A DNA stretch of 49,544 nt from Armatimonadota bacterium (GTDB lineage Bacteria; Armatimonadota; UBA5829): positions 1-49,544 of the forward strand of contig JBDKUO010000055.1 in assembly GCA_039679645.1 (NCBI GenBank), written 5' to 3'. How positions within the stretch are numbered: the stretch's first letter is position 1; each line of letters starts with the position of its first letter. The notes under the pieces are model-generated. The model was not told the DNA's origin. It did no database searches and was given only the letters and a program-made list of their open reading frames with translations. Position numbers and translations under genes: made by a program. This document shows, piece after piece, positions 1-49,544 of this stretch.

Positions 1-67
1 AGGCTGAAATACTGCCGGATGTGCCAGTTTGTTGCTCGCTTTTGAACTCTGAGACATTCAAGGCTAC
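1..67. other. left edge, no gene recognised
   Basis: This short stretch lies downstream of the stop codon of the first minus-strand gene. I see no convincing coding frame, hairpin or repeat in it. Confidence 0.3.
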
Positions 68-1192
68 TTATGAAATCAGCTGTCGGCATAAAATGCGCTC
101 AAAATAACGTCTATCGCAATTGCCTCCTTGTATGTATGTTTGACCGCTCGGTGCGTCATTCGGGTTCCAGTAGACGACCTTCAAGCCGGTATTCGATGCG
201 GTCGTAAGTCCCGAGCCGTCATCTATCCAGCAAGCAGCATGACCGTTTTCTGTCGTGGTATTGGTTACACTTCCCCACACTCTCACGCGCGTGCCGACGG
301 GATTCAGACCGCCGGATGCGGTCTGGTCTGATGTATGCATATAGAGTGCAGGCTGCTCACCGAACTCGCCGCCCGCAGCAGATCGACTTATCATCCCTGC
401 CGGTCCCGGGCGTTTCATCGAACCCGTGCACTTGACACTGGCGGCGTATATATACGCCTCGCCGGACGATTCACCGCTTATCAGACTGCCGTCGATAGTG
501 ACGATATTTCCAGGTTCGAGCGGAACCGATACCTGCGGCACGACTTTGATTCCATTGCCGCCGGTGACAGGCTCCTGAATATAGAAAAACGAGACCGAAC
601 CGTTAACATAATAGACTGCCGTTACCAACTTGCCCGTCAAATCCACTTCGCCGCTGTTCAGCTTCACATATGCGACTGTTCCAGGTGATGCGGCAAGCGG
701 CTCCGACTCTACCGGCTCAGATTCGGGGACCGGGGGCAGTGTCGGGTCGGCGTCCGCTGTCGAGACCGCGGTCTCAGCATCTTTTATATACGGCCATTTA
801 TCTTCTGCTCGAAATGGGAAAGGCACACAGAATTCTTTGCCGTCGACATCTGTGTAGACTGATATTTGCCGCGCCACAAGCACGCGGTAAGAGCCGACTG
901 TCGCCATCTTACCCGTGATATTCAGCGTCCAGCCATTTTTCACGATGAATGTCTTGAGATAGACAGGTAAGATACAGGGAGGACTTGTGCTAAAAATATC
1001 TCGAACAAATGCATAATCCCCAATCACATTGTCAACGAAGACGGCAGACAGATTGACAATTGTGCCGTTCGGCTGTGCAATAGCGTTACAAACGCAGCCG
1101 GTCGTTTGTGACTGTTCAACCGATGCGAATAACGCGACCGGCAATAATAAGAGTAAAACTGCAAGAACTACGCCCAAACAAATCCTTGTCAT
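68..1192 (-). CDS. secreted OB-fold-like protein
   Basis: Predicted secreted protein of 374 residues with no known catalytic role. The start is the internal ATG at 1192, because GAGGG lies just upstream and the next residues (MTRICLGVVLAVLLLLLP) make a clean signal peptide; the longer frame to 1222 would put a polar tail before it. After cleavage near the ALFAS region the mature part carries repeated beta-rich units with motifs such as GIKVVPQVSVPLEPGN and GLKVVYWNPNDAPSG, typical of OB-fold-like modules in secreted proteins of environmental bacteria. It has a Pro/Glu/Ser-rich linker around residues 155-175. The last dozen residues (CDRRYFERILCRQLIS) do not resemble the preceding module, so a frameshift near the 3' end is possible. 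Functional assignment is weak. Confidence 0.7.
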   Translation of the reverse strand: MTRICLGVVLAVLLLLLPVALFASVEQSQTTGCVCNAIAQPNGTIVNLSAVFVDNVIGDYAFVRDIFSTSPPCILPVYLKTFIVKNGWTLNITGKMATVGSYRVLVARQISVYTDVDGKEFCVPFPFRAEDKWPYIKDAETAVSTADADPTLPPVPESEPVESEPLAASPGTVAYVKLNSGEVDLTGKLVTAVYYVNGSVSFFYIQEPVTGGNGIKVVPQVSVPLEPGNIVTIDGSLISGESSGEAYIYAASVKCTGSMKRPGPAGMISRSAAGGEFGEQPALYMHTSDQTASGGLNPVGTRVRVWGSVTNTTTENGHAACWIDDGSGLTTASNTGLKVVYWNPNDAPSGQTYIQGGNCDRRYFERILCRQLIS

Positions 1193-1433
1193 CCGATTAC
1201 CCTCGCTAATTCCAAATCGCAATTTTCATGTCATTCAGTATTGTTTGCAATTTAGCATGCAGGCATATGAATGTCAAGTATAGACTGTTAAATATTTTGC
1301 ATGCTATTTAAGAGGACTATACAGTGGCTGATAAGAGGCGCGCCTCATACGTCCTAATCCCGCCATTATCTGCAATGAAGCGAGAAGGGATATTGTTACA
1401 AGTAGTAGAAATCTAATGCTGGAGGTGGATTAA
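1193..1433. other. intergenic region with palindrome
   Basis: Divergent spacer between the secreted protein and the dehydrogenase. It holds a perfect 12-bp palindrome, GAGGCGCGCCTC, at 1335-1346, which could be an operator for the downstream gene. A strong Shine-Dalgarno sequence, GGAGGTGG (1421-1428), precedes the TTG start at 1434. No convincing -35/-10 pair was identified. Confidence 0.4.
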
Positions 1434-2450
1434 TTGCCTGATACGAAGATTGTGTTTTTTGAAGTTGAAGACTGGGTTCGCGAATATCTAGCCGACAGCT
1501 CTCTTGCGCCTCATCAGACAAAGATGATCAACAAGATACTCGATGAGTCGAATGTGCAGGAGGCTGCCGATGCCGACGTTATATCGGTATTCATATACTC
1601 AAAAATCGACAAGGCAATCCTGGATAAACTGCCTAACCTCAAGCTCATAGCGACCAGATCCACCGGTTTTGATCATGTTGATATTCGAGAGTGTGACAAA
1701 CGCGGGATCACGGTCTGCAACGTCCCAAGATACGGCGAGAATACCGTCGCCGAACACGCTTTCGCGCTGATACTTGGTCTCACCAGGAAAATGAAGACGG
1801 CCGTAATGCGCGCAAATCAGTTGGACTTTAACATAGAAGGGCTGCGAGGCTTTGATCTGTATGGTAAAACACTGGGAGTCATCGGAGCCGGGGCTATCGG
1901 TCTGCACAGCATCAGGATCGGACGAGGGTTCGGTATGCGAGTGGTGGCATATGACGCGTTTCCACAGCCAATCCTGTCTGAGGTGCTTGGTTTTGAATAT
2001 ACGTCGCTGGATAATCTACTGGCCGAAAGTGATATCATCACCCTCCACGTTCCTCTCATAAAAGACACATATCACCTTATAAACAAAGACAATATCGGCA
2101 AGATCAAGCGAGGCGCAATCCTCATAAATACATCGCGCGGGGCAGTAGTTGAAACAGAGGCTCTTGTGAAAGCGCTGGATGGAGGTATACTCTCTGCAGC
2201 CGGGCTGGACGTGCTCGAAGGAGAGGAGTCTATTAAAGAAGAAGCGCAATTGCTATCGGATACGCTGCCTGTAGAAAAACTGCGCGCTATAGTCCACAGC
2301 TATGCCCTCCTGCATCGAGACAATGTGATAATCACGCCGCATGTGGCGTTCTACTCAGTAGAGGCAGAGCAGAGGATTATCGACACCACGGTTGATAATA
2401 TAGAGAGCTTCTTGAATGGCAAGTCGAAGAATGTGGTTAAGAAGCGTTAG
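1434..2450 (+). CDS. D-isomer-specific 2-hydroxyacid dehydrogenase (D-lactate dehydrogenase-like)
   Basis: NAD-dependent oxidoreductase that would interconvert a 2-keto acid and its D-2-hydroxy acid, most likely pyruvate and D-lactate, in the cytoplasm. The 338-residue length is normal for the family. The Rossmann dinucleotide motif is visible as GVIGAGAIG (about residue 148). The family signature follows as a DIITLHVPL strand and the INTSRGAVVETEAL segment carrying the catalytic Arg. The Glu is in the GLDVLEGEE segment and the catalytic His in ITPHVAF near the C-terminus. The start is TTG, chosen because GGAGGTGG sits 5 nt upstream. Overall pattern (RSTGFDHVD, PRYGENTVAEHA) is closer to D-lactate dehydrogenase than to phosphoglycerate dehydrogenase, but substrate cannot be settled from sequence. 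Confidence 0.9.
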   Translation: MPDTKIVFFEVEDWVREYLADSSLAPHQTKMINKILDESNVQEAADADVISVFIYSKIDKAILDKLPNLKLIATRSTGFDHVDIRECDKRGITVCNVPRYGENTVAEHAFALILGLTRKMKTAVMRANQLDFNIEGLRGFDLYGKTLGVIGAGAIGLHSIRIGRGFGMRVVAYDAFPQPILSEVLGFEYTSLDNLLAESDIITLHVPLIKDTYHLINKDNIGKIKRGAILINTSRGAVVETEALVKALDGGILSAAGLDVLEGEESIKEEAQLLSDTLPVEKLRAIVHSYALLHRDNVIITPHVAFYSVEAEQRIIDTTVDNIESFLNGKSKNVVKKR

Positions 2451-2457
2451 TCTAAAC

Positions 2458-2739
2458 CTACCATAAAAAATGCTGCGCGAGCCACCACAAGCAAAGGCTT
2501 ATGAGCAGCGTTGGGAAGAGATAGCCAAAGTCACGAACAGCTCCGCGGCGGTCCTCTTTATTACCGAAAACCAGGAGGCACTCGGCCAATATAAGTAAAA
2601 CCGAGCCGACAGCAACCAGTAATGGCGCCAAAGGGACCAATGACGGCAGAATATGCGCATTGCCCATCGCGATAAGCGCGATCCCTCCGACAACCAGAAC
2701 AAGCATAACACCTATTATAAGAACGTATGAAACTATCAT
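2458..2739 (-). CDS. small membrane protein, three predicted helices
   Basis: I do not recognise this protein. It is 93 residues from the ATG at 2739, preferred over the frame start at 2760 because GAGGG lies 5 nt before it. Three hydrophobic stretches are visible: SYVLIIGVMLVLVVGGIALI, LVPLAPLLVAVGSVLLILAE and LFPTLLISLCLWWL, with a charged loop (NKEDRRG) before the third. It follows the tsaC-rfaE2 fusion by about 30 bp on the same strand, so it is probably the last gene of that transcript, and it ends facing the convergent dehydrogenase gene 7 bp away. Confidence 0.6.
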   Translation of the reverse strand: MIVSYVLIIGVMLVLVVGGIALIAMGNAHILPSLVPLAPLLVAVGSVLLILAECLLVFGNKEDRRGAVRDFGYLFPTLLISLCLWWLAQHFLW

Positions 2740-2768
2740 GCTACCCTCGTTATGAGACAAGCAACAGG

Positions 2769-3920
2769 TTATTGCCTGTTACCTGTTACCTTTTCTATCA
2801 GATGCGTTGTGGAGTGCCCCTCTGTGTTCGTGCCTGAATACGGGATCACCCGGACAAGCCCGCCAATTTTGCGCATAACTTCAGTCTCAGGCAGATCCTC
2901 AGGTCTATAATCGCCGCCCTTGACGTGAATATCGGGCTTTATAGCCGCAATCAGCTCAATCGGTGTGTCTTCATCGAATACGGTCACATAGTCTACGCAT
3001 TCGAGAGCTGCAAGCACCTCGACTCGCTCCGACTGCGGCACTACCGGTCTCCCATCGCCCTTGAGTTTGCGCACGGTCTCATCGGCATTTACTCCGACCA
3101 CAAGTATATTACCCAGTGCACGGGCATCCTGTAGATACCTTACATGCCCGATATGAAGAATATCGAAGCAGCCGTTTGTGAAAACGACTTTCTTGCCCTC
3201 GCTCTTCGCCTGCTCGACTATATCTTTCATCTCAGAGCGCGATTTTACCTTCCACTGGGCCGCTCTGTATGTCTTTTTGTTCATCATAACCTGCTTTATC
3301 TGCTCACGGTCAATAGTCCCAAGACGCAGAACCTTTGGCGGATCGACACTGACATCCAAGACCGTAGATGCCACACCTATCTTGCATTCTCCCGAGTCCA
3401 AAACCACCGAGACTTTGTCTCCTATCTGCTCAATCGCCTGCCCGGCGCTCTTTGGCGGCTCTTTACCCGATAGATTAGCGCTTGTGGCTACTATCGGCGT
3501 GCCAAGCTCATTAAGCAGCGCAAGAGCGACAGGGTGATCCGGAACCCTCACGCCGACTGTGTCCAGCCCGCCGCTTACCAGGTCCGATACGGATTCGTTT
3601 TTCTTTATCACTATTGTAAGCGGACCAGGCCAATATCCGGCCGCAAGACGTTTTGCTTTCTCCGAGACTTCCAAGGCCACCATACTCAGTTGTTCTATTC
3701 CTGCCACTTGCACTGGAAGCGGATGTGTCTCAGCCCTGCCCTTTGCCTGAAAGATTTTTCTCACAGCATCCTCGTTGAGTGCATCAGCGGCAAGGCCGTA
3801 GACAGTCTCGGTCGGGAATATGACCAGTTCTCCGCGTCTTATTGCGTCCGCAGCCGTCTTTATTGCTGCAGTGTCCGGTTTTTTTGCATCAACCTGTAAA
3901 ACTTTCACTGTATTGAACAC
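2769..3920 (-). CDS. TsaC/Sua5 threonylcarbamoyl-AMP synthase fused to RfaE2-type nucleotidyltransferase
   Basis: A two-domain fusion of 383 residues. Residues about 10-212 are TsaC/YwlC/Sua5, which makes threonylcarbamoyl-AMP for the t6A37 modification of ANN-decoding tRNAs: PTETVYGLAADA, KGRAETHPL, ATSANLSG and the VASTVLD segment are all present. Residues about 240-383 are a cytidylyltransferase-fold domain of the RfaE2/HldE C-terminal type, with TNGCFDILHIGH (HIGH at 256-259), KGDGRPVVPQSERVEVLAAL and the KGGDYRPEDLPE segment; that family adenylylates D-glycero-D-manno-heptose 1-phosphate for LPS core. The start is GTG at 3920; its Shine-Dalgarno GGAGAGGG lies inside the neighbouring inverted repeat. 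An internal ATG near residue 212 could also give a separate RfaE2 product. Confidence 0.93.
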   Translation of the reverse strand: MFNTVKVLQVDAKKPDTAAIKTAADAIRRGELVIFPTETVYGLAADALNEDAVRKIFQAKGRAETHPLPVQVAGIEQLSMVALEVSEKAKRLAAGYWPGPLTIVIKKNESVSDLVSGGLDTVGVRVPDHPVALALLNELGTPIVATSANLSGKEPPKSAGQAIEQIGDKVSVVLDSGECKIGVASTVLDVSVDPPKVLRLGTIDREQIKQVMMNKKTYRAAQWKVKSRSEMKDIVEQAKSEGKKVVFTNGCFDILHIGHVRYLQDARALGNILVVGVNADETVRKLKGDGRPVVPQSERVEVLAALECVDYVTVFDEDTPIELIAAIKPDIHVKGGDYRPEDLPETEVMRKIGGLVRVIPYSGTNTEGHSTTHLIEKVTGNRQ

Positions 3921-3926
3921 ACAACC

Positions 3927-3968
3927 AGTTCCCTCTCCCGGAGGAGAGGGTTAGGGTGAGGGCGCTAC
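3927..3968 (+). repeat. left 42-bp terminal inverted repeat around the DUF559 gene
   Basis: Its reverse complement matches 4327-4368 at 35 of 42 positions. It contains its own internal hairpin (CCCTCTCC/GGAGAGGG) and covers the stop codon of the DUF559 gene. Read on the minus strand it supplies the GGAGAGGG ribosome-binding site of tsaC-rfaE2. Confidence 0.85.
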
Positions 3969-4324
3969 CTCCCGTAACTATTACATTCTTTTAATATAAA
4001 CTCAAGCACGTTGTTAATATTTCCAAGAACTTCCCTGTTCGTAAACCGTATGATTCTATATCCCAAGCTCTTAATTACTGCGGTTCGATTTGCATCATAT
4101 GCTTCGTTTTGAGCATGTGTATCGCCATCAACCTCAACAATCAGACAGGCTTCTTCGCAACAAAAATCAGCAATAAACTTGCCAATAGGATGTTGGCGAC
4201 GAAACTTATATCCTGCCAACTGGCCTGCGCGCAGGTGCTTCCACAAAAGCGCTTCAATAGGTGTCTGCTGTCTCCTCAACTGCCTAGCGCGTTCTATTGA
4301 CTCCGGACCTGATCCTTGTGCCAT
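3965..4324 (-). CDS. DUF559 family endonuclease-like protein
   Basis: A 119-residue protein of the DUF559 group, which has the core of very-short-patch-repair and related PD-(D/E)XK nucleases. Visible family features are ARQLRRQQTPIEALLWKHLR, GYKFRRQHPIGKFIADFCC, the acidic IVEVDGDTH motif, YDANRTAVIKSLGYRIIRF and NREVLGN. The start is the ATG at 4324, eight bases after GAGGG; the upstream GTG at 4339 is inside the repeat. The gene is bounded by 42-bp inverted repeats and sits inside an otherwise conserved translation-gene cluster (prmC upstream, tsaC downstream), which suggests insertion as a unit. The substrate and biological role of DUF559 proteins are unknown. Confidence 0.88.
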   Translation of the reverse strand: MAQGSGPESIERARQLRRQQTPIEALLWKHLRAGQLAGYKFRRQHPIGKFIADFCCEEACLIVEVDGDTHAQNEAYDANRTAVIKSLGYRIIRFTNREVLGNINNVLEFILKECNSYGR

Positions 4325-4326
4325 AC

Positions 4327-4368
4327 GTAGCGCCCTCACCCCGTCCCTCTCCCCCAGGAGAGGGGGCT
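4327..4368 (+). repeat. right 42-bp terminal inverted repeat around the DUF559 gene
   Basis: This is the partner of 3927-3968. Both share the outer GTAGCGCCCTCACCC block and a CCCTCTCC(n)GGAGAGGG hairpin. It lies 10 bp from the prmC stop codon and supplies the GAGGG Shine-Dalgarno for the DUF559 ATG. Confidence 0.85.
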
Positions 4369-4378
4369 AAAGTAATCA

Positions 4379-5233
4379 CTATTTTACAGCAATTACAACC
4401 CTATCTATGCCGGAAAGATCTTTGATGATTTGCGTCTCGCAATAACCCGCGGACATTGCAATCTCCTCTACCAACTGAGCTTCACCAATACCGACTTCCA
4501 CTGCTATAAAGCCATTCTCTTTCAAGAGACCCAGCGAATTGGGAAGCAGATCGCGGTAGGCGTCAAGACCGTCCGAGCCGCCGTCGAGAGCAGCCCTTGG
4601 CTCATATACGGCAACTTCAGGCTCCAGCGTTTCAATATCGGCGCTGGGTATATACGGCGGATTAGAGACTATTGCATCGAACTGGACGCCAAGACTTTTA
4701 AGCGGCTCCACAAGATCGCCTTCGATCAGAATGACTCTATCCGACAATTGATGGTTCTCTATATTGCGCCTTGCCACCTTCAGGGCGTCAGATGAAATCT
4801 CGGTCGCGTATAGAATTGCGCCTGGAATATTTGCTGCAATTGCGATTGCTATGGCTCCGCTGCCTGTGCCTATGTCGGCTATATTTAATCGCGCAAACGC
4901 GGAAGAGCGAAAATGCGAAACTGAGAAGTCTACTAATGTCTCCGTTTCGGGTCTTGGAATCAGCACACCCGGAGAGACTTCGATCTCCAAGCCATAAAAC
5001 TCTTTATGGCCGAGGATGTAGGCAAGAGGATATCGGGAGGCACGCTTTTCAATCAGGTTATGAAATGTGTTATGCTCAGTGTCGGAGAGTTCACGTTCAG
5101 GATGTGCGATTACATCGAGCCTTGTGCAGCCGAGAGCTTTTGCCATAAGTAATTGGGAATCGAGCAGCGGAGTGTCTACTCCTGCTTGCCCCAAACGCTC
5201 GACAGAATATTTCAGGATATCATGAATGGACAA
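4379..5233 (-). CDS. prmC: peptide chain release factor N5-glutamine methyltransferase PrmC
   Basis: Uses S-adenosylmethionine to methylate the glutamine of the GGQ motif of release factors. The 284 residues cover the usual length. The N-terminal helical substrate-binding domain (PLLDSQLLMAKALG, YPLAYILGHKEFYGLEI) is followed by PGVLIPRPETETLV, the SAM-binding ADIGTGSGAIAIAIA and the catalytic SNPPYIPS motif. The start is TTG at 5233 with GGGGGAG about 11 nt upstream. It lies next to its substrate's gene prfA on the same strand, the classic arrangement. Confidence 0.96.
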   Translation of the reverse strand: MSIHDILKYSVERLGQAGVDTPLLDSQLLMAKALGCTRLDVIAHPERELSDTEHNTFHNLIEKRASRYPLAYILGHKEFYGLEIEVSPGVLIPRPETETLVDFSVSHFRSSAFARLNIADIGTGSGAIAIAIAANIPGAILYATEISSDALKVARRNIENHQLSDRVILIEGDLVEPLKSLGVQFDAIVSNPPYIPSADIETLEPEVAVYEPRAALDGGSDGLDAYRDLLPNSLGLLKENGFIAVEVGIGEAQLVEEIAMSAGYCETQIIKDLSGIDRVVIAVK

Positions 5234-5276
5234 TAGAGCGCATTCTCCCCCACGAGAGTGAGTGGACCCGCTTTAA

Positions 5277-5308
5277 ACTCTGCGCTCTCCACTCTCCACT
5301 CAGCTTAC
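5277..5308. repeat. short GAGAGTGGAGAG repeat
   Basis: GCTCTCCACTCTCCACTC, a tandem of a 7-mer, lies between prfA and prmC. Its complement GAGCGGAGAGTGGAGAGC occurs again at about 9307-9329, so it belongs to a dispersed family. Confidence 0.5.
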
Positions 5309-6367
5309 AGACTGCAGCTTATCAGCCTGGTCGACAGCAATGAGCCGGTCTATCATATCGTCAATCTCGCCGTCCATAAAGGCAGGCAGGTTGTAGATCG
5401 TGTGATCGATCCGATGGTCGGTAATCCGGTTTTGAGGGTAGTTATATGTGCGGCTCTTCTCGCTCCTGTCGCCGGAACGAACCATCAACCGCCTCGCGGA
5501 GTCAATCTCCTCGCGCTGAGCCTGCTGCTCCATATCAAGAAGTTTGGCGCGCAATATCGACATAGCGCGCAGCCTGTTCTGAAGCTGGGAGCGCTCGTCC
5601 TGGCATGTCACGACTATACCCGTCGGTTTATGAGTAATACGGATAGCCGTCTCGTTCTTCTGGACGTTCTGACCGCCGGCGCCCGCAGAGCGATAGGTAT
5701 CTATCTCGAGGTCATCATCATTGACTTGAACATCTATGTCTTCAGCCTCTGGGAGCACGCTCACTGTGGCGGCGGAAGTATGAATGCGTCCGCTCGACTC
5801 GGTAGCCGGGACTCTCTGCACGCGGTGCACCCCACCCTCGAACTTGAGCCTGCTGTATGCGCCCTTGCCCTTGATCTCAAGCGTGGCCTGCCTATAGCCG
5901 CCGATACCTGTCTCTTCAGCGCTCATCAGCTCTGCCCGCCAGCCCTGACGCTCGGCATAGCGCGTATACATCCTAAGGAGGTCGCCTGCAAACAAGGCCG
6001 CCTCTTCACCGCCTGTGCCGGCTCTAATTTCGACTATCACGTCCTTATCGTCATTAGGGTCCTTCGGCAGGAGCATAAGGCGTAATTCCTGCTCAATTGT
6101 GGGCATCTTCTCCTTAAGCTCGCCAAGTTCGATCTGAGCAAGTTCTCGAAGTTCAGGGTCGAGCTTATCGTGAAGCATCTCTTCTGTGTTCGCAAGCTGA
6201 TTTTGAATATGCTTATATTCACGCCACTTCGCTACGATCCCGGCTAGGTCCGCATGAGCTTTGGCGACCTGGTGATACTCCTTCGGATCCTGAACTATCT
6301 CCGGGTCCGCAAGTCGCTCCTCAAGAGCAGCGTATCTGTCTTCTACATCAGCTAGTTTCTCGAACAA
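5300..6367 (-). CDS. prfA: peptide chain release factor 1
   Basis: Class I release factor that reads UAA and UAG in the ribosomal A site and triggers peptide release. At 355 residues it is full length. The peptidyl-transferase-centre motif [18 protein letters not shown] is present, and [24 protein letters not shown] follows as in RF1. The N-terminal helical domain ([20 protein letters not shown]) begins at the ATG at 6367, which overlaps the end of the upstream DUF1385 gene by 20 bp, indicating translational coupling. Its GGQ glutamine is the expected substrate of the downstream PrmC. Confidence 0.97.
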
Positions 6368-7403
6368 CTTCGACTTCCTCTTCCTTGTGCTCGGCTTCTC
6401 TTTCGAACACGCTCTCCAGTGACTTTATTGCCACTTCGATCATATCAGGCTCGGGCTCGCGAGTAGTAATCCCCTGCATCAGCAGACCGGGGAATATAAG
6501 CATCTTCGTAAAGAATGCATCCTTGTGATTTCCTGCGAACCTGACCCCGACCTCATAGGCAATTCCCGCAACAAATGGCAGCAGCGCAATATGATAAGCC
6601 CATCGTATAAATGTACTGATTATATTGTGCTCGGTAAGACTGCCGTGCGGGAGTTGGTCAGCGACCAGCGCGTAGACAATTATATTCGTGATCAGCACGA
6701 CAAATATAAAGCTGGTCCCGCAGCGCACATGTACTTTGCTGTATCGCTTTACATTATCGACTGTCAGATCGACGCCGGACTCGTAGGCGTTGATCGTCTT
6801 GTGTTCGGCACCATGATACTGAAACACTCGCCGGATATCTTTCATAAACGAAATGGCGAAAACATATCCGACAAATATGGCTATCTTTACCAGGCCTTCG
6901 ATGGCAGTAAGTTCCCATCTTACGTGAACATGTGAATTCAACGGTCTTGTAATGAGGATCGGAACATATACAAAAATCGCAAGCCCCAGCGCAAGCCCAA
7001 CGAACATCATAGCATTAAGCGCGATATCGTTTACGCTGCCGCCTTTTTTCTCGACGGCTTCCAGATCGGCTTCGGCATGAGCCAGAGCTTTATCCTGCTT
7101 GCCCGACTTAGCACCCGCCGCTGCATCCGCTTCAGCGGCATCTTTCATGGCGATATCGGCAGAGAACATAAGCGCCTTCATCCCAAGGACCATTGAGTCT
7201 ATCAGCGCAAGAGTGCCGCGCAGAAATGGCTTATTGAGCCACTTGAAACGTCCGAGAATGCCTTCGACATCTTCCTTGCGCGTAACAATCTCGCCGTCGG
7301 CTTTCCTGACGGCTATGCCGTAATCCTTCGGCCCGCGCATCATTACGCCTTCAATAACAGCCTGGCCGCCGTAATGGAAATCTTTTTTCTTTTGATCCGC
7401 CAA
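6348..7403 (-). CDS. DUF1385 (YqhQ-like) membrane protein
   Basis: Polytopic inner-membrane protein of the DUF1385 family; its function is not established. Family marks are [16 protein letters not shown] near the N-terminus, [18 protein letters not shown] in the middle, [15 protein letters not shown], and an [17 protein letters not shown] segment. I count about four to five hydrophobic helices. The start is placed at TTG 7403 (TTG-GCG-GAT) because GGGGAGG lies 10 nt upstream, whereas the longer frame to 7469 would run through the hairpin after rpmE. The rpmE-DUF1385-prfA-prmC order is conserved in many Gram-positive and some diderm bacteria, so this is an old translation-linked cluster. Confidence 0.93.
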
Positions 7404-7423
7404 AACCGCACCTGCCTCCCCGA

Positions 7424-7482
7424 GACAAAAGCAAAGGAAGCGCCCGACGACAGACGCTGCAGTCGTCAAGATCGCTTCCCCA
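7424..7482 (-). terminator. hairpin between rpmE and the DUF1385 gene
   Basis: Read on the minus strand, GGAAGCG pairs with CGCTTCC and, inside, GACGAC pairs with GTCGTC, followed by TTTGCTTTTG. It would act as an intercistronic terminator or attenuator, making rpmE more abundant than the genes downstream. Confidence 0.6.
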
Positions 7483-7504
7483 AAAACTTGTAATCGGTAA
7501 AAAG

Positions 7505-7723
7505 CTATTGCTCTTCCGTCTTCTTGTTCATGCCATACTTGGCAAGGAATTTCTCAACACGGCCTTCCGTATCCATGATCTTTTGCTTGCCCGTGAAGAA
7601 CGGATGGCACGCGGAGCAAATTTCTACTCTGATCTCGTCCGCTGTCGATCTGGTCTCAAATGTATTTCCACAAGCGCATGTAACCTGCGCCTTTTGGTAT
7701 TTCGGATGGATTCCCGCTTTCAT
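7505..7723 (-). CDS. rpmE: ribosomal protein bL31 (zinc type)
   Basis: Large-subunit ribosomal protein L31, 72 residues. It opens [20 protein letters not shown] and holds the four zinc cysteines in CACG and CSACHPF, so it is the zinc-binding (C+) form. The C-terminal [20 protein letters not shown] is typical. It is the first gene of the rpmE-DUF1385-prfA-prmC run. Confidence 0.97.
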
Positions 7724-7776
7724 TGTGTCACCTTTCGGAAAAATGCTTTCTGGTTCAAATCCTATTTCACTAATGA

Positions 7777-7806
7777 ATTATACCATAACCACTCCAAGAC
7801 TGACAA
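7777..7806 (-). promoter_or_regulatory. sigma-70-type promoter upstream of rpmE
   Basis: On the minus strand TTGTCA (7806-7801) and TATAAT (7782-7777) are separated by 18 bp. It lies about 55 bp upstream of the rpmE start and no other good promoter is visible before this gene run. Confidence 0.6.
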
Positions 7807-7877
7807 GAGCGACGCATCCGCTTTCTTAATCACGTTAACACGAATTCAAAACATGCTTTTGAAACGTTAGCGCAAAG

Positions 7878-7906
7878 CAGATTCCTCGACTTCGCTCGGA
7901 ATGACA
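7878..7906. repeat. dispersed GGAATGAC-type palindromic repeat
   Basis: ATTCC(n)GGAAT arms flank a CGACTTCGCTC-type loop, ending GGAATGACA. Near copies end at 26873 and 38761, and related GGAATGAC palindromes are at 14064-14141. Confidence 0.6.
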
Positions 7907-7965
7907 GTGTGCGAACACATTGATCTCATCACGAATAGTTCAGGTGAAATTACCATCACCTTGAA

Positions 7966-8658
7966 CTAAAGCGTAACAAACGCTCGCATCTTCTCCCACT
8001 TCTTTGGACCGATGCCTTTGACATCAAGCATCTGCTCAGGGGACTTAAAACCGCCTGACTGAGTCCTGAAATCAATTATCTTCTGGGCTGTTGACGGACC
8101 AACACCGGGCAGCCGCTCAAGCTCTTCGCTGCTTGCTGAGTTGATATGTACGACGCCTTCGCCCGGCCTGGAAAGCTTATCGCTGCTCGACTTTGAACCG
8201 GAGCTTTTGGCCGGAGCAGAGCCTGCCATTCCGGCAGCCGCCTTCATACTCATGGGAGATGCGGAACTCTGACCGACAGCCGGGACAACTATCTTGGAAG
8301 CATCTTCAATCTTTGCGGCAAGGTTTAGAGACTGCATGTCGGCATTATCTTTAGCGCCGCCTGCGGCCTTTATAGCTTCATAGACGCGGCTGCCGTTTGG
8401 AAGAGAATAGACCCCCGGCGCTTTGACACATCCCGCGACCTGGAAGATCACTCTGCGACTAGAGTTGGAACCGGCATGGGTTGAGTCGCTGCCTGTCGCG
8501 ATTACTTTCGCTGAGCCAGCCTGATCCGGTTCGGTGATGACGACATCGCCGGAACGGCTCACAGCGCCGCGCAGATGAGATATGGACAGCCCTATCGCAG
8601 CAATGCCCGCAATTGCCAACAGAGCCAGCTTCTGGTTTTTCGTAAAGTCAAACCCCAA
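7966..8658 (-). CDS. comEA: ComEA-like DNA-binding protein
   Basis: Membrane-anchored DNA receptor of natural transformation, 230 residues. It has an N-terminal hydrophobic helix (LALLAIAGIAAIGLSI), an SLBB-like domain (VIFQVAGCVKAPGVYSLPNG...VYEAIKAAGG), a Ser/Ala/Lys linker, and a C-terminal helix-hairpin-helix pair (INSASSEELERLPGVGPSTAQKIIDFR, FKSPEQMLDVKGIGPKKWEKM). That domain order is the ComEA order. The start is TTG with GAGGGG a few bases upstream. No other competence gene except the ComM-like ATPase (10817) is in the window. Confidence 0.9.
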   Translation of the reverse strand: MGFDFTKNQKLALLAIAGIAAIGLSISHLRGAVSRSGDVVITEPDQAGSAKVIATGSDSTHAGSNSSRRVIFQVAGCVKAPGVYSLPNGSRVYEAIKAAGGAKDNADMQSLNLAAKIEDASKIVVPAVGQSSASPMSMKAAAGMAGSAPAKSSGSKSSSDKLSRPGEGVVHINSASSEELERLPGVGPSTAQKIIDFRTQSGGFKSPEQMLDVKGIGPKKWEKMRAFVTL

Positions 8659-8696
8659 TGATATCGCCCCTCAATTCAGGTTTGATGGTGCGGCGG

Positions 8697-9287
8697 CTAC
8701 AGTATCCCCTTGGTCGATGGTATGCCCTTAACACGATCATCGGCAGAAAGAGCCTCGCGAAGCGCACGTGCGAACGATTTGAACGCCGCTTCGACTATGT
8801 GATGCGCGTTGGAGCCGTCGAGCTGGCGTATGTGAGCATTTATGCCAGCGTTATTGACCAGAGCCTTGAAAAACTCAGGCGTAAGCTCCGAATCGAACGC
8901 GCCAATCATCTCTTTCTCGATCTGAAGGCCGTATACAAGGCCACCGCGTCCACTCAGGTCGAGCGCAGTCATCACCAGAGCCTCGTCCATAGGCACAACG
9001 GATGAACCGTAGCGGACGATACCCGCCTTATCGCCGACTGCGCGCGCAATCGCCTTGCCGATTGATATACCTACATCCTCGACAGTGTGATGCGCATCGA
9101 CTTCAAGATCGCCCTTGCATTTAACGACAAGGTTGCAAAGGCTGTGCTTGGCGAGGTGCGTAAGCATATGGTCAAAAAAACCGATACCGGTATCGACAGT
9201 GCTTTCGCCGGTACCATCCAAATTGATTGAAACGCTTATCTGCGTCTCTTTGGTCTTTCTTTCTATGTCAGCTTTTCTGTCCCCCAT
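8697..9287 (-). CDS. hisB: imidazoleglycerol-phosphate dehydratase
   Basis: Removes water from imidazole glycerol phosphate to give imidazole acetol phosphate in histidine synthesis. It is the stand-alone 196-residue dehydratase, without the phosphatase domain of the enteric fusion. Both metal-binding His-rich motifs are present, DAHHTVEDVGI and NAHHIVEAAFK, together with GIGFFDHMLTHLAKH. The ATG at 9287 follows AAGGAGGCTTT. It lies about 110 bp downstream of hisD on the same strand, so the two were probably one his operon, now separated by AT-rich repeats. Confidence 0.97.
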   Translation of the reverse strand: MGDRKADIERKTKETQISVSINLDGTGESTVDTGIGFFDHMLTHLAKHSLCNLVVKCKGDLEVDAHHTVEDVGISIGKAIARAVGDKAGIVRYGSSVVPMDEALVMTALDLSGRGGLVYGLQIEKEMIGAFDSELTPEFFKALVNNAGINAHIRQLDGSNAHHIVEAAFKSFARALREALSADDRVKGIPSTKGIL

Positions 9288-9306
9288 AAAGCCTCCTTAT
9301 ATTCAG

Positions 9307-9329
9307 ATGAGAGCGGAGAGTGGAGAGCT
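9307..9329. repeat. short GAGAGTGGAGAG repeat
   Basis: GAGCGGAGAGTGGAGAGCT-type sequence in the hisD-hisB spacer. It is the inverted counterpart of the copy at 5277-5308. Confidence 0.5.
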
Positions 9330-9364
9330 AATAGCCCTGAACAAATACCGCAAGACTCAAGGAA

Positions 9365-9395
9365 AATACTCAATATAAAATCCCAAATCTAAAAT
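9365..9395. repeat. AT-rich dispersed repeat (copy 1)
   Basis: AATACTCAATATAAAATCCC-type sequence immediately after hisD. It resembles AT-rich segments at 20104, 37396, 41609, 41658 and 46674 whose shared core is ATTTAGTATTTTATATTGAT or its complement. Confidence 0.45.
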
Positions 9396-10676
9396 TCACT
9401 TGGTTCTTATTCGGATTGTGTTGGCATGCGCGTCAAGTCCCTCTGCTTTTGCCATCTCTACGACCGTCGGCGCTATCGCTGATAGAGCTTCCTCGCTATA
9501 CGAAAGCAGGCCGGACTTCTTTATGAAGTCGTCCACACTCAAAGCAGAGCTGAACCTGGCTGTGCCGCCGGTTGGTAAAGTGTGGTTGGGGCCGGCTGCA
9601 TAGTCGCACAAAGGCACGGGCGTATAACCGCCGAGCAGGATTGTACCCGCGTTCTTAATGCGCTTTAATGTCTCCCACGGGCTTCGAGTCACGACCTCGA
9701 GGTGCTCCGGCGCAAACTCGTTGGCCAGATCGACAGCCTCGTCCATATCACGAGTGATTACGATCACGCCGAAACCATCCAGAGATTTATGTATTAGCTC
9801 ACTTCGCAAGGCTAAATCAGTCTGAGCGCGGACTTCCTTCAGGACTGCGTCGGCGAGTTGACGTGAGTTTGTAATAAGTGCGCACCGTGAGTCTTCGGCG
9901 TGCTCCGCTTGAGACAAAATATCCGCCGCCACATAAGTCGGGTTGGCGCTGTCATCGGCCAGCACTAGTATTTCGCTGGGGCCTGCCAGTTGGTCGATCC
10001 CAACTTTTCCGTACAACTGGCGTTTGGCTTCCACAAAAAACGCATTGCCTGGGCCGACGATCTTATCGACTTTCGGCACACTCTGCGTGCCATAGGCCAT
10101 AGCGGCGGCTGCAGGCGCTCCACCAACCGCATAGACTTTCTCTACTCCGCACTCGCGCGCGGCAACCAGCATTGTCGGGTCTATTTTGCCGTTCTCCCTG
10201 GGAGGAGAACAAAGTAATATCTCCTTGACCCCCGCTACAACAGCCGGGACAGCGGTCATCAAGACCGTGCTGGGCAGCGGCGCCAGACGCGCTGGCGCAT
10301 ATATGCCTACTTTCTCAATGGGCCGGACTATCTGTCCGTATGTAAAAGCCTCACTGCTCTCGATCCAGGACTTCTGGACCTGGTTGCGGTGAAACTTCTC
10401 AATATTTGCCTTTGCCGTCTTTATTGCGGCAAGCAGGCTAGGATCGACGATGGAATAGGCTTCTTCAAACTCGGCGGAGGTAGCTGGAAGATGGTCAAGA
10501 TACGGCGAGTCGAACTGTCTGCCATAATCGATCAGCGCCTGATCACCACGCGTTCTGACATCTGCGATAATTTCGCGGACTGTCTTTTCCAATTCCAAGT
10601 TTGCGTCGGACTCGACCGGTTTGAGCGCAGCGGTTATCTCGCCTGCCGGATCGCGATCAGTCTCAAGAATTCTCAT
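9396..10676 (-). CDS. hisD: histidinol dehydrogenase
   Basis: Catalyses the last two oxidations of histidine synthesis, histidinol to histidine, with NAD and zinc. It has 426 residues from the ATG at 10676, which follows AGGAG by 10 nt; the longer frame lacks a ribosome-binding site. Family features include VGIYAPARLAPLPSTVLM, KIVGPGNAFFVEAKRQLYG, IDQLAGPSEILVLAD, SQAEHAEDSRCALIT and GPNHTLPTGGTARF. It reads away from the comM-like gene and toward hisB. Confidence 0.97.
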   Translation of the reverse strand: MRILETDRDPAGEITAALKPVESDANLELEKTVREIIADVRTRGDQALIDYGRQFDSPYLDHLPATSAEFEEAYSIVDPSLLAAIKTAKANIEKFHRNQVQKSWIESSEAFTYGQIVRPIEKVGIYAPARLAPLPSTVLMTAVPAVVAGVKEILLCSPPRENGKIDPTMLVAARECGVEKVYAVGGAPAAAAMAYGTQSVPKVDKIVGPGNAFFVEAKRQLYGKVGIDQLAGPSEILVLADDSANPTYVAADILSQAEHAEDSRCALITNSRQLADAVLKEVRAQTDLALRSELIHKSLDGFGVIVITRDMDEAVDLANEFAPEHLEVVTRSPWETLKRIKNAGTILLGGYTPVPLCDYAAGPNHTLPTGGTARFSSALSVDDFIKKSGLLSYSEEALSAIAPTVVEMAKAEGLDAHANTIRIRTK

Positions 10677-10758
10677 GTTTGCATTTCTCCTGATTATCAA
10701 CGCGATTATATCAGACCGGCGGGCGTTCGACAACTACGGGATTGCAACCCACAACTGT

Positions 10759-10787
10759 TTGACTATTGCAGAACCCGTCGATATAAT
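10759..10787 (+). promoter_or_regulatory. sigma-70 promoter for the ComM/YifB gene
   Basis: TTGACT (10759-10764), a 17-bp spacer and TATAAT (10782-10787), about 30 bp before the ATG at 10817, with AAGGGAG as ribosome-binding site between. Confidence 0.75.
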
Positions 10788-10816
10788 ACGCTTAGGAATA
10801 AAGGGAGAGCCGATCA

Positions 10817-12352
10817 ATGCTTGCGCAGGTAATGTCGAGTGCGGTAAACGGAATCGATGCTTATTTGGTGGAGGTGGAAGTCGACATAACCCCTGCCCTG
10901 CCAAGTTTCACAATCGTCGGACTGCCGGACGCCGCCGTGCGTGAGTCTATCGAACGTGTGCGCGCGGCCATCAAAAACTGCGGCCTTGAGTTTCCCGCGC
11001 GAAGAATCACGATCAACTTAGCCCCAGCCGATGTCAGAAAAGAAGGACCTTCATTTGATCTACCGATTGCTGTAGGCATACTCGCGGCAAGTGGACAGAT
11101 CGATTTGGACGCCGTAAGAGACTGCATAGTGGTCGGAGAACTGAGCCTCGACGGAAATGTCAGGCACGTCAGTGGAGTCCTTCCTATTGCCCTGAACGCC
11201 CGTGAGATGAAGGTCAAGCGAATGCTCGTTCCGGCGCATAATGTCAAGGAGGCGGCGATTGTTCAGGAAATCGACGTCTACCCGGTGACAAACCTCACTG
11301 AAGTGGTCCAGATACTAAATGAACCCGAGCACATGCTCCCTGCTATGTTCGATTCTAAAGATTTCGAAGCGCTCGACGAACCCAGTTATGATGTCGACTT
11401 TTGCGATGTCAAAGGTCAGGAAACTGTAAAACGCGCGCTCGAAATTGCCGCGGCGGGTGGGCATAATATGCTTATGGTCGGCCCACCGGGAAGCGGCAAG
11501 ACTATGCTCGCGCGGCGTATTCCGACCATTATGCCCCCTCTGAATATGGAAGAGGCTCTGGAAGTAACAAAACTCTACAGCGTGTGCGGACTGTTAAGCT
11601 CAAATGAGGCGCTGATAACGCGGAGGGCATTTCGTTCGCCGCATCATACGATATCAAATGCCGGGCTTACCGGCGGAGGGACCTATCCGCGCCCGGGAGA
11701 AGTCAGTCTGGCGCACCGGGGAGTGCTGTTTTTGGACGAATTCCCGGAGTTCAAACGAGACGTATTGGAAGTGATGAGGCAGCCGCTTGAAGACGGCCAG
11801 GTCACTATTGCAAGAGCGCAGGCTTCTCTTACATATCCAGCGAATTTCATGCTCGTGGCTGCCATGAACCCTTGCCCATGCGGATTCTATAACGACCATC
11901 TCAAAAACTGCACATGCACCCCGCATATGATCCAGAAATACCTCCAGCGCATCTCAGGTCCGCTGCTCGACAGGATCGATATACATATTGAGGTTCCTCG
12001 TCTCAAGCAAAATGAACTGATGAACAAAGCACCGGGAGAATCATCGGCGAGCATACGCACAAGAGTGCGTGTTGCGCGAGATGTGCAGAACAAGCGCTTT
12101 TCGGGCACCAAAATATTCTGTAATGCGCAGATGACACCACGACACATGAAGCAGCACTGCAAACTCGATGCTGATGCAGAAAATATGCTCAAGATGGCAA
12201 TCGAGCAGCTTCATCTGTCGGCACGCGCATATGATAGAATCCTCAAACTCTCCCGCACAATCGCCGACCTCGGCAGTTCCGACGATATTAGAGTTGAGCA
12301 TATTGCCGAAGCGGTGCAATACAGAAGTCTGGATAGAAAGTACTGGGGATAG
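10817..12352 (+). CDS. comM: ComM/YifB-like Mg-chelatase AAA+ ATPase
   Basis: AAA+ ATPase related to ComM, the helicase that promotes branch migration during transformation and recombination. It has 511 residues, the family length. The order is an N-terminal Lon-protease-like fold domain (residues about 1-170, with [21 protein letters not shown]), Walker [11 protein letters not shown], Walker [11 protein letters not shown], the [15 protein letters not shown] loop, a Cys-rich [18 protein letters not shown] segment and a C-terminal arginine-finger/helical domain ([19 protein letters not shown]). With ComEA nearby it suggests natural competence, though YifB also occurs in non-competent bacteria. 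Confidence 0.95.
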
Positions 12353-12396
12353 ACAAATATGTCAGGACGGGACAGGAACACCCCGAACGACCAGGC

Positions 12397-13203
12397 TCAA
12401 TACTTGCGATTTTCCTGGACAACCGTATTGCGCAGTATGCCGATTCCCTCTACCTCGATCTCGGAAATATCTCCTGCTTTCAGATAGACCGGCGGCGTGC
12501 GCGCAAAGCCTACCCCTGACGGTGTGCCGGTAAGTATGGCTGTCCCTGGAAGAAGCGTCATACACTGGCTCAAGTAGCTGATCACTTGGGCTACAGGAAA
12601 GATCATATCATCAGTATTGCCGTCCTGCATGACCTGCCCGTTCAAGCGGGAGATCACCCTAAGCCCGGTTGGATCAATATCGGTAACCACATATGGTCCC
12701 ATAGGAGCAAATGTATCGAAACTCTTTGCCCGGACCCACTGGCCATCAGACTTCTGCGCATCCCTCGCCGAAACATCATTGGCGCATGTGTAGCCGAAGA
12801 CGTAATCGAGCGCCTCAGACTCTGAGATGTTGCGGGCGCTTTTGCCTATAATGACGCACAGCTCGGCTTCATAGTCCACATGATCCGGCGCTGAATGAGG
12901 AAGCACGATGTTTTGACCATGAGCTATTACTGCAGTACTCGCTTTCATAAAGAGCAGCGGAGCTGATGGCAGGACATCATTAGTCTCTTTCGAGTGCTCG
13001 GCATAGTTCAAGCCTATTGCCAGCACATTAGGCGGATCCACTGGCGGGAGATATCCTGTTATCTCAGACTCATCTAACACATCGCCTGTTCTCTCGATCA
13101 GGTCGAGCAGGCCGCCTTTTATCACTTCTATTCTGCCGTTATCGGCAAATACTCCATATGTGCCATGCGGGAATTTCGCGCTCTTAAAACGAACAAACTT
13201 CAA
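12397..13203 (-). CDS. fumarylacetoacetate hydrolase family protein
   Basis: Metal-dependent enzyme of the FAH superfamily (2-hydroxyhepta-2,4-diene-1,7-dioate isomerase, acylpyruvase or oxaloacetate decarboxylase types). It is 268 residues. Signature segments are AIGLNYAEHSKE, DHVDYEAELCVIIGK with the metal-binding Glu pair, GYTCANDVSARDAQ, KSFDTFAPMGPYVV and the C-terminal ILTGTPSGVGFAR. The start is TTG with GGAGAG 5 nt upstream. It faces the comM gene tail-to-tail and follows xthA. Substrate cannot be read from the sequence. Confidence 0.92.
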   Translation of the reverse strand: MKFVRFKSAKFPHGTYGVFADNGRIEVIKGGLLDLIERTGDVLDESEITGYLPPVDPPNVLAIGLNYAEHSKETNDVLPSAPLLFMKASTAVIAHGQNIVLPHSAPDHVDYEAELCVIIGKSARNISESEALDYVFGYTCANDVSARDAQKSDGQWVRAKSFDTFAPMGPYVVTDIDPTGLRVISRLNGQVMQDGNTDDMIFPVAQVISYLSQCMTLLPGTAILTGTPSGVGFARTPPVYLKAGDISEIEVEGIGILRNTVVQENRKY

Positions 13204-13218
13204 TGTGCTCTCCTACTA

Positions 13219-14010
13219 CTATATATCAAAATCTGCAGCGATGAACGTGTGATCTGAAGGCTTATCAAGCAGTCGAGGCTGTTTGTCCACCCAGCAGTCT
13301 ATCGACTTCTCCGCCAGAGTCGCGGTCGCCCAGATATGGTCCAGGCGCCAGCCTATCCTGCGCTTAAGTGCGTTGGGCACTCTATAGTCCCAGAAAGTAA
13401 ACTGGTTCGGCTCGCCCATATGGTGCTTCCGAAAGACATCCACGAACCCCCACTGCCTCGCGTAGTCCAGCGCTGCATGCTCCTTAGGATGATAGCATAC
13501 GCTGCCGGACAGACCCTCTGGATCATACACGTCGATCGGCTCGCGGGCAACGTTGAAATCGCCTACCCATACTATCGGATCATCAGGGGTAAACGAAACA
13601 TCGAAGTAGTGGCGCATATTCTGGATCCAGGCGAGTTTATAGTCAAACTTCGGTGAATCGACGGCTGTGCCTTGCGGTATGTATGTGTTGACTATCGTCA
13701 CGCCCTTAACACAGGCTCGTATGATGCGCGCCTCATCATCCCACTCAGGGTTTCCTGTACCAATGACAGTCTGATCTATCGGATGACGGCTTATAATTGC
13801 GACGCCGTTAAAGCCCTTCTGGCCTCTATAAGCCACGCTGTAGCCTTCATCAGTGATCGCAGCAAGCGGAAACTCCTCGTCGCGGACTTTTGTCTCCTGC
13901 ACGCATACGACATCGGCTTCATTTGCTCGCATCCAATCAAGGATGATCTGCAGACGGTTCCGTATTGAGTTAGCATTGAAGCTGGCTATTCTGAGTTTAT
14001 TCAACTGCAT
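13219..14010 (-). CDS. xthA: exodeoxyribonuclease III
   Basis: AP endonuclease and 3'-5' exonuclease of base-excision repair, 263 residues. The EEP fold is clear: RIASFNANSIRNRL, VVCVQETKV with the metal Glu, NTYIPQGTAV, WVGDFNVAREPIDV, the WDYR/WRLDHIWAT segment and the terminal DHTFIAADFDI with the catalytic Asp-His. The ATG at 14010 opens MQLNKLRIASF. It lies 15 bp upstream of the FAH-family gene, probably co-transcribed. Confidence 0.96.
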   Translation of the reverse strand: MQLNKLRIASFNANSIRNRLQIILDWMRANEADVVCVQETKVRDEEFPLAAITDEGYSVAYRGQKGFNGVAIISRHPIDQTVIGTGNPEWDDEARIIRACVKGVTIVNTYIPQGTAVDSPKFDYKLAWIQNMRHYFDVSFTPDDPIVWVGDFNVAREPIDVYDPEGLSGSVCYHPKEHAALDYARQWGFVDVFRKHHMGEPNQFTFWDYRVPNALKRRIGWRLDHIWATATLAEKSIDCWVDKQPRLLDKPSDHTFIAADFDI

Positions 14011-14249
14011 TATTCCCTAAAGCTACAGGTGACTCCCTTATTAATGGTAAACAAGCTTGTGTCATTCCCGCGAAAGCGGGAATCCAGACAATCAGCTTTT
14101 ATCGGAGCAATCATTCCTAGATTCCCAGTCAAGCTGGGAATGACATGTGAGTTTTACCTTAGTTTTGTGATACACCCTTAAGATACAGGTGAAGCATTTG
14201 CGACGTGATCTGAAAAGCAGACCGAATGCAACCGGCAAATGCTTCACCC
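14011..14249. other. intergenic spacer with two GGAATGAC palindromes
   Basis: ATTCCCGC-gaaa-GCGGGAAT (14064-14083) and ATTCCCAG-tcaag-CTGGGAAT (14121-14141) are perfect 8-bp hairpins placed head to head, flanked by GTCATTCCC and GGGAATGAC. They resemble REP-type sequences. No coding frame is convincing here. Confidence 0.6.
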
Positions 14250-15437
14250 CTACGATTTTATCGCCTTGCCGACTTTTCGACCTAGTTCTACGCATCCAGC
14301 TATGTCGGAATCGGTGGGAACATAGTTCACGCGGATACCCGGGTCGACTATGTCGAACTTCATCTCTTCCATCGCTGTGTTTAGGAGCTTCACTGCTTCG
14401 CCGCCCCAGCCGTATGAACCGAATGCAGCGCCTATCTTGTTTGCCGGACGCAGACCCTTTACATAGCTTATGACATCCGCCATTCGAGGCAGCATTCCGT
14501 TATTGATGGTCGCGGAGCCGAATATAATCGCCTTGGCGTCAAGCATCTCAGTCGCTACATCGCTGCGGTGGCTGAACTGCATATTCATGGCCTTGACGCT
14601 GATGCCCTCGGCGGCAAGACCCTCGGCAACGGCATGAGCCATGCTCTCGGTGCTGTGCCACATAGTATCATAGACGACCAGCGCTTTGGCTTTTGTCTCC
14701 TGCCTGCTCCATCTATCCCAGGCCTCAATGATAGAGCCGGGGTTTGCCCGCCAGATCACGCCATGGTCAGGCGCGATCATATCTATCTCAAGGTCCATCT
14801 CGCTTACACGCGCCAACAGCTTTTGAACCAGAGGAGAATACGGCAGCAGGATATTGGCATAATACTTGCCGGCCTCATGCATCAGCTTGGACTGATCCAC
14901 TTCATCGTCAAAACGCTCGGTGGTGGCCCAGTGCTCACCAAACGCGTCCTGTGAGATCAGGAGCTTGTCCTGCTCGATGTAAGAGAACATGCTGTCCGGC
15001 CAGTGGAGCATGCGTGTCTCAAGAAAATGCACTGTCTTGGAACCCAGGCTCAGCGTCTGGCCATCAGCAACCACTTCATACGGCCAGTCTTCACGATGAT
15101 AGTGCGCAAGCAGAGCTTTCTTGCCGTTGGACGAGCAGAATATCTTCTCAGGCTTGACTATCTCCATCACTTCGGGCAGAGAGCCGCTGTGGTCCGGTTC
15201 GACATGATTGACGACTATATAGTCTATCTTAGCGGGGTCGATTATGCGCTTGATATTGCTGATAAGCGCACCGCCATGACCTTTTTTCACAGTATCAAAT
15301 AGCGTGACTTTATCGTCTATGAGCAGATACGAGTTATACGTAGTCCCTTGGGGAGTGGAATAGCCGTGGAAATCGCGTATGTCCCAGTCAAGCGCTCCAA
15401 CCCAGTAAATGTTTTTCTTTATCTCTATCGGTTGCAT
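14250..15437 (-). CDS. fprA: flavodiiron protein (FprA-type oxygen/NO reductase)
   Basis: Soluble diiron-flavin enzyme that reduces O2 or NO to protect anaerobes. The 395 residues comprise a metallo-beta-lactamase-like diiron domain with HVEPDHSG (ligands about H78, E80, D82, H83), LHWPDSM, ISQDAFGEHW and the APDHGVIWR His, then a flavodoxin domain beginning ALVVYDTMWHSTESMA with GSATINNGMLPRM and FGSYGWGGEAV. ATG 15437 gives the usual MQPIEIKKNIYWVG opening; a GTG at 15446 is a possible alternative. It starts 16 bp after the acetyl-CoA synthase stop, so it probably protects that oxygen-sensitive complex. Confidence 0.96.
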   Translation of the reverse strand: MQPIEIKKNIYWVGALDWDIRDFHGYSTPQGTTYNSYLLIDDKVTLFDTVKKGHGGALISNIKRIIDPAKIDYIVVNHVEPDHSGSLPEVMEIVKPEKIFCSSNGKKALLAHYHREDWPYEVVADGQTLSLGSKTVHFLETRMLHWPDSMFSYIEQDKLLISQDAFGEHWATTERFDDEVDQSKLMHEAGKYYANILLPYSPLVQKLLARVSEMDLEIDMIAPDHGVIWRANPGSIIEAWDRWSRQETKAKALVVYDTMWHSTESMAHAVAEGLAAEGISVKAMNMQFSHRSDVATEMLDAKAIIFGSATINNGMLPRMADVISYVKGLRPANKIGAAFGSYGWGGEAVKLLNTAMEEMKFDIVDPGIRVNYVPTDSDIAGCVELGRKVGKAIKS

Positions 15438-15453
15438 CTTTTGCACTCAGCCT

Positions 15454-18400
15454 TTACATGTTATTCATCTCAGCTATCTTATTCTTAACCGTCTTAGCGG
15501 CAATCGGATGATACATAATCAGCAAATCCGCACCAGCATTGAGCAGGCTCATGGCGGTCGCTATCTCAAGCAAAGCGCCGCGCCCGGCAGCCGATCCCCA
15601 AAGCGGGAATGTCTGCTGGGGAGCCTTGCTCTCCTTTGTCTTTGCAACCTCGCTGCCTGGAGTGCCCAGCATAGGCATTGCAAGCATAGCGTCACCGGTG
15701 AACGCGGAAGTGCGTATGCGCTCCATAACCGAGTATGTATACTCAAGGCCATAACCTATAGCACCGGTAAGAGCATCAATCATGATCTTCTCAGGGGCTA
15801 TACCCATATTGGTCATCAATATATTGAGCTGCTTGGCCATATTGACATCAATCGGTGTTTGGGAGACCACGCAATGACCATAGCCCATAGCGGCGGCGGT
15901 AAGAGTCTTGTAGTTATCCGTCTCCGCCCAGTTGAGCAGCAGGTTTTCACCTGCAAACGCGCCGGCTATCTGCTTCATGACATCGTTCATTTTATCATAA
16001 TTGCCCGGCCCGGTCACTATGATCGGCACCCCGACAGCCTTGAGCACGCTCTCGACAACTTTCGCCGCCTCGTCTGGTGACTTATCGCCATTGTCGGGAT
16101 GCGTTCCATCGAGCCTTACGCTGATTGCCTCTGCTCCAAGCTCCTCGACACAGTATTTCGCCATCTCGGCAGGGTTCTCAAGTAAGCTGCCGTAGGCTTC
16201 ATGCATGCTCTCGGGCAGTTTCGGAGAGACCTGATCGAAGACCTCCATCGCGACGACCTGCCTGCAGCCGGTATCGCCCTCGAAGTGCCTAAATGGGAAC
16301 GCGGATGCTCCGCCTATAGTCACGGCAGATGTCCGAGTCCCACTGCCGCCTAGCGTGACTGTGCGAACCTGCATATTGACGCTCTCGCCGGGCACACTGA
16401 ACTTGCCGGGCATTACTATCTTTGCTGATTGGCTTGGGGTGGCGATTCGGAGATCGCCACCCATCTTAATTAGGAGATCGCCATCCATCTTTGCATCCGA
16501 TACTACAACAGGCGCGGCGGTAACTGCTGCGGCAGGCTTACCCACCGGCACGGCTGTTTTGACAGGAGCATCTTTAACAGGTTCGACGGGCTTGCGCTCC
16601 GCCACAGGAGCAGCAGCCTTCTTGGCATCCCATGCGGCAGCTTCGGGTGACGGCTGGGTAATATCCCACATATCCAGTGCCGGATGGCTCACCTTTTCCA
16701 TATAAGCTCGGATCGAGGCGTCATCCATAGCGACGGTCTCGTCAGCGATCATATCTATGAACTCGGGTATGCCTATCTGCTCGCCGATGTGAAGCAGCTC
16801 TTCGCGCATGGAATCTTTGAGCTCTTTGGGCATCCAGACAATGCGTTTATGACCGCCGTCCGATGAGATAAACTTGCGGCTGGAGATATACGCCTTGCCT
16901 ACGCCTATAAAGCCGGGGGTCTGAATACCTCCACCGATCATACCTGCAAGAGTGGAGAACTTCATCCCCATTGGAGTATTTCCCGGATACTCACGGCTCA
17001 CTATCGCGACGCCGTTGCACTCCGGAAGCATCGCAACTATTGCCTCGAAACACCCGCAGCTTGTCATTGGGTCCTTGAGCATCGAGTAGGCGTTGAAGCA
17101 CTTGATCGTCTGCTTGGAGTTTTGATAGACATAGTCGTTGATATTTTTCCACTGACCGCGAATCGGGTCCAGACACTCGCCCTTAACCAGCGGCTGGTTC
17201 GGACCGGTCGGGTCGATCTCATAGGCTGCCTTGCCGTCCAGCCAGTTATACGCACCGCACAGCCCCAGCCTCTCGGGTGTAATTACGCAGACATGATTGG
17301 GAGCAAAGCTCTGACAGAGCAGGCATGAGTAAAACGTGTCCACGGTCTCATCAGTCATCGACTCGACACGCAAATTGCGCTCTCGATACACTCTGCGCGC
17401 TTGCGCAAGACGCTTTTTGACATCTTCTTTATCAGTAAACAGGGTCACCTGGACTTTGTCCACAATCGCCGGGTACTCATTCAGGAGCTTGGCATGAAGA
17501 ATCTCACCCAAATGGGCGATAGTAAAGCCCTTGGCTTTGGCGTTCTTGCTGATCCGCACCCAGATGATGTCGCGCTGGCCCATGTGCCAGATACCCTCTG
17601 CGCCGTTGATCAGATGGTGGATCTGGCGCTCAAGGATCGACTCGAAGTCGGGCTGCATCTTGCGGCCGGCCACTTCGACCCATATGCCCAGAGGCAGAGC
17701 AGTGCCCGGCTCTACGTCGTCCACATCCGGGCCGACAACTTCTATCTTGCCGTCCTGAACTTCATCAAGCTCTTTTGTGGTCACATACTCGAAGGCAGGC
17801 GTTCTGTTGCCGCCGAACTCGACATGGGTCTGCTCTTTTCTGACTCTTTCACCCTCGAATGCCGCGCCGTAAGTGACAGGGATCGGGACCTTGGTAATCT
17901 TGATCTTGCACCCGCGCACTTCAAGGGCCTTCTCGACTATCTGATCGAGCGGCACGTTTGAGACTATGTGCTCGTAAGTGCAGACTCCACTAGGCAGTAT
18001 CTGCGGGATGGCAGTATCGGCTATTATCGGGAAGCCATAACTGAGCGCCCCGGCTGCAGCGGCGCATTTGATCTCATCTACTGCGCCCAATGCCATTACA
18101 AACGCGAAGATGCGGTCTTTGTTATATTTGAGATTTCGGGCATAATCACCGGGCTGGACCCCGCCAAATGAAAGAGCCGCGCGGTTGGCAAATCCTAATG
18201 CATAAACTGCAGCCGAGACATCCTTGCCGAAGGGGACAAGGCGGGTATCCCAGCCGACCTCGACTCCGTCCTCGACAAGCTGCTCAGCGAAGGAGATACC
18301 GCCAGTCTCGCCAGCCATAAATACGTAAATATTTTTCTCCTGTAGCTCACGAGCGATCTTAACTGCCGTCTCAACGTCAGGTGCAGCCCCGACAATAGCG

Positions 18401-18834
18401 GCAAAGCCCGGAGCGGAGCCGTCTACAAACTCGATCCCGCGCTCACGTATAATTACATCGCTCGCAGCGCCCAGCCATATTCCATCTACCGGACTGGGGC
18501 CGATCAGATATTTACAGGCTTCAAGCATCTCTGCTGCAAAAAGAGTCGCCATCCCCGCGTCGAGAGTGCTGCCGAAATACGGCAGCCATGCGCTCTCAGA
18601 CGGCGGAGGAGCGAGCAAACTTTTGCACTCATCCAGAACAGGCAGCATATCTCCAAGGGTTTCGACTTTATGGCCCAGCAGAGAGTAAATAACCGGCAGA
18701 TAATAGGCCGTGTCGGGAAAGCCTACCGGGCAGTTACTGCCCTTGTCGGCGATAACCTGCCGCACAGCCGAATCGACAGCCCCTACCACTTTTTGTGCGC
18801 CGGATATGGCTATGGAGGATATAACTTTGCTCAT
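15454..18834 (-). CDS. acetyl-CoA synthase fused to corrinoid iron-sulfur protein small subunit (AcsB-AcsD)
   Basis: A 1126-residue fusion. Residues 1-735 are bacterial-type acetyl-CoA synthase, including the N-terminal domain that docks CODH. The A-cluster cysteines are complete: C504-x2-C507-x8-C516-x9-C526 and C593-G-C595, the same spacing as the Moorella enzyme. Residues about 735-780 are an Ala/Pro/Val/Lys linker. Residues about 800-1126 are the TIM-barrel small subunit of the corrinoid iron-sulfur protein (AcsD/CdhD type), with TIGGASAFPFRHFEGDTG, LDGTHPDNGDKSPDEAAK, WAETDNYKTLTAAAMGYGH and GYGLEYTYSVMERIR. The reaction assembles or cleaves acetyl-CoA from a methyl-corrinoid, CO and CoA. 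The ATG overlaps the upstream CODH-like stop codon (ATGA). The large corrinoid subunit (AcsC) and methyltransferase (AcsE) are not in the window. Confidence 0.95.
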   Translation of the reverse strand: MSKVISSIAISGAQKVVGAVDSAVRQVIADKGSNCPVGFPDTAYYLPVIYSLLGHKVETLGDMLPVLDECKSLLAPPPSESAWLPYFGSTLDAGMATLFAAEMLEACKYLIGPSPVDGIWLGAASDVIIRERGIEFVDGSAPGFAAIVGAAPDVETAVKIARELQEKNIYVFMAGETGGISFAEQLVEDGVEVGWDTRLVPFGKDVSAAVYALGFANRAALSFGGVQPGDYARNLKYNKDRIFAFVMALGAVDEIKCAAAAGALSYGFPIIADTAIPQILPSGVCTYEHIVSNVPLDQIVEKALEVRGCKIKITKVPIPVTYGAAFEGERVRKEQTHVEFGGNRTPAFEYVTTKELDEVQDGKIEVVGPDVDDVEPGTALPLGIWVEVAGRKMQPDFESILERQIHHLINGAEGIWHMGQRDIIWVRISKNAKAKGFTIAHLGEILHAKLLNEYPAIVDKVQVTLFTDKEDVKKRLAQARRVYRERNLRVESMTDETVDTFYSCLLCQSFAPNHVCVITPERLGLCGAYNWLDGKAAYEIDPTGPNQPLVKGECLDPIRGQWKNINDYVYQNSKQTIKCFNAYSMLKDPMTSCGCFEAIVAMLPECNGVAIVSREYPGNTPMGMKFSTLAGMIGGGIQTPGFIGVGKAYISSRKFISSDGGHKRIVWMPKELKDSMREELLHIGEQIGIPEFIDMIADETVAMDDASIRAYMEKVSHPALDMWDITQPSPEAAAWDAKKAAAPVAERKPVEPVKDAPVKTAVPVGKPAAAVTAAPVVVSDAKMDGDLLIKMGGDLRIATPSQSAKIVMPGKFSVPGESVNMQVRTVTLGGSGTRTSAVTIGGASAFPFRHFEGDTGCRQVVAMEVFDQVSPKLPESMHEAYGSLLENPAEMAKYCVEELGAEAISVRLDGTHPDNGDKSPDEAAKVVESVLKAVGVPIIVTGPGNYDKMNDVMKQIAGAFAGENLLLNWAETDNYKTLTAAAMGYGHCVVSQTPIDVNMAKQLNILMTNMGIAPEKIMIDALTGAIGYGLEYTYSVMERIRTSAFTGDAMLAMPMLGTPGSEVAKTKESKAPQQTFPLWGSAAGRGALLEIATAMSLLNAGADLLIMYHPIAAKTVKNKIAEMNNM

Positions 18835-20060
18835 ACCAGTTCCCTACGCTCTTTCATATCTAATAATTTGCGCTCGCGCTGAGTGTTGATTTTCAGGTTG
18901 TCGCGTTTGGACTCGATGTGCGTGATGATGGCGTCAACCGGGTCGTCGATGGTGGAAAGCGGAAAGCGGAAAGTGGAAAGATCAGATTTGCCTGTCACTG
19001 TGAACAGGCCGCTTGCTGCATAGCAACCTGCAATCGCAGCACTTCTTCCCTCTATTCCGCTGCAGTATACGGCAACCGGCATATCTGAGAAATCCTCACC
19101 CAGACCACCTAAGGCAAGCAGTTCGTTTGCCAAAAAGAGAATACGGGCGCTTTCATAACAAGAGCCCATCTGCAAAACGGGCGGCATCCCGATCATCTCA
19201 CACATCTCAGCAAGTGTCTCACCTGCCCGTTCAGCCGCAGCATCCGGCAGCAGCAATCCAGCCTTCGCCAGATCGACAACCGAGCAGCCGATATTGAGCA
19301 CGAGAACGTTTCGCTTAATAAGCTCATTCGCTATATCGGCCAAGCTATTATCGCCTTGGCTGCATCCAAACACACAAGCGATCCCGCGTATTCTACCGTC
19401 GGTGATTGCATCGGAGAGGACTTTGAGCCCGGCTCTGAACCGCCCGCCAAGCATATGTGCAATAGACTCATTAGAGAACCCTGCAATAAGCCTTAAGTCC
19501 GTGGAAAGATTCCCCGGACCACCAAATTCGGTGTTTTTCATAAAATCGGTAAAGCTTTTGCACTCAATCTTCTTACCAGGATCGATGTGAGCCACAAACG
19601 GCTTTGGCGAACCGTTCAGGATATCTGACGCGATAGTAGCAATCAGTGAACCTATCCAGCCATCTGCTATGCCGCACTTCATGCATGTCTTGGCCGGATC
19701 GCCGGTATTAGCCAGAGATTCAACCACAACCGAATCAATCCCGCTGGGCTCTATACCAAGACTCTTCCAGTGCTGTCTGAGCTTCGCCGGGGCCAAGTGC
19801 AATATAGCGCTCGGCTGGCTTGACCAGGAAAACTGGCTCATAAAAAAGCCTGCCAGTGCGGATGCGACGGTGCAGTCATCCCGGCCATCTGTCTCTATAT
19901 CGAACAGCGCTGCAGCTTTGTGTAAAAGCCCAGCATCTGCTATTCCATTTTGCGTTTGCGCGGAAAGCTTGAGAACTGCCGTTTTTGTCTTGGCAAAATC
20001 AGAAATGGAAGCTGCGCCCATCGCGCATGCACGCGTAAATTCCCCTATTTCAACAGCCAT
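18831..20060 (-). CDS. shortened CODH-like protein (mini-CooS type)
   Basis: A 409-residue relative of the nickel CO dehydrogenase CooS/AcsA, which is normally about 630-670 residues. Matching segments are LRQHWKSLGIEPSGID, ADGWIGSLIATIASDILNGSPKP, then directly LIAGFSNESIAHMLGG, IRGIACVFGCSQGDN, LIKRNVLVLNIGCSVVDLAKAGLL and PPVLQMGSCYESARI. C233, C259 and C301 correspond to C-cluster ligands Cys446, Cys476 and Cys526 of Carboxydothermus CooS-II. The N-terminal B/D-cluster cysteines are absent, and the middle domain that carries His261, Cys295 and Cys333 is missing between residues about 160 and 192. Normal CO oxidation is therefore unlikely; a structural partner for acetyl-CoA synthase is my inference. 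GGAGAAGCTA precedes the ATG at 20060. The C-terminal part includes a GGAAAGTGGAAAG-type repeat. Confidence 0.88.
   Translation of the reverse strand: MAVEIGEFTRACAMGAASISDFAKTKTAVLKLSAQTQNGIADAGLLHKAAALFDIETDGRDDCTVASALAGFFMSQFSWSSQPSAILHLAPAKLRQHWKSLGIEPSGIDSVVVESLANTGDPAKTCMKCGIADGWIGSLIATIASDILNGSPKPFVAHIDPGKKIECKSFTDFMKNTEFGGPGNLSTDLRLIAGFSNESIAHMLGGRFRAGLKVLSDAITDGRIRGIACVFGCSQGDNSLADIANELIKRNVLVLNIGCSVVDLAKAGLLLPDAAAERAGETLAEMCEMIGMPPVLQMGSCYESARILFLANELLALGGLGEDFSDMPVAVYCSGIEGRSAAIAGCYAASGLFTVTGKSDLSTFRFPLSTIDDPVDAIITHIESKRDNLKINTQRERKLLDMKERRELV
18950..18981. repeat. GGAAAGCGGAAAGTGGAAAG repeat inside the CODH-like gene
   Basis: A purine-rich tandem that, read on the minus strand, encodes the STFRFPLST stretch near the C-terminus of the CODH-like protein. 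A similar tandem is in the gene at 33865. Confidence 0.55.
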
Positions 20061-20103
20061 TAGCTTCTCCTAAATTGGTCGTGGTCATCACTCAGATAAT
20101 AAT

Positions 20104-20131
20104 AATCAATATAAAATATAGAATACTAAAT
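20104..20131. repeat. AT-rich dispersed repeat (copy 2)
   Basis: AATCAATATAAAATATAG followed by AATACTAAAT in the 65-bp cooC to CODH-like spacer. Its complement matches the ATTTAGTATTTTATATTGATT core seen at 41609. Confidence 0.5.
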
Positions 20132-20878
20132 CAATTGACTCATCAGCTTGTCTACACTCACTCGGCAGGCCGAATCAGATGGTATATTGCCGACTGCCGA
20201 GCCGTCAGCATCCAATGCCGCAACATTATCATCCATCTTAATGACCTCAAGGAGCGGCAGACCCGTAGCCTCTGCCTCGACCTTGACTCTATCCGGCAAT
20301 ACACCGTCCGGCACTCGATTGACCACCAGACCACGATTTGCGACCGGCGTGCCCATCTCCTGTGTAAGATCTGCAATGCGCTTTGCAGTGCGGATACCCC
20401 GCACGCTGCAGTCCGACACTATTACCAGAAAGTCTATCTTCAGCAGAGTCCTTCGTGAGATGTGCTCGCATCCGGCTTCGCTGTCTACCACAATATGCTT
20501 GTAACCAGACGAGAGGCGTTGAATGACATCACGCAGCACGTTATTAGCGAAACAGTAGCAGCCGGGGCCTTCGGGTCGACCCATCACAATCAGGTCGTAG
20601 CCCTCCTGCTCCACCAGAGCCGACTGCACCTGCATATCCAGAAATTCCTGCTTGGCTATCCCGGCCAGCTTGCTCGCAGTCGTCCGTGCGTCCTCGCGTA
20701 TGCCCCCGACGCTCGCCTCATACGTGATACCAAGAGCCTCGTTGAGGTTGGCATTGGAATCCGCATCCACGGCTAATACGGGTGTCTCTTTGTGCGCCAC
20801 CAGCCACTGGAGAATCATGGTGGAGATAGTTGTCTTGCCCACCCCACCCTTGCCTGTCACAGCTATTGTATAACCCAT
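20126..20878 (-). CDS. cooC: CooC/AcsF-type nickel-insertion ATPase
   Basis: P-loop ATPase of the MinD/SIMIBI class that matures nickel centres in CODH or acetyl-CoA synthase. It has 250 residues. The deviant Walker A is GKGGVGKTT (about 9-17), DADSNANLNEALG follows, and the nickel-binding CxC of the family is in GPGCYCF (C107, C109). VVDSEAGCEHISRRT and VNRVPDG are also typical. It starts 2 bp after the core-MetE stop and lies just upstream of the CODH-like and acetyl-CoA synthase genes. As the CODH-like protein lacks a full C-cluster site, the client is more likely the A-cluster of the fusion protein. Confidence 0.94.
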   Translation of the reverse strand: MGYTIAVTGKGGVGKTTISTMILQWLVAHKETPVLAVDADSNANLNEALGITYEASVGGIREDARTTASKLAGIAKQEFLDMQVQSALVEQEGYDLIVMGRPEGPGCYCFANNVLRDVIQRLSSGYKHIVVDSEAGCEHISRRTLLKIDFLVIVSDCSVRGIRTAKRIADLTQEMGTPVANRGLVVNRVPDGVLPDRVKVEAEATGLPLLEVIKMDDNVAALDADGSAVGNIPSDSACRVSVDKLMSQLI

Positions 20879-20880
20879 AA

Positions 20881-21927
20881 CTACCTGCCTTGCAGCGTCC
20901 TGCTCGTCTCACTTAACAATCTGAACACCAACTCCGCATCATCAACGGGCAGCGAGCCTGTCCCACATGACGGCGTAATAAATGCCCGGTCGATAATATA
21001 ATTGCGGTCCAGCCCGCTCTTTGCAGCAAGGTTATCTACAGCCGAATTGAACTTCGCAATGAGACTCTCGACCGATTGGCCGCGCACTTTCTCGCTATTT
21101 GTAGGCACTATTCCCCAGGCCAGATACTTGCCCGCTTCCAGATATTTCTTGACGGAATCGGCATAGAGAGCAATGGTGTCGCCGAAGTCGAATGCGTCGA
21201 AGCTGATTATATCGACCCCGGCGTCGATAAGAATCGACCACTCGGTATTGCCGCAGCAGTGGATTCCCGCGAGCGCGCCTTCGGAGTGAACGGCTTCGAT
21301 CACCTCGCTGAGAGTTGAGATTACATCTTCACGGCTCACGCTTACATAAGTCGATGACCCGAATGCCGAGAGAATCGGCTCGTCTATAAAGCAGATCACC
21401 TTTTCGGCATAGGGTTTGAATTTGCGGATCTGCCAGCGGCATTTCATCGCCAGAGCCTTTATGACGGCGTCTTTGTAGACATCGTTGTAGTAGATGGCGC
21501 GCTTGTCCTGGTCTACAATCGTGAGACCGAAACTGAGCGGCCCGGTTGTCTGCACCTTTACAAACGGCCTAGATGAACCCGATGCCTTCAGCGTCTGCTC
21601 CAAGGCATATATCCCCTTGGAGTATTCCGGGCTTATGGCGAAGGCGTCGACGTCGTCCATCGCGATCTTCTCCATAAATGCGCCGAGCGCCATGAAGGTG
21701 TCGTCAGTGGTATCGAAGTAAATTCTCTGCTTTTCATTGTCGACCACGACATCCGGCAGGCCCTCTGAGTATTGGATCTCCATCTGCTCGTTCATGCCGT
21801 TGGCGGGAAGCTGAGGCCACATAGGCGCATCGGGGATACTATTAAGAATGATATTTATGGCGTCATCGGCGTCGGCATGCGGCAGACTGCCAATCGCTGT
21901 GGCCATGCATTTGGGTAAAAAGCTCAC
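20881..21927 (-). CDS. core-type methionine synthase (MetE C-terminal-like, no folate domain)
   Basis: Zinc methyltransferase of the UROD/MetE superfamily, 348 residues, equal to the catalytic half of MetE. Canonical MetE is about 750 residues because of an N-terminal folate-binding repeat that is absent here. Predicted zinc ligands are H223 and C225 in GIHCCGN and C321 in TPSCGTGSL; CFIDEPIL holds a conserved acidic pair. Known core-MetE from Dehalococcoides uses methylcobalamin rather than methyl-folate to methylate homocysteine. Its position directly before cooC and the acetyl-CoA synthase/corrinoid fusion supports a corrinoid methyl donor. The start is GTG 21927 with AGGAG 10 nt upstream; ATG 21906 is an alternative. 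Confidence 0.88.
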   Translation of the reverse strand: MSFLPKCMATAIGSLPHADADDAINIILNSIPDAPMWPQLPANGMNEQMEIQYSEGLPDVVVDNEKQRIYFDTTDDTFMALGAFMEKIAMDDVDAFAISPEYSKGIYALEQTLKASGSSRPFVKVQTTGPLSFGLTIVDQDKRAIYYNDVYKDAVIKALAMKCRWQIRKFKPYAEKVICFIDEPILSAFGSSTYVSVSREDVISTLSEVIEAVHSEGALAGIHCCGNTEWSILIDAGVDIISFDAFDFGDTIALYADSVKKYLEAGKYLAWGIVPTNSEKVRGQSVESLIAKFNSAVDNLAAKSGLDRNYIIDRAFITPSCGTGSLPVDDAELVFRLLSETSRTLQGR

Positions 21928-21994
21928 TTTGGCTGATTCTCCTGTGTTTGTTGGACAGCACTAGATTACAATATTGAGCACCAAATTACAATAT

Positions 21995-23026
21995 CTAGGC
22001 TATAAATCGCCCTACTGCAGAAGCCACAGCGCCTAGTTCGTCCATAAGTTTGGAGAAAACATCAAGATCGAGAGACTGCGCACCGTCGCACAGCGCCTCG
22101 CAAGGATTGGGGTGAATCTCTATCAGCAGACCGTCCGCGCCCGCTGCAACTGCAGCTTTGCTCATAGCAGAGACGTATTTCCAGTTGCCGCATGCGTGTG
22201 ACGGGTCGACGATCACAGGCAGGTGCGAAAGTGTCTTGACCACCGGCACAGCCGACAGATCGAGAGTATAGCGAGTGTGATTGCGTTCGAGAGGGTGCAC
22301 GCCGCGCTCGCATAGGATTACATTTCCGTTGCCCTGCGCAAGAATATACTCCGCCGCCAGGAGCCACTCGTCGATAGTCGCGCTGGAGCCACGCTTGAGC
22401 ACAATCGGGTGCCTTGTCTTACCAACTTCAATGAGCAGCGGATAGTTCTGCATATTTCGAGCGCCTATCTGGAGAATATCGGCGTGCTCGAGTATCGCGT
22501 CGAGATCGTGCGGGTCCATGACTTCAGTCACGGTGACCAGGCCCATGGCCTCACCAGCCTCTTTTAATAACTTGAGGCCTTCGAGACCCAGCCCCTGAAA
22601 AGCATACGGCGAGGTTCTAGGTTTGAACGCCCCGCCGCGAAGAATTTTACCGCCGTGCTCTTTCACTGCTTTGGCGGCTGCCATAAGCTGATCACGGCTT
22701 TCGATTGCGCAGGGCCCGGCAGCCACAATCACTTCCTTTGAGCCGATGGACACGCCCTTAACCGTCACGACAGTATCCGCTGGGTGAAACTCACGCGAGG
22801 CACACTTATATGCGCGCGTAACCTGAGTGACATGATCGACTCCGGGCATGCTTTCGAGAATACTTGTAAGGGCATCACGAAGATCGGGCGGAATTGCGCT
22901 GGCTATTCCGATAGCAGTCCGCTCGCCTCCGGGCATGCTTTTGGGCTTGAGTTTGTAGGTGGATATACGGTCAACGACTGCCTCTATCTCACTCTTTGAG
23001 GCGCCGGACTTCATTGCAACGATCAT
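21995..23026 (-). CDS. aroF: 3-deoxy-7-phosphoheptulonate synthase (type I beta)
   Basis: Condenses phosphoenolpyruvate and erythrose 4-phosphate in the first shikimate step. It has 343 residues: an N-terminal ferredoxin-like regulatory domain (MIVAMKSGASKSEIEAVVDRI) and a TIM barrel with VIVAAGPCAIESRDQL, KILRGGAFKPRTSPYAFQGLG, LQIGARNMQNYPLL, PIVLKRGSSATIDEWL and LPVIVDPSHACGNW. The ATG at 23026 follows GGAG. It is 23 bp after the methyltransferase gene and 68 bp before core metE, all on one strand. The N-terminal domain suggests feedback control by aromatic amino acids. Confidence 0.96.
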   Translation of the reverse strand: MIVAMKSGASKSEIEAVVDRISTYKLKPKSMPGGERTAIGIASAIPPDLRDALTSILESMPGVDHVTQVTRAYKCASREFHPADTVVTVKGVSIGSKEVIVAAGPCAIESRDQLMAAAKAVKEHGGKILRGGAFKPRTSPYAFQGLGLEGLKLLKEAGEAMGLVTVTEVMDPHDLDAILEHADILQIGARNMQNYPLLIEVGKTRHPIVLKRGSSATIDEWLLAAEYILAQGNGNVILCERGVHPLERNHTRYTLDLSAVPVVKTLSHLPVIVDPSHACGNWKYVSAMSKAAVAAGADGLLIEIHPNPCEALCDGAQSLDLDVFSKLMDELGAVASAVGRFIA

Positions 23027-23049
23027 GTTGTGCTCCGTAACTTATCAGT

Positions 23050-23847
23050 TTATGACATTATCTTAAGCTTGCCCTGCTCCGCTGTCAAGCGCTCGCAGGA
23101 CTCCGTATAGTAATCATCGGCGATCTCAAAACCAATAAACGGCACACCAAGTCTGGCGCAGGCAATCGCACTGGAACCAATCCCGAGAAACGGGTCCATT
23201 ACAAGTCGAGCGCGTTCAAGGCCGTGCAGCCTAATGCACCGCATCGGAAGCTCGATTGGAAACGTAGCGGGATGCGGACGTTCCTTATCACGACTCTGGA
23301 TAGTCTCGTATGGGATAAACCATGTGTTGCCGCGGCAGCGCAGGTCTTTATCCGCACTCTTCCAACGGCCTATGTTGGTCTTATCCTGATAGGGCACGCC
23401 TACAGCCAGTCTATCGAGAGGAACATCGCCGCGCTTCGTAAGATGAAATATATACTCGTGGCAGTCATTGAGAAAGCGCTGTGAGGATATCGGCTTGAAG
23501 TGGCCGACTGCAACATCGCACACAATTCCAGGATATTTGCCGACCTCACTCTTTAATATCGCAATCGACTTTACCCAGTGGATCACATTTTGGAGTGTAA
23601 AGTGCCTGACCATAACTTCCAGCAGTTGAAACGGTACCAGCGGATCTTTTGGCTTGCCTCCGACATTGAGGAAGAGCGATCCCTGATCGGAAAGCACTCG
23701 CTTGATCTCTACAGCCCACTCATCCATCCATGACAGATAGTCCTCACGTGAAAGTGTGTCGTCATAGCCGTTGTAGTTGATCCCGAGGTTATATGGCGGC
23801 GAGGTCACGACAATGTCCACACTGCCCGCATCCAGGCTGTCGTGCAT
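23050..23847 (-). CDS. DNA methyltransferase (TSPPY type)
   Basis: SAM-dependent DNA amino-methyltransferase, 265 residues from the only in-frame ATG. Catalytic motif IV is [10 protein letters not shown], the SPPY form being usual for N4-cytosine enzymes. The SAM region is at the C-terminus, [27 protein letters not shown], so the motif order is IV then I. A target-recognition segment lies between. Homology seems to start before the ATG: in-frame upstream codons read [11 protein letters not shown], a typical family opening, but no ATG, GTG or TTG exists between there and the upstream in-frame stop. The real start may be a rare codon such as ATT just after the preceding gene. No restriction enzyme is adjacent, so it may be an orphan. 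Confidence 0.88.
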
Positions 23848-23930
23848 ACCCGAGATGCAGTCTCCATTTATCAGTCTGATCTGAGCATCATTGCATGTGA
23901 ATATCTGTGAATTTGTGGCCGGTTCTGTAA

Positions 23931-24407
23931 TTATTTCGTTTTCTCCCTGCTGGCTAAGGCTATTTTCCTCAACTTTATCATCATAGTGGCGACATCACGC
24001 GCGCCTTCAAACTTCTCGACTATATGCCCTTTAGAATCCGCCAATACAGACGCTGGCGGGTTTGCCAAAGACAGGCTATCTATGGCGCTCTGGCCCGCTT
24101 TATCTTCCCAGTTGAGCTTGCGAAATTCGATTTTACTGCCGAATTCGGCCTGCATTTGCGTAAATACCTTATCCATTGCCTTGCCGCCGGGTTTTATATC
24201 GGATCGAACCAGCAGCCAAGTCGGCTTGCCCTTATTATGAAAGTTGAATGCGGGAGCAACCTGCCCCGCGCCTATCGGGACGCCTCACCCTCCACTGGAA
24301 GAACCGCATTGAGATGTTTCTTCGGTCTTAGGCTCTAGAGCCTGCAGAGCAGCCCACAATATGCCCAACACTATAACAATAGCCAGACCAATCATGAAGT
24401 TTTTCAT
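23931..24407 (-). CDS. predicted selenocysteine-containing, membrane-anchored thioredoxin-fold protein
   Basis: A 158-codon frame read through one in-frame TGA at codon 41 (24285-24287). The ATG at 24407 overlaps the stop codon of the upstream gene (ATGA), which fixes the start. Residues 5-22 form a membrane helix ([18 protein letters not shown]), then [16 protein letters not shown] leads to the TGA, followed by [15 protein letters not shown] and a thioredoxin-like region ([10 protein letters not shown]...[14 protein letters not shown]). The usual CxxC site after the first strand is replaced by DIKPGG, so Cys34 and the residue at 41 are the only redox candidates. A hairpin 16-35 nt after the TGA fits a bacterial SECIS. 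If TGA is stop, two small ORFs (40 and at most 117 codons) remain. It would face the periplasm. Confidence 0.75.
24250..24269 (-). promoter_or_regulatory. putative bacterial SECIS hairpin
   Basis: Downstream of the TGA at 24285-24287, GCGGGGC pairs with GC-TCCCGC around an AGGUU loop (5 Watson-Crick pairs, one G-U, one bulged C, one closing C-G pair). The loop guanines are 24-25 nt after the TGA. The GCAGGUUGC tip closely resembles the GCAGGUCUGC tip of the E. coli fdhF SECIS as I recall it. Confidence 0.65.
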
Positions 24408-26842
24408 AACATCTTCTCCAGCAGTCTGAGAGCCTGCAGACGGATTTTGTCTGCGCAAGCGGTGTCGACCCGGTCGAGCCAGTCGAAGTCGCCACTGTTG
24501 GTATCAGTAGGCAGTGCGCGAGCTTCGGCAAGCACTCTTTCTGCCTGAGCCTTCAAAGCCATATTTTTCGTCTTTGTCGCGGCGTCTTTGAGCATCGACA
24601 GACATGCATAGTCTTCCACACCTTCCTGCATAGCCTGCCAATGTATTCCATCGGTAACATCATCGGATGCAATAAAAACCGGTGTGAAAGACTGCCCATC
24701 CACACCGAACTCGTTCCAGGAGTTGCCGCCTGACGCGGGATTATATGTTCCGATATCGCCGAACGACCACGAACCTATCCCCTGCGCGCCATACTTGAAC
24801 GCATACCACGCCAGCATTCGATAGTACCTGTACGGATCATAGATCCTGGTGGGTCCCCATGCGCGATAGAACCACAGCGCCTGTTCGGATGACCTCCGAG
24901 TTATATAATATTTCATATATGATGTTGTCTCAGAATTCTTCTCGCACAACTGCGGGCAGACCACATCCATAAGCAAAAAGGCATCGTGCTGCACGCCGGT
25001 CTCTGGATTCGGATACCATGGGTCGGAAAAGACACACAAATCGGGAGCGCCTGACTTGATCGCCTTCGCCCATTGAACGAAAAGCTGCGCCTGCGCGTCA
25101 GATGATGGCTCATCGATCAGATGCAGTCCGAACCGCTTAGGGCTGATCCCGAGTGACTTCACATGCCCGGCTATCAGGCGTGACCACTCGCTCACTCTCG
25201 CGTCAAATGCGGCCTCACCGGCCTTAGCTCCGGCAAAACTGTCTCCCACATATGCGAATACGAAGTAATTGCTTGCCCCGTGCCAGCGATTGACCCACTT
25301 ATCCAGATTATCGAACGACAAAGCAGCTTTGAGCTTGTTGTTTGAATCGAAATCTTCCACCTTGGGCCATGGCAGGACAACCGGCTGGCCCCACGGCGAG
25401 TCCACAAACCCTTCGCGCATAAGCTTTATGGCCTGGCTCATGTTTTTCTGAGTAAGACCGCGGTCCTTATCGCCGTCTGTATAGTCCCACATACACACCG
25501 ATAGTCCGGGCTGTATCATAGCGACTCTGGACACGTTCAGATCAAACGGCAGCTTTATGCGCCTAGCGCCGTCGATCACAAGTATTCCCTTATACCTGCT
25601 GGAAGCCAGTTTTGACGAGTCCACTGTAATCCATATCTTCCGGGTCATACCGGCAGGGATACTTACCGGATAACCGCCTTTTGTGTAATGGTCATCAGGC
25701 AGCGCCGCGGCCACGGGAATATACTCGGCGGTATCCGTCCAGGGAACCGAAGAAATCTTGATCCATGCAGGGTTTGGCGAGCCGTGCAGACCCTTGACAC
25801 TCAAATTGACTGATACGGGCTTTTCTGAAGCATTTGTAATCAGAAAGGACTCCGAACGCCTTTCCTGTCGCATCATGTCTATTGAAAGCCCCGTATCTTT
25901 CGGCGGGCTCTTCGGACAGTCACACGGGCCTACATACTCATACCTGGGTTTCTTCCAGGCAAAGAGCGGCGGCAGGCCGCGTGAACTCAGAATAGCACCA
26001 TAAACCGCAAACACCTGCGCATGCTCGCTGCAATAAGGCATTATGAGTTTGTCGGCTGGGGCAGGCTCAGGAAGAGTATCGATATTGTCCGCTATGTTCT
26101 TGAGCGCGGCGGCATACCGGCTCTTTTTACTCGCGGCGATGTTTGATGCGTCAAGCTCGGCCTTTACGGCGCGTATGTCCGCTGCCACTCTCCTCTTGAT
26201 TGCCGAACGGCACGGCATCTGCTGGGCGAATGTTTTGATATCGGCTATCACTTCGCCGGACGGCTGCACGTTCAGATACTCATCTTGCCCTTTGCAGACC
26301 TCTATCTCATCAACCATAACATAAGACTTGTTTGCAACAGCAAGCCTGACGTAGCGGCCTCTGGTCTTGGGGTCATCGGAGACGAACCTGTGCGCCACAT
26401 AGCCGTTGCGCAGGCTCGGGGCATCGGTTTTCGTGCGGACCATCAGGTCACCGGCAAAATGCCAGGTGATATTATCGTCACTGACAGCTACAATTACCGC
26501 CGAAGGCCAGAAGACGCCTACTCCAAAATTAGCCGCAGTGCTGTATGAAATCGCGCCTATAGGTTGGACCTTGCCCAGGTCTATCGTCATAAGGACCGGC
26601 GAAACGCCCTGCCATCCCACAGAGCCGCGCTGACCCCACAAGAAATCCGGGTGATATACCCCGTCGGTGAGCTGCTTGGCGTCGTCTGGGTCTTTACAGA
26701 GAGAGTAGTTCGGTGCCGGATCGAACGTGACCGGGCAGCCTAGCGCAATATTTACCGGCTGTGAAGAGTTATCAGCCTGTGCACAAGCGCATAAGCAGGA
26801 CGCTATTGCCATCAGGCAGAAAACTCTTGCCGCAAATCTCAT
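24404..26842 (-). CDS. secreted GH123/DUF4091-like glycoside hydrolase
   Basis: Predicted exported protein of 812 residues with a signal peptide (MRFAARVFCLMAIASCLCACA, possibly a lipoprotein because of the Cys run). An F5/8-type carbohydrate-binding-like domain follows (about 30-190: TIDLGKVQPIGAISYSTAAN, GRYVRLAVANKSYVMVDEIEV). After an alpha-helical insert comes a beta domain and then a TIM-barrel-like DUF4091/GH123 region. FGLHLIDEPSSD carries the Asp-Glu pair expected of GH123 enzymes, and GIGSWSFGDIGTYNP and EGVEDYACLSML are typical of the C-terminal part. GH123 enzymes release N-acetylgalactosamine with substrate assistance; the actual glycan here is unknown. Its stop overlaps the start of the TGA-containing gene. 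Confidence 0.85.
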   Translation of the reverse strand: MRFAARVFCLMAIASCLCACAQADNSSQPVNIALGCPVTFDPAPNYSLCKDPDDAKQLTDGVYHPDFLWGQRGSVGWQGVSPVLMTIDLGKVQPIGAISYSTAANFGVGVFWPSAVIVAVSDDNITWHFAGDLMVRTKTDAPSLRNGYVAHRFVSDDPKTRGRYVRLAVANKSYVMVDEIEVCKGQDEYLNVQPSGEVIADIKTFAQQMPCRSAIKRRVAADIRAVKAELDASNIAASKKSRYAAALKNIADNIDTLPEPAPADKLIMPYCSEHAQVFAVYGAILSSRGLPPLFAWKKPRYEYVGPCDCPKSPPKDTGLSIDMMRQERRSESFLITNASEKPVSVNLSVKGLHGSPNPAWIKISSVPWTDTAEYIPVAAALPDDHYTKGGYPVSIPAGMTRKIWITVDSSKLASSRYKGILVIDGARRIKLPFDLNVSRVAMIQPGLSVCMWDYTDGDKDRGLTQKNMSQAIKLMREGFVDSPWGQPVVLPWPKVEDFDSNNKLKAALSFDNLDKWVNRWHGASNYFVFAYVGDSFAGAKAGEAAFDARVSEWSRLIAGHVKSLGISPKRFGLHLIDEPSSDAQAQLFVQWAKAIKSGAPDLCVFSDPWYPNPETGVQHDAFLLMDVVCPQLCEKNSETTSYMKYYITRRSSEQALWFYRAWGPTRIYDPYRYYRMLAWYAFKYGAQGIGSWSFGDIGTYNPASGGNSWNEFGVDGQSFTPVFIASDDVTDGIHWQAMQEGVEDYACLSMLKDAATKTKNMALKAQAERVLAEARALPTDTNSGDFDWLDRVDTACADKIRLQALRLLEKML

Positions 26843-26849
26843 TATAATC

Positions 26850-26873
26850 TCCTCACAGTCGTTCGGAATGACA
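26850..26873. repeat. dispersed GGAATGAC-type repeat
   Basis: CTCCTCACAGTCGTTCGGAATGACA-like sequence overlapping the ribosome-binding site region of the GH123-like gene; similar to 38733-38761. Confidence 0.45.
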
Positions 26874-26937
26874 GTTGTAAGTATTCAGTATCATTCTTCT
26901 TCGTGAGACTGTCGGTTTCCTTGGATCATATAAACCG

Positions 26938-27046
26938 GGCGCCGGAGATTCCCTTCCCCGGCGCCCAATCCTAACGTCCCTGTTCTTGCAGTGCTTCCTG
27001 CAAACTTAACACTTTACCCTACCCTCCAGGTAAGACACCTGGAGGG
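26938..27046 (-). terminator. three consecutive hairpins (terminator or structured leader)
   Basis: Stem 1 is CCCTCCAGGT/ACCTGGAGGG (27022-27046, perfect 10 bp). Stem 2 is TTGCAG/CTGCAA around 26983-27002. Stem 3 is GGGCGCCGG/CCGGCGCCC (26938-26966, perfect 9 bp). None has a long U-tract on the minus strand. They separate the unknown gene ending at 27068 from the GH123-like gene at 26842. Confidence 0.45.
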
Positions 27047-27067
27047 ATTGAAAACCTGACAATTCAT

Positions 27068-27343
27068 TCAATCAATCCCAGCATCCAGGGTTATTGGAGC
27101 TTCAGAAGGTGGTACACCAGTTTCTTGCTCGATTTTTCTTGCGATGTCATTTTCAAGAGTAAGTAGCTTTGCACTCATATCGGTTGCTACAGCTACTGCC
27201 CTAGGAGCCGCAACAAGTGACATATTCATAACTTGCACTACAACAAGCCATACCAATTCTAGATTCTGCGCTGCTATGAAAACACGCACCATGTCTGTCC
27301 TAGCGACGATATCAGGTTGATTATTTGTTGCTCCATTAGCCAA
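27068..27343 (-). CDS. hypothetical protein
   Basis: A 91-residue frame that I do not recognise. The middle is hydrophobic (LELVWLVVVQVMNMSLVAAP) and the C-terminal third is amphipathic and charged (LLTLENDIARKIEQETG). It lies 24 bp downstream of an unrelated membrane protein on the same strand, and both are AT-richer than their neighbours. It may be a soluble or membrane-associated partner of that protein. Confidence 0.5.
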   Translation of the reverse strand: MANGATNNQPDIVARTDMVRVFIAAQNLELVWLVVVQVMNMSLVAAPRAVAVATDMSAKLLTLENDIARKIEQETGVPPSEAPITLDAGID

Positions 27344-27367
27344 ACTCCAAAACAGAAATCGCAGCCA

Positions 27368-28237
27368 TTAACCTGTGCCATTAATAAAAAATGCGGAATT
27401 GTTCAAGCGCCACAATGCATAGTATATTGAGGCAAAACCCACACACAGAAGTGTGAAACAAAGCATGAAAGTGAATGCAAAGTAGAATCCCTGAAATGGC
27501 AGCAAGCCGAGTCTACCAACAGTAGATTGCAGCCATTGTACCCACCCATAAAGTGTTTTTAGGGACAGTGCATGCACCTCTTGCTCTGATTTTTTCTTGC
27601 TCTGCTCATTACTAGCCTGTGTCAGAATAGACCGAATAAACTTACAGGCCATTTCTATTAGCATCTGTGGAAAAGCATATGGATTGCCACACCAGTCCGC
27701 AAAACTCGAGATTAAATATGCAAATCCGATACATATAAGCACTACACATATTCTAAGTTGTGCACAATCATGTGCATTACCTGCCCAAACCACTGCAACA
27801 ATAAATAAGCTAGCAGCAATAATACGATCGCGGGTTCTCCTAAAGGAATGAAAAACACCCCGCGAAAACCGACCGATGTTTTTTCCAAAAAATATGGTTA
27901 CTTTCACGTGTCTTTTTATAAGCCACCAAACAATACTAACCACAACGATTAGTGGGAAAAACACCACATAAACAGCTGTAACAACACGGTTTACTAGAAT
28001 GAGCAGAAGTAAAAGTGCACCGATTACAACTGCTTTACCGCCTACTGTATCAATTGCATTCACAATTAATGAAGTAAACGCACACTGCGGAGGGTGTATG
28101 GCGGTTATACAAACTAACCACCATACTATGCCAAACACAGCATGTGAAATATTAGAACCACTTCCCGTGTCACTCTTAATCTCATTATTGTTTTTAGCAC
28201 TTTTTTCTTCTAGGGTAACATCTGCATCCTCTCCCAT
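27368..28237 (-). CDS. multi-pass membrane protein of unknown function
   Basis: A 289-residue protein with about six to seven hydrophobic helices: SHAVFGIVWWLVCITAIH, VVIGALLLLLILVNRVVTAV, VFFPLIVVVSIVWWLI, IIAASLFIVAVVWAG, ICVVLICIGFAYLISSF and FAFTFMLCFTLLCVGFASIYYALW. The N-terminus is polar and acidic. I recognise no family. Codon and base composition are AT-richer than in the flanking genes, which hints at separate origin. It is followed at once by the 91-residue gene. Confidence 0.6.
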   Translation of the reverse strand: MGEDADVTLEEKSAKNNNEIKSDTGSGSNISHAVFGIVWWLVCITAIHPPQCAFTSLIVNAIDTVGGKAVVIGALLLLLILVNRVVTAVYVVFFPLIVVVSIVWWLIKRHVKVTIFFGKNIGRFSRGVFHSFRRTRDRIIAASLFIVAVVWAGNAHDCAQLRICVVLICIGFAYLISSFADWCGNPYAFPQMLIEMACKFIRSILTQASNEQSKKKSEQEVHALSLKTLYGWVQWLQSTVGRLGLLPFQGFYFAFTFMLCFTLLCVGFASIYYALWRLNNSAFFINGTG

Positions 28238-28248
28238 TTAGCCACCAC

Positions 28249-30480
28249 CTATCCGCACTTGCTGAATCCGCAGAACCTGCAGACTACACAGCCGGACTCA
28301 TGCTCGACTGCGCTTCCGCAATCCGGGCATGCGCCCACCAGGTTATCGAGTCTGTCTACGTGCTTGGATATCTCGTCAGTCGCAACGCCGGTCTGGCGCT
28401 CAGCCAGGTAATGCTCGATAGCGATCCCTATAGCGTCGGCGCACGAAAGGACAGATCCGCCGTTGCCCCATGCGGGGGTCGGGCACCTGATCCCGCGCAG
28501 ATGTTTCTGAATAGACTGAGCATCCACACCGGCTCGCAATGCAAGCGATATCAACCTGCCTATGGCTTCGAGCTGGCTCGACGCGCAACCGCCTGCTTTA
28601 CCCATAGAAGTGAAGACCTCACACAGACCCTCGTCGTCCTCGTTTATGGTGACGTATAGATTCCCACAGCCGGTGTTCATACGCTCGGTGGAGCCGTGCG
28701 TGCGGTTCGGCCTGGCCCTCGGACCGCGTACAATCTTACCCGCCGCATCGACAGTTTTCTTGTCCATGCCTGAAACATTGAGGACCTGAGCGTCTCGACT
28801 TCCGTAGCGATAGATCGTGCATCCCTTGCATCCCTCTTTATATGCGAGCAGATAGACCTCACGTACATCATCCGGGGTAGCATCCTCAGGGAAATTGACT
28901 GTCTTGGAGACTGCATTGTCCGTAAACCTCTGGAAGGCTGCCTGCATACGGATATGCCAGGCCGGAGCAATATCCAGAGCTGTGCCGAAGACCCTCTGGA
29001 CATCCTCAGGGACTTCGTCCATTCCGCGAACGCTGCCCCGCTCGGCGATATTACGCATCAACTCCTCACTGTAGAACCCGCGCTCCCGCGCAACTCGCTC
29101 GAAGTAAGGGTTCACCTCCACAAGCTCAGTGCCGTCCATAACACGCTTCACATAGCTGATGGCAAAGAGCGGCTCGACTCCGCTGGAGCACGCAGCAATG
29201 ATGCTGAGAGTGCCAGTCGGAGCTATAGTCGTGACGGTGGCATTGCGCACCTCCATGCCGTCGTCCTTGCGGTCATAGATACTGCCCTTGAAGTTGGGGA
29301 AGACACCCCGCTCCTTGGCTAGCTCGCAGGAGACTTTGCGGCCCTCGTTGTTGATAAAACTCATCACCTGCTCAGCGATGGATATACCCTCTTCTGAATC
29401 GTAAGGAATACCCAACTGCAGCAGCATATCGGCAAAGCCCATAACCCCCATCCCGATCTTGCGATTGGCCCGAGTCATGTTAGCGATCTCTTCGAGAGGA
29501 TAACGGTTCACGTCGATCACATCGTCCAGGAAGCGCACCGCAAGCTGGACTGCATGGCGGAGCTTGTCGTAGTCAACTTCATAGTGGCCATCGACCTCTT
29601 TCACCATCAGCGCAAGGTTGATTGAGCCCAGGTTACACGACTCATACGGCAGCAGAGGTTGCTCACCGCATGGATTGGTGCTCTCGATCTGGCCGACATG
29701 CGGGGTCGGGTTGTCCCGATTGATGCGGTCTATAAAGATGATGCCCGGCTCGCCGTTTGTCCACGCCAGGTTTACGATCAGATCGAAGACCTTGCCCGCA
29801 TTGAGCTTCTTGCAGGGCTTGCCGTCGCGAGGATTGATCAGATCATAGTCCTTGCCCTTAATAGCAGCCTGCATGAACTTCTCGGTGAGCAGCACGCTTA
29901 TATTGAAGTTGGTGAGCTTGGTGGTGTCTTTCTTACAGGTTATAAAGTCGATTATATCCGGGTGATCCACACGCAGGCAGCCCATGTTTGCGCCGCGGCG
30001 GGTCCCACCCTGCTTGATCGCCTCGGTGGCCGAGTTGAAGACCTCCATAAACGAGATCGGACCGCTTGAGACGCCGTTGGTCGATTTGACGCAGTCGTGT
30101 GCCGGTCTCAATCGCGAGAAGGAAAAACCTGTCCCGCCGCCGCTTTTATGGATGAGCGCAGTGTTCTTTACCGTCTCGAAGATACTCTCCATAGAGTCCT
30201 CGATAGGCAGCACAAAACACGCAGAGAGCTGGCCGAGGTCACGACCCGCGTTCATAAGAGTCGGGCTGTTTGGAAGGAAATGAAGATTACTTATGAGTTC
30301 ATAATATTCGCCCGCGAGCCCTTCGATGTGCTTCTCGGACTTACCGTAAGCGATCTCTGCCTCGGCAATTGCACGCGAAACACGCTTGAACATCCCATCG
30401 ACGTCCTCGATCAGTTCGCCTTTCTCGTCTTTTCGTAGATATCGTTTTTCTAAAACGGTTATTGCATTTTTAGTAAGCAT
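28249..30480 (-). CDS. nrdJ: adenosylcobalamin-dependent ribonucleoside-diphosphate reductase (class II)
   Basis: Reduces ribonucleotides to deoxyribonucleotides with a B12-derived thiyl radical and needs no oxygen. It has 743 residues from the ATG at 30480, preceded by a GGGGTGGG ribosome-binding site; the frame to 30582 has no such signal. Active-site features are LSACFVLPIEDSM, HKSGGGTGFSFSRLRP, STNPCGEQPLLPYESCNLGSINL (NxCGE), and FPEDATPDDVREVYLLAYKEGCKGCTIY. The extreme C-terminus is a zinc-ribbon-like CPDCGSAVEHESGC-VCRFCGFSKCG that probably holds the redox-shuttle cysteines. nrdR is just upstream on the same strand, so control by NrdR is expected. Confidence 0.96.
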   Translation of the reverse strand: MLTKNAITVLEKRYLRKDEKGELIEDVDGMFKRVSRAIAEAEIAYGKSEKHIEGLAGEYYELISNLHFLPNSPTLMNAGRDLGQLSACFVLPIEDSMESIFETVKNTALIHKSGGGTGFSFSRLRPAHDCVKSTNGVSSGPISFMEVFNSATEAIKQGGTRRGANMGCLRVDHPDIIDFITCKKDTTKLTNFNISVLLTEKFMQAAIKGKDYDLINPRDGKPCKKLNAGKVFDLIVNLAWTNGEPGIIFIDRINRDNPTPHVGQIESTNPCGEQPLLPYESCNLGSINLALMVKEVDGHYEVDYDKLRHAVQLAVRFLDDVIDVNRYPLEEIANMTRANRKIGMGVMGFADMLLQLGIPYDSEEGISIAEQVMSFINNEGRKVSCELAKERGVFPNFKGSIYDRKDDGMEVRNATVTTIAPTGTLSIIAACSSGVEPLFAISYVKRVMDGTELVEVNPYFERVARERGFYSEELMRNIAERGSVRGMDEVPEDVQRVFGTALDIAPAWHIRMQAAFQRFTDNAVSKTVNFPEDATPDDVREVYLLAYKEGCKGCTIYRYGSRDAQVLNVSGMDKKTVDAAGKIVRGPRARPNRTHGSTERMNTGCGNLYVTINEDDEGLCEVFTSMGKAGGCASSQLEAIGRLISLALRAGVDAQSIQKHLRGIRCPTPAWGNGGSVLSCADAIGIAIEHYLAERQTGVATDEISKHVDRLDNLVGACPDCGSAVEHESGCVVCRFCGFSKCG

Positions 30481-30650
30481 TAGCCCACCCCTGTATAGAA
30501 GTTGATGTAAGAGGAAAAAACATAAGTGCTGCGCTTTTGATAATGTTGGATATATGATCCAACACGCAAAGGAACCTCGCAATCATAAATCGCGGGATTT
30601 CTATGCGGTCGCGATCAGATATCGCGCCCGAACACATTTTCTTATTGAGA
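30481..30650. other. nrdR-nrdJ spacer with two small palindromes
   Basis: Contains GTTGGAT-atatg-ATCCAAC (30545-30563) and CGCGAT-cagat-ATCGCG (30610-30626). Either could be a processing site or weak terminator between nrdR and nrdJ. I do not see a cobalamin riboswitch core here. Confidence 0.4.
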
Positions 30651-31133
30651 CTAGCGCGAAGACCTTTTGGAAGAGCGCCGCCCACTGCCGCCCAAGACTT
30701 CCACTATATCTCTGAACTGCCCTGCATCCTGAAACTGCCTGTAGACCGATGCAAACCTTACATATGCGACCTGGTCCACTTTTCGCAGAGCCTCGACTAC
30801 CATCTCACCGACCTGCTCCGATTCGATCTCTCTGACCCCGGAATCATACACTTCACGCTCGATGTCATCGGCAATAGATTCCAACGTGTCCATTCCAACC
30901 GGACGCTTTTCACACGCTACGATCATGCCTTTTAGTATCTTATTTCGATCGAAAGGCTCGCGGCGCTTGTCCCGCTTTACTACCATCACGCGCAGCTCTT
31001 CAATCTGCTCGAAAGTAGTGTAACGCCTGCCACAGCCGACACACTCCCGACGACGCCTGATAGCTTCGCCGCCCTTTGCGGTGCGCGAATCTAGAACTTT
31101 ATCGTCCTGATTGCCACAAAATGGACATTTCAT
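30651..31133 (-). CDS. nrdR: transcriptional repressor NrdR
   Basis: Zinc-ribbon/ATP-cone repressor of ribonucleotide reductase genes that senses dATP/ATP. From the ATG at 31133 it has 160 residues. The zinc ribbon is MKCPFCGNQDDKVLDSRTAKGG...RRRECVGCGRRYTTFE, and the ATP-cone begins VMVVKRDKRREPFDRNKILKGM. The C-terminal DIVEVLGGSGRRSSKRS tail is slightly longer than usual. Two NrdR-box-like sites lie 14-61 bp upstream of its start, so it should repress itself and nrdJ. Confidence 0.97.
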   Translation of the reverse strand: MKCPFCGNQDDKVLDSRTAKGGEAIRRRRECVGCGRRYTTFEQIEELRVMVVKRDKRREPFDRNKILKGMIVACEKRPVGMDTLESIADDIEREVYDSGVREIESEQVGEMVVEALRKVDQVAYVRFASVYRQFQDAGQFRDIVEVLGGSGRRSSKRSSR

Positions 31134-31146
31134 GATAAGCCCTCTG

Positions 31147-31162
31147 CCACTATATCTAGTGG
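31147..31162. promoter_or_regulatory. NrdR box 1
   Basis: CCACTATATCTAGTGG, a palindrome with 13 of 16 matches to the ACACWATATATWGTGT NrdR consensus as I recall it. Confidence 0.65.
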
Positions 31163-31178
31163 ACTCCAGAATAGTATC

Positions 31179-31194
31179 ACACAACATATACCAT
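31179..31194. promoter_or_regulatory. NrdR box 2
   Basis: ACACAACATATACCAT, 12 of 16 matches to the NrdR consensus. Its centre is 32 bp from that of box 1, about three helical turns, the usual tandem spacing. Confidence 0.55.
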
Positions 31195-31268
31195 GTCAAT
31201 GAGACGCAACAACATTTTTATGTGGCAAATTTCCCCGGCTAAATGCCCGGTTGGTATTGACAAAAAAC

Positions 31269-31298
31269 AAAAAAAGTGGCGATTTTTTCAATCGCCAC
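31269..31298 (-). terminator. Rho-independent terminator
   Basis: On the minus strand GTGGCGATT-gaaaa-AATCGCCAC is followed by TTTTTTTGTTTTTTG. It ends the transcript of the secreted metzincin-like gene. Confidence 0.88.
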
Positions 31299-31342
31299 AT
31301 GGTGTTTACAATCAACTGATAAGCATTAACTATTAATCTTGG

Positions 31343-33610
31343 TCAGTCCTTTACATTGAGCTTGCTGTAGCAGTTATATTGCCCATCTTTACAGAAGCTG
31401 TTGTATTGCAAAGGCAGTGCTGCATCGCTTTTGAAAAGCACCTGTAGTATGCCAAGATTCGATTCATCTGCTTCATCTGGGTAGCGCATGGGGCACGTAC
31501 GGCTGCCCTCAGAACTCTCGCTACTGTTGCCGTCAGCATCCGTAACTTCGTGGCCGGGCAGACCGCACGCATGGCCGACTTCATGTATGGCACACAAAGT
31601 CACCATCTGCTGCACTAACTGTTCACGAGTCCCTTCACTCATCTTTTCGAGCGCCCTCTGGGCCAGCCAGCGGGGAAGGCCCGATGCCTGTAATTGCTTT
31701 GCCTCATCTGAGCCCGGCCAGTTCAGCGCATTATTTAGAAACCCATAAATATGCTCGATATATGCTCGCAACCGCGCCGGGAAGACCTTGGTGTAATCAG
31801 CGCCCTCAGGGCTGTCACAGTTGTTGCAATAGCCGTAAATATTGTGGTTCGGCCTGATCCCATCAGGGTCCTCCATTCCTGAAGGAACAACCAGCCGGAC
31901 AGCATATTTATGATAGCCGCTCGGCTCGCCCATCTTCCAATCGACGATACGATCCAGTGTAAGCCCGCCTCGATTGAACACAAGCTGATTATTCAGCCTA
32001 TATGCAGTAATACCGGAGGCTTGTTTCCAGAGTTGAGTATTGAATTTATTGCTCTCATCGATAACAAAGAGCTCTTTCTCTTTGGGAGACAAGCGCTTGT
32101 ATGTTAAAGTGGAGCCGTCAAGGACTACGAAACCACGATACTCCCGGTAGAGTGAAAGGCCATCGCCCTTTTTCTCCTGTCCTGCAACTTTCTCTTCATC
32201 CCAGTCCTCGCTGTGGCCACTAAATCCCTGCTCTTCCTGCCAGGCATCTGCAACATGATTATCGTCTTCATCGCGCGGGACAGACAGAAATTCGCGCCCG
32301 TTAGATTCGTCCTTCGCAGTCTCATTAAGCTCATCGCATACCGCTTTTACACGCCCATAAGCGCCGCAGTCCGTGCTCTCTACTATCACAACTGCCAGCG
32401 AGACACGATCACTAGTATAGGCATGTTTGGGATCTTGCGGATCGATAACAATATTGTCCGCCTGTTCGTCGGCAAAACAGAGGTCTGTTTTCTTGCTTAC
32501 ATCTGCGGGATAGTTACAGCAGCGTCCTTTGTTTTCACTGACATCCGTCAGATAAAAGTCTATCCTGCCCTTTGGCGCAGGCTTACCTTTTTCTTTTGGT
32601 TTGAGTTCAGCCTTAATGCCCAGAGGCATCGGCATACCGTAAATATGGTTCGGATTGTCTTTCATACGCGGCACGGGGACCCACTTCTGATAGAGCTCAG
32701 GCTGAACCGGTGAAATTATCATATCCGGCTCCACAGGCACATTGCCGACAGACCAATTCACAGTAAGGGTTCCCGGAATCAGCATTTGTTCTTCTGTTAA
32801 GCCATCACCCCATTGAGCCTGCATCGCTTTTTTTGTGGTCACTATCAGTGAGTTTCCACCTGCCAGGGCAACCACAGGGATTGTCATTGAGCCTTTGCTC
32901 CCCCCATCGCGCCAGTTTACTTCGAAAATACCGCCCTCAACCATGAGAGGCGAACCTGATTCACTGCTCTTTCCACTCGATTCAGCGTTGTTGGCGAACT
33001 TAGAGAAAGCAGTTCCAGAGCTCTCAGCATGAAATGGTATACGCACAGATAAACTGAATCCTGTCTCAGATGTAACGCTGCCACTTGGGCCGGTATCTGT
33101 TTCAGTTACATCGGAATCGGTTATTTGCCAATATGCTTCGTTCAGCGCAAAGCAAGCAAGACTCAGCTTTTTACTGACGGCTACACGTCCCACTATACCC
33201 GCTATATCGCCCTCACTGATGGGCATATCGACGGAATCATTTGTGCTGATTGGTAAAGATATGGTAGCGCGTTTGCCGTTGGATACTCCAATATACACTA
33301 CATTACCGCTGAACGAGGCTTTTCTTTTGACTGACGTCTTTGAGCCAGTAAAAGCTGTGCCGGCTTGCACGTTTACATTTGCAGTAATGGACCCATCACT
33401 TGTTTGTTTGACACTTTGGCCGTTGATCTTAAGATTATAGGTAATAGTGCCCTTGGTCGGGCATATTATCTGCTCATCGGGATAACCAAGCGGTACCGGC
33501 GACTCAACAAAATCGTACTGATCTTCTTCGCAAAAGCAGGGACCGGCTATGAATACAATCCCCAGGACGAATGCGCACAATCGCAAAAAAATTGAAATTC
33601 TCCCCCACAT
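31343..33610 (-). CDS. large secreted protein with C-terminal metzincin-like protease site
   Basis: A 755-residue exported protein with a signal peptide (ISIFLRLCAFVLGIVFIAGPCFC). The N-terminal 300 residues are beta-rich and Ser/Thr-rich, perhaps Ig-like modules. A polar middle (about 430-500) is rich in Asp and Glu. Near the C-terminus, HEVGHACGLPGHE (676-688) matches the zinc motif HExxHxxGxxH of metzincins, and TCPMRYP about 20 residues later is a plausible Met-turn (Met708). This would make it a zinc endopeptidase acting outside the cell. No propeptide cysteine switch is obvious. It has its own terminator and opposes the gene at 33865. The N-terminal function is unknown. Confidence 0.75.
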   Translation of the reverse strand: MWGRISIFLRLCAFVLGIVFIAGPCFCEEDQYDFVESPVPLGYPDEQIICPTKGTITYNLKINGQSVKQTSDGSITANVNVQAGTAFTGSKTSVKRKASFSGNVVYIGVSNGKRATISLPISTNDSVDMPISEGDIAGIVGRVAVSKKLSLACFALNEAYWQITDSDVTETDTGPSGSVTSETGFSLSVRIPFHAESSGTAFSKFANNAESSGKSSESGSPLMVEGGIFEVNWRDGGSKGSMTIPVVALAGGNSLIVTTKKAMQAQWGDGLTEEQMLIPGTLTVNWSVGNVPVEPDMIISPVQPELYQKWVPVPRMKDNPNHIYGMPMPLGIKAELKPKEKGKPAPKGRIDFYLTDVSENKGRCCNYPADVSKKTDLCFADEQADNIVIDPQDPKHAYTSDRVSLAVVIVESTDCGAYGRVKAVCDELNETAKDESNGREFLSVPRDEDDNHVADAWQEEQGFSGHSEDWDEEKVAGQEKKGDGLSLYREYRGFVVLDGSTLTYKRLSPKEKELFVIDESNKFNTQLWKQASGITAYRLNNQLVFNRGGLTLDRIVDWKMGEPSGYHKYAVRLVVPSGMEDPDGIRPNHNIYGYCNNCDSPEGADYTKVFPARLRAYIEHIYGFLNNALNWPGSDEAKQLQASGLPRWLAQRALEKMSEGTREQLVQQMVTLCAIHEVGHACGLPGHEVTDADGNSSESSEGSRTCPMRYPDEADESNLGILQVLFKSDAALPLQYNSFCKDGQYNCYSKLNVKD

Positions 33611-33864
33611 ACAACTCTCCCCATATTTTCTATCCTGCGCCGGATAGAGTAGCTATTTATATAATCATTCCAGCTCAAGAATGGATTATATACAATTGAC
33701 ATTGAAGCCTTGTAACACCCGTGGTGCTGCCTCACCAAAATCACACACTATAAGGGCGCTTGTTATTATATGTCAACAATTTAACCACTTGATATCACCT
33801 ATTACATAGACAGCCCTGCTATTATGTGGTAAGTAATATAGTAATCCTATTCAGGGCTGGTTCT
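33611..33864. other. divergent intergenic region
   Basis: AT-rich spacer between two divergent genes. It contains TATAAT-like elements on both strands but no pair with a convincing -35. I see no RNA structure or repeat that I can name. Confidence 0.3.
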
Positions 33865-35880
33865 ATGGAGACAACACACGGTAAACTGATAGTAATTATA
33901 GCAAACTCACGTATAGATATCACAAATCAAAGTGTAATGGTTCGGCTCGTTTTTCAAGATGGCGGTTATGCGCAGGAGTTTCACGCCCTCGACAAAGACG
34001 GCAAGTTTCAGCTCATTCTATCCTCACTGCACAAGAACCTGATCCCATCCAGCGAATATCGGACATGTGCATCACCTATGATATCCGGCAGCCGCCCACA
34101 CCTGTTCGCCATCAGTCGCGACTCTCTGAGAATGGTCTACTCAACGGCTGAAATAGTATCACATACCGTAAAGAGTGTGGTCATACTCCTCACAGGCTCT
34201 GCTATGGGCCACAATCTGAAGTGCCATATAGAACTGCGCGAAGATGAAAGCAGCGTGCATATCACGGTTGAGGATAAAATCGAGACCGGCGTGAGCGCGC
34301 CGCTTGTCGAGTATTTGATGAGTTCATATGCATTTATCCCGGCCAGATGGGCCGTCACTCACGGCAGCAATATCGACTATACATGGGCTCCTGTTCTAAG
34401 GCCGGGAGACGACAATGTCATCGGCGACCGGGCTTTTCATGCTCCTGCAGTAATTGTTCAGCACGAGCATATGGCAGCGGCGCTGATACCCGATCTGCAC
34501 AACACAAATGGGCAGATGCAGACCGCTCTTGATCTGGATAACGTTAATGGACTGCTCTCATCTCCCCTTATCTCGTACGGGTTCTGCGGCTACGAAGAGT
34601 CCTGCGGTAAATTTGTACATGATATGACCATGGCAAAACGGTTGGACACGCCATATCTCAGATATAGCTATGAGCTGCTGCTGGATGCGAACTGTAAGAG
34701 GAAATCTATACACAAGCAGGTATCAAAGGTCCTGTGGGAGCGTTACAGTGGAAAGCTGAAAGTGGAAAATGGAAAGTCCAGTATCGATCCGGCAGCATTG
34801 ACAGACATATATAAAGATGATGCCGAAAAACTGAGACTCGCGCTGCTTGAGCCGGATGCATGGGCGGCGTATGGAGTCTACTTCAAAGGCGATGCCGCAC
34901 TAAAAAAAGGAGCGCATGCGGTAATAAATGCTCTGCTTGCAGCGCCCAAGTATGCAGGACTTTTCCCAACAAAGTTCGATAGAGTGTGGTCTGGCTGCAA
35001 TGTCGCAATCGATGGAGCGTATTATCACAGTGTAGAGTGCTCGCGGCAGTGCATCTGGCTGCTCAGGTGGTATACGGATATCTATCAGGACCCGCGCATA
35101 GTCAATTATTGCAGAGAATATGCCCAATTCCTGGTCAATGCTATACAAAGAGACGGGTCAATACCATCATTCTTCGACAAATATGCCGATCCATTGCCGG
35201 CTCCATTGGACAGCTCCCAGACAGCAATCTCTGCGCTGTTTCTTGCACGGATGGGAATGATTACAGGTGACAGTCAATATATTCAGGCGGCACAGAAAGC
35301 AATCAAGCTTGTAACTAAGAACAATCCGCATCAGGATTACACACTTATCGACACACAAAACCGTCTTACCAAATCGGTTAGAGACCCGCACACAGGTTCG
35401 CTTCCTCAAAGCGGATGGTCGATGCTCTGGAATGCAATGGCCTGCGTTGAGATGTATAAATCGACTAAGGACCGCAAGCATATCATGCAGGGGATCGATA
35501 TTTTTGACCAACTCTGCCTGTTTCAATCCGTGTGGGGCGAAAATGGATCAATTCCATTCGGGCTGTGCGCGAAGGGCAATATGAACATATCAGCCGATAT
35601 CGAGCTTACTGCCGAGTTTGCTGAGTGCGCTATGCGCTATGCACGCGCAACAGGCGAAAAACACTACTTCGAGCGAGGCGCGACAGCGCTAAAAGCTGCA
35701 ACAAATACGAATAATGTTAGTCCGCTTATCGCCGCGCGCATAGCAGCCATTGACACAACGATACGCCACTCGTTTGGACATGCATTCGTCCATGTCGGGA
35801 AAAAGCGGTTATTGTACCAATACGCCACGACGAAACAAAGCACGAACTGTGGGCATAGCAAGCTCAGCCCGCTGCCGTAG
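33865..35880 (+). CDS. (alpha/alpha)-barrel-like protein, glycoside hydrolase-like
   Basis: A 671-residue protein from ATG 33865 (a GTG at 33826 would add 13 residues). There is no signal peptide, so it is probably cytoplasmic. The N-terminal 300 residues are beta-rich; from about 350 the sequence is helical with repeated aromatic motifs (WRL-like patterns: LLRWYTDIYQDPRIVNYCREYAQFL, SALFLARMGMITGDSQYIQAAQKAI, MLWNAMACVEMYKSTKDRKHI, AECAMRYARATGEKHYFERG), as in six-hairpin glycosidases. No catalytic residues can be assigned. The SGKLKVENGKSS stretch (about residue 300) is encoded by a GGAAAG-type tandem repeat. Its end overlaps the convergent gene by 17 bp. Confidence 0.65.
   Translation: METTHGKLIVIIANSRIDITNQSVMVRLVFQDGGYAQEFHALDKDGKFQLILSSLHKNLIPSSEYRTCASPMISGSRPHLFAISRDSLRMVYSTAEIVSHTVKSVVILLTGSAMGHNLKCHIELREDESSVHITVEDKIETGVSAPLVEYLMSSYAFIPARWAVTHGSNIDYTWAPVLRPGDDNVIGDRAFHAPAVIVQHEHMAAALIPDLHNTNGQMQTALDLDNVNGLLSSPLISYGFCGYEESCGKFVHDMTMAKRLDTPYLRYSYELLLDANCKRKSIHKQVSKVLWERYSGKLKVENGKSSIDPAALTDIYKDDAEKLRLALLEPDAWAAYGVYFKGDAALKKGAHAVINALLAAPKYAGLFPTKFDRVWSGCNVAIDGAYYHSVECSRQCIWLLRWYTDIYQDPRIVNYCREYAQFLVNAIQRDGSIPSFFDKYADPLPAPLDSSQTAISALFLARMGMITGDSQYIQAAQKAIKLVTKNNPHQDYTLIDTQNRLTKSVRDPHTGSLPQSGWSMLWNAMACVEMYKSTKDRKHIMQGIDIFDQLCLFQSVWGENGSIPFGLCAKGNMNISADIELTAEFAECAMRYARATGEKHYFERGATALKAATNTNNVSPLIAARIAAIDTTIRHSFGHAFVHVGKKRLLYQYATTKQSTNCGHSKLSPLP
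34748..34777. repeat. GGAAAG-type tandem inside a coding region
   Basis: AGTGGAAAGCTGAAAGTGGA followed by AAATGGAAAG encodes SGKLKVENGK in the gene at 33865. It is close to the tandem at 18950-18981. Confidence 0.5.
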
Positions 35881-36391
35881 GATGCCGTCTTTCCATGAGC
35901 GCATCAGCAGGATTTTCTTTAAGCTGGTCACCGACTCTGGCAAGCTCTGTTAGCTTTTCGATCTCTTCTGAGACATTGATCGAATCGACATCTCGGCGGT
36001 CCAGTGCCTGGATGATTTTCTCGGCGACCCTGATGGCTCCCAGCACAAGTATCTCGTTTTCATACTCGACATACACGTGGAACCTTCCTTTGGGGTCGAC
36101 TCGCCAATTCCACTGGGTTTCGCCTTTCAATGTGCTGTGACGAAGCACCTGGCCCTGAAGCTCAATAATCAAATGTTCAAACAAATGCGGGATCTCAGTT
36201 GATTGACACTCTCTACGGAAAGAATAACCGTTTTCATTGTCACATCGATGGCGCGACAGATGAGGAAAGAGCTTAAAAAGCAGCCTGGGAATATGAGGCG
36301 CATGTTTGGTGGTATAGCAATTGGGGTCAGGCATCTCCACTACCAGCTTGACGTGATTGCTATCATAGAAGAGAATCTCGACTACCTTCAA
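35864..36391 (-). CDS. free-standing cyanophycin-synthetase N-terminal-like domain
   Basis: A 175-residue protein that resembles only the N-terminal domain of cyanophycin synthetase CphA. Matching features are LVVEMPDPNCYTTKHAPHIPRLLFKLFPHLSRHRC, EIPHLFEHLIIELQGQ (cf. LGHVIEHVALELQ in CphA), FHVYVEYENEILVLGAIRVAEKIIQAL. In CphA this domain shapes primer and polymer handling; the ATP-grasp and Mur-ligase-like parts are absent and no cphA is in the window. TTG at 36391 is the likely start, with CAGGAG 8 nt upstream; the frame to 36469 lacks a signal. The role is unknown. The family match is from memory of motif patterns. Confidence 0.65.
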   Translation of the reverse strand: MKVVEILFYDSNHVKLVVEMPDPNCYTTKHAPHIPRLLFKLFPHLSRHRCDNENGYSFRRECQSTEIPHLFEHLIIELQGQVLRHSTLKGETQWNWRVDPKGRFHVYVEYENEILVLGAIRVAEKIIQALDRRDVDSINVSEEIEKLTELARVGDQLKENPADALMERRHPTAAG

Positions 36392-36576
36392 CTTCCGTAC
36401 TCCTGAGTGGCCGGTAAATGCCTTATGTATTTGTATTGTATCACGCCGACACAGCGATGTAAAGAGCATGGCGCTAGTTTGTCGTCATTATTTATGCATT
36501 AGACAACAAACTCAGCCGTCAGCCATAATATAAGCAGCTCTCGCGAATTTATTGTGAGAGCTGCTTGAACGCTACA

Positions 36577-37308
36577 TCAATATCCTGGGCCGTATATATG
36601 CACCCCTGGCAGAATTGCATTCAGATTGCGTAGAAACCTGAGTGAATCCGGACTGACCCAGCCCGGAGGCGGCACAGGGCCAAGGCCGAACCTTGTTACA
36701 TAAGGAAATCCTCCAAAAGCCACCAGAGGCCAGTATCCCCCGAAGCCGAAATTCCCGGCGCCGTAGGTTGGCGGATAGCCGGAATAGCCCGGATTATACC
36801 CCGGCTGACTATAAATAACAGGAGCCTGCTGATTGACAATGACCTGCTGTGACGGCATAGCGGCCTGGGGAGCCGTCTGAGGGCTTGCAGGCTCTGAGAC
36901 TTGAGCTTGAGGATACTTAACTGATGCGCTCGGAACAGGCTTCTGCGCATATTTGGCGGTCCCTTGCTGGATAATCGTTCTGGTTGCCTGGCCGGGATTC
37001 GCCACAGGACTGAAAATATACATACCGTCGCTGATTGTGTATGTCAGCCCTGCCGCATTTGTAAACAGAGTCAGTGCCTGCTCAAATGTTATACCCTTGA
37101 GTTTTAGTTCTATGACTTTGCCCGAAACTCCGGGCTCGACCATATATTTGTAACCCGTTCCCGCAAACAAGGCTGATATGCCCTGTTCCACGGTCACGTT
37201 TTTGAGGTCCAAATCTACAAGTGCGGCTTTTTGACCGGCTGCGCATACACACGCAGACCCCAGGATCGTCAACGCCAGCACCCACGAGAGCAAACCTATT
37301 GATTTCAT
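36577..37308 (-). CDS. exported STN (secretin/TonB short N-terminal) domain protein
   Basis: A 243-residue exported protein from ATG 37308, which follows AAGGGGG. The signal peptide is MKSIGLLSWVLALTILGSAC. Residues about 27-105 are an STN/secretin_N-like domain: LVDLDLKNVTVEQGISALFAGTGYKYMV, then VIELKLKGITFEQALTLFTNAAGLTYTI and a final MYIFSP. The rest is Pro/Gln-rich and then Gly/Tyr-rich (YNPGYSGYPPTYGAGNFGFGGYWP), low complexity. No secretin barrel follows, so it is not itself a secretin; it may be a periplasmic adaptor. Confidence 0.75.
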   Translation of the reverse strand: MKSIGLLSWVLALTILGSACVCAAGQKAALVDLDLKNVTVEQGISALFAGTGYKYMVEPGVSGKVIELKLKGITFEQALTLFTNAAGLTYTISDGMYIFSPVANPGQATRTIIQQGTAKYAQKPVPSASVKYPQAQVSEPASPQTAPQAAMPSQQVIVNQQAPVIYSQPGYNPGYSGYPPTYGAGNFGFGGYWPLVAFGGFPYVTRFGLGPVPPPGWVSPDSLRFLRNLNAILPGVHIYGPGY

Positions 37309-37395
37309 CTCGTGCCCCCTTAGCATACGTATCACACAATAAATATACCCCAAGGAAGAGAAATCAATATTGAAATCTGGCGACCGATTCCGGCA

Positions 37396-37430
37396 AATAC
37401 TAAATATTAAATATAAAATATAAAATCTAT
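37396..37430. repeat. AT-rich dispersed repeat (copy 3)
   Basis: AATACTAAATATTAAATATA and AAATATAAAATC run into the stop region of the M23 gene; relates to the copies at 20104 and 41609. Confidence 0.45.
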
Positions 37431-38578
37431 AGTGGATTGACTGGTTTGCCGTTGATACGTTTCTCGAAGTGGACGTGAGGACCTGTGGAGTAGCCCGTGC
37501 TGCCTGATCTTGCTATGACCTGGCCTCTTGACACCTGCTGCCCTCTTTTTACGAGGAGTCTTGAATTGTGGCCGTAAAGCGTGGAAACACCGCCGCCGTG
37601 GTCTATTACAACAGCATTGCCATATGCGCCCATCCATCCGGCAAGAATAACTTCACCGGCAGCAGCGGCATGCACAGCCGTGCCTGAACGAACACCAATA
37701 TCTACGCCTGTATGCAGTTTGTAGACTCCCGTAATCGGATGAACGCGATAGCCGAATGGGCATGTGATACGGCCGCCGCATGGCATCGAAAGGCCGCCTT
37801 TGAACGCACGGGCATAACGCGCACGGCCTTTTGGAGTCATTTGATACTGCCTGATCTGGTCTTCAATTTCCTGGGATTTTGCTTCGAGCTCATCCTCAGC
37901 TTTTCTCAATAGATCAGTGTTATGTTCGAGGTCATCAACCATCTGCTGCTGGCTGTCGGCGAGTGCGCCTATCTTGTTGCGCTGCAACTCAAGCCTATTC
38001 TGAAGTGAACCGATCTGCCTGACTCTGCGCGCCTGGCGAGACTTATCCTTTTCAATTGTCGCCTTGTCCGCTTTTATCTGCCTGATGAGTGTCGCGTCGG
38101 AATCGAGTATTCGCTGGAGGTAGTATGTCCGAGTCAGGAATGACCACATATTCGCCGCGCCGAGCACGACATTGACATAGTCCAGGCCCTCGCCTTCATA
38201 GATATCGACTACCCTGCTCTGGAGCAGCATCTCGCGTCTGTCGAGCTGTTTCTGAGTCCTCTTTAGCCTTGCCTCGGTCTCATCGAGGTCGGTCTGCGCA
38301 TCCATCAGTTTTATCTTGTTGTTTGTCAGGCTTGTTTGTGTGCTTTCTAAATCTCGCTGGGTGGAGTAAAGCTGACTCATCACAAACCGCTTCTGGTGTT
38401 CTTTCTTTTTGATCTCTTTTCTGTAATAACGGATTTTGCTCTGCACATTGCGCAGGTTCGATTTCAGAACAGACGTTTTCTTCTTGGCGCCGAACGTCGG
38501 CATGCACAGACCAAGCGCCAGTAAAAAGATCAACGATAATATTGCAAACCTTGTTTTTTTTGCGAGCTTGTTCGGCAT
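37427..38578 (-). CDS. EnvC/PcsB-like murein hydrolase activator (coiled coil plus M23 domain)
   Basis: An exported 383-residue protein from ATG 38578 (AAAGGT just upstream). After the signal helix (FAILSLIFLLALGLCMPTFG) comes a long coiled coil (about 35-250: YYRKEIKKKEHQKRFVMSQLYSTQRDLESTQ..., LENQIRQYQ-type repeats). The C-terminus is an M23 domain: GGRITCPFGYRVHPITGVYKLHTGVDIGV, VILAGWMGAYGNAVVIDHGGGVSTLYGHNSRL and STGYSTGPHVHFE. His and Asp zinc positions HTGVD and HVHFE are kept, so it might cut peptidoglycan itself. It directly follows ftsE-ftsX, the pair that controls EnvC/PcsB in division. Confidence 0.93.
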   Translation of the reverse strand: MPNKLAKKTRFAILSLIFLLALGLCMPTFGAKKKTSVLKSNLRNVQSKIRYYRKEIKKKEHQKRFVMSQLYSTQRDLESTQTSLTNNKIKLMDAQTDLDETEARLKRTQKQLDRREMLLQSRVVDIYEGEGLDYVNVVLGAANMWSFLTRTYYLQRILDSDATLIRQIKADKATIEKDKSRQARRVRQIGSLQNRLELQRNKIGALADSQQQMVDDLEHNTDLLRKAEDELEAKSQEIEDQIRQYQMTPKGRARYARAFKGGLSMPCGGRITCPFGYRVHPITGVYKLHTGVDIGVRSGTAVHAAAAGEVILAGWMGAYGNAVVIDHGGGVSTLYGHNSRLLVKRGQQVSRGQVIARSGSTGYSTGPHVHFEKRINGKPVNPL

Positions 38579-38825
38579 GACTACCTTTATGTGAACTGAT
38601 CGTCTGCGATCTGTAATCCCGCTAAGCACTATGTGGTGGCATCAGAGATGCCATTTTGCCCTTTTCGGCGCAGATTTCAAATCTGCCCAAACTAAGAACA
38701 CTCTCGTTCGGATATTCAGCCCAAAAAGAAAAGCAGATTCCTCACGTTCGTTCGGAATGACCGGTCACGACAGGTAAACTGTCTAACTTTTTGACTTTCT
38801 AACTTTTTGACTTTTTGACTTCCAG
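38579..38825. other. spacer with palindromes and tandem repeats
   Basis: Between ftsX and the M23 gene. It contains TGGCATC-aga-GATGCCA (38637-38653), GCAGATTT-c-AAATCTGC (38670-38686), a GGAATGAC-type repeat (38733-38761) and tandem TTTTTGACTTTCTAAC units (38780-38821). No coding frame is convincing. Confidence 0.55.
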
Positions 38826-39704
38826 TCAGTCTCTCAAAAACCGCCTGATGGATACGAAGCTTCCCGCAGCGCCTATCACAGCGCCGAGCATCACCAGGGA
38901 CAATACCTGAGCCCCGGGTCCAAGTCCGCTGGATACCTTACCGAGCAGCGGAGTCACCTTCTCGGCGGCATATGCCATATATGTCGAGCCGATCCTGAGC
39001 AGGCACCATGCCACAAGCGCTCCGGCGATTCCAAAGACGATGCCTTCGATAACTAAAGGCAGCCTTATGAACTCGTTTGTAGCGCCGACAAGCTGCATTA
39101 TCCGTATCTCGCGGCGGCGTGCATAAAGAGTAAGCCTGATAGCGTTACTGATTATAAATGCCGTTGTGATCAAAAGCATAATGACGCCTGCAAAGCTTAT
39201 TGCCTTGACAACCTGAGCGCCCGCCATTACCCGCTGAAAGGTCTCACGTCCCTCACGAACGGTGTCGATCCCGCCCATAGAGCGTATTCGTGACGCAATC
39301 ACCGGAAGCCGGTCAGGATCGGTGACCTTCACATCCATCGCATAAGGCAAAACGTTGGTCGGCAAGCCTGCCGAGTTGATATCGGGATGCAGGCTCTTAA
39401 AATCGCGCCATTCTTTGTCGCGATCACGAACCAACACGCTGCCGACACCGTTCATCTTGCGAATGCGCGCGGCGGTCTCATTGGTGAGATCACGGTCGGC
39501 ATCACCATGCATAAACACGGCTATCTGGAACCTGCCGATCTGCGCAGCGGCGAAATTGTTCGCGCCCAACGCAGCCAGCACGAATGCTCCCAGCACACCG
39601 AGCGAGAGGGCGATTGTAGATATCGACGCGAAAGCCATAAGGCCGTTTCGCCATATGCCGGTAAATGCTTCCTGAATTACAAATTCTATGTTTCTAAGGT
39701 TCAC
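38826..39704 (-). CDS. ftsX: cell division protein FtsX
   Basis: Permease-like partner of FtsE that transmits ATP hydrolysis to a periplasmic peptidoglycan hydrolase. The 292 residues begin at GTG 39704, giving the family opening VNLRNIEFVIQEAFTGIWRN; the longer ATG frame from 39731 would add unusual residues. Four membrane helices flank an extracytoplasmic domain: GLMAFASISTIALSLGVLGAF, VVKAISFAGVIMLLITTAFII, LPLVIEGIVFGIAGALVAWCL and LSLVMLGAVIGAAGSFVSI. It overlaps the ftsE stop by 11 bp. Confidence 0.94.
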   Translation of the reverse strand: MNLRNIEFVIQEAFTGIWRNGLMAFASISTIALSLGVLGAFVLAALGANNFAAAQIGRFQIAVFMHGDADRDLTNETAARIRKMNGVGSVLVRDRDKEWRDFKSLHPDINSAGLPTNVLPYAMDVKVTDPDRLPVIASRIRSMGGIDTVREGRETFQRVMAGAQVVKAISFAGVIMLLITTAFIISNAIRLTLYARRREIRIMQLVGATNEFIRLPLVIEGIVFGIAGALVAWCLLRIGSTYMAYAAEKVTPLLGKVSSGLGPGAQVLSLVMLGAVIGAAGSFVSIRRFLRD

Positions 39705-40383
39705 AGTATTGATACATACCTTTATTGACATCGCGGACGAGCGTACCTGATTCGAGTTGAATGACTCTCTTTTTCATCTTGTCCACTATTTGACTGTCAT
39801 GAGTTGCTACTAGGATTGTCGTTCCACGAATGTTGATCTGTTCAAGCAGTTGCATAATCTCCCACGAAGTCGCGGGATCGAGGTTTCCGGTAGGCTCGTC
39901 GGCAATGAGGATAGTCGGGTGATTGATAAGAGCGCGGGCGATCGCCGCCCTCTGCTGCTCACCGCCAGACATCTGGTTCGGAAAAGAATCGCACCGGTGA
40001 GTAAGACCGACAAGGTCGAGCACATCGCCGATCCTGCGTCGTATGTCCCTGGGATTTATGCCGATCACACGCAGCGCAAAGGCAAGATTCTCCCAAAGAT
40101 TTTTTTGAGGAAGCAGCTTGAAGTCCTGGAACACGATTCCCAGTTTACGACGCAGAAAAGGAACTTGCGATGAGTTCAGAAGAGTGACATCCTCGCCATC
40201 GACAATCACGCTTCCATAACTTGGCAGTATTTCACGATAGAGCAGCCGAAGAAATGTCGACTTTCCACTGCCGGTGGAACCAACAACGAAGACGAACTCA
40301 CCCTTATTAATTGATAAATCGATTTCTTTTAGCGCTCGGACACCGTTCGGATATTCGACCGAGACACCTTGTAGATGTATCAT
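39694..40383 (-). CDS. ftsE: cell division ATP-binding protein FtsE
   Basis: ABC-type ATPase of the FtsEX complex, 229 residues. Walker A is GSTGSGKST, the Q-loop is in GIVFQDFKLL, the ABC signature is NQMSGGEQQRAAIARALI, Walker B is TILIADEPTGNLD, and the H-switch follows in VATHDSQIV. The ATG is at 40383. It is the first gene of ftsE-ftsX-M23 on the minus strand, and reads away from the lptF/G gene. Confidence 0.97.
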   Translation of the reverse strand: MIHLQGVSVEYPNGVRALKEIDLSINKGEFVFVVGSTGSGKSTFLRLLYREILPSYGSVIVDGEDVTLLNSSQVPFLRRKLGIVFQDFKLLPQKNLWENLAFALRVIGINPRDIRRRIGDVLDLVGLTHRCDSFPNQMSGGEQQRAAIARALINHPTILIADEPTGNLDPATSWEIMQLLEQINIRGTTILVATHDSQIVDKMKKRVIQLESGTLVRDVNKGMYQYCEP

Positions 40384-40497
40384 ATTGCCTCAATTATACT
40401 TTATGCTCGCGCCTGATGCAACGCCAAATCGTTTGATCGTTTAATCGTGCAGATGTTCTAACGATCCACGATCAGATGATACACGGTCTTCGAAGTA

Positions 40498-40506
40498 TGT
40501 TATAAT
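40498..40506 (+). promoter_or_regulatory. extended -10 promoter for the lptF/G gene
   Basis: TGTTATAAT (extended -10) ends 16 bp before the ATG at 40523. A start site 6-8 bp downstream would give a leader of about 10 nt. No clear -35 is seen. Confidence 0.45.
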
Positions 40507-40522
40507 CGAATTGAGCACAAGT

Positions 40523-41602
40523 ATGAAAACTATAGATAAATACGTCGCAAGAGAAATGATGGTTCCGTTTGTTGCCGGGTTCGCGGTCGTCCTCATTCTC
40601 CTTGTCGGCAACATCATCTATAACAGCATTGATCTAATAGTAAGCAGAATCAGCCAGTGGCCGGACCTGCTCTACTATATACTCCTGCAGACGCCTTACT
40701 GGGTCATGCTCGCGCTTCCCGCTGGTGCGCTGTTCGGATGCACGCTGGCTGTGAGCAGGTTGGCGCGCGACAGTGAGATCACCATGATGCGAATGGCAGG
40801 TGTCAGCGTGCGGCGAATATTCCTGCCTGTTTTTATAGTCGGAGCGCTGACCAGCATAGTCGCGTTTGTCTTTCAGGAAAGGGTGACCGTCTGGACCCAA
40901 CGCGAGGGCGTAAAAGTGCTTAAGCGCATCTATCTTGCCCCGGGTCCAATACCGATCCAGGCCAATATCTTCTTTCAGGCAGACCAATATTATTTTTACG
41001 TGAACAGGGTCGAGCGAATAAACGGCAAGACCACACTGTTCGATCTGATGGCATACGAGCCTCCGGTCGGAAACGGATTCCCCACCCTGACCACTGCGAA
41101 ATCCGCGATTGAAGAAAACCATGTCTGGTACCTGAAAGACGGCACGATATATCGCGTTGCAAATAACGGCGACCCGGAGCTTATCGGTCATTTTAAGAGG
41201 ATGAAGCTCGATCTGAGGCGCGCTGTGACAGACTATTTCATTCAGGAACAAAACATCCCTGAGGCAATGTCTATTAATGAGCTTAGAGGTGAGATGAACA
41301 AGCTCAAGCAAAGCGGCCAAAAATCCGACAGCTATCAGCTTGAATACGGTTACAAACTCGCTATTCCTCTGAGCTCGCTCGTGCTGCTGCTGTGTGTGGC
41401 TCCGCTTAGTCTTCGTTTCGGGCGAGGCGGAGGCTTTATGGGAGTGCTTATCGGGATCGTTGTGCTCTTCTTTTATTGGAACGTGATCCTGTTTAGCCGC
41501 GTGCTCGGCAAAACAGGCGGCCTGCCGCCCGGCCTGGCGGGTTGGAGCGAAGTAATCATCTTTACAATACTCGGCATATACCTCATGTGGAAAACCGAAT
41601 GA
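40523..41602 (+). CDS. LptF/LptG (YjgP/YjgQ) family LPS export permease
   Basis: Inner-membrane permease that works with LptB to extract lipopolysaccharide for transport to the outer membrane. It has 359 residues from ATG 40523 (a TTG at 40511 would add four). Family features are IDKYVAREMMVPF, helices at VVLILLVGNIIYN and LQTPYWVMLALPAGALFG, the RDSEITMMRMAGVSVRRIFLPV coupling segment, a periplasmic beta-jellyroll (about 125-250), and C-terminal helices beginning YKLAIPLSSLVLLLCVAPL. It sits 200 bp before lptD on the same strand. Whether it is LptF or LptG cannot be decided. Confidence 0.94.
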   Translation: MKTIDKYVAREMMVPFVAGFAVVLILLVGNIIYNSIDLIVSRISQWPDLLYYILLQTPYWVMLALPAGALFGCTLAVSRLARDSEITMMRMAGVSVRRIFLPVFIVGALTSIVAFVFQERVTVWTQREGVKVLKRIYLAPGPIPIQANIFFQADQYYFYVNRVERINGKTTLFDLMAYEPPVGNGFPTLTTAKSAIEENHVWYLKDGTIYRVANNGDPELIGHFKRMKLDLRRAVTDYFIQEQNIPEAMSINELRGEMNKLKQSGQKSDSYQLEYGYKLAIPLSSLVLLLCVAPLSLRFGRGGGFMGVLIGIVVLFFYWNVILFSRVLGKTGGLPPGLAGWSEVIIFTILGIYLMWKTE

Positions 41603-41801
41603 TTTTTGATTTAGTATTTTATATTGATTATTTGGTGTGAGATTATGGGGTTGGATATTTAGTATTTCAGATTGATTATTTGGAGACAGCAGCAACAGGT
41701 CCAGATGGTCCGGGAATTTAAATCCCGGACCCAAGTATTGGGGATTTTAATCCCCTATTTTTTGAACTATAACTAAATGCTTCTCTACTTTTATTGATGA
41801 T
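41603..41801. other. repeat-rich spacer before lptD
   Basis: Two near-identical AT-rich units, ATTTAGTATTTTATATTGAT at 41612 and a variant at 41661, are followed by GGTCCGGGA/TCCCGGACC (41707-41731) and a terminator hairpin. No gene is visible. Confidence 0.6.
41740..41763 (+). terminator. Rho-independent terminator after the lptF/G gene
   Basis: GGGGATT-tt-AATCCCC is followed by TATTTTTT. It would separate the lptF/G transcript from lptD. Confidence 0.7.
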
Positions 41802-44147
41802 ATGAAATTATTGGGATGGTGGGCAGTTTTGGTGTGGGCGCTTCTGCCGGTCTGCGCGTATTCGCAGGCTGACGGCGTCTACTCGACAACCACATCAACA
41901 GACATAACCCTGCCCAAACCCGTCACGCCGCCAAATCAGGTTGCCCCCATACCCGTCGCGCCGTCCGAAGCGCCGTCCGGATATATCCCTATGCCTGAAC
42001 CCCCACTTTCCACCGGCCCGGCCAACTATATCAATATTAAAGGTGATCAGGTAAACACTGTATTGGATGACGGCAGCCCTGTTTTCACCGTCGCAAGCGG
42101 GCATGTGAGCGCAAGCTATCGGAATGTGCTGGTGACAGCCGACGCAGGCACAGTAGACCACAAGACGAACATTGCAATATTCACCGGAAATGTCGTCTTT
42201 CAGATAGACAAACAGCAGGTGCTGGGCAAGCAGATCACCATAAACCTCAAAACAGGCAAATGGAGCATGCAAGACGCCATCACCACCGTAACACCCGATT
42301 TTACAAGAGGTTACACTTGCGCGCCTGTCTTTAGCAATGCGCCGACCATAGAGGGACTCAGACGCAAATCAATGGCTGTTTACAAAGGCGAAGTCACGAC
42401 ATGCGACCTGGCCGATCCGCACTATGAGCTTGTCGCCAGGTCTGTCGATATCTACCCGAGCCAAAGACTCGTCCTGCGAAAAGTGACCCTGTTTGTACAC
42501 AACAAAAAGATCATCACATTTCCTAAGCTGGTGATCCCAATGAACCGGATCATGCGAGACCCGCAACTTGTGCCCAAGTTCGGACAAACCGCTGAAGAAG
42601 GTTATTACGCCAAGTTTTCATATCCGCTGTCGGGCAGCGAAAAGGAAGCTACACTCTTGCTGGTAGACCTGATGTCCAAGAAAGGCACCGGCACAGGGCT
42701 CAGCAACAACTATCAGTCCGGCTCCACCAACGGCGATGTGCAGTTTTACACTCTCAATGACCAAAATATCGGCCGCCGGACATATACCGGCAGAGTAAAC
42801 CACAATCAATGCCTCGGGGACTACAAGCTCAACTTAACCACAGACTTCAGAACTAATGAGTATCAATACGCGCCGCACAGCCAGACGCTGACCGGCAGAG
42901 CCACATTCCTGCGCGACACATCCTTATCAAAAAGCTCTCTTGTCGTAGGATATCAGAGCAATAATACGTATACAAAAACATCCAGCACCACAGGCAACCT
43001 GACATACTCTCAGAAACTGTCAGACAGCTTTATGGTTGACAGCCTCTTCAACTATGTCGCGTATTCCGGCTATTCAAACACAGCGCGGCTTACTTCAAAC
43101 CTCGCGTTTACTAAGAAAGAGAAAAAAATCGATTGGGGTCTGACGGCCATCAAACAGACCGACCTCAGTGATGAAGCGTTTGTCAGCAGCAGTTCATTCG
43201 GAGGCATCGAAAAACTGCCTGAGCTTTCACTTACAACAGACTCCACACGTTTCGGCAATCTGCTTCCATTCGGAATCCCGGCGCAGATGAAGCTTGCATT
43301 CGGAGAATTTGCCGAAGTAGGAAACACAAGCCTTTTTCGCACCTTTCTGCAAATGGACACGCCAGCAAAGCCGCATCCCTTGAGCAGCACATGGAACCTG
43401 CTTGCGGGCGCAGGGCTCAAACAATACGTTTACAGCGATAATACGGCGCAATACGGGCTCAACGCCAGCACACAGCTCAAGAAACAACTGGCGCAAGATT
43501 CCGATTTCTCGCTTACCTATCGCTACCAGAACCCGCGCGGATACTCGCCGTTTCGCTATGATTATATCAGCAGCTATAACATCATTAACGCAGCATTGAC
43601 CCTCAAAGAAGGTGACACAAACAAGTTCAGCCTGCTCACAGGCTACAATTTCGAGCAGCCAAAATTGCCCTGGCAGGACGCAACGCTCAGATGGGCAATA
43701 CAGACATCACCGCACCTGCTCTTCTACACAGCCACCGGCATGAACTTCAACACATGGAGATGGAGAGCAGTTATCAATCAGGTAAGATACAGATCACTCG
43801 ACGACTGTTTTCGTTTCGATCTCGGCACGCGCTACGACACATCAATAGGTATCCACAAATTATCCAGCATAAAGGGTCTGCTGGACACCAAAATCGGCCC
43901 CAAGACACGCATTCAGGCCACCGCCGGCTACAATGGCATCAGCGGGGACTTCGACTACCAGAACATCATGATCACACGCGATCTTCACTGCTGGGAGCTT
44001 TCGCTTGCATTCGTAAACCAGACCGGTTTCTATGAGGATAAGGGCATCAGGCTCAACCTGCGCATCAAAGCGTTCCCGCTAACGCAGAACTTCGGCGCGG
44101 GAGCATTCGGCCAGGTGCTCGATACAAGCGTTGGAGATGTCTATTAA
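41802..44147 (+). CDS. lptD: LPS-assembly outer-membrane protein LptD
   Basis: Outer-membrane translocon that inserts lipopolysaccharide into the outer leaflet. The 781 residues start with a signal peptide (MKLLGWWAVLVWALLPVCAYS), followed by a Pro-rich stretch, an OstA_N/LptA-like domain (about 75-170: VFTVASGHVSASYRNVLVTADAGTVDHK, ITINLKTGKW), and a beta-barrel with alternating aromatic strands to the end (RWRAVINQVRYRSL, IRLNLRIKAFP). The central YELVARSVDIYPSQRLVLRKVTLFVHNKKI segment is typical. The ribosome-binding site is weak. Disulfide cysteines of enteric LptD are not conserved in pattern. It follows the lptF/G gene, a plausible LPS pair. Confidence 0.9.
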   Translation: MKLLGWWAVLVWALLPVCAYSQADGVYSTTTSTDITLPKPVTPPNQVAPIPVAPSEAPSGYIPMPEPPLSTGPANYINIKGDQVNTVLDDGSPVFTVASGHVSASYRNVLVTADAGTVDHKTNIAIFTGNVVFQIDKQQVLGKQITINLKTGKWSMQDAITTVTPDFTRGYTCAPVFSNAPTIEGLRRKSMAVYKGEVTTCDLADPHYELVARSVDIYPSQRLVLRKVTLFVHNKKIITFPKLVIPMNRIMRDPQLVPKFGQTAEEGYYAKFSYPLSGSEKEATLLLVDLMSKKGTGTGLSNNYQSGSTNGDVQFYTLNDQNIGRRTYTGRVNHNQCLGDYKLNLTTDFRTNEYQYAPHSQTLTGRATFLRDTSLSKSSLVVGYQSNNTYTKTSSTTGNLTYSQKLSDSFMVDSLFNYVAYSGYSNTARLTSNLAFTKKEKKIDWGLTAIKQTDLSDEAFVSSSSFGGIEKLPELSLTTDSTRFGNLLPFGIPAQMKLAFGEFAEVGNTSLFRTFLQMDTPAKPHPLSSTWNLLAGAGLKQYVYSDNTAQYGLNASTQLKKQLAQDSDFSLTYRYQNPRGYSPFRYDYISSYNIINAALTLKEGDTNKFSLLTGYNFEQPKLPWQDATLRWAIQTSPHLLFYTATGMNFNTWRWRAVINQVRYRSLDDCFRFDLGTRYDTSIGIHKLSSIKGLLDTKIGPKTRIQATAGYNGISGDFDYQNIMITRDLHCWELSLAFVNQTGFYEDKGIRLNLRIKAFPLTQNFGAGAFGQVLDTSVGDVY

Positions 44148-44153
44148 AAGAGA

Positions 44154-44181
44154 GTTATGGGTTATGGGTTATGGGTTATGG
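44154..44181 (+). repeat. GTTATGG tandem repeat
   Basis: Four perfect 7-mers GTTATGG directly after the lptD stop, followed by decaying GTTGTGA units. Confidence 0.7.
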
Positions 44182-44206
44182 GTTGTGAGATGTGGGTTGT
44201 GAGTCA

Positions 44207-44809
44207 CTATCGATTGGCAAGTCGGCGGAGAGGCGCTAACAGCATGCCCATGCCAATCGCTAATATGCTCAACCCTCCCGGCTCGGGGACGACAGTCCCA
44301 TCCACTCGCACTGCAAAAGGCATCGCCTGCTTATACCATGTCGCGCCCTGATCACCCGACAAAAACCCATAATATCCATAGCTCGAATAAGATATTCCGC
44401 CAAAACTATCGGCATTGCTCGGCATCACGACCAGAAAATACGGTTTGCCGCCTGTCAACAATATCGGACTATCGGGCTGCACATAATAGTATTGCATAAT
44501 CGGGCCAGTCGGCGAGATAGTCCACTGCGCGAGCGCCGAACCTGCAATATTTACAAGTGATGGCGTCAAATATACGGTAAAGCTCGTGTTTAGCGAACTC
44601 CGCGAGAGAGCCGTGCCGAACTCGCCAGCATACGAGTCTGAATTGAGCACAAATGGCGCGGCAGCCCAAAACAGCGTAGAGCCGTTGTTCAGAGATGGAC
44701 CGCTTCCCACATATGACCCACCATCAAATAACCATGCCCAACCCGGAACACTGATCAACAATAAGCATAAAGTGATCATCAGACCAATTGCAAAACGTCT
44801 ATATGTCAT
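44207..44809 (-). CDS. PEP-CTERM sorting-domain protein
   Basis: Exported 200-residue protein. From ATG 44809 (GGGAGAG just upstream) the signal peptide is FAIGLMITLCLLLISVPGWA. The middle is Gly/Ser/Tyr-rich beta sandwich-like (GGSYVGSGPSLNNGST, LTGGKPYFLVVMP). The C-terminus is a textbook PEP-CTERM: VPEPGGL, a hydrophobic LAIGMGMLLAP helix and a basic LRRLANR tail, the signal for exosortase processing. That trait is found in diderms that make extracellular matrix. No exosortase is in the window. Confidence 0.9.
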   Translation of the reverse strand: MTYRRFAIGLMITLCLLLISVPGWAWLFDGGSYVGSGPSLNNGSTLFWAAAPFVLNSDSYAGEFGTALSRSSLNTSFTVYLTPSLVNIAGSALAQWTISPTGPIMQYYYVQPDSPILLTGGKPYFLVVMPSNADSFGGISYSSYGYYGFLSGDQGATWYKQAMPFAVRVDGTVVPEPGGLSILAIGMGMLLAPLRRLANR

Positions 44810-45038
44810 GATTCTCTCCCGGACAATCACATTCATAACCAATGAGTGTCCCTTCGTACACTGAGATTTCAGGCCGCTAAGGCCGACATTGTGTTTTTTT
44901 GGCCGTGACTTTTACTATAATACCAACCAATAAGCTAATCGTATTATAGCATGCAGGGATATTGTGTTTGATATCGAATCATTGAATTAGTGGGAATGAT
45001 TCTATACACACGCGCGTCGAGGCGCAGGGAGGATGCTT
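44810..45038. other. divergent spacer before the pspA gene
   Basis: Contains TATAAT at about 44916-44921 on the plus strand and a second TATTAT-like element 25 bp on, either of which could be the -10 for the pspA operon; no good -35 is visible. GGGAGG precedes the ATG at 45039. Confidence 0.3.
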
Positions 45039-45866
45039 ATGTTCGGAAGACTGTGGCGCTACCTCAAGGCCTTATTCCTGGGAAAATTGGACGAGCTGGA
45101 AAATCCGGAGGTTCTGCTTCAAGAAGCTGCGCGGGAGATGCGGGAAAATCTCGCCGCCAACCGCCAGCGGGCCGTCACCGCAATCACTCAGAAAAACAAC
45201 CTCAAGTCGCTTATGGACGAGCAGGAAAAGCGCGTCGCGCAGCTTGAGGCGCAGGCCGAAATGGCCGTCAAACGCGGCGACCGCGACCTTGCGCGGCGAG
45301 TTCTTCGAGAGAAGATGACGTTCGAGGAGACAATCGTCACCACACGCACCAGCTATGATCAGGCAGTCGAGGCGTCCGAGGCCATCAAAATCGCGATCCG
45401 CAGGCAGGAAGAGACAGTCCGCCAGCGCACAGCCGAGGCGCTTGCCAAGAAGGCTCAATGGAAACAGGCTCAGATCCAGATCGAGATCGACAAGGCCCTC
45501 AACGGCCTGACATTCGAGGCCGAATCCTCCGCATGGGAGCGCGCAGGCGAGAAGATACGCACCGCGCAGTCCGAGGCCGCAGCGCGTGCCGAACTATCGC
45601 AGGCCAGCATTCAGGCGAAGATAGCCGGTCTGCAGGATGACGCCGTTGATGCCCAGGCTGAAAAGGCCCTGGAGGAACTCGAACAAAAGATGGCGACTCC
45701 GACAGCCGAAGTCGAGACTCAGCAGACCGTTCAAGCCGGCCAGAGCAGCGAAAGCGACGTCGAGCGTCAACTCGCCGAGCTTGAAGCGAAGCTGGGTGAG
45801 GCTCCGACCGAAACACCGGAGCAAATACAATCACAAGAAGAGCAGCCGGGGCAAAAGCAGGAGTAA
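45039..45866 (+). CDS. pspA: PspA/IM30 family membrane-stress protein
   Basis: ESCRT-III-like peripheral membrane protein that stabilises the inner membrane under stress. The start is ATG 45039 (GGGAGG six bases upstream; the ATG at 45033 abuts it). It has 275 residues with the N-terminal membrane-binding helix (MFGRLWRYLKALFLGKLDELENP), the long helical hairpin (EEMRENL-like repeats through RTSYDQAVEASEAIK), and an acidic Gln/Glu-rich C-terminal tail that is longer than usual. The next gene starts directly after its stop codon (TAAATG). Confidence 0.92.
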   Translation: MFGRLWRYLKALFLGKLDELENPEVLLQEAAREMRENLAANRQRAVTAITQKNNLKSLMDEQEKRVAQLEAQAEMAVKRGDRDLARRVLREKMTFEETIVTTRTSYDQAVEASEAIKIAIRRQEETVRQRTAEALAKKAQWKQAQIQIEIDKALNGLTFEAESSAWERAGEKIRTAQSEAAARAELSQASIQAKIAGLQDDAVDAQAEKALEELEQKMATPTAEVETQQTVQAGQSSESDVERQLAELEAKLGEAPTETPEQIQSQEEQPGQKQE

Positions 45867-46670
45867 ATGTCTTTTTCGCAGCGGCACAACCTTTCTCTGG
45901 TAATAAAGCGTGCGCTGAAGATGCCGTTTTCGGTCATCTTGCTGGGTGTGGGCGCGCTCTTTGCGCTCACACTGCACGATGTGCTCGGCTTGTTTATATT
46001 CGGTTGTTCAATAGCGGGTGTATTCTTTTTTATTCTCTCAAAGCTCCAGGACAGCGACTTCATCAGAGCCGCGATCCGAGAAGACACCGGCAGGCGGCAC
46101 GCGCACGAGGCCGAAAGCCGCATATTTAAGATCGAAGAGCTTGACATTGAGAGCCGCGTTCGTATGAAGACAATAGTCAAGCTCCAGAATGAAATCGCAG
46201 ATGACATAGCCGACTCACCTATCGATGAGACTGCCGTCGGGCTTGCGGATACACTCGTTCAGACGGAGAATATCGTGGACCGGGCGCTTGCGCTGGCCCA
46301 ACAGAAGCGAGAGCTTCAGCGTTTCCTCAACAAAACGGACTCCGACAGCATAGAGGCTCGAATTCACAGTCTGGAGAGCAAGCTCGATACAGAAGCCGAC
46401 CCCGCAAGGCGTTCCGAGATTGAAATTTCGCTTGCGGCAAAACGACAGGAACTGGACGACTATCGCGCAATAGAACAGGCCGGAGTGCGGATTATGGGTC
46501 AACTGGAGAGTATCGAGTGCTCATTTGCGGGACTCAGAGCAAGGCTAGTGCGCATTAAGTCCACCGACATCAAAGAATGGGTCTCGGCTAACGAAGACCT
46601 GAAAGTCGAGCTTGTAGGGCTCAGCAGCGCCGTAGATAACCTCGAACATACCATTCAGTTTTTGATTTAA
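45867..46670 (+). CDS. membrane-anchored coiled-coil protein in the pspA operon
   Basis: A 267-residue protein of no family I recognise. Two membrane helices near the N-terminus (FSVILLGVGALFALTLHDVLG, LFIFGCSIAGVFFFILSKL) are followed by about 190 residues of charged helix with heptad pattern (SRIFKIEELDIESRVRMKTIVKLQNEI, SDSIEARIHSLESKLDTEADP, EISLAAKRQELDDYRAIEQA). It follows pspA with no gap and precedes a J-domain-like protein, so it may be a membrane anchor or partner for PspA. Such partners are lineage-specific. Confidence 0.75.
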   Translation: MSFSQRHNLSLVIKRALKMPFSVILLGVGALFALTLHDVLGLFIFGCSIAGVFFFILSKLQDSDFIRAAIREDTGRRHAHEAESRIFKIEELDIESRVRMKTIVKLQNEIADDIADSPIDETAVGLADTLVQTENIVDRALALAQQKRELQRFLNKTDSDSIEARIHSLESKLDTEADPARRSEIEISLAAKRQELDDYRAIEQAGVRIMGQLESIECSFAGLRARLVRIKSTDIKEWVSANEDLKVELVGLSSAVDNLEHTIQFLI

Positions 46671-46673
46671 TTT

Positions 46674-46697
46674 TAGTATTTTTTATTGATTGTTTCC
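46674..46697. repeat. AT-rich dispersed repeat (copy 6)
   Basis: TTTTAGTATTTTTTATTGAT in the spacer before the J-domain-like gene, matching the core at 41612. Confidence 0.5.
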
Positions 46698-46717
46698 TAT
46701 TATGTGAGCGGGTTGAA

Positions 46718-47128
46718 TTGGGTATATTTCGACGAATATCGCTTATACTGCGCGGATATATCTCTACTGCGGAAGACCGTGTCAATCGGATCGCAGCCGA
46801 GGAAGAGCTTCGCCAGGCAAAGGCGCCCCTTCAAACCGGCAGCGCAATCGACCCTGATACAACCGCCAGACATGCAACAATACCTCCGCAGCAAGCGCAC
46901 CTGACTACAGATTACAAGACCTTAGGCCTTAAATCGGGTTCAACACTCGATGAAGTGGAAGCCGCCTGGAGGAAACTGGCGTCACGCGCAGACCCTAAGA
47001 GATTCCCGTCAGGCTCAGAGGAAGAGAAAAAAGCAGCAGACATTCTCGACTCAGTAAACAAAGCGTACGCAAACATCCGGGAAGAACTGAACCCGACCGA
47101 AGGACGTTTCGGCAGATTGGAGCTTTAA
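46718..47128 (+). CDS. J-domain-like protein with altered HPD motif
   Basis: A 136-residue protein beginning at TTG 46718 (GAGCGGG upstream). Residues about 1-60 are amphipathic and basic (MGIFRRISLILRGYISTAEDRV) with a Pro/Thr-rich stretch. Residues about 65-125 resemble a DnaJ J-domain: DYKTLGLKSGSTLDEVEAAWRKLASRADPKRF...AADILDSVNKAYANI. The HPD needed to stimulate Hsp70 reads ADP, so it probably does not act as a normal co-chaperone. It is the third gene of the pspA operon. An alternative is an unrelated helical hairpin of the same shape. Confidence 0.7.
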   Translation: MGIFRRISLILRGYISTAEDRVNRIAAEEELRQAKAPLQTGSAIDPDTTARHATIPPQQAHLTTDYKTLGLKSGSTLDEVEAAWRKLASRADPKRFPSGSEEEKKAADILDSVNKAYANIREELNPTEGRFGRLEL

Positions 47129-47139
47129 GCCGTACATTT

Positions 47140-47175
47140 CCGGGGGCCTCAGCACTTAAGCACTGAGGCCCCCGG
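47140..47175. terminator. strong hairpin between convergent genes
   Basis: CCGGGGGCCTCAG pairs perfectly over 13 bp with CTGAGGCCCCCGG around a 10-nt loop. No U-tract follows on either strand, but it lies where both the pspA operon and the sensor-kinase operon would end. Confidence 0.6.
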
Positions 47176-47259
47176 CAGGATGACTTGGGCGAGTCGAGAT
47201 ATTTATACCCTCGCCCGCAAGAGCTTAAACAAGTAAACAAAAAAAAGCTGAAGTTTTTT

Positions 47260-48681
47260 CTATATATTTCTTACCGATGGAAGAGTGACTGTAACACAGG
47301 TCCCACTGCCCGGTGAGCTTTCGATACTAATCGAACCGCTGTGAGCCTCCACAATACTGCGGCAGATTGCCAGACCCAGACCCGCGCCGCCGCTTTTTTT
47401 CGCGCGAGCCGCATCTACACGATAAAACCTCTCACCCAAATGCGGCAGATGCTCGGGGGCAATCCCGCACCCGGTGTCCGTCACAGTCAGTTCCACCATT
47501 GTTTCCCGCCTATGTGCGTGCAGGGTTATCTCGCCATCCGAAGCCGTGTGTCGCAGGGCATTTTCAAGCAGATTGATTACAAGACGATTGAGGTGTTCCA
47601 TATCCCCATGTATGAGACCGATCGAATCCGCAACATCTACAGTCACTTTCGCATCACTTTTGCTTCGGCGGACAATGGCCAGAGCATTATCGAACAGGTC
47701 ATGAGGGTCCACGCCCTGGAAGTCCCGAGCCAACTGCCCGGCGTCCGAACGCGCCAACAGCAGCAGATCCTGGACAAGACGGCTCATAGCGTCCGCCGAC
47801 GCATCTATATTGGCTATTGCCTCACGATACTGTTCCGGCGTCCTCTCGGCAAGCAGCGCCAGTGAAGTGTTCGCCTTTATGGCTGTCAGGGGAGTGCGGA
47901 GTTCGTGAGAGGCATCTGAGGTGAAGCGCCTCTCTCGATCAAAAGCGTCTTTGAGCTGTTTGAAAGCTTTATCGAGCCTTGCGAGCATGCCGTTTATTGT
48001 AGCCGCAAGATGGGCGAACTCATCCGCGCCGATTACCGGCAGGCGCTGAGAAAGGTCACTGTCACTTATCGCTCCGGCCTTCTCACCCATCTGCCTGATC
48101 GGTTTTAGCGCGCGGCTTGTCAGGAACAGTCCCCCGATACCTGCGACCAGCAGTGCGACCGGCACAAGGATCGTCAGGGTCATTGTCAAGCTCTCGAGCA
48201 TGACCTGGACCTCGGCAAAAGACGCGGCAACCTGAACAACTCCCGTGACGGTCCCTCTCTTTTTGACAGGAAGAGAGAGGACCCGCAATATCGTATCGTC
48301 CGTCGCGATTGTTGTAAAGATCCGTTCACCAGCCACCGCTTTTTCAAATGCTTTTTTGTCCCACGGCGGCTCTTTTGTCTCCTGCATATCCCAGTAAGGG
48401 ATCACCTGTCTGCCCTTGAGATCGAACTGATGAACCATTGGCCGAAAGTGCTTCTTTTCGGAGGCGGCGTCATCTTTTGGCGGAGGAGGAAGATTATTCG
48501 GCACTTTTTTTGACATCATCTCAAGATGCCGATGCGCCATACCGGAGAGCCGGTGGTCAGTCTCAGAGAGCAGATAAGAGCGCACCGAAAAGTGCATTAC
48601 GGCAAGGAATCCAAATAAGACCAGCGCCAGCACCCCTATATTCCACAATGTAAGTTGAAATCTGACGGAGTTGAACTTCAT
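47260..48681 (-). CDS. sensor histidine kinase (HAMP/HisKA/HATPase)
   Basis: Inner-membrane sensor kinase of 473 residues. Membrane helix 1 is LTLWNIGVLALVLFGFLAVMH, the periplasmic part (about 31-165) has a Pro-rich loop, and helix 2 is about 168-188. HAMP follows (SRALKPIRQM...DLSQRLPV). HisKA has DASHELRTPLTAIK with the phosphoacceptor H259, and the ATPase domain has NLLENALRHT, DTGCGIAPEHLPHLGERFYR and GLGLAICRSIVEAHSG. It overlaps its regulator's stop by 4 bp. The layout is like CusS/QseC-type kinases; the ligand is unknown. Confidence 0.95.
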   Translation of the reverse strand: MKFNSVRFQLTLWNIGVLALVLFGFLAVMHFSVRSYLLSETDHRLSGMAHRHLEMMSKKVPNNLPPPPKDDAASEKKHFRPMVHQFDLKGRQVIPYWDMQETKEPPWDKKAFEKAVAGERIFTTIATDDTILRVLSLPVKKRGTVTGVVQVAASFAEVQVMLESLTMTLTILVPVALLVAGIGGLFLTSRALKPIRQMGEKAGAISDSDLSQRLPVIGADEFAHLAATINGMLARLDKAFKQLKDAFDRERRFTSDASHELRTPLTAIKANTSLALLAERTPEQYREAIANIDASADAMSRLVQDLLLLARSDAGQLARDFQGVDPHDLFDNALAIVRRSKSDAKVTVDVADSIGLIHGDMEHLNRLVINLLENALRHTASDGEITLHAHRRETMVELTVTDTGCGIAPEHLPHLGERFYRVDAARAKKSGGAGLGLAICRSIVEAHSGSISIESSPGSGTCVTVTLPSVRNI

Positions 48682-49364
48682 GACTGCTCCACATCCGGAC
48701 TCTTAAGCATATAGCCCAAACCGTGGACCGTATGAATGAGTTTGACGGGTCGGTCCGCATCTATCTTCCTGCGCAGCATGCGTATATAGACATCCACAGT
48801 GTTGGACATGCTGTCCTCATTATTCCATATACGATACTGGATAGCCTCCCTGCTGAGCACCCTGCCCTCGTTGGACGCAAGCGCCTCCAGCAATGAGAAT
48901 TCTCGTGACGTGAGAGAAACTTCCTTACCGTCGCAGAGCACTCTATGCGCTGTTGTATCCATCTCAAGATGAGCGATACGAATGACTCTGCCCTTGGAAA
49001 GCTTGTCGCGCCTGATGAGCGCACGAACACGCGCCAACAGCTCCTCAAAATCAAACGGCTTGGGCAGATAGTCATCTGCGCCAATCTCCAGTCCATGCAC
49101 ACGATCACGAACCGCGTCTCGCGCGGTAAGCATAAGAATTGGTGTGCTGATACGTTTGTTCCTGAGCCGTTCGCATATGCTCCAGCCGTCAATTCCCGGC
49201 AGCATAAGGTCCAGAATGATAAGAGCATAGTCTTCGTCCCATGCCATATCCAGACCGGTTGTGCCGTCTTCGGCGGTATCGACATGATACATGCCGTCCT
49301 CTTCCAGACCTCGTTTGACAACCTCTCTTATCGATGCCTCATCTTCTACCAGCAGAATCTTCAT
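48678..49364 (-). CDS. OmpR/PhoB-family response regulator
   Basis: DNA-binding response regulator of 228 residues. The receiver domain has VEDE (acid pair), the phosphoacceptor Asp52 in LIILDLMLPGIDGW, and the LTARD and KPFDFEELLAR motifs. The winged-helix effector has LTSREFSLLEALASNEGRVLSREAIQ and VDVYIRMLRRKID with HTVHGLGYML. It is transcribed ahead of, and overlaps, the kinase gene, so the pair is a two-component system. Targets are not shown by the sequence. Confidence 0.96.
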   Translation of the reverse strand: MKILLVEDEASIREVVKRGLEEDGMYHVDTAEDGTTGLDMAWDEDYALIILDLMLPGIDGWSICERLRNKRISTPILMLTARDAVRDRVHGLEIGADDYLPKPFDFEELLARVRALIRRDKLSKGRVIRIAHLEMDTTAHRVLCDGKEVSLTSREFSLLEALASNEGRVLSREAIQYRIWNNEDSMSNTVDVYIRMLRRKIDADRPVKLIHTVHGLGYMLKSPDVEQS

Positions 49365-49442
49365 AGTACCGCCAGTATAGCACCACCGCCGAGTTCATCA
49401 CAAGGACCCGGACAGGTATGGGTGCATGTCAGATTTACGGAA

Positions 49443-49544
49443 TCACGCTGCAATTTTGGCAGCCTCTAATATATTGCCAGTTCTTTTATTAAGCACTGCA
49501 GAGCGCAAATGTGCGATTGTCTCGATTCCGTGCCTCTTCCAGCG
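49443..49544 (-). CDS. possible C-terminal end of a gene running off the window
   Basis: On the minus strand the frame from the window edge reads RWKRHGIETIAHLRSAVLNK and ends at TGA (49443-49445). It is too short to identify and other frames are also open for part of this stretch. Confidence 0.25.
   Translation of the reverse strand, partial: RWKRHGIETIAHLRSAVLNKRTGNILEAAKIAA

Follow-up and report, generated by a model that had tools for sequence, protein, structure and literature searches.

A TGA-interrupted frame on the minus strand

The window, the whole stretch of 49,544 nucleotides analysed here, carries on its minus strand a reading frame that begins at an ATG at 24407, overlapping the TGA stop of the preceding gene (ATGA), and ends with a TAA at 23933-23931. 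The frame is interrupted only at codon 41, by a TGA (24287-24285) that is preceded by 40 codons and followed by 117, and the C-terminus of the full-length product reads ...KTK. Conventional gene calling yields only an 81-aa ORF starting at the ATG at 24176. The original prediction had described this layout, including the ATGA overlap, the codon counts and the truncation to 24176, and had proposed that the TGA encodes selenocysteine (Sec); all of its coordinates were confirmed on the minus strand, and the 81-aa ORF starts where the truncation had been placed. The features of the locus are listed in Table 1.

Table 1. Positions of the candidate selenoprotein gene, its parts and other features
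Feature	Position	Strand	Remarks
Candidate selenoprotein gene, 158 residues including Sec at residue 41	23931..24407	minus	Ends with TAA; homologues have an in-frame TGA
Predicted N-terminal transmembrane helix, about residues 2-24	24337..24404	minus	AlphaFold2 helix 2-23; maximum 19-residue hydropathy 2.49
Gly-rich juxtamembrane Cys-Sec motif, C34-GSSSGG-U41-G	24282..24308	minus	Disordered linker in the model
UGA codon, predicted Sec41	24285..24287	minus	TGA kept in G000, G002, G003, G004, G007 and G011
UGA and bacterial-type SECIS hairpin, GCAGGUUGC apical part	24246..24287	minus	Loop GG at nt 24-25 after the UGA
Thioredoxin-fold domain, about residues 62-158	23934..24224	minus	Lacks CxxC; invariant Pro118
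N6/N4 DNA methylase gene	23050..23847	minus	Next gene downstream in 6/6 genomes with the UGA gene
CODH/acetyl-CoA synthase cluster	15454..20878	minus	Acetyl-CoA synthase ORF, Prismane/CODH-family protein, CooC-like ATPase
1126-aa ORF, apparent acetyl-CoA synthase subunit fusion	15454..18834	minus	CODH_A_N, CdhC, ACS_CODH_B_C, CdhD
Short form in G002, 76 residues	L046:1489-1719 (G002:C180:5029-5259)		Transmembrane helix, CAASGGGU, 38-residue tail, then stop

The open tail is unusual in its length, since the read-through tails of 38 long ORFs spanned at most 99 codons, except for one of 267. Judged from the sequences compared, the conservation of the TGA, the frame and a downstream hairpin across genomes is stronger evidence than this 117-codon tail. 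UGA is an ordinary stop elsewhere, ending 11 of the 35 window genes longer than 200 aa, and a reassigned code was thereby ruled out. The methylase gene is solitary and conserved in the family; in several genomes, some of them devoid of the selenoprotein gene, it is followed by a gene for DAHP synthase.

Conservation of the frame and of the TGA

We searched 291 genomes of the phylum for relatives. Strong matches were confined to one family, giving six members including that of the genome containing the window (G000). The in-frame TGA was kept in the five other genomes, at protein identities down to approximately 20-29%. The homologue in G004 (69% identity) reads CGSSGGGU-G around the Sec codon, that in G003 (57%; contig broken by N) reads CGU-G, and the distant homologues in G007 and G011 (both approximately 20-29%) read ICSPGDGU-G and ICTPGDGU-S, respectively. 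The sixth member, in G002, is a short form that has no thioredoxin domain but occupies the same locus position, with the hairpin at the same distance from the TGA. Its intact frame and hairpin argue, at the sequence level, against a decaying gene. The original prediction had named relatives with a true stop and no downstream conservation as a contrary case; the relatives instead keep the TGA, and the frame continues beyond it.

Between G000 and G004, dN/dS was approximately 0.14 before the TGA and 0.30 after it, and on this pairwise estimate purifying selection is acting on both sides of the codon. In the stretch from the TGA to the following ATG, dS was low (0.32 versus 0.74-1.26), as expected if the RNA in this stretch is constrained.

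A Cys in the TGA column, which the original prediction had proposed to look for, was not present in any homologue. An aligned Cys at the Sec site is a usual supporting criterion of computational prediction, and is not a biochemical requirement. Cys-type relatives do exist in G019 and G025, both without SelA, where a CC in the same linker is combined with a normal CxxC (WCAQC). The G019 gene lies within a cluster (L072:3943-8130) encoding an ArsP_1 permease, a DsbD_TM protein and a Thioredoxin_3 protein. HMM matches limited to the N-terminus in G244, G100 and G062 were judged not to be relatives. No relatives were found on viral contigs or plasmids, and a pattern scan of genome contigs gave one weak thioredoxin-like match, the patterns being insensitive because they had Cys in place of the TGA.

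All six genomes with the UGA gene encode SelA. In G001, the sole congener without SelA, the methylase gene comes immediately after nrdJ, leaving no space for the selenoprotein gene, and in ten other genomes the region upstream of the methylase gene showed no UGA gene. These observations bear on the reading in which UGA is a true stop, so that the locus would encode a 40-residue membrane peptide and, downstream, a thioredoxin-like ORF that is either separate, starting at 24176, or a remnant. The ATG at that position does open an ORF of the kind that gene callers would report. However, selection spans the stretch between the TGA and this ATG, which also encodes strand 1 of the thioredoxin fold. 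Furthermore, the codon is TGA in all six members, never TAA or TAG, and is always accompanied by a SECIS-like hairpin, while the gene is limited to SelA-positive genomes. We therefore consider a true stop very improbable.

The hairpin and the Sec-decoding machinery

A hairpin with a GG apical loop follows the TGA in all six genomes. Counted from the UGA, the GG occupies nt 24-25 in G000, G002, G003 and G004, which belong to one genus, and nt 18-19 in G007 and G011, which belong to another, so that the hairpin is shifted by 6 nt yet kept. In each of the six members, no fewer than six of the seven pairs flanking a GG are formed, as compared with 2.4% of 3,946 background TGAs, by a pairing criterion set after inspection of the sequences and with another GG, at nt 19, scoring highest in G004. 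In the alignment of these few sequences (six), 85.7% of cells pair and two-sided changes occur in three of the seven pairs; 10 of 500 shuffles reached the same covariation score. A covariance model, R1, recovered the hairpin in the six genomes with E values from 6.7e-8 to 6.2e-4, all of these being training members. Weaker matches of the RNA model in G001, G007, G008 and G011 (E 0.04-0.7) had no conserved gene around them and were judged to be due to chance. The stability of the single-sequence fold was not unusual relative to shuffles (z = 0.22), and stability alone is uninformative. Rfam contained no family and no SECIS match for the hairpin. The published bacterial SECIS model places the element 16-37 nt downstream of the UGA with a G in the first two loop positions (PMC13188914), and the hairpin agrees with it in both respects. 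The original prediction had placed loop guanines at 24-25 nt in a hairpin at SECIS distance; this position was confirmed, and the structure recurs at such distances in the relatives with compensating changes.

The presence of selA, selB, selD and a tRNA-Sec in the genome had been proposed as a check, and all four were found in G000 (3.41 Mb, 99.7% complete). SelA matched with 482 bits, SelD, in its Cys form, with 388 bits, and SelB with 404 bits, the latter being full-length with the elongation-factor domains and the SelB winged-helix domains. The tRNA-Sec, with anticodon UCA, scored 72.9 bits. That the tRNA reading UGA is tRNA-Sec argues against the TGA being a recoded Trp or Gly codon, and dN/dS values that stay under 1 before as well as after the TGA argue against a pseudogene. 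The genomes are draft assemblies, but an error of sequencing was ruled out by the same TGA in six separate assemblies. Error, pseudogene and recoding together thus have a negligible probability.

Among selenoproteins, formate dehydrogenase is the one that most commonly keeps Sec decoding in place. Searching for other Sec users in G000, we found no formate dehydrogenase alpha subunit with TIGR01591, and none of the AhpC-TSA proteins checked had an in-frame UGA. The window also contains a CODH/acetyl-CoA synthase cluster (Table 1), yet TIGR01591 has no match in the genome. In G004 (L067), the start of an ORF very similar to the 1126-aa acetyl-CoA synthase ORF occupies the corresponding position.

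Taken together, the conservation of the codon, the decoding machinery, the SECIS hairpin and the pattern of presence and absence make it very probable, on comparative sequence grounds, that the UGA at codon 41 is read as Sec and that the gene encodes a real selenoprotein of a family so far undescribed. SelB would bind the hairpin and deliver the Sec-tRNA, allowing read-through to the 158-residue protein.

Protein architecture, proposed function and comparison with known systems

The AlphaFold2 model (mean pLDDT 69, confident for the thioredoxin domain only) has a helix at residues 2-23, disorder at 24-60 and a thioredoxin fold from approximately residue 62. The fold was matched by Foldseek, by profile search and by VIA-align (Z 14.1, rmsd 1.8, 97 residues). 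The position of CxxC is taken by D-I-K-P-G-G, in register with D-W-C-A-Q-C of the Cys-type relative in G019, and neither the window protein (KPGG) nor the homologues in G004, G007 and G011 have CxxC, UxxC or CxxU at the start of the helix of the fold. Pro118 is invariant and sits at the thioredoxin cis-Pro position, before the third strand. In all six members Sec lies 11-16 residues past the hydrophobic stretch, with one Cys located 1, 5 or 6 residues before it. The fold matches and the G019 alignment agree with the original prediction that the part after the TGA is thioredoxin-like with DIKPGG in place of CxxC, and its view that Cys34 and residue 41 are the only redox candidates was upheld. 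Its interpretation as a selenoprotein was supported, but it had noticed neither the transmembrane anchor nor the existence of a form that lacks the thioredoxin domain.

Since the G002 protein retains the helix, the Cys...GGGU motif and the hairpin while lacking the thioredoxin domain, the juxtamembrane Cys-Sec motif looks like the functional core. The same sequence suggests that the anchor and arm are the essential part, and that the thioredoxin domain may be dispensable, at least in this one congener.

In the mechanism that we propose, the predicted helix would anchor the protein to the membrane with its N-terminus in the cytoplasm; the positive-inside rule would place the arm and the thioredoxin domain outside. 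The predicted disordered, Gly-rich arm would bear Cys34 and Sec41 approximately 11-16 residues from the membrane, and these residues could cycle through a selenenylsulfide. The arm would then provide a mobile selenol-thiol redox centre for the reduction of a disulfide, a peroxide or an oxidised metalloid at the membrane surface, and the thioredoxin domain, redox-dead but with the cis-Pro groove retained, may help to bind substrate or partner as a docking module. We put the chances of such an extracytoplasmic selenol-thiol redox role at about even. Alternatively, the protein could be a selenoprotein in which the Cys-Sec arm serves for the binding or transfer of a soft metal(loid), for instance Hg, As or Cu, and not for redox chemistry on disulfides or peroxides. 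The neighbours of the closest Cys-type relative of the same layout, that in G019, favor this alternative, as do the catalogued selenoproteins annotated as mercuric transport proteins (PMC13188914). On the other hand, the UGA genes themselves adjoin the DNA methylase gene, with no metal cassette, and the distance from Cys to Sec ranges between 1 and 6 residues; metal(loid) handling is an unlikely, though not negligible, function. We also tentatively suggest, at somewhat less than even chances, that a minimal membrane-tethered module (a transmembrane helix, approximately 15 residues and Cys...Gly-Sec) can work without an enzyme domain, as in the 76-residue form, and that it is a bacterial functional counterpart of SELENOK/SELENOS to which the thioredoxin domain is an accessory.

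Most bacterial selenoproteins were found through Sec replacing the Cys of a known redox motif. In the present protein the active site of the fold is gone and Sec lies in a membrane-proximal flexible arm, so searches for Cys/Sec pairs would miss this layout, and gene callers truncate it. A 2026 catalogue comprises 119 prokaryotic selenoprotein families, none of which is a membrane-anchored protein combining a thioredoxin fold devoid of CxxC with a Sec-bearing linker (PMC13188914). None of the NCBIfam and Pfam models reached its cut-off with the UGA-containing members tested, and no NCBIfam model came near its own. The original prediction, which knew of no annotated selenoprotein of this form, agrees in this with both the catalogue and NCBIfam. 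The finding adds a selenoprotein family to a genome without a detected formate dehydrogenase (TIGR01591).

The hairpin resembles the E. coli fdhF-type SECIS in that its distance and loop G fit the 16-37 nt model, and its apical loop is of the GCAGGU type, as in fdhF; it differs in that the spacing between the UGA and the loop depends on the genus, being 24-25 nt in one and 18-19 nt in the other. With the membrane-anchored thiol oxidoreductases of the ResA/TlpA/DsbE type, and with the Cys-type proteins of G019 and G025, the protein shares the transmembrane anchor, the thioredoxin fold, the conserved Pro and detectable sequence similarity, but KPGG replaces CxxC and the redox pair would be the Cys-Sec of the linker, outside the fold. 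Selenocysteine thioredoxins and thioredoxin-like selenoproteins (UxxC, Sec.1 CxU, SaoT, HUIPC) likewise combine this fold with Sec encoded by UGA and a bacterial SECIS; in the UxxC and CxxU entries, however, Sec replaces a Cys of the short redox motif, whereas here the redox site of the fold is lost and Sec lies in the linker.

Eukaryotic SELENOK and SELENOS have a single N-terminal transmembrane helix and a Gly-rich segment with Sec, and in SELENOS a disordered region contains a selenylsulfide between Cys and Sec (PMC10650576). Our search of the literature on SELENOK/S-like proteins in bacteria and on Armatimonadota selenoproteins found nothing relevant. The likeness, a single N-terminal transmembrane segment and a Gly-rich segment, is one of layout only and is probably convergent; the G002 form without a thioredoxin domain comes closest. 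In SELENOK/SELENOS, Sec is the second or third residue from the C-terminus, whereas 117 residues follow it here (38 in G002), and the bacterial SECIS and the thioredoxin domain belong only to the present protein. The family offers a small system for asking whether a tethered Cys-Sec arm alone can be a redox device. As a whole, the novelty lies in the selenoprotein family itself and in the unusual position of its Sec, and the chemistry is of a known kind.
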